Source of the DNA: Gymnorhina tibicen
Taxonomy: Eukaryota; Chordata; Aves; Passeriformes; Artamidae
Reading direction: 5' to 3'
Assembly: GCA_013399875.1 (NCBI GenBank)
Contig: VXAZ01000446.1
Location: forward strand, 124,001-188,000
Length of the DNA: 64,000 nt
Below, piece by piece: positions 1-64,000 of the stretch. Positions within the stretch are counted from its first letter, which is position 1. Every line of letters begins with the position of its first letter. Made by a program: the position numbers and the translations under genes. The notes beneath the pieces were generated by a model that made no database searches, had not been told where the DNA came from, and saw nothing but the letters and a program-made list of their open reading frames with translations.

Positions 1-6518
<6,518 letters not shown>

Positions 6519-9500
6519 TCAGGGCAAACATATTGACACATGGTAGGACTTTGCTTGTTTTTAATCACTATACCAATTCTATTTTTGTTTACAAAACACC
6601 ATGCACACGTGAGGAGTCGTGTGGACAAGGAAACACAACATGCACTTTGATGGCAAATGCAAATCTGCAATGGCAAAATGAGGACACAGGTATCTGCAGT
6701 TTCCGGCAAGAGCTCTGCCTATGCTGACTTTGGCTCCATCCACATCAACTCATGGGCTCGTGCATTTAGGAGAGAAGAAGCCAATGAAAAATTCCCAAAC
6801 TAAGAACACAGTGCGCCTTCTTGAGTATGGAGGAAGTGAGAGCGAACTTCACAGGCAAGATTTGGAGATCACCTGCATAGGCAATGGAGAAATCAGGTTC
6901 CCTCCGAAGAAAAACTCAAAGCAGTACCTTAAATTAGGCATTTTCACAGCATACCAACAACTTACCAATATGAACACACTCAGAGCGTTTAATATCCTTC
7001 CAACAATGGCTGGACAGTTGCTGAAAAGATGGGTAAAAAGACAGCATGACAACTGCAGAGTATAGATGGTGCTGAAACCACTGCCTGGCAAGGCCAGGAA
7101 ACAGATTAACTGTTGCCAAGATCATGGAAATGTCACTGCTATGCTCTAAAAGCCTCCCTCAGTTACATCTGAATGATGATGAAAGGTATATTATGGCCTA
7201 TTAATAAAAATGTACCACACAGCTACTGAAAATTTCAAAGAGTTTCCCTCAGAAATACTAAATTGTTTTATCCAACCCTTTATTCTTCTTTTTACAACCT
7301 TTCATGAAGCAGTGCCATCTCACCCAGTTTGGTGCATGAAGGTGTGTCTACATTACCTCTGAGAAAGCCTCATACTCCCACATCCAGTATTTAAAGAACC
7401 ACTACCAGGGTAAACACATTAACACAAAGGCCTATCGCAGTTCACAGACTTTATGATGGAAACTCTAAGCTTGCAAATAAAGGAAGGGGAATGTTGTCTG
7501 GCTGAGAAATGGGTTATGGTGTTTGGGGAACATGAGTCCAGTACCACCTACTTCTCCTCCAGGGAGTCTGGCCTTAGAACACGTTGCCCTTCTAACCCCA
7601 GTGGTTACTCTGTGATTTTGAGTGTAGAGCTTAAAGAACATGGCATATCCACCCCAAACAATGCTCCTCTTTGTTTACATGTCTTTCTACATTGCTGATG
7701 CAAGAAACTCTTTCATAGGCATTATGAAAAACATGGGCCACCAAAAGCCTTCTGTGGAGTTTGTACTGGCTAATGCTCTTGAGCAGAGGAATTTTTTAAA
7801 TTCATTTTTATGCTGTATGAACAGTCATATAATTTTTAACAAACACCACCAAACCACAGGCTGACTTAACAGGCAGGAGAACTCTCAGCTTTAAAGTGCA
7901 TATTAATAACTAGCATAACATTTGTCAAAGTAAGTAATTAGAGTTTTATAGTACTGTGTACTCTAAAAGTAGTCCAAATAATATTTACATGATAGACCAT
8001 AATAAAGAAACTGTTCTAAAGGGGACACAAGTAATGAAGAAAATAAAATGAAGTTTGCAGCCCTTCTATTGTTAAAGAGCACAAGGGGGATTCAAAATGG
8101 ATCTTTATGATTCATCATGTGAACTCTCACTGACTTTAAAAGAATGTCCTAATTTTTAGTAGGGAATTGAAAAAAAGGAAATAATTTTCAATGACTTCAC
8201 CAAACAAGCATTTTACTTGTTAATGTGAAATATGCTATATTATACCTGAGTTTTCAGAAGGTACCACCTAAACATACTATCAAGCAAGCTTAAAAAGGAA
8301 GCGTGAAAGGGCTAGTACAATGTGCAATAAAAGAACATATTTAAATGCTAAACAAATCAGTGAAATACAGAAAAAGCTGTATTTTCCACTCAAATAGTGA
8401 TCAGTTACCTTGACTCCCAAATCCACTACCCTTGCATCAAATCCTGTCCGTACCAAACATCCCAGCCTTGGATGCAGTCACATACCCAGCAGCTTCTCCT
8501 CTCTCTGCTGCTGAGCTAAGCCCCAAAGTCAACAACCCTGTGGTTTATTTGCTCCAGGACCAGATGCCAAGTCTCTGCAGCGACAGCTCCCTGTTATCAC
8601 TTCACCACTGCTTTCAACCACACGTGGATTACTTCCTAAGCCCAGTTTTCAGGGTGCCACCCCATCATGGGGATTATTTTCACTTGTGTTTGTTGGGTTG
8701 ACTTTGCTTTTTCTCTCTGTTCTGCTAATATCAGTTCTCCTGCCTCAGTTCTCTGCTTATTTTCATGCTTGCAGAGCCTTACCTTTAATACTCTGATGAA
8801 TTCCATTAAGCTGTTTATCTTTCTGCTGGGCCATTGCTGGGGTTGTTCAACACAGATCCCTGCAAGGTGGCACTGACCAAAGCTGCTGCTGAAGTCACAA
8901 AACCTTCTCCCATTTTGTTTTTTTTAATGCAAACCTTTTTTGCATATGCACCCAACAAACTGTTTGGCTTCACAGGCAGCTGGGCGCACAAATCTCATTT
9001 TCCCTAGCGGCATTAAGGGCTCAATACACTTACTTTTGTTACATTACTGTCCCACAGCCACCTCCACGACTGCAATTCCTGACATTTGCCCCCCTTAGAC
9101 TACTGCCCACTTAAAACTAATTCTGTGAGCAATTCTGATGAAAAGACAAAAAATGCACTATCAAAAGCCCCCGTCATGTTAAAGTAATTTTTAAGAGCAT
9201 GGAGGACTGAAAAGGCTCAGAAAAGCTAAAGTCAAGCAAGGAGAGGTAGTTCCCTGTCAGTCCTGCCTGTCCAGCATAATTAATGGACAACCAAAAGTCA
9301 ATCCTAGCTCACATTTCTTACTGCTCCACCACTAACCCACCAACAGGAAACTCCTGATACAGCCACTGCTTTCCTTTACACACTGGAAATCTACTCAAGA
9401 GGATGGAAAAAATCTCTGCTAGGTGTTTCTGGGTATTCATGCTTTTCGAAACAGGCTTAGCAGTCCAAGAAACATGGCCCTGAATCATAATTCAACCTCA

Positions 9501-12500
9501 TATAATTAATTTGCTATCCCCCATCCCTCCCTCAGCTGAGGACAGAATATCCAATTAATAAGTGGAAAAGGTGTCAGCTGGGGAGGTGGTGGGAGGAAAA
9601 AAAAAAAGACAACATGAAAATCCTGCCTCTCAAACTAGAAACTGTGTATCTGTGGCTAAAAGTTGAAAGACAGATTCCAGTACTCCCTTAGGAAAAATGA
9701 ATAATATATATGTATTTCTTTTTAAATGTGTACTGTGTTTTCATATTTAGAAACACATAACACCCACTCCCACACACCAAAACTGACACTGAGTTCAAAG
9801 TTAGTATTCCAAGATGGATAAGGATGCTCAGCAGCAGGGCTCATACCGTTCCATCCACTCCAAAACATCAGGACATCTGCAATTCCCACAGTGCCCTGAG
9901 ACCAGGTATTAAAGCCTAATTACTGATTTAGATGAGTACACGGTTGGTCTCACACTCTTGACTGAAGAGTGCAGCAGAAAGGAAAGAGGAAATCGAGTTG
10001 TGGCCTATGGAGTAAAGCTGACGAACACCACCTGTTTCTCCATCCTTGGCACTGACCCACCTGGTATGAGATGTAAAGAAACTGAGCTTTGAAGCCAAGT
10101 GGTTAGAAAGCTGCAAGTTCCTGTATCAACCTTCTCCTCCTTGGACTTTTTATCCATATATCCAAACAGGATTCATTACAACCTTGAGTGTTTGCTAAGC
10201 AGTTCCTTCTTGTAAATCCTTGTTATTGAGGTATTATTTTTTCCTGATGGACGCTTCCCACATTCTGCATTCCTCACCCCTTCTATCAGTGGGGGTTCAG
10301 CCAACTTTGAAGCTGCCCTTTCAGAGATCTGATGAATTCTGCTAATCCTGGAATGACAATCTTAGTACTTAAAACATACAAGATAAACAATCAGGCTGGG
10401 AAGCAAATTTGTGTATGTTTTAACAGCCTCTCTCTAGTGTGCAAAGTTCGACAGCCACAACTTCCAGAGTGCCTGGTGTTCACGAAAAGCTGCTCCCCCG
10501 GTGGTGGCAAGGATTCATCTGATGTTATCAAGACTGCTTTGCTTGATATTCCTTTTCAGGAACAAGGCACCGTTCTCCCTCTCTCCTCCTAATCTGAGGG
10601 TGTTTGAATACTGATAAATGGCCCTATTTATGTGCAGAATAGGAGTTTTTATCATTGAGTAAACACAAATTTTAACTCACAGCTGATCTCACACAATTAC
10701 TACCAATTCCATATTTAATCCAGAGATGGGCAAACTGTCAACTACCCACAACTTTTCAATTTGAAAAATGACCTCAGGGTTGCAGTCTGTGTCTGGGTCC
10801 ACTCAGCAGTTAAACATCACTGAAGAGCAGACACAGCTTTCACTTTGGCCAAGGCTCATGTGGACAAACAGGTACTTGTTGACAAAACTGCTTTTTCCTT
10901 ACCCACACTGGTTCTTTTATCAATGCCTGTAAAGGTATGTTCTATGCTACACCTCTTTTTTAAGAATGTAGAAGCCCCCATTTCACTCAGCAAAGTAAAT
11001 GAGGATAAAGAAAAAGATTAAGCATAGCTTTGAAAATTATTACAGCCTAACATTCTACACATTAATATGTATTGATTTTTATTACCATATACAGTGCATG
11101 ATGGATTTCTTTAAAACTGGTTTTAAATTTGAACGGCATAATTTAGAACTATCACTCTGTTATGTTTTCACTATAAATTACTAAGAACTCTCAATTTTAA
11201 CTCCCTGTTAATACATCTGACTAAGAATAACCACTGAAATCTCTGGGATTACAGCACCAATATCAAGTCTTTTTATGGGCTTCTCCTCTAAAATGGAAAA
11301 GTCCCAATAAAATCTCTTGCACCCCTGCTGTTTTTAGATTGAGATTTTTCTTTTCTGCCTCAACTTAAAGAAGGAATGCTATTGTTAAGAGCTTGCACAG
11401 TGACTCTGCTTTGAGTCTTGTGCTTTAAATAAACAGATTAGCATTCTTTTTAAAATATGCCAAGTCAGGCCCCATATAATATAGATTGATTTATCTGTGA
11501 CATAAAGCCAGTTAAACCCACTAGACTGGACTCACAGGTGAAGCTAGTTCAGTAAGTAAAAGAGCAATCTCCTTTATAAACTTGTCATATTTCCCATTTT
11601 CTCTGGAAACAGTAATATTTTGCTTTAAATAAAGGAAACTAGAGCTGTAATGGACATGGATGCTGATGGACTGCTCTGAAACCAACACTATCAGCATTAG
11701 CTCAATGAGTTTCTCTCTGCATAAAGAATTCCTATTAGAAGCAATCAACTCAGCCTGCTTCTCTGCAACCAATGGCAGTCAGCTGGCTCATCATGCCTGT
11801 GCACACGAAATTATTCATCAAGAAAACACACTTTTCTCCAGTAGAAACAGGCCTGCTTTGGTGGCACAGTTTGCTGTTCATTCACTGTCAGATCCAGGAG
11901 CATCATGGAGCAGCACAATGGCAGCACAATGGGTCTGTTATACAGCTTGAGAAACACATGGAAGAGCCCACATTAAATCTGTAGGTACCAAAACATCCAG
12001 TGGGAGCTGGGTCACATAGAGAATATACATTGTAGCTCAAAACTGGAACATTTTGCTCTGCAACAGGTTTTTATAAATAGAAAGAATGGAAAACATGAAG
12101 GAATGTTCAGGAGTATTTTAAATAACTCTCAGGATAAAAACTGTTTGAATATTCTGCTCTTCCTTCTGTTATTTTTTTTAAACACTTTCTGAATTCTATT
12201 GGTGGAAAGTGCTTGTAATTCACTTAAGTCCCAGTTAAGTGTTTGCTGAAATTGAGCTATTCAACATAAGAAATAATGAAACTCACACACAACTGTGCCT
12301 GTTGACTGCCCAGGTGGATTGTCTACCTCTAAGGAGCTGCAAGAAGGTTTCTCTACCTCATGTCCTTCATTTTTACTTTATTTCCCAAATCATCATCTTT
12401 CTTCAGAAAATGCATTGATCTCTCTATACCTGCTTGCTTTTTTGGAATGCCAGTCTTTCCTGAAAATAATCATTCAGAAGATTTAAGGAACACAGAGCAG

Positions 12501-12845
12501 ATACTTTGTTTAAGTAGTTGAGAACACTGGACTCCTTCCTGTTCCAGCTTTGAGTCATTTGGGACAGCAAGTATTTGCTTTCTCAAGCTCCAGGAGTATT
12601 GCACAGTAGAGAGCCCTCAAGGACTGTATTTGGGGACCAAGTCTGACTATCTGAACCAGATTCCCTCCTCTGAAGTCTTTATGACTTTATGTTTCTCCTT
12701 TATGAAAACAAATTCTGTACATTGAAGAGAGCCCCAGCCTCTGCCCAAGCACCTCTCCAAGGGGAACAAGCTCCTGCACATAAGGGAACAGTCAGACTAA
12801 GATTCAGCACTGGATACTGGCAGAAGAGAAAAACCAAACATCAGA

Positions 12846-13092
12846 ACTGACAGAGGGGAAATTTAGATTACATATATGGAAGAAATTGTTCCCTGTGAGG
12901 ATGGAGAGGCCCTGGCACAGGCTGCCCAGAGAAGCTGTGGCTGCCCCATCTCTGGAAGTGTCCAAGACCAGATTGGACAGGGCTTGGAGCTACCTGGTCT
13001 AGTGGAAGGTGTCCCTGCCCATGGAAGGGGGTGGAACAAGGTGATCTTTAAGGTCCCTTCCAACCCAAACCATTCTTTGATTCTACAATAAC
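12846..13092 (+). mobile_element. CR1 LINE 3' end
   Basis: This has the classic avian CR1 3' sequence: ggaagaaattgttccctgtg, gcccagagaagctgtggctg, ttggagctacctggtctagt and ggtcccttccaacccaaacc, ending in attctttgattcta. It is 5'-truncated, as most CR1 copies are, and keeps no useful reverse-transcriptase frame. It is inserted opposite to the direction of ERBB4 transcription. Confidence 0.9.
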
Positions 13093-16000
13093 AAAATGGG
13101 ACATGATAAACAGATGAGAAAAGAACTATCACACTGTGTTCCCAATCTTCAAGTTTCTTGTCATATCCAATCATTTGTTCTATAGTAAGAGCTTACACGG
13201 GTTTCAGTTGAGGTTTTTTAACAAGTGGTGGCACTAAAGCATCTTTTGGACCTATGTTTGAGATGAGAGTGCATGGAGGATTTGTAGCAGGACGTGTTTG
13301 GAAATATGCATCCATATATCATTCATGTATTACATACATTCATGCACACCTACCGTTAAAAATCTTTCCTTCAAAGCCTAAATCAAAATAGTCACACTTC
13401 ACTCTGCACTGGCATAAATGTTTATATAAATATAGCATTTGAGACATTTATTAGAACACTAGTAATGGCCACAATGCTGTTAACTTCAACACAGATTTTA
13501 GCTACTCATCACCTGAGTTCTAAATATACAGCATTTGTCTTTCGGGAGAATAGAAGGGAATAAATGCAGCCAATGCTCATAAATATAGAGGAAAATCAAA
13601 GGCAGATGAAGAGCAGGGTATCAGGAATTTCTTTGAGTATGCCTGATACTGCTTTTGGATTTATCACTATTATTTTACTGGACTAGCATACTGTCTAAAC
13701 ATCCTACATAAATTATATCAATCATTAGAAAATCCCATTTCCTTATTGGGGAATAAGCTCACATAAAAATGATATCCTCTTCCTGACACAGGTTTATACA
13801 GGATCACTCCTTATATGATACTATGCCCAAAAGTTCTTCTACGTTAGTAATTTGTCAGTCATCTCCCAGTCATTTTAATGCTACCAAATGAAGCAGAGAG
13901 AAACTCTGAAGTATCTTGCAACTCCTCTAAATTCTAGTCACCATCCCACTGCCAGTATTCCCCCAAAGGCCATTCTGAGAAGAAAAGTTCAGCACAGAAG
14001 CTCCAAACTCACCTACTGTCACTGCTCTCTTCTGTATCCACAGCCAGCCAAAAGAATCTCTTCCACTCCAGTGGCTGTAAAGGAGCCAAGGGAAACCAGC
14101 CTTTGTGAGCATCATCCTGCTCTCAGCTCTGTTGACAATGGGGTTGTATTTGTGTACACAGCAACCTCCCACCATCTTCACAGTCACAGATGTGACTTAA
14201 TTAGAAAAGCAGCTCGTGGCCACGGTGAGGGTACTGTTCAGAGCAACCCAGACTCTCCAACTGCTCTTTTATTAGGATTATTTTGTCGTACAGTATAGCC
14301 CACATTGAGGAAAATGATAATTTAGTAAAATAGCTCTTCCTTCTCCCAAATTTCTGTATGATAGAACATTCCAGGACCTACTGCCTTATCTATGCAGCTT
14401 ATAAATGTCAAAGAAACTCATCTTCTAACAGCTGCTGAAATCCCAGAACAGAACAGGCCAAGCATCTGGGGAAACAGTGATCCAGCTTAAAAATCTCTTT
14501 TTCCTCTTTCAGTCACAACCCCCTTCCTTTCCCCACTCCATCAAATCCCAAAACCTAAGTACCAGTACTCTGGCAGGTAGTGGATCCTGCTGACGTTTTG
14601 TGCCTTTTAGGTCTCACAGTGTCTGAAGCTCATTAGGGGTCAGGAAAATAAAAAACCAAGGAGAGACAAGGCTTCAATACCTTTTTTTTCCCCCTGCCTC
14701 TGTCATGATGGAGAGAGGGATTGCTTCTCACTCCGCTTCAAATATATATGTATTTGAAGTATTTAAGTCAGCAGCAGCACAAAAAGGCTGATGGAACCTT
14801 GAGAGAGTATATACAAACATACTGATACAGCTATAGGTTTTGGCTTGCTTTCTTAGCGGTACCCTTCTTCTCACTGCAAGCTTCCTGGAAACTGCTCTCC
14901 TATTTTAAAAATCCATTGATTAAAAGTTGACTCAAATGTCCTGAAGTTTGGAATTTGCAGCCCTGATCCACTGGGTGATCCAGGAACTGAAAGTAGAGAG
15001 AATTCACCCAGAGCTGAAGCGAGAAAGCACTGAACTTAATAACTGCATCTAAGTTATTCACATGCAGAGGACATCACTGCCATGAGGGAGGGAAAAACAT
15101 ATCTATGGGAGATGGGACAGTTTTAAAGCAAGGATATTATCTCTTCCATCTATTCTTTGTCTATTATCCCTACTGTGATTGAGACTACGCATATTAACAA
15201 CTAGTGGTCCATTTTAATGCAGGAATACTTTTTACCGTTTCTTTTTTTCCCTTCATCTATCCATTAGGGGCAGGGAAAAATGTAATTTACTTCTGAAATT
15301 TGCACATTTTTTTAAGGAAGGCTATTCACTCAAGCAAAGCAATGCCCATGGATATAGACACTACTGGCATGAACTGAAAATATCCCCATGGCTGATTCAA
15401 GCCTGCTGGGAAATTAGAGGAGATGGGTTTGGCCACTGCCATGCTGCTGAACTGCCCTTCTGAAATTAGACCTCTTCCCTCCAGTCTATCTCATCACTGC
15501 AGTTTCTTTGCTTCAGACCAACCAACCTACAGGATCTACATATCCTGGTCCATGTTCCCAGCATTATTCTCTGATTAATTTGCAGATGAACATATTGTAT
15601 TACCAAAAGCAGGAATTGCAGTGTCTTGTCTCCTCTTCAGCATGACCTACACTGACATCAGGCCTACAGATTCTAATCTTGCAGGATTAATTTGAGCAAA
15701 AGAAATAGCAACAAATAAAATTACATCCTCTATCCTTTTGCTTCCTTCTACTTTTCCCCTCTCACCACTTCTTTTCATTCTTATGGTGCTTTACAGCTCC
15801 TGTGCCTTCTAAGACATAGCTGTACTACCTAATTTCAGTGACATATCTAAACACCATTGGACTTACAAGTAGAGAACTATGAGTTAAAATAGAACAGTGA
15901 GTACAATAAGAACATGTAACAAAAATCCAAGTGAGCATTTTAAGAGGTGTCCAATACTGGTGTATTGCTTTGAAATCCTGTGTTTCCAAAGAACACACTA

Positions 16001-19000
16001 TGTCACAGGCAGAGTTTTGGGAGTCCAAGACAAATTGTTTGAGGAAAAAGTTCACACTTTTCATTAAAAAGGCTGATTGCATTTCAGAGAGTTTTCCTTT
16101 AGGCATTACTAGAAAAACTTTGTATCATTGACAAATCAGGGATTACATCATGACTGGACCATGTTTAACCAAAGCTTGGCCCTTGTCCTGATGATGAGGT
16201 TGTATTTGTTCTCAGATTTCAGCGTAAATGCCACAACTCTTTAGTATGAGAGACTACCAGCTCTGCTGAGAAATGTACCACAACAGGCAAATAAAGTTAC
16301 CTCTTCACAACCCTCTCCCAAAGAAAAGTTCAGTCAGAACTAGCCAGCACCTGCTCTTCACATTATCCCATAATCTTTCCTTGCCTGTTTTATCATTTGC
16401 TCAATCTCAGACAACTACAGAAATGATTTTCGACATTATCTTCTATTGATGAAACAGCCAATATGTCTGCAAAAGATCTTGTTCACCAGCAAGTGAAGAT
16501 GGTGTCATTAAAAATTTACATCAGATTGAAAAAAAAGCATGAAGCTTTTTGACAAAAGTACAGATAAGATCTGAATGAGTTTCTCAACTCTCGTAGCAAA
16601 GGACAGTCTGAAAATTCAGGATTTTACCTGACCTAATTGCTAATGAGCAAGCATATGTGAACAGAACAGAAATCTTGTATAAAGTCATGTGGAACTCTCA
16701 CTCTGTGCCTCACCTGCAGCTGACAGGAGCCAAAGCCCAGGATTCAGCAGCTGGATTTGCTTGTCTGTGTCCAACTCAGTACTCAGAATCAAAGTTCAAA
16801 GGACATTCTAGCTTAGACCATGAGCCAAGAGCTGATCACAGCTGGAAACTATTGCCACAGACATTGAAGTGTCCCGTCACATGGCAGGAGGAGCCACACC
16901 ACCCTCTGCCTCCAGGCTCGGCACAAACTCGTCTTGCTTGCAAGAAAAATTCCCAGTCTTGATTTCACAAGTCTGGTGCTGGAGAAGAGAACATTACCAC
17001 AGAAAATCATTCCAGGGATTAATGACCTTCATTAGAAATGAACTGGCATTTTGCTGCTTTGACTGTCCCTCAGATTTCACTCATTTCATACCTCAAAGAC
17101 ACCCAACTCTCCTTTTCAGTCTGCTAGACTTAGTGCCATCCTTAACCAAACTTTGTCTCCTTACCTGTGTACTTCTAGAGGAGAATCTGGCTCTACACCT
17201 TCACTTTCAGCCAAAATAAGCTTTAGCTGTTTGAGTTCCTAAACTTCACTCCAAGACACAAGGTACTATTCCCAATGGCTCTTCTCTAAAGCCTCTCTAA
17301 CACACATTCCTGGGAAAACAGTCAGTCTCTCTGAAGTTACAGGGTCTACATTCTTGTTCAATTCTATCCACTACCACTGTAATGAGGGAGAAAAGAGGCA
17401 AAATACCTCTACTTTACAGAAAGGAGATGCAAAGGAAGCTGAACTAACAAAGAGAGGGCATGGCGTGGGAAATGAGTTTAGTATTAGCCCCCCTTTCCCA
17501 CTAGAAATTGAATTTAGTTATTTGAAACTACTACCCAAAGGTACAGATAATTTATATGACATTTTCCCACCTTGTTACTTTACTTTACAGCATGGAAAAA
17601 AATTATAGTAAGATTAAGTAATTTGGTCTGATGGCTTGATTTCCTAATGCTCTCTTCCTGCATGGTTGCTGGTATTTGTGGTAATGCTTCCACCTTTGGT
17701 AAATGCTGAGGTACAACTTCCCACATATAGCACCAGAGTCAGGAGTTTGTTAATTCCTTGAAGCCTACAGCTTTGTTTGATTAGTCTAACTCGTTTACCA
17801 TTGTGTTTGCTACACACTAGTATAAAGTATCAAATTGAACACTGGTATTTCCATTCCTGCAAAAACAAATGAAAAGGACTGACAGACAACTATACTATCA
17901 TCATGAACAAGTTATCTGATAGTTTTGATCCAATGCTGGAAAAGCTGCTGCAATTTAACTGAGAAGTAGAACATGCATTTTGGTGTGTAAAACAAACAAA
18001 AAAGGTAATGTCAATCTTCTGCATCACATGTTCAACACTCCATCATTCCAGAAAACTGGTTTTAAACAGGCAATGAAAAGCAAACAGGGGGGATGTGCTG
18101 CTCTAAAGATCCCCAGCCAAGAGCATCCCATTTCATGCAGGAATTGCAGCTCCTTCACACCTGAATAAGGTCACAAGGAGTAAACCAGATTGCAGAGAAT
18201 TAAGTCTGGGCTGGACTCTCAACTCAAATACATTTGTCATGTAAATTTTTCTAAGAAGGAGTGACAAATCCTACATTGCACAGGTAGATTGGAAGTAAGA
18301 CCACAAGCTTTAGTTCTGACTTATTATATATTAAATATTAATGAATTATTAAGAAACCATTCACTGAGGTTTAAATAACCCTACATCTTCCATATTTCTA
18401 AAGCTCTACAAATGTATATTTAATAATATATAATTAATTTATAACAACATTAAATCTAAATTAAATCCTTGTTTCCAGCCATGAGAGAAACCCATTGGAG
18501 AGTGGTGAGATATACACTGTTGCTTTATAATAAGGTCACTTCTCCATGGCACAATTTTATTTCTGCATCGTATATTATTTGTGTAGCCAAATCAATACAG
18601 ACACACAACACAAGGGTGATGAGAAACAAAAGCAGTGACCTCTGCAATGGCACTGTGTGTTGTCTTCCATTCTAACAAACCATTTATTCATTTGCATTTC
18701 CTATTACTTTTTTTCTTCCGGCACTGACCTATCACATTTGGCCTTATTACTCATCATTTTTTCTGCTTATAGTTTCAGTAAAGATAATTTAGTCAGTTTT
18801 CCAAACAGAATTTTCCTATCAAAAATGACCACAGCTGCTGAGAAATTTGGTCAATGAGTACCAACAGATCCTGTAAGAGTTTTTTGCTCACATTCTACTC
18901 CTTGTATAAAAAACTTCTAAACATCAGATTTCTGACCTTACTCTATCCTACTCTCTTTCAACAGGATACTTAAACTACTGGAGCCACAGAACAGATTTTA

Positions 19001-19235
19001 AACAGTATTGTGTGAGAACTGCTTCCAGTTCTTACACTCTCCCAACAGTTTATTTCTCTCTATAGTAGCATACCCTACTAAGTCCTTCCATACTATGAGT
19101 CCATACCAGCCAACCCTGCTGAGTAAAGCAGATGAAGCACAAACCCTCACTGATCACAGACAAATCTTTCTGAACATGGTACAGAACAGAAGCTTTAACA
19201 CAATGAGAGATTTACTAACTATGGTCAGACCCCAA

Positions 19236-19482
19236 ACTGAAAGAGGGGAAGTTTAGGTCAAATATGAGGAAGAAATTCTTCCCTGTGAGGATGGTGAGGC
19301 CCTTGCACAGGTTGCCCAGAGAAGCTGTGGCTGCGCCAACCGTGGAAGTGTCCAAGGCCAGGTTGGACGGGGCTTGGAGCAGCCTGGTCTAGTGAAAGGT
19401 GTCCCAGCCTATGGCAACGGGGGTTGGAACTGGATGAGCTTTAAGGTCCCTTCCAACCCAAACCATTCTAGGATTCTATCTG
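19236..19482 (+). mobile_element. CR1 LINE 3' end, same subfamily as the 12.85-kb copy
   Basis: It runs from aaagaggggaagtttaggtc through gaagaaattcttccctgtga, tggacggggcttggagcagc and ggtcccttccaacccaaacc, and ends in attctaggattctat. It is nearly colinear with the copy at 12846-13092, with scattered substitutions, so both derive from one subfamily by independent insertion. Confidence 0.9.
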
Positions 19483-19757
19483 TACAACAGGAAAGAAGGA
19501 ATATCCACCTACACCCTTTTCACAAGACCAGTCTTAAAATGTGGAAGTGGTAAAAAGCGGAGGAGCTCACAAGATCACTGCAGTGACTTTCATTCATGTC
19601 ACAGGGGTATTCCAAATGTACTCCTCCTAAAGCTCCAGGCAGGGAAAGGCCATGGAAAGAACTAAAGCGCCCTCAGCAAAGGTCTGGCTTCAGAACCAGT
19701 TCATTAGAGGCAAGTTCTCACACAGAACTGCGATTTCTCTATCAATCTCTTTCATGA

Positions 19758-20036
19758 ACCTGAAAGGAGGTTGTAGCCAGGTGGGGGTTGGTCTCTTCTC
19801 CCAGGCAACCAGCAACAGCACAAGAGAACACAGGGGAGGTTTAGGAAGTTCTTTACAGAAAGGGTGAATGGGCTGCCCAGGGAGGTGGAGGAGTCACCAC
19901 CCCCAGAAGAGTGTAAGAAAAGACTGGATGTGGCACTCAGTGCCTTGGTCTGGTTGACAAGGTGGTGTTAGGTCATAGGTTGGACTTGATGATCTCAAAG
20001 GTCTTTTCCAAACTAGTTGATTCTGTGATCCTGTGA
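19758..20036 (+). mobile_element. CR1 LINE 3' end of a different subfamily
   Basis: This copy reads gttgtagccaggtgggggtt, ctcccaggcaaccagcaaca, ggctgcccagggaggtggag and gttggacttgatgatctcaa, and ends ttgattctgtgatcctgtg. These are marks of another CR1 subfamily than the copy 275 bp upstream. Compared with the usual element, some sequence between agaacacag and gaggtttagg, and again before ggctgcccag, seems deleted. Confidence 0.88.
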
Positions 20037-22119
20037 ATTTGTCCTAAACAGATGATGTGTAAGCTCTATGCAACCCACAGAGGCAGGATCTGAAACTGTC
20101 TGTTTTTCTAATCTGGATTCTTAAAAAATAAACCTGTTTCTTCAATTGCTCTGTTCTGATACAGCTTCAGAAAGCTCCATATTAAGAGTCTCTTGAGAGT
20201 AGCATCTTTTACCAACCAAGTAATGTAGCTTAGCTGGTACTCACAGATCTTATTTTCTCTCTTATTTTATACAGAGATCCTCTGCCCCTCCAGAACAACT
20301 ATAATTATTCTATAAAAATAGAGAGCATATGGAGCGCTTTCCTCCAAGCAACAGAGCCGAGCGCTGTAAAAGCCATGAACATAAGCAGTTTATTAGAGGT
20401 GGTTTCCCTTCCCCACCAACTACTGCGAGCTGCTGTGAAATTCTATTGAAGTCGTACTGTGATGGGGTACAAAACAGCTATGAAAGGATTTGACTGCATT
20501 ACACAGGGTTTACTGTTAATTAGCTCTTGTACACATACTCAGTACCAGCATCTTGTACACATACTCAAAACTAGCTTTTTTTTTTTTGTTGAGGAAGTGA
20601 TGATTTGTTGAGAGGATGTCGTTTTTGGATACAAAGCTAGCAATAGGATTGTAATTCGAGTTAACAGCTACACAACATTTTATTTAAGCACTTGACAATA
20701 GTGGGCCTGGCTAATTAGTTTCTGTTAGTTAAAAGGGAAATGTAAATGAAATTTTCTTGGGGCATAAACAGAGACACCAGCTTACTCAGACCAGAACATC
20801 AGTGCTGGTACTGGTTCTTTCCTGTCATATCCACCACATGCTCCTGATCACATCTTTAGATGTACAATCTCACACGCACCAGAAAACAGAAACTTCACTC
20901 CTCCTTTGATGATCTCATCTCTCCTAGTATTAAGGTGAATGAAGCCTAGGAAGGATAAACCAATTAAAATTCATATTTTAGGTAAAAACTTTGTCTACAG
21001 TCTCACTCCAATAACTGCACTAACCAAACTTTTCTGGTGAACTTGAAAGGACCCAGCCTTTTCTGACTGTCTGGAGTATTTTCTTAATGAACAGCAGAGC
21101 ATTATTTTTACAGTTTTTGAATCTTCCTTTTAGACAACAGTTATCCCAATTTTGGGAGCAGACATACTCATCTTTTTGCTGATTGTTCCAGAATGCGCTG
21201 GAATGTGCTATCGTGTGCTATTCCAACCACAAAAAGCACTGACTGCAACTGCCAGAAGGTAGCAAAAGGGGGAGTGGCATTGTAATAAGAGGCAGGAAAA
21301 GAGGATGGATAACTCCTTTGGGCATCCTGGGAAATTCCAGCCACCTTTTGCTTTCCGTCTTTGCTTTGGCGATTTCTAGGAAAGGCTGGTATGGAAGGTG
21401 GAACCAAAACCAAAGCCCTACAGGAATAATCTGTACAGGAGGCTGCATGAGGAGCTATTCTTTTGGACAGAACTCTATTTAACCTAAAGGTTAAAAAAAC
21501 CAAAACTGAACTATGCAGAAAGGAATGCATTGCCAAAAGTAAAGGCTGTTTTCCCACAAACTTGAAGGGACTAAGGATAAGCAGAAAAACTGAAGTTTCA
21601 CCAGTCATTTGGAAAACAAGCCATGTGATGCATATCTGATTCATCTTGATTAAACACGATAGAAAGAATTCCTTTGCTATTCTACCAGGCTCTTACAAAA
21701 GCCCTCAAGTCAATGGATCATGGCATAAACAATTTGCAAACTAAAAACTGGAAAGAAAAGCAACACTGCTATGAAAATGGAAATAGGAAAGGTGAGGAAT
21801 ATCCTGCTGTTTGGGTTAAAGCCCTGCTCTTACTTTCAGCTGCCTGAACAGCAGAAAACCCTGTCCTCTTCAACTCACTGATAATTCACATAAATGGATA
21901 AAACTCAAGTCAATTGATAAGAGTCAGACTGATAATTAATTAAGATTTATAAATCTCAGGAGGGTGCACAATTGTTAAAGGGACACGAAGAAGGTTCTAT
22001 CTAGTGTTAAACACATTCACTTTGGATTTACAACCCTACTGTAACAAAAAGTGTCACTTTGCCAGTGCAGTTTTGCCCGTTTTTAGCCCAAACAGAATAA
22101 ACCATTTTCACAATTTAAC

Positions 22120-22137
22120 AAAAAAAAAAAAAAAAAA
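22120..22137 (+). repeat. Poly(A) run of 18
   Basis: This is an uninterrupted 18-A homopolymer. No LINE or retrocopy body is recognisable on its 5' side, so it is a simple repeat. Confidence 0.8.
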
Positions 22138-23545
22138 GCAGCACAATTTCACAAATCTAATATAGAGGTATGAAATTTCCTTCTTTGCCTTGAAAGAATA
22201 CATACTGACATTTAAACACAGTGCAGTAATTTTCCTAAAATAAATTCAGCAAGGTTGAAACAAACAAAAAAATATCCATCAGATCCAAAGGAAACAGAAA
22301 AAATTTGAGGGCCTTCCTCCTCAGACTGAATGGAGCAGGAGTAAAACAGCTGAACAGAGTAAAACAATTGCTTTCATTTCTGTAGTTTGGTAAGGTCCTT
22401 AAACTTTAGGAAATAATAAGAATACATTTTTTGTATTTGTGATTTGAGTAAAGTTGATGAAACTGGGACCTTTAAAAGTCAGGCAGCTGTTTGGATGAGT
22501 CCATCTGAAAATGAGGCCCCACAGAAGTATCTCAAACTGGATATTCCAGATCAGAAAGATTAAAACAAAATATTGAAATATTGAAAAATTCATCTTCTGT
22601 TGCTTATTCATTGGCTAATGAATTAAGTCAGAACTTATATTGATTTAATACACAAATGTACCATTTGATAGCATTTGTAGTGCACTGTTTTTCAAGTCCA
22701 AATATGCTCTCCCTCATAACCTAGAAATAGGAATATTCACATTACGTACACAATTAGGAAGGAAAGGCAACCTTAAAACCTTTTGAAAAAGACAAGGAAA
22801 AACCTCAGATTGAAATCCTTAATGAGGTGGGTTTGATTGAAATTATGCATTTTTCATCTAGTCTTAGCTCAGGAGAGTAATCCCAAAGCCTAGAAGTCAT
22901 ATTAACCAGTTTGAATTTAAAAATGAACAAACCTCAATGGCAATGTAGGGCTTTCATGAAAAAGAATGCAGAGTAAAGCCTCCGTTAATTTGTTTTAATT
23001 GTCATTACTAAAAAATAAAATGCTGAAAGATTACAATTTTTCTTTTACATAGAAAATGAAAAAATCAAATAATAATGTTATGTGAATTAAGGAAGAAATT
23101 TGGTTTTGCTAAAATAGTTACTTTTTCAAGAGAAGGTGTATGGAAGAAAGAGGTTCATTTGCTTTTAAATTCTGTCTTAAACAAAAACCAAAGAAACCCT
23201 AATAAAGAGAAAACAAGTGGATTCCAATTTTACCAGAATTTTCACCATCTAACAAAATTTAATCTGGAAACATGCATGTCTACAGGAAATTTCAGAATTT
23301 AATCCTTATTGATTTAAAAAAAACCCAACCAATAAAAAAAGGCATTTTCTAATCAGCCTAAATGAGCAGAATATTTAACTGGCTTTCAAACAGAAAAGCA
23401 AATTTGGATGTAGAGAGGCAGATCTCACTTAAGGACAAGTTGTATTCTCCCCATAATGTGTGTTTCTGGACAAACTGGGTAGTATGACATTCCTGTGGCA
23501 GGCAGGGCAAGCCCCTGGGCACGAAGGATGGGGTGGGGATGTTAC

Positions 23546-23620
23546 CTAGCGTGCTGTGGCAAAGTGGACTGCCGTGTCCATGGATAGTAAATGCAGTCAT
23601 GACTAGCGGGGCCTCTACAC
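23546..23620 (-). CDS. ERBB4: ERBB4 exon 16, alternative juxtamembrane exon JM-a
   Basis: This 75-bp exon encodes [15 protein letters not shown] followed by RQSTLPQHA and a split Arg. It is the juxtamembrane segment that makes ERBB4 sheddable: ADAM17 cuts close to the membrane and gamma-secretase then frees the intracellular domain. The acceptor is attgcctgcag with a poor pyrimidine tract, and the donor is gtaacat. Both Cys residues that pair with domain IV are kept. The tract WTGHSTLP of human (from memory) is WTRQSTLP here, so the residue on the amino side of the reported cut is Gln rather than His and the one before it Arg rather than Gly. Confidence 0.96.
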
Positions 23621-23738
23621 CTGCAGGCAATTACAGAACAAACCACGTCATTGCCACTCCCCAGGACATGCACACGCATGCGCCCTTGTCCACACGTGCG
23701 GGATGGAGACACACAGGCAGCCAGCACCCAGCCAGTAC
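23621..23738 (-). other. ERBB4: 118-bp intron between the alternative JM-b and JM-a exons
   Basis: This is the shortest intron in the window by an order of magnitude. It is GC- and CpG-richer than the flanking introns. It carries two GCATG cores on the transcribed strand and ends in a weak, purine-interrupted pyrimidine tract before tgcctgcag. A possible branch site, caatgac, lies roughly 30 nt before JM-a. At 118 bp it is long enough to be spliced, so inclusion of both exons is physically possible. Confidence 0.85.
23667..23681 (-). promoter_or_regulatory. Paired GCAUG elements (candidate RBFOX sites) between JM-b and JM-a
   Basis: On the transcribed strand this stretch reads GCATG at 23681-23677 and again at 23671-23667. 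The second is part of a full TGCATG at 23672-23667. The two cores are spaced 10 nt apart. They start about 57 nt after the JM-b donor and end about 46 nt before JM-a. RBFOX proteins bind (U)GCAUG, promote an exon that lies upstream of the motif and repress one that lies downstream. This position would favour JM-b over JM-a where RBFOX is abundant (heart, muscle, neurons). The motifs are seen directly; the function is inferred. Confidence 0.5.
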
Positions 23739-23783
23739 CTATCCATCAGCCCAATGCAGTCCTCCAGGTGTGGCCCTATGCAC
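23739..23783 (-). CDS. ERBB4: ERBB4 alternative juxtamembrane exon JM-b
   Basis: This 45-bp exon encodes [14 protein letters not shown] plus a split Arg. It replaces the JM-a segment between domain IV and the membrane. The JM-b form lacks the site cut by ADAM17, so in mammals it is not shed and is favoured in heart and some neural tissue. The match is to human [14 protein letters not shown] as I recall it, with SSI changed to PHL. Splice sites are intact: acceptor tttgctgcag behind a 23-nt unbroken pyrimidine run, and a rather weak donor gtactg. It starts and ends in the same phase as JM-a and lies 118 bp before it in the transcript. I number exons by the JM-a transcript; some papers call this exon 15. 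Confidence 0.93.
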
Positions 23784-29282
<5,499 letters not shown>

Positions 29283-29376
29283 CGGCCCGTAGCACGTGAT
29301 CATGTTTTCCTCCATCTTTTCACACTGGGGATCACACTCCACACAGACAGAACCATTTGCAAATTCTCGGAATTCC
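29283..29376 (-). CDS. ERBB4: ERBB4 exon 14 (domain IV)
   Basis: This 94-bp exon completes a Gly and reads [20 protein letters not shown] then [11 protein letters not shown], ending on a codon boundary. It encodes a disulfide module of domain IV, and Asn-Gly-Ser is a potential N-glycosylation site. The acceptor is tttctcag and the donor is gtaagaac. The segment before the last Cys, EENMITCY, differs from the EDGLLTCH I recall in human, with no length change. Confidence 0.97.
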
Positions 29377-31438
29377 CTGAGAAAATATTTTGCAGGCAGG
29401 TTAGGAGAAAGCTGACTCCAGCCCAAAACAGAGCCCACCTGATGGGCTGGGTCTTCACCTGATGGAACTGATCTCAGGGGCACTGAGGCCAGCAGCCTGT
29501 CACAGCAGCTGAGGACAGGCCACCCTCTCATCCACAGCCAGGTGAAGCAGAGACACCTTCTTCACCAGCATAAAACTACAGTAGGGGCTTTCCTCTCATT
29601 AAGAAATACAGACTTCATTAACAGGACAAAATTTCTGACTTCTTGATTTTCATCTACAGGATTGTCACTCGTGGATCAGATTCAGGAAGCCACTTGTCAC
29701 ATGTGAGCATTGATGACACAGCTGCCCTTGTTGCAGGGAGGTCTCTATGAACACGTTTTAAAGCCCGTTCTCCAAAAGGCTCATAATGTTTTCAGCAATA
29801 ATTCTAGACTGAGGTCTGAATCTATAAAATGTCAAAACAAATCCTTTTAATCATTTATTTCATGTATCCACAAGAAACTACCACTCAAGTGACTTTTTTT
29901 ATTAACCACTTTTAAGGGGGGAAAAAAGGTAGTGATGGCAGGTTGAATTTCTTCCTTCAAACATTTCAGCTGCCAGTTGCCCCTCACCACAAACCTCCAG
30001 CACTCTCCCAACACAATTCATCCCACCTTCTTCTAGGCCAAGATGAATTCACATCTAAGCAGGTTGTTTCTCTCCCACTAAAGACAGAATCTTTGTAGTA
30101 GACTCAGAATGGACCAACACAAGCTTTGCAGGTGGATCCCATCTTGCTGCATTAACCAATTACAATATTTGCATTAACCAGTTACAGACATGCTGCACAC
30201 TCATGTTAGTGGGCTCCAGTAGCACCCAGGTAAAGGGTGAAGGCTCTGAGCTCAGCTGGTCACTGCTCACCCTCCATTCCTCTACAGCCATTAGGACCTG
30301 CTGAGGATATCAGGACTGAGCTGAGGGAAACCTCACTCGAGTGCTGCAACAGAGCTCACCCTTCCCTGGCTCTGGGAGTGGATTTTTGCTACTGAGTACT
30401 AAAACAGATGTCAAATACAGCTTGACCCCACCCTGAAGAACTGTTGCTGCCCTACAACACGAATGTGCTGAGCTCTCCAACAAACAAAAAATTTCTCCCC
30501 AAGCCCAGGTTACAAATATTTTCACATAATTAGGACAGAACTGAGCCTGTGGAAAGTGTAAATACCATTCACTGATGGATACAGAACAGAACACATTAAT
30601 TGAGTCTCATCATGCTCTTACTGTGACAGGCTCCATGGCAGCAAAAGACACCAAGGGGGGACCAACTTATTCCAGTGCACTGACAACACAACTGGGGTCT
30701 GCAACTCTTCTTCTTATTGGGGGGCGAAGGGGCAGGAGAGAAGAGGAGCTTTTAAGCACATAAAACTGTGCTCTGACAAGGTATTTTTTGCATGCCTTCT
30801 CCAGATGGAAGAGTTGAGAATATTTTCATGCGTATGTGGGAGTTCATTCGGCTCAGTTCAGCTTTATCTTTCTGTCATAAGGCAGATTCAACCACCTTAT
30901 GCTGTGTAGGTATTCCCCCAGCATAAGCAGCAGAAGGAAAAGGTGGAAGAACTCCTGCTGGGTTTTTAAATTTATATTTGTGTGTGCAATTACACAGTGC
31001 ATTATGAAAAAGAGAGTGAGTTTTTCTACTTTGGGGTCCTTATTCAGAGAATTTCTTTATCAGATGCCTGAATCCAACTCATCTGAAAGAACATAATTGT
31101 ATGGTTCTGAACAGGGGTATCAAGTAGGGATAAATGGTGAGGGGTTTTTTGTAACTTTTCACCTAAATCAAATTGTTCACGTTACCAGCAATGCAAAAGG
31201 TGCAAGGTGATGATGCTGCATGAAAACTGTAGTCAGCAGAATACCAGGGAAAACTTTCTACACATGTTCAGATTTAGAAATCCTTAAATCTTAGCCCATG
31301 ACACGTTTCACTCAAAATCAGTAATATTGGCAATGGAGCCAGATACTGATTAATGCAAACCCCAAATGACTTGCTCACTGAAGTCCTCAACAATGTTAAT
31401 TAGCAGCTTCAGGGAAAAGCACAAGGGGAATGTCTTAC
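29377..31438 (-). other. ERBB4: ERBB4 intron 13
   Basis: This 2062-bp intron has GT-AG ends. No mobile element, RNA gene or extra exon was recognised. Confidence 0.83.
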
Positions 31439-31571
31439 CCATCATAGAGGTTGCAGGAGTCTATGCAGGTCCTCCCCCTGATGAAGCGCTTGCAGGACAG
31501 GCACTGGTCTGGCCCTGGCCCCCAGCAGCCATCACTGGAGCACAGCTCATTGCACACCATGCCATCAGCAG
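31439..31571 (-). CDS. ERBB4: ERBB4 exon 13 (start of cysteine-rich domain IV)
   Basis: This 133-bp exon completes a Thr and reads [20 protein letters not shown], then [19 protein letters not shown] and NLYDG, with the last Gly split. It opens the second furin-like cysteine-rich domain (domain IV), recognisable from [11 protein letters not shown]. The acceptor is tctctgcag and the donor is gtaagaca. Every Cys of the module is kept. Differences from human as recalled are Glu for His after CN and several changes in [11 protein letters not shown]. Confidence 0.97.
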
Positions 31572-34030
31572 CTGCAGAGAGAGGGGATGCTGTCAGTAAT
31601 GCACATAGCCCTCCCAAATCCAAGGGAAAACATTCTGTCAGCATCCCAACACACTCAGAAACATAACCAGAATGTTCCCATTTTCCAGAAACAGGACAGA
31701 AAAAAAGCATAAAATCACCATCATGCCACAACACAAACAGAGCACTCCGCTGGAGTAATATACACATTCCTGGTCTGCTCCTTTCAGAAAAAACAGTGGG
31801 AAAAAGATTTAAGAGAGTGCTGCAAGGATAATCAAAACCAGAGAAGAGTTTCTAAACCAGGAATAAACAGAGCAGCAGCCTCAGAGATGGGGGAGAAAGG
31901 ACATGATTAAAGCTTCTAAAATCTGAATGGCAAGGAGGGGTGAGTAAGCATGAAACAATTGTTCACTGCTTCTTCCAAGTCCCTCATGGGCATTCAAAGG
32001 GACAGGAATCCAATAGGGTTCAAATTTGAGATTTTTCTTCATAGAAAGTAAAGATCAACCTGTAGAATTCCCTGACACAGGACATGGTAAATGCCAAAAA
32101 TTTAAAGGATTCAAAAAATCAATTGTCTAAATCCACAAAAGTTCTATTAAAATAAATATAAAATGCTACCTATGAATTGAGGACTCTCTGAAATAAAACT
32201 TATGGACAGCGTGGAAAAAGTTGTAGGAAAGACACCATTAATTGTGGTTTTAAAATTATTTATTGCAAAACCACCTGAAGAGCCAAAGAACCTTTATATT
32301 AAAACCCTCAAGCCCACACTGAAATACACAATGAACTAAGGGTTAGAGGGAAAGTTTGTTTCAACAGTGTAAGTCTGTATTTTTATTTTATATAAATCAT
32401 TCTCTATGTAAATATCTAGATGATGTGACAGATGGAGAAAATGACTGAAGAGCAAAAGGAAACACATTATTTCTCCAGCATCTGAAGAAAATCCAGGTGC
32501 ACTTTCAGCCTAACCCTGGCATGTGAAAGGACAGAATTAATTTGAATTTATTTTTGCACAATGCAGTTTTACACAAACAAAAAATTTTACACAAACAAAA
32601 AACCTAAATCCATTTGTTTTACACAAGCAAATGGATTACACACTGGACTAAGTAAATTAAACCCAGCAAGGACCTGAAATATCAGAGATGGCAACAATAC
32701 AGACACTTGTTTGCTTTTTAAACCATTGAAAACAACTTAGGAGGAATAATAAATGAAAAGGAGGCGTGCTGGTTGAATTCTACCACCCCCTCCAATACTA
32801 TCTTATTATACTATCACAAATAACCTCAGGCATGAGAAGCGTGTGCATGTTTTATCAAGGTTGGGATTTAGGTTTTTTCTTTTTATATCACATATACTTT
32901 TTTAAATGCCAACATCTAAAATGAATTTAGAAGTATCTTTTTGGTTTTTCTTTTGCCTCAAACCTCCAATCACATACAGCCAAATAAAAAATTATTACAT
33001 TTAGGAGCCATTCCAGGTGCTCAATATGCTTTAAAGTGTATTAATTATCACAGATTCCAGCACAGCAAGAGGGACTCAGGAGGCCATTTCAGAGAGATAC
33101 CTTGTCCTCCTTCCCTGAGTTCTGCTGCTGCAGTCAAATGAGCCGCACCAGCACAGCCAGGATGAGCAGAGACACAAAATTCAGGTTCTCATTACTGTCC
33201 TAACCCTGACTTTCTTTTAAGCATAGTGACATTTTTATAACTATCAGATGTCAGCAGTTCCACTATGCTGCCACTGGCTGAACCTGCAAATAAAAACAAA
33301 AGGAAAAACCACAAACCCAGAAACTATCCTAGTTACAATTACGCAAACTTTTTATACAGTTCCATATGGTTTTTGTTTTCTAATCAATGAGTCATTTTAA
33401 ATCTTTGTCACACAACAAAGAAAAACTTAACCTGGTTTGGAGATCCCTTTGTTTCTCATTTTTAATTTTAAGAATATTGCTAACTCTTCTGATTTTGTTT
33501 TCCACACTCAATACAGAAAGGCAGTTTCCTGTTTGCTTTCTCACCTTCTTTTGTAACTCGAAATTGTGATTTACTACTAGTGATTTCCTTTCTTTTCATT
33601 TTTCTCACCCGTCAAACTACTCTGGGATCAGAATTTATTTGCACGGAGTGTTTCACTAAAATATCCTTCCAAATAACAAGGGATATTATTACAAGATAGC
33701 TCAGAAAATACAGTGAGTAACTTTACACAAATAAAAAGAGAACTTTTCAATAAAGAAAATTGTGATTACCCCATTAAAATGTAGCCAACACAGTGCCTGG
33801 AGTCTTAGGAAAAAAGCAACAGAAACAAAAAATTTGTGATTTCCTCCTGAAATGTTTTCATAAATGAATCTTGGCAAGGAGAGAGTTGTTGTTTTGACAA
33901 CTTATAAAACCTCATTTCTCTTGCCTTTCTCTTCTTTAATTGTGTGGATAGCTAGAGAAATTTTTCGATTTTTGACACATTATTTGGCATTTCCATGGGC
34001 TGAGCATGTTCTGCAGATCCAGCATATCAC

Positions 34031-34084
34031 ATGTGGAAGGAAATAAGAATATTTCCTTCCTTATGTGGAAGGAAATAAGAATAA
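34031..34084 (+). repeat. Tandem 22-bp repeat (32-bp spacing) with a perfect 10-bp hairpin
   Basis: atgtggaaggaaataagaat occurs at 34031-34050 and again at 34063-34082. Between the copies atttccttcc (34051-34060) is the exact reverse complement of ggaaggaaat at 34035-34044 and again at 34067-34076. The middle arm could therefore pair with either copy. Confidence 0.85.
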
Positions 34085-36086
34085 TGTTCTTGACAGGAAC
34101 TGGATTTTGTCAGGAGTTTTAGAAGAAGGGCTCATTTTTTATAAATGGGGTCACAGAGGTTAGAAGGAGAAGGTTCAATGTTTTTCCCCAACCTAAATAG
34201 AACACAAGAAAATTAGCTACTAAAAAAAGAAGAATTATTGTTATTTGGCTATACACTTCTGGGCCTGATCCAAAGCTCCATACACTGAGTAGAAAAACTC
34301 CTGCAGACTTCAATTAGCTTTACATATGATTAGCTTTAAGTAATCATTTATTCATTATTTATTGGTGGTTAGATTGATATAATTCATAATAATCACATCT
34401 GTAACAACCTTTGCCTCGAAGGGTTTCACCTTACACTGCAGGTGTCACTAAAGCTGAGAGAATTGTTTAAGTAACTTTGGATAAAAGAACATTTTTTTCC
34501 GCATTTATTTTGTGTGCACTCATATTTCACATGAGTCACCTCTGACTTTTCCATAAAAAGAAAACCATGCTGGAAAAAAAAAGGCAGACTTTTTGCTTCA
34601 GTATGGAACAAGGGTGAAACCTACCTACCCTTTCCGTGGTGATTTCTTCCATTCCCTGTGCACACAAACTTGGACATTAACATTTCTATCCCTGAAAGTG
34701 TGTAGGGAAGTGAAGAAGGGAGAGGTCACGTTCCTTCCATGTACACCCTCTTTCTGGCCCTGCGTGGCACCATCTTAGAAAGACAACACAAAGCACTAGA
34801 GCACCCCGGGGGTTTATGGATTTTTTTTTTTTTAATTAAAAACACACACATATATTTTGCTCCTGTATTTTCAGCATTCTACAAAAAACAGAAGTCTGCC
34901 CTAGGCTTTTAATCTATTTAAAAAAACCATCATTGAGGCAGCAAAAGATTTGGGGACTATTTTAACATTGTTAAGAAGTGGTGTAAACAGCAGGATGAAA
35001 TAATTGAGAGTATAAGGAGTATAAAGTATATTTTGAATGCTGGAAAATTTTGTAGCATTTTCCACTGGCTAAAGTCTGTTGTCTTTGTCTTCTCCATTGA
35101 AAAAAAAAATCAGAGTTTTTGCCAAACTCTGTTGTACCAGTGTTATCTCAAAGATGAAGCATTAATACAGACCAAACTTTTCCACATAAATTTTACTCCC
35201 CCTGCAACTTTTCAGTACTTCCTCACTGATGTAGAGTCAGCTGAACGCAGCATTAAATGGTATGGAAAAGATAGCATCACCTTGTGATAGATTATAAAAG
35301 CCACTCAAATACAATGGTGACTAGAAGCTCATACATGAGTTTTCAGAAAAGCTACACATTGATAGAAAAAGTTTGCTGTATTTGCTTTAAGCCATTAACA
35401 ACCACTGGGTAGAAAGGAAAAAACCCCAAGCTAATAGTAGCTCAAAATATACGAAGAAGTAATACTAAATACCTGAGAGTGGCTGTAAAAATTAACTTTG
35501 TTTAGACTGGTTTCTTGACTGAAAACCATGTGAAAAAAAATCTTTGGTGGGTATTTTTGCTGGCTACCATGCAAGCAAACAGACAGCATTTCTGCCACAG
35601 AGCATGGATTCTGATCCTCCAAATATTTACTTACACATCTCCTTCCCCATTTTGGTGAGGCTCATTTGGCACTCAAGAGGTGTGGGCATGTGCCCAAACA
35701 TCTGCAGGATCAGTGTCCAGAACAGGCAAAATAGGGGAAAGGCAGAAATGGAAACCCTAGATGCTCTCTCTCAGATCCCACACTGTCAGGCAGTGGAAGG
35801 TGCAGGGAAAACTCTCCTAAATCCCAGTCTGTTGGCTTATCCTGGAAATGACGGATGATCCAAAGGGTGCTGGAGAATTGCATCTGGCTCCATGGGCCAG
35901 TGCTGCCTTACTCCAAGTGATCCTGCAGAGCTTAATGAGACATCCAACCTTCAGCAGAACCCATTTAACCCCAGAGAGGTGTCAGCTGACAGGCAGAGCT
36001 GAAGCAGCAGCAAAGCTCTTCTCAGCTAATGCTGACTCTCAAAGGGCCAAAAAACATCAGTCAATTCACTCACACAGATATGCAAA

Positions 36087-36176
36087 GAGAGGAAACCACT
36101 GTTCCTCTTGGGATTGCACTGCCTTCCATTCAGAGAGAAGAAGCCACTGTTCCTATTAGGATTGCACTGCCTCCCA
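36087..36176 (+). repeat. Two-copy tandem duplication, 48-bp period
   Basis: Copy one at 36087-36128 and copy two at 36135-36176 share ccactgttcct, then attgcactgcct, with a handful of differences. The divergence shows the duplication is not recent. Confidence 0.8.
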
Positions 36177-39100
36177 ATTGAACCTACTTGGCCCCTGGCC
36201 CATGTTCATTATACACAGTCCATTTAATGAACATGGGTTAGAATCCATTTTTAAAACCAGCTCCTTGGTACTGGAGCTTACGTTGTGACTTCTTAAAAGG
36301 AAATGAATGAGATTTGTTTTCCTCTTTAAGATTCCTGCAGTGTTAAATCTCCTAAAATATCTTTAGGAGTGTTTTTCTTCCTGGAAAATGATGAGTGTCT
36401 ATTATAATAAATCCTCACCAAGCTAGAGGTGAAATAAAGTTTATATTTTCCCTTTGTGTGCAAATGCAGTGACAAGACATTCCATGTGAGAGGATGATGT
36501 GGCAGCACATCCCAGTGTCCATTTGCTCTGGATGCCCATGTTTCAGTAGTTGTGGCAGCTTCAAAGGGACTCAAACTGAGTGATCCCAGGAAAGGGCAAA
36601 GAGGTATTTGACAAAGGAGCCCTGACAACTAATGCAAGAGTATGTTCCAAACTGCTGTGTTCAGCTATGTCCTGAAGCTCTCAAAAAGAGTGAAACAACT
36701 GGGACAGTGCTACACGAAAGGAAAAAGCGCCTTACAAAATTCACCTGAGCGATTTCCCACTGTCTCCTAACATACAGGAAGTTATAGATAGCTTGAAGCA
36801 AAGAGGAATCATTACTGTATGAGACATGAGGCCTGTGCTCCACCTTATTACTGCTTAGTTTCTTTTTATATTAAATGTCTAGGAATGAAGGAAAGTTGAT
36901 TGTTCTTTTATTAAATGCTGCATGATAATCAGACAGTTAGAGCCAATCTGATGTAAGAAAACATCAGAGCACCAAGAGCATGATTTTCCTCCCATGGTAA
37001 GCAGTTTTTCATTTGGTAGAGAGGAAACCTGTGCTCTCTAGAAGGCTCACAAGTTCACATATCTCCTGGCAAGATGGGACCAACTAGGATCTGGGAATAT
37101 AACAATGACTCTTGCATGGTCAACAAAACTTTGAGCTTTTTTATTCTTCTGTTCTGTCAGCCCAAAAATTCCATATGAGAAATCTCAAAGGGCTAATTCT
37201 TTCTGCATGCCATACAAAATACAGTTGTTACTAGGGCAGTAGCAGAGAACTAGGTGGTTCCTCACCACATGATCCAGTTACACTGCAGGGGAAAGCAAAG
37301 AGCAGTGCCACATCCCTGGGCAGATAGGATTCTCCTTTTTTGGCAGCACCTCTATTTTCCAATCAATACTCGATTTTTATAGCTGGCTTTCTATGTGGGG
37401 GCAGAAGAAAAACAGACTGCACACTGGAAGTGTTCAAATACTCTTCACCCTCACAAGAATTAAAAGCAAAGGAAAAGCCTTAAGATGGAAAGAAGGAAAA
37501 CCAGGAGAACAGAAGCCGTTAAGAAAATGATACAAAGCTCATGGATGTTGAGCAACTGGAGCTAATGAACCGGGTTAAGTTGGGTGTGTTGAAAACAGAG
37601 ACTGTGCAGCCTTCTTTGTCCTGCAGCTGGTTAACTCCACAATTCAGGACTATTCTTGGACTGTTCATCCAAGCTTTGTTCCCACATGACATTCCCACCA
37701 TGTGTTCAGTCGTCTCTGGAGGATGAAGCAAGCTCTGCTTCTCTTTCAGACAGCCACTGGATTCCTCTACCCAGCCTGTGTAACCTCCTAGCTGGGTGAC
37801 AGAAGTCAGGACACCAAGGCACGAGGATGTCCAACACCCTGTGCCCCTCCTCCCCAGAGAAGTAGCAGCAGCCACTGCATCTCTCCTCCTTCTGTGCTTG
37901 TTCCCATAAAATCTTCTACCAAATATCATGATCTAATTTATGGTTTCACAGCCAACACCAAGGACATCTTTTGCAAAATACACAAAAAACACCTATCCCA
38001 AAAAGTTCTGCTCAGCACATCCTTCTGCCACGTGTAATGCAAAGTTTGTGCCACAGGATAAAATATGGTGCAGCTTAAAAGTGGGCACTGCTCTGCTGGG
38101 GATTAAGAAACCACCCTTTCCCTTTATACCCTTGGGCACAGTCACAGTAAAAACTGCCTGCAGTGACAGCAAGTAGCATTTCCTTAACCTTCACTTTTTT
38201 AACTTGCATGTAAAGAAATAGCCTACTAAAATTAATAATAATAATAATTAAAATGCCACACAACAAAACCACATGGAGACTGACCATCCACAGGATTGTA
38301 CTTCCTGTGGCTCCTTGATGGTAGGAGAAATTAGAAAAGTAACTGAGCAGCAGAGACAAAGCTCCAGCTGTATTTCATCTAACACTAAGGTACCCTTACT
38401 ACAGTGATGAGCACAGCCATTCACTTTCTCAAAACAGAGCAGAACAGCACTTCAAAGGGAGGGAGAGGAAAAAAAAAGAAAAAAAAACCCTCAAAAAATA
38501 ACAAACAAAAAACCCCCAAACCAACAGAAAGAAAGAACTAAAGTGCAAGTCAGAAATAGGACCACAGCTTGAAAAAACCCAAACCAAACATTTTTGGCTG
38601 GTCAGAGCACAAACCAGAGCAGCAATATCACTTAAACATACAGCAATTTAATGAATCTCCTCTCTTGCAAGCAGTCTAACAGATGCTTAAAATGAACTGC
38701 CTTGCTGCTACAATATGCCTGTATTAATGCAATTTGATGCCTGATTTCTATATAAACAATTTATTTTATCATCTACAGAGCTTTCTTTGGCTTTTCAGTA
38801 CTATAATCTCAGTCTAGGTACTGGCATGTAAGCTTTCCTGAAGTGGTATTTTTTATCACATAGGCCAAATACAAAAAGGGAGAACTCGGTGACCTAAAAC
38901 AGTCCCAAAAGTGACCTTTCTGGATTAAGATAGGGCGCCTTAGGGTAGGGGAAGCAGAAGATGCTAATCCCACTCCATAAGGAAAGGGCTGTAAAGTCAT
39001 GAACACTCCACTTACAGCCTTCAGAATTCATATTTGTGAAACTGGAACATTCCCATCATGGTAAGTAAGCAGCGTGCTCTCTCTGCTCCCTCTCCTTTGT

Positions 39101-39239
39101 TCACACCTTAGAACATTTCATTTTCCTGCTCAGACTGGGCCAAATCCCTGGCTGCTGTAAATGACTACAGTTCCTCTGATGTCCATGGAGTTCCACAAGG
39201 CCCCAACTGAGTTTGTGGCAGTGAGCAGCAGGTACTTAC

Positions 39240-39439
39240 TGCAGTTCTCTGCCCTTTTGTTCCTGTGGATCACTGTCTTTTGGCTGGGGGTGCTGAAGAG
39301 GCTTGTCCAGTTGACAGTGTGGTAGTAGCACAAATTGCTGTTGTCTGTGATGTAGATGTTGCCAGCACTGATTTGCTTCAAGGACTGGAACTGCAGGGAG
39401 GTGATGCCTTGTTGCTTTAGGATGAGCAAGGAAAGGCCA
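39240..39439 (-). CDS. ERBB4: ERBB4 exon 12 (C-terminal half of domain III)
   Basis: This 200-bp exon reads [20 protein letters not shown], then [20 protein letters not shown] and [18 protein letters not shown], ending HRNKRAENC plus the first base of Thr. It closes the domain III beta-helix. Asn-Trp-Thr, and Asn-Cys-Thr across the junction, are potential N-glycosylation sites. The acceptor is tcatcccag and the donor is gtaagtac. The first two thirds is close to human, while the last 20 residues (after LFST) are clearly more diverged. Confidence 0.97.
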
Positions 39440-40895
39440 CTGGGATGAGAACAAAAGTAGGAGAGAATAGGAATTAGCTTCAGAAGGCACAGCTTATTAT
39501 ATCTGGTAGGGAATTGCCCACTGGAATTAGTTCCAAGTGTCAAGATGATCTTTCTGGAAAAACTGAGAATTGTTAAGAAAACTTTTATTTAGTGGTAACA
39601 CAAATATTTTTGAGTCAACATCCAGTTCTACTGCCTAGAAAACTATGAGTCCTGTCAGGAGTGAGATACTACAGGCTGTGATGCTCATGGCGCTAGACCA
39701 AGCAGGCCAGCCGAACTCCTCAACCAGTTTCATTTCATCCATTAACAGATTTTTTTGAGATGATGTGCTGTTAGGAAAACTGAATAAAATTCAGGTTTTT
39801 CTTTCAACAGCATTAATACTATGATAGTTTATAGGCTAAGGAAAAAATGACAAAATAATGCAAAATGTATTAAAACATCTTCTGTCAGGCATCAAATTAA
39901 TGTCATTTCAAGTAATACAGGAAGAAATTGTTATTTTCATGGAATTTTTTCCAGCCCACTTTCTACATTTCATTTTTCTTTTGTTGTAATATGTGGTTAT
40001 CGCCTTTCTTCATCAAAGGAACAGTAAATGATTGTCTATGCAACATGAAAATGACTGCACATATTTTATGACTGAAGATTAGTGAAGACAATATCCAGTT
40101 TCTGGGCATCCTTCAAGTTATTGTATTTTAATGATGATAATTGTTTTCCAGCTGTTCCAAATAAAAATTGCTGCCTTGGAACAGAATGCTGGGCTGTAAT
40201 TCAACCTCAAAGGTTTCACTGCTATTCATATTCTGCTCAGTTTGCTGTTTAAGATGCCAGCAGAATCCCATGCCTGATTTACTCCATCTGTAAAGTGGGG
40301 ATCCAGGGCTTGCTGTATAAATTACTCAGGTACCTCCTTGTGCTTCCCCCAGCATTTCTCACCATGTTTTCTTCTCTTCAAACCAATTTCTCCATCTAAG
40401 TTTTCACACAGAAACATCTCTGGTAAAAATGGCACTATGGAGCTCACGAACACCTCACCTGCAAGGTGCCTCAGTGATTTCAATGTTCTTCCACCTTTTA
40501 CCTCTTCTTAAAACCACTTTGTTGTTTGGGCATATGAGCCCACACGTCTAATCACAACCATATAAACTCCTAATAATGAGACTCAGTTCTATTATTCATT
40601 CCTTTTAAACTGTGTTTTTTCACAAGGTATTTTAAACCATAAATGTAAGTTCCAGACAATGAAGTAATAGCTACAGCCATGAACCAAGACTTTCTTTTAA
40701 AAATAATTATGTTGAGAAGGTATTACCCATTATAAACAACTGATTAGCAAAGATACTGGTAATGAACACCTTGGCAACAGAGGAAAAAAATATATCAATT
40801 TACAATGTCCTTCCCAAAGGATGTTGCATTCTCTGCTATGAAAAAAGAATCACAGAATACTAATAAAAAATTATTCCACCAACAGAGTACTTTAC
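39440..40895 (-). other. ERBB4: ERBB4 intron 11
   Basis: This 1456-bp intron has GT-AG ends. No repeat family was recognised. Confidence 0.83.
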
Positions 40896-40986
40896 CTATA
40901 GAGAGCTCTCCCACCGATGGTAACCAAGTTAGAAAACACCCTGAAGTCTGTCATATTCTCAGGCCATGACTGTATGTTCAAATACC
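40896..40986 (-). CDS. ERBB4: ERBB4 exon 11 (domain III)
   Basis: This 91-bp exon reads [18 protein letters not shown] then [13 protein letters not shown], with split Gly and Ser codons at its ends. It contributes beta-helix turns to domain III, and Asn-Met-Thr is a potential N-glycosylation site. The acceptor is tccttcag and the donor is gtaaagta. The exon is short and was found by translating around the conserved L-N-I-Q-S-W-P segment. Differences from recalled human include Tyr for Phe, Glu for Pro before NMT, and Arg for Ser before VF. Confidence 0.95.
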
Positions 40987-42210
40987 CTGAAGGAAGAAAA
41001 GGCAAACACGTGAATGCCAATGATTTCAGCCATGTGTGAGTTAGGACAGGCTTAGCCTATAAAGGAAAGACAGTGCCAAATCGAGGAAAAGAAATAAATA
41101 AGGAAAGCTGCAGACTCAGGCTGCTCACCACCATCTCCTCCAAGAAAGCAAAGGAGAACTTGCCCTGCTTTCTGAGGCGAGGACTGTTGAGACTCTGCAC
41201 AAGTTGTTTTGTGCTGCACAGAGCCCCAGAGAGGGCAGTTCCCCATGACTTTGACTCAGCACTGGGCTGAAATGCAGTACACATAGTTAAGCACAGGGGT
41301 AATTCCACTTCAGTAGCAGGGTTGAGACTATCAATTAGAGTGTGTAGGAATGGCAAGTAACATTCACCCAGGTTCCAGATTATCTTTGACATTAATTAGG
41401 AAGGGATTAAGAGTTTACTTTCATTTTTAATCCCACCGGTTTGCTGAAATTCAAAACTGTTGAGAGTCGAAGCATGCTGAGCTCCACCCAGCTACAATCA
41501 AGATGTGATGCCCAAAGGTTTGTTGGGGTTATTTTTGTGCATGAAATAGAACAATTTTTTTTTCATTTCCCTACCTATTCATAATCAGAAATCAAATAAG
41601 AACTCAGAGCTGTAGTATCTTCCTCCATGTACCCCGCATGGTGAAACAAGAAGCAAGATGCAAGAAAATGAAGTACTGAGTTCCAGTTCTATGACCCCAT
41701 TGAAAATTCACAAAAAATGGGACTTACTACTGACCCACATTATACATCTATATTATACATCTACATTATACATCTGCCTTTAAATTACAAAAGCTAACTT
41801 GCAGCAGCATCTTCTGTTAGACAAGGGAAGGAGCTATAAAAGCAGACTGGAACTTCCAAATGCTTTCAGATGAAGAAAATGGTTCCCCACATTTCAGCAC
41901 CATTTTCCTCACATTTCCTTCCCTTGCAACACTTGTCCTACTTTGCTAACATGGGACCAAGATCCCTTGTACACTTAGCATCGGCCATAATGGGCATCCT
42001 GTGTTCATGAGCAAAGGACAACACGCTTGTGAAAATCAACTGATACTGAAGTTTTCTGTATTAAACTTTTATAAAAATTACAGCGTGACGAGCTTAATGA
42101 AAACAAGTACATTGTGTTCTTCAGAAAACCCAACATATGACAACTATAAATGCAAAGTGAGAATTAATTAATTAATTAATGCAGATTACAGGAGATCAGA
42201 AGCATGTTAC
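40987..42210 (-). other. ERBB4: ERBB4 intron 10
   Basis: This 1224-bp intron includes a 13-bp unit repeated about three times (ttatacatct core, 41740-41777) and an (ATTA)n microsatellite at 42162-42180. The microsatellite sits only about 30 nt inside the donor of exon 10. Confidence 0.83.
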
Positions 42211-42284
42211 CTGTTATCTCTCTCACTGTTTGGAAGATATTTAATTTTTCTGGATTGATGGCAGCGATCGTGTGATACGGGTCT
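42211..42284 (-). CDS. ERBB4: ERBB4 exon 10 (domain III)
   Basis: This 74-bp exon completes a Gly codon and reads [20 protein letters not shown] then REITG with the last Gly split. It is part of the domain III beta-helix. The acceptor is aacctttcag and the donor is gtaacatg. The exon is too short to appear as an open frame of its own and was found from the REIT motif and splice sites. It is more diverged than its neighbours: human as I recall has NAIEAID and VFRTV in the matching places. Confidence 0.95.
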
Positions 42285-46906
<4,622 letters not shown>

Positions 46907-47265
46907 TTATCACAGACTTATGAAAATCCATGAATTGTCAGGCCTGATCCTTCTTTCTCCCCCAGTTTGGCTTTATTTGCAGGGAAAAAAAAGTTACAGT
47001 AATTGGAGAGAAATAAAGCAAGATGGTCTGTCCTATCTTTTTCATGTACACACAAAAATATACATCTGGGATAAAACAGTGCACAGGACAATGACAAGTA
47101 TTTCAATTTTTTTCCCTGTAAACAACTGCCAGAGGGAATACAGCCTAATCCTACCTAACTAAAAGCTTAATACTGATAAGAAAGGAAAAAAAAGGTCAAT
47201 GTTCAGCGAAGTATTTGGGCAAATAATTATCACTTATAGAGCAGGATACCAGGTTCTTAACAAAG

Positions 47266-47720
47266 TGTCTTGGGGTGACTTTATGATAGTACTGTATTTC
47301 CTTATCGTCTGCTTTTTGCCCAGAAATGGGTCCCACAGCTTTAAGCTGGGTCCGAGGAAAACGGGGAGGTGGGGGGAAGCTGGGCGAATTCTTCAGTGCG
47401 GTTTGCGTTCAAGGACTAACACACTCGCCTGTATTGCTCGGCTCTGCTTGCAGCAGGAGAGAGTCTTTTCCTGCTTCTAGCTAGCCTGTTAGCTGAGGCA
47501 AGAAATTTTCCCAGGACTGCATACCGAAATCCTCCGGAACTTCTTATTCTTCTTCTGGAACTGTTTGGCCGAGCTGTGATCCGAGAACCAGATCATTGGA
47601 CCCTGTGGACNGAGAACCAGATCATCGGACCCCGTGGACCGGCGGGGAGGCTGTGGGGATGCCACATCCCGGCCTTCGGCCTCGGGAGGGGCCGAGCCAG
47701 CTACAGAGGGAACTCTAAAA
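47266..47720 (+). mobile_element. Probable solo LTR of an avian ERVL-type endogenous retrovirus
   Basis: The block opens with TGTCTTGGGGTGACTTTATG and continues with gtctgctttttgcccagaaa and gggtccgaggaaaacgggga. I associate this style with passerine ERVL LTRs. It then becomes GC- and CpG-rich (ccggaac, ggccgagc, ggccttcggcctcggg), unlike the surrounding intron. No gag, pol or env frame is present, so a solo LTR is most likely. The 5' edge is supported by the TG start; the 3' edge is uncertain and could extend to about 47.95 kb. No clear target-site duplication was found. The family call is from memory. Confidence 0.5.
47583..47639 (+). repeat. 29-bp tandem duplication inside the LTR, with an N at the junction
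   Basis: gagaaccagatcattggacc (first copy, 47583-47610) is repeated with two T-to-C differences at 47612-47639. The unresolved base at 47611 sits exactly between them. By the period, the N is probably C. Confidence 0.85.
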
Positions 47721-48833
47721 CCACCAGCTTTCTCTGCATAGAGGAGGTTTAATATTTTAACAGTTACTCATTTTTCCTGTGCCCTGCTGGCACTTTGTTA
47801 AAGAAATTTTTTTTCACTTTCCTCCAAGAAATTCCTTTCGTATCAGTGGGAGACGGAGTGCTGAAACCTGCCTTCTGTGGAGGAGACGTTCCTTCCAGAG
47901 CATTTCCCCCTTAATTTGTCTCAAACTGAGACAACAAGGCAATCTTGCTTCAACAAACCCACCACTATTACAGGCAGAACTAGGCCCTGGTGGTCACAGC
48001 CCCTGGCTGCTGTCAGTCCTCCACAGAGATTCAAAATTGGGATTTTGGGTTAGGTTGAATTATGGCTCCATTTAACATAGATCACCCAACCTTCTTACAT
48101 GTAATTTATGGATAAAATAATTAATGCACAACTGTAAACCTTCATGGAATGAAAGGGAGAGCAAGAATACGATCTCCTTTATTATTCTTTCCAATTAAAC
48201 CAGCAGATTCAAAGACTGTGTAAGTGATGACCCTATAATTTTTTCTGTTACTTGTCATCATCTGGCCGGTATCTCAGAAGCATGTGGGTTTTACATGCAT
48301 GGGATTCTTCTTTTTTTAACTCCCTCTTCCCCTCTAATTTTACTCTGGATTTTTTAGACTGCATTGTTGTCAGTATTACAAGTTTATTCCTCATTGGGAC
48401 AGAACTGCTCAGCATAACTTTCTGTCAAACCATCATTATTCCAAGTTAAGGGCATCAATATCACGAAAGCATTTGGTGCCAGGTGCTGGTGGTGGACTGT
48501 TGTTTTTCTGAAACAGAAATTCACACCCGTTTACAATCCCACTATTTTAACTATTTATTTCCACTATTCTGGAATTTGCAAATACTGATCTAAAGCATGA
48601 ATGTAACAAGCAGTTGACCACGAAAACATAAACCACCTTTCTTTAGGAAAATCACTCTAGGATACTTGGGAAGTGTCAGCAGCACAGAATGTCACTGTCC
48701 TTAGTTAACACATGACTGAGTTATTACAGGCTGCAAGCACATGTGGAGTGATTGGAGAGATTGTGCTCTGCACTCAGCTTTCATTCTCTCACTGCTTTTA
48801 AGGCTCCTGAAATGCAACTCCAGCTTCCCATCA

Positions 48834-49019
<186 letters not shown>

Positions 49020-52000
49020 CTACAAAACAAGCGAGACAAAAAAAATTGAATTAAATCATACAGCTGCTTTAGGGGGTTTTTTTTGATGTAAAATATGGCC
49101 TTGAGTCTTCAGTCTTGCTGTGACAGTGAGGAATGTGATACAGAGCTCTCTAACATTCACTTTGGCTACTTGGATTTTTGCTAGGATCTTGGCAAATATG
49201 TGACTTTTCATATTAGGGAGTTTGGTGAGCCCCCTTAATTGGCAACAGTTGCTTGATACAACACTTCCTACAAAACCAAAACAGCACTGTAATTTGTTTC
49301 ATAACTACTCACAATCAACTAATTCTCGACTTGATAGGACGTTCTAAAACTGCCAAGAGTGAGCAGCTACTTATCATTGTCTAAGCAAATGCTAATGACT
49401 TTTTCAGAGGTCCAACCCTTTAGAATTCTTACAACATGAGTACGTCAACCAGCTGAAAACTGGAATTCCCAATTAGGAAGCAAGAGGGATAAGAATTTCT
49501 TTTGAGCTAGCACGCGAGGGGGCCATTTCCCTAAGTGGTAAGTTTAACAAGGTCAGTTGCTTCACATACTGAGAGAGGAAAATAGGACTTTGTCCCACTT
49601 AGCATTCAGGCTCTGCCACACACAGCTGACAGAGGACAGGGCCCTGACAAATGAAGAGGCGAGTGTGTGGATAACAAAAGTAATGGGATGCAGGGAAAAC
49701 AATTGACCATGCAAGGCTGGTAATTAGGAATAGAAAGGCCCACCGATTTTGACATTCCTTATCAGCACACATCATGTCTATGGTTATAGATATAGATTAT
49801 AAGAAAACTGCTGGAGCAATTTTAACAGAGCATACCATGAACGAAAAATTTGTATGACTATGAAAGCTGTAGCCTGGCTTGGATCGCTCTAACAGTTTAA
49901 GCAGCCACTGTTACTGGGTATTGCCTCCCCACTAACCTGTAATCCAGGTTGCTTTAGAAGTGTTAGTCTAGGAGCAAATCCTTCTGGTCTTTTTCCAGGT
50001 TGTTAAAATACAGATGGTTTTGTGTCTTTAAAGAGTCAACAAGTATAACAATAATATACCTGTCCTGTCCCCTTCCCTCCTGGGCTGGAACTGAGAGAAA
50101 AGAGAAAAAGATTCCTCTCTTCTGCTGATTTTACTAGAAGTCCTTATCTCCATTTGGATCAGGACCAGCAAGACCATGGGACCTGTCATGCCAAAGATTT
50201 CAAAAAAGAGAGGCTAATAATGTATCCAAGGACAAAATCTGCTGCTGAAAGGGACAAACAGGGAGATCCATGATGAAAGCACTGTCCTACATGGAGCATG
50301 TGCTAAGCAAAACTGCTGATCCCGTCTTTCCTGATTCTTTAAAATGCCTATTACAAAACCTGCCAGTTTTTTTCACAGAAACAGATTTTTTTTCCCCTTA
50401 CAAACATAAATGCTTTACTCAGAACTGGATGGGAAGTCCACCTGAGGAATAGGGTTGTGTCACTTTTGTGGTTCCACTAGGCACTCAACCAGGCCCTCCT
50501 ATGCATTTCAAGTTCCAGACCCAGTTTGAATCTGAGATAAAAACATCAATAAAACTTTGCTTTACCATGTTTGCTTGCATTTATGTCAGATGATGATTAC
50601 TGTCTTGCTTTTAGAAACGAATATGCAAATGACTGGATGGCAGCATATGGAGGAGGATGGATGAATTTTATCTACAGATATTTAAACCATATTTAGAACA
50701 GGATGCTGTTGCAAGATGCCATAATGCTCTAAAGGATTTGTAATGTTTCATAAGCTGTACTTTTGCTTATTAATAAATATTAGTATAGTTTATTTCCTCA
50801 ACTCGTTTCTTACATGTTGACTTAAAAGGTACTCCATGTACATGACAATTCTCTGATAACAGTTTAGCAAATGCATACAGTAAAGCACACCAATACTCCT
50901 TGGAGACATGACAATTCTCGGGAAAAACTCATCTAGAAGATCTGGGAACCTTTAATTTATGACTGAAATGTTTTATATACATTTGTAATTGCTTTGATAA
51001 TATATGCAAATTTGTAGCATTTTGTGCTAAATGCTGCTAATTTGTGAATAAAAACACGGGAAAATACACAGGGAACAAACAAAGTTCTGTGTCTCAGCTG
51101 AAAGCTAAGCACAGTTGTCTATAGCCTAAAGGGTTACACTTTTCACCCACTGTGTCTAAGCAAGTAATGACTAGTCCTGAAAATTGCCAGACCCCTGCTG
51201 AATGCCTTTTACATTGCTCTGGGGCCAGGAGGGAATGAGAATAAACCCTAGGTGCTTCTCTGCTGTATGAGAACAAACATACTAGCTGATTTTTAGCATA
51301 CATATTTCCATGGCTGCCACAATTCAGAAAGTCTAACTTTGAGGCCACAGCATCACACAACTTATGCTGCCAATAACTTGTCCTTAACCTTTGAAAATGG
51401 GCACACATCAACACGTCAGCTCTGAGGATGTTCCTCAATGCTCATTTGGGAACAATGACTGCATTTTTCCTGTTCCCTTTACCAATTTATATTGTACATG
51501 ACACAAGAAAGAATGCTATTTTCCTATCTCTCTAGTTCAAAGCCAACAGAGACCTTCCAGGGACTGGAAGAAAAAGCCATACCATATGTGCTGAGAGTTT
51601 ACTTGTGAAAAGCCACAGAGAACAGCTTTAGTAAATCCTGTTGGTAGCTAAGTCAGGCCACCACTACAGTTCATCAGTAGCCAAAGAACAGCATTTAGAG
51701 TGTGGTTTTGAAAACCTACCACTATCAAACAGTCAGGGCCAGCTAGAGAAAGATTTGGTTTTGTCAGTTCATCATGAGTCACTTGTCCACAGTTTCAACA
51801 TATATGCAATTTTCCATATCCTCCTCCCAACCCCACCTGGCAGTCAACTTCATAGGGATTTGTCTCTTCAATCACGTGGGTACCTTTGAAAACCCACCTC
51901 TCTATCCAGGTTCTAATTCTAGGCTTCTTTAGATCTAGGTTTGCTTCCCCTGAAACCATTAGCAAAACTTGTCTCATCAACCCAGTGTGATGAGCTACAT

Positions 52001-52666
52001 GTTTTTTGAGATCAGTTTTGGGTTCTAAAGCTGCTAAACTCTTAGAAATAATGGATTAGAAACAAGACAGATTTTTTTAACAGCCTGGATATTTAGATTG
52101 TCTGTTTCTTTAAAGAAAAAGCCATTTCTTCTTTCCATCTGAAGCACACACATAGTAACATGCATTTGAGGGAGAGTGTTTTGGGAATCACTTTCCTTCC
52201 ATCTCCACGAAGAAGCATGCCCAGGAAAGAAGCTGAATTTAAATTAAGTCTGGCAGAAACAGGGAACACCTTGCATAGAGAAGCTAAGTAGTATTCTTGA
52301 CTTTCATATGAAAAGCACACAGAGCACTAATAAAAACCATGTTCAAATGTAATGACAAATACTTCTAAAAATTTGCTATCACCTCTAAAAGCTAATTTTG
52401 GAAAATAAAAAGATAAAAATCACAGAGAGAAGCATATTAATGGTTCCCAATCTGTATTTACAAATCTCATAGATCTGTTAATGGGTAATATTAAGTAGAT
52501 AAATGATGTTAATAGAATATGAAAAATACTAAATGCTAAAATTTGCATCCTGAATCTGTGAGTGTGCATACAGTACATTAAAAGCGACAAAATTGTGAAT
52601 TTCATGGATTAAAGCATTAAGAATCTGTAGAGTAACTGGTAGGAAGAATAAAAAAATCACACATAC
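49020..52666 (-). other. ERBB4: ERBB4 intron 6
   Basis: This 3647-bp intron has GT-AG ends and is AT-rich. No mobile element or extra exon was recognised. Confidence 0.83.
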
Positions 52667-52785
52667 AAAGCAGTCGGTGTCCTTGGGTCCGGAGCAGCCC
52701 CCGGCGCACTCGCGGTGGCAGCAGTCACTGACATAGGGCCCATAGCAGCGTCCATCACACTGCTCTGCACACACGGTCTTCGTCA
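52667..52785 (-). CDS. ERBB4: ERBB4 exon 6 (domain II, cysteine-rich)
   Basis: This 119-bp exon begins [17 protein letters not shown] (first base of Leu in exon 5), continues through [17 protein letters not shown] and ends DTDCF on a codon boundary. It encodes several small disulfide modules of domain II in the extracellular region. The acceptor is tgcgcag and the donor is gtatgtg. Human has Arg where Lys follows LT (from memory). The frame stays open upstream into the intron, through a 26-bp minisatellite; that read-through is treated as accidental. Confidence 0.97.
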
Positions 52786-52923
52786 CTGCGCAGGGCAGGA
52801 AAAGGGACAGCGTCAGACACAGGCCCAGGCAGAGAGCTCTCCAACTGCTCCCTGAACAAAACACCCACAGCGTGCTGCAAAAACCCCCAAGGAGTGAGGG
52901 AACTGCCTCAATGGTGCTGACAC

Positions 52924-53234
52924 TCCGATCCAGAATGCCTCCATGGCACCTGTATCCAGAATATCTGCAGGACACCTGCATCCAGAATATCTGCAGGACA
53001 CCTGCACCCAGAATGCCTGCAGGACACTTGGATCCAGATTGCCTGCACAATACCCATATCCAGAATATCTGCACAACACCTGGATCCAGATTGCCTGTAG
53101 GACACTTGGATCCAGAATACCTGCAGGACACCTGTATCCAGAGTATGTGCACAATACCTGTATCCAGAACATCTGCATGTCACCTGTATCCAGAATATCT
53201 GCACAATAACTGTATCCAGAATGCCTGCATGATC
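52924..53234 (+). repeat. 26-bp minisatellite, about 12 units
   Basis: The core ccaga recurs with exact 26-bp spacing at 52930, 52956, 52982, 53008, 53034, 53060, 53086, 53112, 53138, 53164, 53190 and 53216. The unit is roughly tgtatccagaatatctgcag plus gacacc. Units differ by substitutions only, not by length. Because 26 is not a multiple of 3, the reading phase shifts at each unit, and long frames are open on both strands; these are a by-product of a stop-free unit and not genes. The array ends about 140 bp before the exon 6 acceptor. Confidence 0.95.
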
Positions 53235-54696
53235 TCCTCTTTAAGAACACACATGTCGCTCAAGGACTGTGGAGAAGGAATTTTTAGTGTGCCCTCTTAC
53301 CCTTGAAAATTCATGTGGAATGTTACTTTCAAATCATTAGATTTTTAAACAGGATATGACACCCGCTCCCACCACACCATTTGGGGTTTAGTCTTGTGCA
53401 AAAAATGGTCAACCAGTGGAGCATCCACCTCTCCTCCCTCACTCAGCTATAGCCGTCAGCTTTATTTTATGGAAAAATAAATTAGTATTATCCAAACAAC
53501 TATACCAACCACCACTGCCTACCATGCTGTCAGCTGTCTTTTGATAAAAGCTGGGATGATACACTTCTGCAATTAACCTTCAACATCTATTCTGTTAAAA
53601 GCATTTAATTACTTCTCTATGAAAAACACTTTTCAGGAAGCAAGAGAAAACAAAATTCCATCCAACTTTCTGCTCAATTCTACTATTTTAATGCATAGGT
53701 AACTCCTTTATAAGTACATTCTTATCCAAAATCCCTTCACTACTTGCCAGAAATACTTGAGGTAATGCTGAAGCTTCTTGCTACATACAGTATTCATTTA
53801 GGACATAAAAATGTAAATAACAAAAGAGAAGTGATTGTTTGTAATCTATGGAATAAAACAATGTGCTTTTAGAGAAATTTCATGTTGCTGCTACCAGACG
53901 GAAACTCCCAGACAGAAAAGGCTTTTGTGCCTTGTGCAATCTAATTCGAGATATTTGGGAAATTCTGTGAAGGCACTTGCTGTCAACACTGCCTGAGAAG
54001 CACATTAAAAAGATTTGTTTATTTAAGTGACAGTATCGATAAACATTAAGACAGATGTGAAACAATGGCACCTGTGGCTGCGTGCCACCAGTACACCGTG
54101 GTGACAGTCTTGGCTCATGAAAATGAACAAATACCTTCTCTAGTCTTTGACTATATCTTGTTTTCCACTAGCTCAGGATTTGCACTGGACTGGGCACTGT
54201 CTGCCTCACAGAGAGGCAAAGCCCAACCCTACCCCGACTTGAGCGAGGGCCCCAGTTCCCAGCGGCTCCCCCTTAGTGGAGGGGCACAGAGGCTGTTCAG
54301 TTCACTCCACCCCACAACCCAAACTCTCTGCGTTCACCTGTGCCACTGCCCAGGGGAGCAGCTGGTCCCAGAGCCAGGGGACACCACCCAAATCCTCTGC
54401 CTGCCCTTAACCATGGCACCTCGTGTTTTGACATGGCCACAGCCACATTCTGCCTTGTGGCTGTGCCTCGAGGCCATGCAGGGAGCCCACTATTACTGCA
54501 TTCCTTGCTGCTGCCCCACAGCTATTGGACGTTTTCTTAAACCTGGGAAGTTTTGGTGTAAAGCCCCTCTGTGTGGATGATCAGTTCTAGCCACCTAACT
54601 AATTCACCTCTGATTTATTTACCCCAGAACCAGCTGCTGTTGGGTGTGGGCTGCGATGTCCACACATGGAGCCACTGGTTCCCAGTGGAGGAGGGA

Positions 54697-54775
54697 CAGT
54701 GGCACAGCTCAGTTGCTTGGAGAATGGTGCTGACAACACCAAGGTTTTGGGTTTGATCTTGGGATGGGCCATTCA
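54697..54775 (+). mobile_element. Decayed tRNA-Ile-derived SINE head (TguSINE1-like) or tRNA-Ile pseudogene
   Basis: The segment ggcacagctcagttgcttgg, then aatggtgctgacaacaccaa, then gggtttgatcttgggatggg follows tRNA-Ile(AAT). It keeps an A-box-like agctcagttgcttgg and a B-box-like ggtttgatctt, with GGTGCTnAnAACaCCAAGG around the anticodon arm. The arms no longer pair well, so it is not a working tRNA. Passerines carry a tRNA-Ile-headed SINE (TguSINE1) mobilised by CR1. The CR1-like tail expected after the head is not clear here, so a lone tRNA pseudogene remains possible. Confidence 0.5.
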
Positions 54776-57700
54776 CACCAGGGCTGACCTGGAGGAACAG
54801 AGTTCTGTCTTCAGCACAATACTTGAACTGGATGCCTTCAAAAAGCATATTTTGCTCCTGGTTAGATACCAGCTCAAGGAGGGTTTCTACCACGCTGCTC
54901 AGGATAGGGAACACTGAGTTTTCCTGGAGCAAAATTAATAATTACAGCAAAGGTTTGTCGCTGTTCTTCCCCAGTTGTTTATTTTTCAGGGAAAACAAAC
55001 AATGCCAACGGAAATGCCAACATGTTTTTCTAGGAAGAGGCCAGAACATATCATATCTATCTCCTGTTTCACTGTATGCCATATTTACATTATAGCTGCT
55101 ATTGAAGGTCCAGGTCTGAGAGAACCTGTCAGGTGTCTTCAGTGGCACCACACACACCAAGACATTAACGAGCTGAGTGGGCTCTGAATAATCTTAAGGA
55201 ATGACATTTAAGACACTTTAAAAGGAAAGTTTTTCCCCAATACAAAACAAAAACACAAGGCAATTCTGTGTATAGTCTGAAGGCCTGAAACAATCCCATT
55301 GCTCAGATGCCAATAAACATCACTCACCAGTTCAGCTTCCTGCAATCATTCTCAGGGTGGTAACTCCACAGAAAATACATGTAACTGCACTGGTTTAAGA
55401 AGATAAGAAGCTTTTTTCCCCAAAACACTTTGCTCCAAGTACAATTAATTGATTTTATAGCTGTGACTCAAGACCTATGTGAAAGAGTGAATTATAAATA
55501 TTACCCAAAATGTCAAACTATATGGCATTCCAGGTGCTAGGTACTCATATCTTCACCCAACATAGCCATGAGGAGACCCTCTCTAATCACAGCTGAGACC
55601 CCAAGCTTCAAAGCAGACCTTTTGAAGGTCAGCACAACTACCTGCCTGGATTCCTACAGATCAAGTGTGTGATCCCAAGAATTTGGAGTGTTCAACTACA
55701 CAGACCTGTCACAGTCAGGGCCAGGACCAAAGGACAAATACCAAAGTCCTGAAAAATGTGCTGTGCATTGAGATGGATTTCTGGGTGAGACTGTCAACCT
55801 CTACCAGTATTTCACAGCAGTAAGCTGTGTTGGGGATGGGATCAAATGACCACCTTATGTACGTGTGCAAAACATCAGTCTCCTTTATATTTTCCCCTCA
55901 TCTTTAATTGTGTCAGGACACTACAAATCTATGAAGAAAAAAATAGGAAGTAACTGAAATCAATGAAAGTGTTACAAACAATTAAAGTTATTACAGCAAT
56001 ACAAGAATTTTAATTAAAGATGCTGGGTCCAAGCAGAAATGCTGGGTTTCCCTGATTGATCCAGGCTGCTGGCTCAGCTCTTTCTGTGTGCTCCACCAGG
56101 CTCCTGCTCGCCTTTTGCTGCTCTAATTTGGCACCTTCTCCTCAGCAGCACCAGCTGCGCAAGGACTGTGTAAATACAATTGTGCTCAGACCACACTCCT
56201 TTACTCACAGACATTTGCTAGATGTTTCATGTTTTAGGTTTGATTTATAGGTTATATTTGTCTTTTTGCATTCTCTTAGTCTTTATTCTAATTTAGATTG
56301 TTCTTTTTTCAGTTACATTCCTCTTGAAAAAAGTGCATAATCTGTCCCTTTAAAAATGTATTGAATTGTAAAAGTTTCAATTTCCACGTGAAACTCTTAA
56401 CAGAAATGAACAGCAAAAAATTTAGAACCTAAGCATAGATTTTCAAATTTGATTAGTGACTTCCAAAAGCATTTGTTATTATGATTTTATTTAAAGTGGT
56501 TTACATTCTATTCAGTGTGTGCCCAATACCTTTTGAAAAATAGTCTTTTTAAAAGTATTTTCACATTAGCCTTTCCTGACACTGAAACAAATTATATCAT
56601 CTAGATTTCAAACTCTTCCTATTAACATCTACTAATATTTTAATTACAAAAGAAAAAAAGGATTGTTAACTGTGCAAAACAGTACCCTGGAATTTCATCT
56701 TCTCTACCTCCTGACAGAACAGCTTGGCTTAAATTTCCTATTAATTGTCTTCTTAAACACATGAATTTTCTTGTCACATTTAGAGAGACATTAGAACAGT
56801 GTTAGATGCAGGTAGTGTTTCAAACAGAGTTAGCAACAAAGACGTTGCTGGAAGGCAACATAAGAAACAGCTAGGTAGATGATATTCATGAAAAAAACAA
56901 AGGGATTTAGATTTTTTTTCCATATGTAATTTGAAATGAAAGACACGGATTAAGTTCTTTCATTTTTTTATCCTTTCCCAGGAAAATAATTTAAATCTTA
57001 TCTTGGGGGGGGGCTCATTAGAATATTTTGCTTCAATCCTCCATTAAAAAAAAAAAAATTATTGAAATGCAGCTCCGAGTTGTTTCTAGGATCAAAATGG
57101 TTTGGTACTTGGACGTAGCACTGCTAGAGTATTTTCCTACACGTGTTGGAAAGACGTGGATCCCCAGGGTGACAGGGTTAAGGTAGACACAATGTGCACA
57201 ACACCACTCATCCCATCTCCAGCTTGGATCTAACAACAACATTTGTCAGCCTGAAAGCCAGGCATGTCTTTTAAAATCAGAAATGAAGGCAGCAAAAGCA
57301 TCGTCCCACTTGTATTTTTATGTTATGAGTCCCTACTCAAATTCTCCCTCTTTTCTTCACAAGGTTTGCAGGAAACGCATCGTGACAAAATACAATGAAG
57401 AAATACCCTTTGTCAGCCTTTTCCTTCAATCCTGCTGCTTGTTCAAGGTGCAGCGAGGTCATGGAGGCAAAGAGGAAGTATGTGATGTAAAATTAATTCC
57501 TGTCCCTGACAATCAGAGGCTGCAGAGTGGGCTTGAAGGTAAGAGGATGTGGAGTAGCTACTCAAGTAGAAGAGTGTCATCCGTGTATCTCCCTGAAACT
57601 TAGACGGGTTATGGCTTTTCCTAGTTTATTATTTTAACCCCATGGTTGTGCCTTAGCCTGTCCCCACTGTTTGGATTTGCGAGGGCAGCCACTGTGAAGG

Positions 57701-58617
57701 GAGTGAGAGCTGTCACTCCTGGAGCCAACCTTCCGTGCAGCTCTGCCGAGCTCCTGCCTTCACAGCACTGCCGATAAGCTTTTCTCTCCCTGGTATTACT
57801 ACATTAATCCACCAAATCAGTTCACTTATCTGAGAGCAGTGCTTTGTAGAGGCTGAGACCATGGGAGCTGATCCTGCCACATGGACCTCTGCAGCCACAC
57901 AGCTGGACATGCCATGAGGCTGGAGACATGGCCTGAACCAGGATCACGGGCTTCTTATGTAACATAACTGCCAGGATTTTAAACTATTCTTGAATAAGCT
58001 AACCACAGAAGGCCTGAATAAATCTACTCATGTTTGGTTGGATTATGCAGCTTCTTACAAAGTTACTAGTTTTAATTGACAAACAAGCTTCTTATTAGCA
58101 CAGAGAAAAAAACTCCATTAATTAATTCTAACCATGATATAAAATAATTTGGTCGGCTAGGGTTTAAGTCATTTTCAATTATCTACTTAAGCACACAACC
58201 CAGAATCTACTTCTTTTCTTGGTAAGGAGCACTGACTTCCTCGGGGCCTTCATAAAGACTGCCAGCAAAGGAAGGAGGTGTCCTAGCTCAATTCAGACAA
58301 AGAAGAATTTGCTCTGCATCACTGTACCTTAGTCGTACAGTATGTCCTAAGGGGTTTTTAACCATGCCTGCAGATAAAGCACAATATGAAGCAGTGATAC
58401 AAGAAAAGGTAAACTTTAGCAGAGCTGTAACTGTGAGCAGCTTCCCCAGCAGAATCAGCTGATGCTCCTAAAGGGAAAGGTGGCAGAGCCTCTGCAGGTG
58501 CGTGGCTGTGTCCCCAGGGTCAGAGGGCAGCTTGGATTTCCTGCTCAGACTCATCAGACATTCACCTCAAGCTGTCTGCCAGTTCTAACTCTGTCCTATC
58601 TCTCACTACAAATAGTC

Positions 58618-58642
58618 AAAAAAAAAAAAAAAAAAAAAAAAG
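58618..58642 (+). repeat. Poly(A) run of 25
   Basis: This is an uninterrupted 25-A homopolymer, the longest in the window. No retrocopied gene body or target-site duplication was seen around it, so it is listed as a simple repeat. Confidence 0.85.
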
Positions 58643-59623
58643 CAGCATCACTGCACTGTTCCTACCATGTCCCAGGAAAGAGGCAGATGACACTGGGCTG
58701 ACTCTCATCAGCTCAGAGATCAGTTGGGGTGCTCACCTGGGAGTGGCTCATTTGTGACAGTCCTTCCTCCCATTTACAACCCAGCCAAGGAAACAAGCAC
58801 AAGCTGGAGAAGTGTTCTCTGGGGGAGCTCCCAGCAACCACTTTATTTCCCAGGAAGAGTGACTCCAGTAAAAGCAACTGGTTTTCACCCTCTTGTAAGC
58901 AGGAAAAAGAAAAAAACTTGTAGAAAAAGACAGGTCTCATTTTTCTCCTCTTTTATTATCTGCTAATATTGTGGCTGTACTTCTAGCTCTTTAGTGCCTA
59001 TGTGAAGGAGCTTAAAGCACATGAGGAAGAAACTAATTTTGATGCTCTCTAAATTCAAGAGGACAGACAAACATTATAAGTAACCCTTCACTTACTACTT
59101 CCTTCACAAAAAAACTATTATTCTCTCAGTACAACTCAAATACATTCTGAAGTTATTATAAAGAGAACAGTTCTGCAAGATTAATATTCCTAGGCTACCA
59201 TTGAAATTAACAGAGTATTTTGGCATCAGGAACTCTGCAGTATCAGGTGGTCATTAAAGCTCTCCAAATCTGCCTTGTAGTTTTTTCTATTTTCTGCAGT
59301 ATTCATTTCAGAGTATTCCAAAATAACCATCAATATTCTCAAGAGCCGTGCTGCATGTTGCCACCAAGTAGTGAAAAGAAAATTCAAGTTAGTGCAAGCA
59401 GTTTTAGAAAGCACAAGGAAGGAAAGAAAAATATCATTCACATGGGTGGAAACAAAAGTAGATCATTTATTAGTAAAAGTATATGGAAAAAAAACCCCTT
59501 GTATGTCTTAGAGTTATACTGAACCCAGAATTTATAGTATCCCTTCACTACTGAAAGAAAAAACATGTAGGATCTCTGCTACATTGTTTTCCAGTCCTTT
59601 GTTTCTCACTCTTACACACTTAC

Positions 59624-59689
59624 AGGTCTGGCAGTGATTCTCTGTTGGTCCCCAGCACCGTCCTGTGCAGGACTTGTGGCAACGACCAC
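59624..59689 (-). CDS. ERBB4: ERBB4 exon 5 (start of cysteine-rich domain II)
   Basis: This 66-bp exon translates to [21 protein letters not shown], preceded by a split Cys codon and followed by a split Leu codon. It is the beginning of the first furin-like cysteine-rich domain, with the regular Cys spacing of an ERBB disulfide module. The acceptor is ctgtcctgcag before GTGGTC and the donor is gtaagtg after GACCT. The split codon after it is completed by the TG that opens exon 6. The length equals what I recall for the homologous exon across the ERBB family. Confidence 0.96.
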
Positions 59690-62600
59690 CTGCAGGACAG
59701 ACAGAAAGAGAGAGATTGGAAATGTGGCTTCCTTTCATTCCTTTAACATCCAGCAACTGCGGAAGAGGAGAGTCCATCTTGTCTTTGGAAGGTTTTTATG
59801 CTTTAGCAAGGTTGAAACAGTGCCTGTAAAAAAGGCCCAACTAAATAACCAGACCTGGTGTCAAACTTATATGAAATACAGGTACTTATCTAAATGCTTT
59901 ATACCCTCAATACCTTTTTGGTATGCATTATGACTGGGACATTTTAAAACAAAAAGAAGTATGAGCAAGTCTGGAGGACTGAGGAACAGTATCATCACTC
60001 AGTGCTATCGTTATTGCTTTCCACAGCCCATATAAGGCCTGCTGATTCCTTCACAGGAGAAGAGATGGCCATGCTGGAAAGGCTATACAGCTACCTACCT
60101 CCTGTCCAATTTCATCTGAACAATGGGACACTCCACTCAAGGCCTTTGGTTAAAAGCCACCCCTCTTCCCCAAAAACTTGCATGGTCTGCATGTCCAATA
60201 TTATGGTAAGGGAAATGTGCCCTGTGCAACCACTTAACCCCAGTGACAGCAAAGCTCACAGGACCTTCTGTTTTCTGGCTGCTGGTTCTTTAGTTGCCTG
60301 TGGTTGTGCTTCAGAAGGAACCTCATGTTCCTTCAGACCTTGGATGTGATGCTCTGCATTGTCTTTCCACATGCTGACAGGTTTAGTCCCTGAAGAAAAA
60401 GAACTGTAGGTGCTTTCACTGTAAGATACAGCTGGAAGAAGAAGTGTTAGCAATGGTAGGTTTTGTAAACTACCTAGTAATTAGTGACTGAAATCCACTT
60501 GGACTGAAGTGGGAGTTGAGTTCACATGTTCATGTCATGGCAAAATGCTGACCCCTGTGAGAGGGAATGGCAAGCAAGGAGAAGAGCTGGAATGTTCTCT
60601 GGCTGCACTTCAACACCACAGGAGAGAGCACTTGGACAGTCCCACACCAGCCTGGGCTGCGAGAAAATGGAAACCCCATTCCATGGCTGCCATCTAGACA
60701 CTGCAAAAGTCCAGGCACACTCACAGGTGTGGCAGTGCCTGAGGGGCAGGCAGTGAAGCCCTTCACAAAGCCAGAGCTGATGGGATGAGCTGAGAAACTC
60801 AACATAAAGCTTGTGGAAGACTATGCACAGTCCTTATTGCTGGGCTTTTGATCGCAGGAACCCAGCCTTGTGTTTGATTATACTTTTATCCATCACTGAA
60901 TACTGCTGAGATTCTGTTAAGTGAATTTCCCCTTTGAACCTGATTCAGGTTCAATCCTTTTAATCGTGTATTAACAGCTGCTGCTGCTAACACTGCTCCA
61001 TTACACTAAATCAAATACTTGCCACATGCCCTGATGGGAGATGTGTCGGAGAAAGCGCAAAATTTCTCTCAGCTAAGGATGGATCACCCTAAAGACAAAC
61101 ACTGCTCCTCTGCTAGCAGTGTGCTCACACCTCCAAGATGTTACAGAGCTGGGCAAACTCACCATGATGGTCGTGTGAAGTCGGACTCCCTGTCACTAAT
61201 TTTTCAATGTCAGCATTCCTCCCTTGGCATTCTTGGTGCTATTGATGATGCTGCCTGCTAATTACCACACTGAATGCCAACTACCTTGTTAAAACTACCA
61301 GCTCCTTGTTGCATTTATGTTCATTTAAAGCAATTATACTTGGGAAACATTGCTGCTGACATCACCAGCACATAATTCGCTGTCACCTTCTACCATCTGT
61401 TTATTTAGATCACAAATGTACTATAACTACATAAATGCAAACTCATTCTGGCTGACAGGGAGGGCACTCCATCTGGCATGAATAATGCAACTTTAATCAG
61501 TAATAACGATTATTATGATTATTAAGAGACTACTGGAATCCTGCACAGAAAGCAAATATATCCACATTGATTTATAAGAATTAAAGTTTAAAAAGGTGAG
61601 GTAAACAGCAAATTAAAGGAAGAATTTTAGCAGATGAGGCTTGATAAGATACAGGTTGTTAGCTGATTTTAGTACTTGCTGAACTGAATAGAAATGCTCC
61701 CCTGGAAGTGGGTTTTATTAACTAGCTACTCCTGATCAGCAGGAGGAGCAGGATGGATGCACACTCAGAGCAGAGAACCTTCACCACAGTTCCCTGTGCT
61801 TGGTGCTCCCCTGAGCCAGACCATCCCTGCTGGGGCAGCTCGGGAGGAGCCACAACCCACCCACAATGTGTCCCCCTCTTGCAAGACTCTCCTCTATCCC
61901 AATCCTTCTTTGAGGTCCAACCTCATGCCTCTCTAGGCTCAGAGGTCTGGAGCTCAGGGAGAAAGCTGGAGGCCCTGCATCCAGCACCATAAAGCACTGC
62001 ACAGATCACTCATTACCACACATTCCTGAGGCACAGTAAGGCAGCAATTTGGCTGCTCCTTCCCCTTTTCGTCCCTGGATTCCACTCCACTCCAAACCAT
62101 ACTGTAAACACTGGGCTTTCCACTGTAATACATGCTGTGGGATAACACAGAAGAAACTTCAGCATCCCCCCAAGTGATTCCTAACTAGAGAGTCTGCCCA
62201 CACCTTTGTAAAAGCTGCACTTAAAATACAAATCTTCATATCTGAAGTTCCTAGGTGCTGAGCTGATCCTTGGTACGCAGCCAAAAATTTATTCAGCCAC
62301 CTCTATTCCTCCTGGAAATAAAAGCAATTCAGCATCTTCAAAACATCATTTAAATTTTTTTTAACTTGCGTGCCTGCTGCCTGGTACATGACTTTGTTTG
62401 GCGGTGTCAGATGATGATTTGCATTTAAATAGAGATATTTAACAATAAAGCAAGACAAGGCTGCCAGTTTCCTTTTTTCTCACTGGGAACTCAAAAGTGT
62501 CTGTTTCATTGTTTTCACTTTTCTCAGCTGTACAGACACAACCAGGAGCTGAGCTTGTAGGCAGCACACCTCTGAATTGCATTGTTATGTGTTCTTTTGA

Positions 62601-64000
62601 AGGTCAAATATACCGAGAATTAAAAATAAAAACCAAACTCCCTCCAAATAGTGTATCTATATTGGCTTGGTTGTTTAAAGAGAAAAATAACTTTCTTTGC
62701 TCTCAGTATGAACTGGTCCAGATTCTGCCCTCACATCCCTCTGTATTTCACCTGGTTTTCCCCACTAAGGAAAATCTGTCCTGTAATAAGGACAGATTGA
62801 AACCCATTAAAGACCAGCTCTGAAAATTAAGACAGAAGTAGTCCTGTGGAAGTCAACATAAGCACTCAGGAGCATAACAAGCATTCATGTGAGGGGCAGG
62901 TCTCACAATTAGATCTGTATGTCAGGCGTAAATGATAATAAATATATTGGCCCTAAGGTTGACAAGGCCCTTGGAGGAATTATGCTACTACTCACAGATC
63001 TTCCTGTATATATTTCTTAAGATTTTTAGACTGTGAGGCAACAGAATTGAAAAAAAAAAAAAGAAACAATTTGTCGCATAAATCATTCCTGTTATTCGTT
63101 GTGTCTAAAATATTCTAAACCCCTCCAGCGTACAGCAGAAAGGGCTAAAAGAATTTGGCCAAAAAAGCCCCTCTGCAGGGCACAAGCTTGGCCCATTCAC
63201 TTGATTCTTGCACATTAGTGAAGGCACATTAGAAAAACCCTGTGTTTTCCTTTTCCAAGCAAGATAAGGAAGGGAAGAATCTACAAAAGTCTCCTCCTCA
63301 TTACAGCTGGGACACTGGAGTACATTTCTGCTCCTGAATAGTAGCATTGTTTTGCACACACAGTGACAGTTTGGAGGCTTCCATAATTTTCACAGGCTTT
63401 GTTATGAAATCTAGGTTAAGAAAGGGCAGATTCCCACTGGAACATGAGAATTAATTTTGCTTTGGCAAATTGCACAGACAAAACCAATGTTTTGTCTCCT
63501 GGGCTGTCTTCTCTTGGCTGAAACTACTGCAACAGATCTGAATTACGGACTCTGGGCAGAGCACCTTCCTTGTCATTTCCAGGATAGAGTTTTATTTGTG
63601 GGAGATGCTTCTGCTTTCCCAGCCAGGGAAAGTCACCAGCAGAAAATTTTGCTCACTAGCTTGGGAAAGACCAAGGTTATTTCATCCTTTTGTTTTCCTG
63701 AGAACTGAGAAGGGCTTTCCTTTGACTCCAGACTGATTTTATTACTTCAGAAACAGTAAAACCGCAAAGGATTAAGTTACTGACGAGACAAGAAAAATGA
63801 AGTCCTCCTCTTAGCTCAAAGCTCAGTGTCATACAGAGAAGAAACACTGCTTCTTCCCTATCAGCTATGCCAGCTGCCTTGAGCAGACCCCTCTCAGTAG
63901 GAGAAGGAAAGCAGAAATAAGAAATGTCTCACTTTGCACAAAACCTACATTTACAGATGGTTTCTATCAGGTTAATAAATCATCAGTCAACATTAGGATA
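59690..64000 (-). other. ERBB4: ERBB4 intron 4 (partial, runs off the high end)
   Basis: This is at least 4311 bp of intron before exon 5. No exon 4 peptide was found on the minus strand. It contains an A13 run at 63050-63062 and a POU-octamer-like element near 62.42 kb. No LINE or LTR was recognised. Confidence 0.82.
62417..62424 (-). promoter_or_regulatory. POU octamer-like motif in intron 4
   Basis: ATTTGCAT is the reverse complement of the octamer ATGCAAAT. It is followed within 20 bp by aacaataaag, which resembles a SOX site, in otherwise AT-rich, apparently non-repeat DNA. An 8-bp match is expected by chance at about this frequency, so this is a pointer only. Confidence 0.2.

What the first reader, a model, noticed from the sequence alone, without database searches (positions are those of the whole stretch)
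23667..23681. Two GCAUG elements placed to act as an RBFOX switch between JM-b and JM-a
The transcribed strand of the 118-bp spacer has GCATG twice, 10 nt apart, once as full TGCATG. RBFOX proteins enhance an exon upstream of their site and repress one downstream. A single bound site here would do both: raise JM-b and lower JM-a. That agrees with JM-b being the heart/neural form in mammals, where RBFOX proteins are abundant. A third TGCATG on this strand lies at 23271-23276, about 270 nt after JM-a.
Basis: partly seen in the sequence, partly recalled or inferred. Interest (0 to 1): 0.75.

Follow-up and report, generated by a model that had tools for sequence, protein, structure and literature searches.

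The report
Candidate RBFOX sites between ERBB4 exons
A bird-sized genome carries two copies of a known splicing-factor motif in the short gap between two alternative exons of the growth-factor receptor gene ERBB4, which makes a sensible but unproven switch of an already known type.

Summary
The sequence facts are right. The window holds ERBB4 on the minus strand. The JM-b exon (45 nt, 23739-23783) and the JM-a exon (75 nt, 23546-23620) are separated by 118 nt that contain GCATG at 23677-23681 and TGCATG at 23667-23672. Two such motifs are unusual against the whole window (0.6% of sense 118-nt stretches) but not against the spacer's own composition (P 0.127). Both lie inside the window's longest alternating purine-pyrimidine run, so chance is a live rival.

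The architecture does fit a known class. JM-b is of micro-exon size, has a weak 5' splice site, a PTB-type pyrimidine tract upstream and GCAUG downstream. The inter-exon position matches FGFR2 IIIb/IIIc, where Fox2 acts through UGCAUG.

A FOX2 effect on ErbB4 JM splicing in mouse lung cells is already in print; I saw it only as one sentence of a review, without a direction. Conservation, CLIP and knock-down could not be tested here. A third TGCATG after JM-a would by the same rule favour JM-a, so the net direction is open.

Verdict: plausible, ordinary in kind, not demonstrated.

The parts
23739..23783 (-). ERBB4 JM-b exon, 45 nt, reads (x)[14 protein letters not shown](R)
   Evidence: AG/GT borders and frame; joined to the upstream and TM exons it gives an open frame
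23621..23738 (-). 118-nt intron between JM-b and JM-a; GC 0.59
   Evidence: the block of both exons and spacer has one match, itself, in the 1.02-Gb own genome (that search skips simple repeats)
23677..23681 (-). GCATG, first candidate RBFOX motif (intron +58)
23667..23672 (-). TGCATG, second candidate RBFOX motif (GCATG starts at intron +68)
23666..23683 (-). 18-nt alternating purine-pyrimidine run GCGCATGCGTGTGCATGT holding both motifs and a GTGTG between them; the longest such run in the window. Folded alone, its two GCAUGs pair with each other (-6.9 kcal/mol, z -0.52)
23664..23692 (-). predicted RNA hairpin in which each GCAUG is partly paired, not with the other, -12.5 kcal/mol (z -2.63, chosen after the fact); lost in the 238-nt and 538-nt folds
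23546..23620 (-). ERBB4 JM-a exon, 75 nt; 20 of 24 residues identical to human erbB-4 in PDB 3u9u
23784..23883 (-). last 100 nt before JM-b: 23-nt unbroken pyrimidine run, 7 TCTT/CTCT words, candidate PTB tract
   Evidence: 9 such words in the last 118 nt
23271..23276 (-). third TGCATG, 270 nt downstream of JM-a; by the positional rule it would favour JM-a

Best explanation
JM-b is a regulated micro-exon of ERBB4. Shown by sequence: the exon is 45 nt, has a weak 5' splice site, is preceded by a CU-rich tract and is followed at +58 and +68 by GCAUG motifs in a 118-nt intron shared with JM-a. Inferred: in cells with much PTBP1 and little RBFOX the upstream tract is occupied and JM-b is skipped, giving JM-a. 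Where PTBP1 is low and RBFOX high (heart, neurons), RBFOX bound in the spacer helps U1 use the weak JM-b 5' splice site and hinders recognition of the JM-a branch point and 3' splice site just downstream, giving JM-b.
For: Gene and exons confirmed. Motifs at the right place. JM-b 5' splice site TAG|GTACTG scores second lowest and JM-a third lowest of the 16 exons placed (matrix recalled). CU-rich tract: 9 TCTT/CTCT words in the last 118 nt before JM-b, P 0.002 against all stretches, 0.004 GC-matched, 0.0345 against shuffles. Of the other 30 118-nt intronic flanks of the 16 exons, 29 hold no GCATG and one holds one. Micro-exons (51 nt or less) as a class carry RBFOX binding mostly downstream and PTBP1 binding upstream; [quoted passage not shown] FGFR2 precedent for UGCAUG switching two neighbouring exons (PMC2880598, passages). 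FOX2 is reported to regulate ErbB4 Jma production in mouse alveolar type II cells (PMC10835012, passages).
Against: GCATG count is not significant against the spacer's own dinucleotides, P 0.127. The RBFOX-like set including recalled secondary motifs reaches only P 0.040 against shuffles and was chosen after the fact. In every fold tried (18, 29, 118, 238 and 538 nt) both GCAUGs are wholly or partly paired; computed accessibility is ordinary among the 59 sense GCATGs. A third TGCATG would favour JM-a. The TM exon, which I take as constitutive, also has two TGCATG within 300 nt upstream. Micro-exons enhanced by RBFOX tend to have long flanking introns, unlike this 118-nt one. The exon labelled e5 has as many TCTT/CTCT words in its last 100 nt as JM-b. 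JM-a and JM-b were similar in human non-neoplastic brain. No orthologue, CLIP or RNA data could be examined.
Confidence: 0.45

Rival explanations
1. The two GCATGs are chance products of a GC-rich, TG-rich alternating purine-pyrimidine tract, and JM choice is set by other factors: PTBP1 on the tract before JM-b, GU-binding CELF proteins, TIA/Hu proteins or SLM2.
For: P 0.127 against shuffles of the spacer. Both motifs lie in the longest alternating run of the window. CU-rich tract before JM-b. The same review sentence that names FOX2 names TIAR and HUB. SLM2 CLIP lists Erbb4 among its bound mRNAs (PMC10066595, passages; exon not stated in what I saw).
Against: GC-matched P is 0.038, and FOX2 is reported to affect ErbB4 JM splicing in mouse. 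SLM2-, ELAVL- and TIA-type words are absent from the spacer, and TIA- and ELAVL-type words from the two outer 118-nt flanks too.
Confidence: 0.38
2. RBFOX does act on this locus, but its net effect is neutral or favours JM-a, because the TGCATG 270 nt after JM-a enhances JM-a against the spacer sites.
For: Third motif present. Four recalled secondary RBFOX words in the first 118 nt after JM-a (P 0.030 GC-matched). The review words it as FOX2, TIAR and HUB regulating production of Jma in alveolar type II cells, without a direction.
Against: The spacer sites are closer to both exons; JM-b is the sole form in mouse heart, a tissue named as RBFOX-expressing.
Confidence: 0.12
3. The two motifs act as a structural pair: they base-pair with each other in a hairpin, so RBFOX can bind only when the hairpin opens, giving a threshold-like switch or no binding at all.
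For: In the 18-nt element alone the two GCAUGs pair with each other, -6.9 kcal/mol. A 29-nt hairpin over the same place has -12.5 kcal/mol, 1 of 200 shuffles as stable.
Against: The mutual pairing has z -0.52 (57 of 200 shuffles as stable) and is not kept in the 29-, 118-, 238- or 538-nt folds, where the motifs pair elsewhere. The 29-nt hairpin was picked after inspection; the full spacer folds less well than its shuffles, z +1.72. Accessibility is ordinary.
Confidence: 0.05

Closest known systems
FGFR2 IIIb/IIIc switch by Fox2 (UGCAUG in the inter-exon intron)
   Same: Two tandem alternative exons of a receptor kinase; UGCAUG in the intron between them; GU-containing neighbour sequence; gain of the upstream exon at the cost of the downstream one (PMC2880598, passages).
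   Different: FGFR2 also uses ESRP at the ISE/ISS-3 element, and in that paper Fox2 and ESRP disturbed exon 9 recognition while activation of exon 8 was not obvious. Here the intron is only 118 nt and nothing is measured.
RBFOX/PTBP1-regulated micro-exons
   Same: Exon of 51 nt or less, weak splice site, pyrimidine tract upstream, GCAUG downstream (PMC4317164, section 9).
   Different: RBFOX-enhanced micro-exons tend to have long flanking introns; this one has a partner exon 118 nt away. ERBB4 is not named in that paper's main text.
C. elegans egl-15 and unc-32 mutually exclusive exons (FOX-1/ASD-1 with SUP-12 or UNC-75)
   Same: UGCAUG with a second, tissue-restricted RNA-binding protein choosing between neighbouring exons (PMC3585155, passages; PMC2880598).
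   Different: Cofactor here unknown. The likeness of the juxtaposed GCAUG and GUGUG to the egl-15 element is from recall only.
Mouse ErbB4 Jma/Jmb regulation by FOX2, TIAR, HUB (Wiegel, Dammann and Nielsen, Pediatr Res 2022)
   Same: Same gene, same JM choice, FOX2 named (seen only as a review sentence and reference, PMC10835012).
   Different: Paper not held; whether it names these motifs, and in which direction FOX2 acts, I could not see.

Membership tests
RBFOX-regulated alternative exon | (U)GCAUG in a proximal flanking intron | tested here: met
RBFOX-regulated alternative exon | motif enrichment beyond local composition | tested here: inconclusive
   P 0.006 against all stretches, 0.038 GC-matched, 0.127 dinucleotide shuffles
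RBFOX-regulated alternative exon | motif conserved in orthologues | not testable with these tools
   own genome has no relatives held; degenerate pattern for JM-a gave 0 stretches in genome contigs and 0 in viral contigs
RBFOX-regulated alternative exon | RBFOX binding (CLIP) and isoform change on depletion | not testable with these tools
   no CLIP or RNA data held; literature sentence for mouse FOX2 only
RBFOX/PTBP1 micro-exon | alternative exon of 51 nt or less | tested here: met
   45 nt; alternative use known for mammals, not tested in this species
RBFOX/PTBP1 micro-exon | weak splice site | tested here: met
   5' splice site score -1.47, second lowest of 16 (recalled matrix)
RBFOX/PTBP1 micro-exon | PTB-type pyrimidine tract upstream | tested here: met
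   9 TCTT/CTCT in 118 nt; P 0.002 all, 0.004 GC-matched, 0.0345 shuffles; exon e5 ties with it over the last 100 nt
RBFOX/PTBP1 micro-exon | long flanking introns | tested here: not met
   3' intron 118 nt; this is a tendency in PMC4317164, not a requirement
FGFR2-type inter-exon UGCAUG switch | UGCAUG between two tandem alternative exons | tested here: met
FGFR2-type inter-exon UGCAUG switch | mutation of UGCAUG shifts exon choice | not testable with these tools
   needs a minigene
Mutual exclusion by steric short spacing | 5' splice site to branch point too close (about 50-60 nt or less, recalled) | tested here: not met
   branch-like TGAC with A at intron +91 (predicted by motif only), so splicing JM-b to JM-a (JM-d) looks sterically possible and is in frame

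The most novel reading that the evidence does not exclude
The 18-nt element GCGCATGCGTGTGCATGT is a composite: two RBFOX sites around a GUGUG bound by a heart or neural GU-binding partner (RBM24/SUP-12-like or CELF; the pairing with RBM24 is from recall). The two GCAUGs can close on each other in a local hairpin that opens cooperatively, so JM choice flips sharply from cleavable JM-a to non-cleavable JM-b in muscle. It would be a vertebrate counterpart of the worm FOX-1/SUP-12 element.
Probability: 0.04. Interest if true: 0.6.

Novelty: new member of a known kind. Interest (0 to 1): 0.3.

Why it matters
JM-a ERBB4 can be cut by TACE and gamma-secretase and signal in the nucleus; JM-b cannot. 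What sets the ratio in heart and brain is therefore of interest in development, schizophrenia and brain tumours. If the spacer sites work, one short intron would be the control point, testable by antisense or minigene. Since FOX2 is already linked to ErbB4 JM splicing in mouse, the gain here is a concrete candidate site and a combined PTB/RBFOX model, not a new principle.

Tried and rejected
Conservation: the own assembly (1.02 Gb, bird-sized) has no relatives held. A degenerate DNA pattern for the JM-a peptide DCIYYPWT found 0 stretches in genome contigs and 0 in viral contigs, as expected for prokaryote and virus collections. Paralogue or repeat origin of the spacer: the 238-nt block from JM-b to JM-a has one match in the own genome, itself; that search skips simple repeats.

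Steric mutual exclusion: rejected as sole cause, because the branch-like A is at intron +91 and the double-inclusion product is in frame; JM-c and JM-d occur in human brain samples at low level (PMC6116191).

'Only these two exons lack a +5 G': written in my note after 12 exons. It fell when four more were added: exons 10 and 11 also lack it, so 4 of 16. My first guess for the exon 11 donor (score -3.11) was wrong and was dropped after reading the frame; the right donor scores 2.13.

Hairpin: kept only as a weak rival. For that reason I lowered that rival from 0.08 to 0.05 and the novel reading from 0.05 to 0.04, and raised the chance rival from 0.35 to 0.38.

GCATG followed within 5 nt by GTGTG: 3 in the window against 0.77 expected, 5 of 100 shuffles reach 3; in the spacer, either order, P 0.106. 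One of the three lies in exon 13.

Papers, held library only: none has ErbB4, JM-b and Rbfox together, none 'Erbb4 exon', Rbfox1 and splicing, none ErbB4, RBFOX, juxtamembrane and alternative splicing. 39 hold ErbB4, RBFOX, splicing and exon; 30 were listed and I saw passages of six of them. In those passages no RBFOX site in this intron is mentioned; one reports reduced inclusion of an ERBB4 exon in MBNL1-related neuronal reprogramming without saying which exon in what I saw (PMC13333663). Later searches were capped lists of 15 of 153, 10 of 26 and 15 of 291.

Full report
Identity. The window lies in a 1.02-Gb genome of 2,500 contigs, a bird-like size. ERBB4 runs on the minus strand. The exon before the JM pair (27634-27788) matches human erbB-4 best in the PDB (E 3.5e-31; the best EGFR chain 5.2e-17, erbB-3 2e-16, erbB-2 1.5e-11). 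The TM exon matches the erbB-4 TM peptide 2l2t (E 2.3e-17). The first kinase exon matches erbB-4 2r4b as the second-ranked entry, behind one EGFR-labelled entry (60 of 122 matches shown). JM-a (23546-23620) matches 3u9u residues 600-623, 20 of 24 identical. JM-b (23739-23783, 45 nt) reads [14 protein letters not shown] before the split Arg codon; it is too short for the PDB search and is named JM-b by place, frame and recalled likeness. JM-b lies upstream of JM-a, 118 nt apart, and the JM-a, JM-b, double-skip and double-inclusion products are all open.

Observation. All coordinates in the finding hold. Statistically the pair is modest. Window-wide the motifs are at expectation. Two or more in 118 nt occurs in 381 of 63,882 sense stretches (0.6%), 114 of 4,019 of those with GC of at least 0.52 (2.8%), and P is 0.127 under dinucleotide shuffles of the spacer. 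On the sense strand 6 successive pairs lie within 113 nt and this is the tightest (10 nt); the other strand has 13, one at 9 nt. Both motifs sit in GCGCATGCGTGTGCATGT, the longest alternating purine-pyrimidine run of the window (18 nt); 4 of 59 sense GCATGs lie in the 11 runs of 12 nt or more, which make up 147 bases. So a simple source for such motifs is at hand.

Controls on other exons. I placed 16 exons. Of the 30 118-nt intronic flanks other than the spacer, 29 hold no GCATG and one holds one. In 300-nt flanks the TM exon has two TGCATG upstream, which shows that pairs near exons also arise elsewhere. The JM-b donor TAG|GTACTG scores -1.47, second lowest of 16 (lowest: e6, -1.48), and JM-a TAG|GTAACA 1.32, third lowest (recalled matrix). 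Four of 16 donors lack a +5 G: JM-b, JM-a, exon 10 and exon 11.

Other elements. The tract before JM-b has a 23-nt pyrimidine run and 9 TCTT/CTCT words in 118 nt (P 0.002 all, 0.004 GC-matched, 0.0345 shuffled). The exon labelled e5 has as many words in its last 100 nt (7 and 7), so this is suggestive only. The recalled secondary RBFOX words number 6 in the spacer (GC-matched P 0.010, shuffled P 0.126); primary plus secondary, 8, shuffled P 0.040. These sets were chosen after seeing the spacer. CELF-type GU words: 5, P 0.022 all and 0.061 GC-matched. MBNL, NOVA, QKI, SLM2, ELAVL, TIA, hnRNP H, ESRP and hnRNP A words were not enriched in the spacer.

Structure. In the isolated 18-mer the two GCAUGs pair with each other (-6.9 kcal/mol, z -0.52, 57 of 200 shuffles as stable). 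A 29-nt hairpin (23664-23692; -12.5 kcal/mol, z -2.63, 1 of 200) leaves three bases of the first motif and two of the second unpaired, and pairs the rest with bases outside the two motifs; the 118-nt fold keeps it, but the 238- and 538-nt folds pair both motifs elsewhere. The whole spacer folds less well than its shuffles (z +1.72). Computed joint accessibility of the two motifs ranks 12-25 from the lowest of 59 sense GCATGs, depending on flank length. This is not a reason to believe or to dismiss the sites.

Literature. RBFOX2 bound upstream of an exon promotes skipping and bound downstream promotes inclusion (PMC10835012, passage). Micro-exons carry RBFOX binding mostly in their 3' intronic flank and PTBP1 binding at the upstream pyrimidine tract; [quoted passage not shown] ERBB4 is not named in that paper's main text. 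In FGFR2, Fox2 acts through UGCAUG in the intron between two mutually exclusive exons; disruption of UGCAUG halved use of the upstream exon (44.7% to 21.9%), and the binding assays pointed to interference with the downstream exon rather than activation of the upstream one (PMC2880598, passages). In mouse, kidney makes only JM-a, heart only JM-b, cerebellum both (PMC9471956, passage). JM-b is said to predominate in brain, yet JM-a and JM-b were similar in that paper's non-neoplastic brain samples (PMC6116191, passages). FOX2, TIAR and HUB are said to regulate the Jma isoform of ErbB4 in alveolar type II cells (PMC10835012, passage, citing a paper on fetal mouse cells that is not held). The direction is not in the sentence.

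Mechanism. The most likely reading (0.45) is a PTB-off/RBFOX-on micro-exon, in which spacer-bound RBFOX helps the weak JM-b donor and hinders the JM-a acceptor. The acceptor has no pyrimidine run longer than 5 nt in its last 100 nt, and a branch-like TGAC with A at intron +91, 19 nt past the second motif. Shown: anatomy and motif placement. Inferred: binding, direction, tissue effect. The main rival (0.38) is chance motifs in a GU-rich tract with JM choice set by other proteins.

Novelty. Regulation of tandem exons by an inter-exon UGCAUG is a known kind, and an effect of FOX2 on this JM choice is already reported in mouse. The new part would be the specific site in this species and the combined PTB/RBFOX layout. 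Interest 0.3.

Noticed in passing
window 23546-23620: JM-a reads W-T-R-Q-S-T where human (3u9u) and mouse (guide sequence in PMC9568506, translated by hand) have W-T-G-H-S-T: the His of the proposed TACE site (mouse H641-S642) is Gln here. That paper found that an H641N;S642P mutant was still cleaved in vivo.
   Followed up: partly
window 23739-23783: JM-b here has [15 protein letters not shown]; the human form as I recall it is [15 protein letters not shown], so the two Cys and their spacing are kept and three residues differ.
   Followed up: no
window 6600-6644: Two sense TGCATG lie 39 nt apart within 300 nt upstream of the TM exon.
   Followed up: no
window 31553-31562: Exon 13 coding sequence contains GCATGGTGTG on the sense strand, a GCAUG directly followed by GUGUG; probably chance.
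   Followed up: no
window 42211-42284 and 40896-40986: Donors of ERBB4 exons 10 (CAG|GTAACA) and 11 (TAG|GTAAAG) also lack a +5 G.
   Followed up: no
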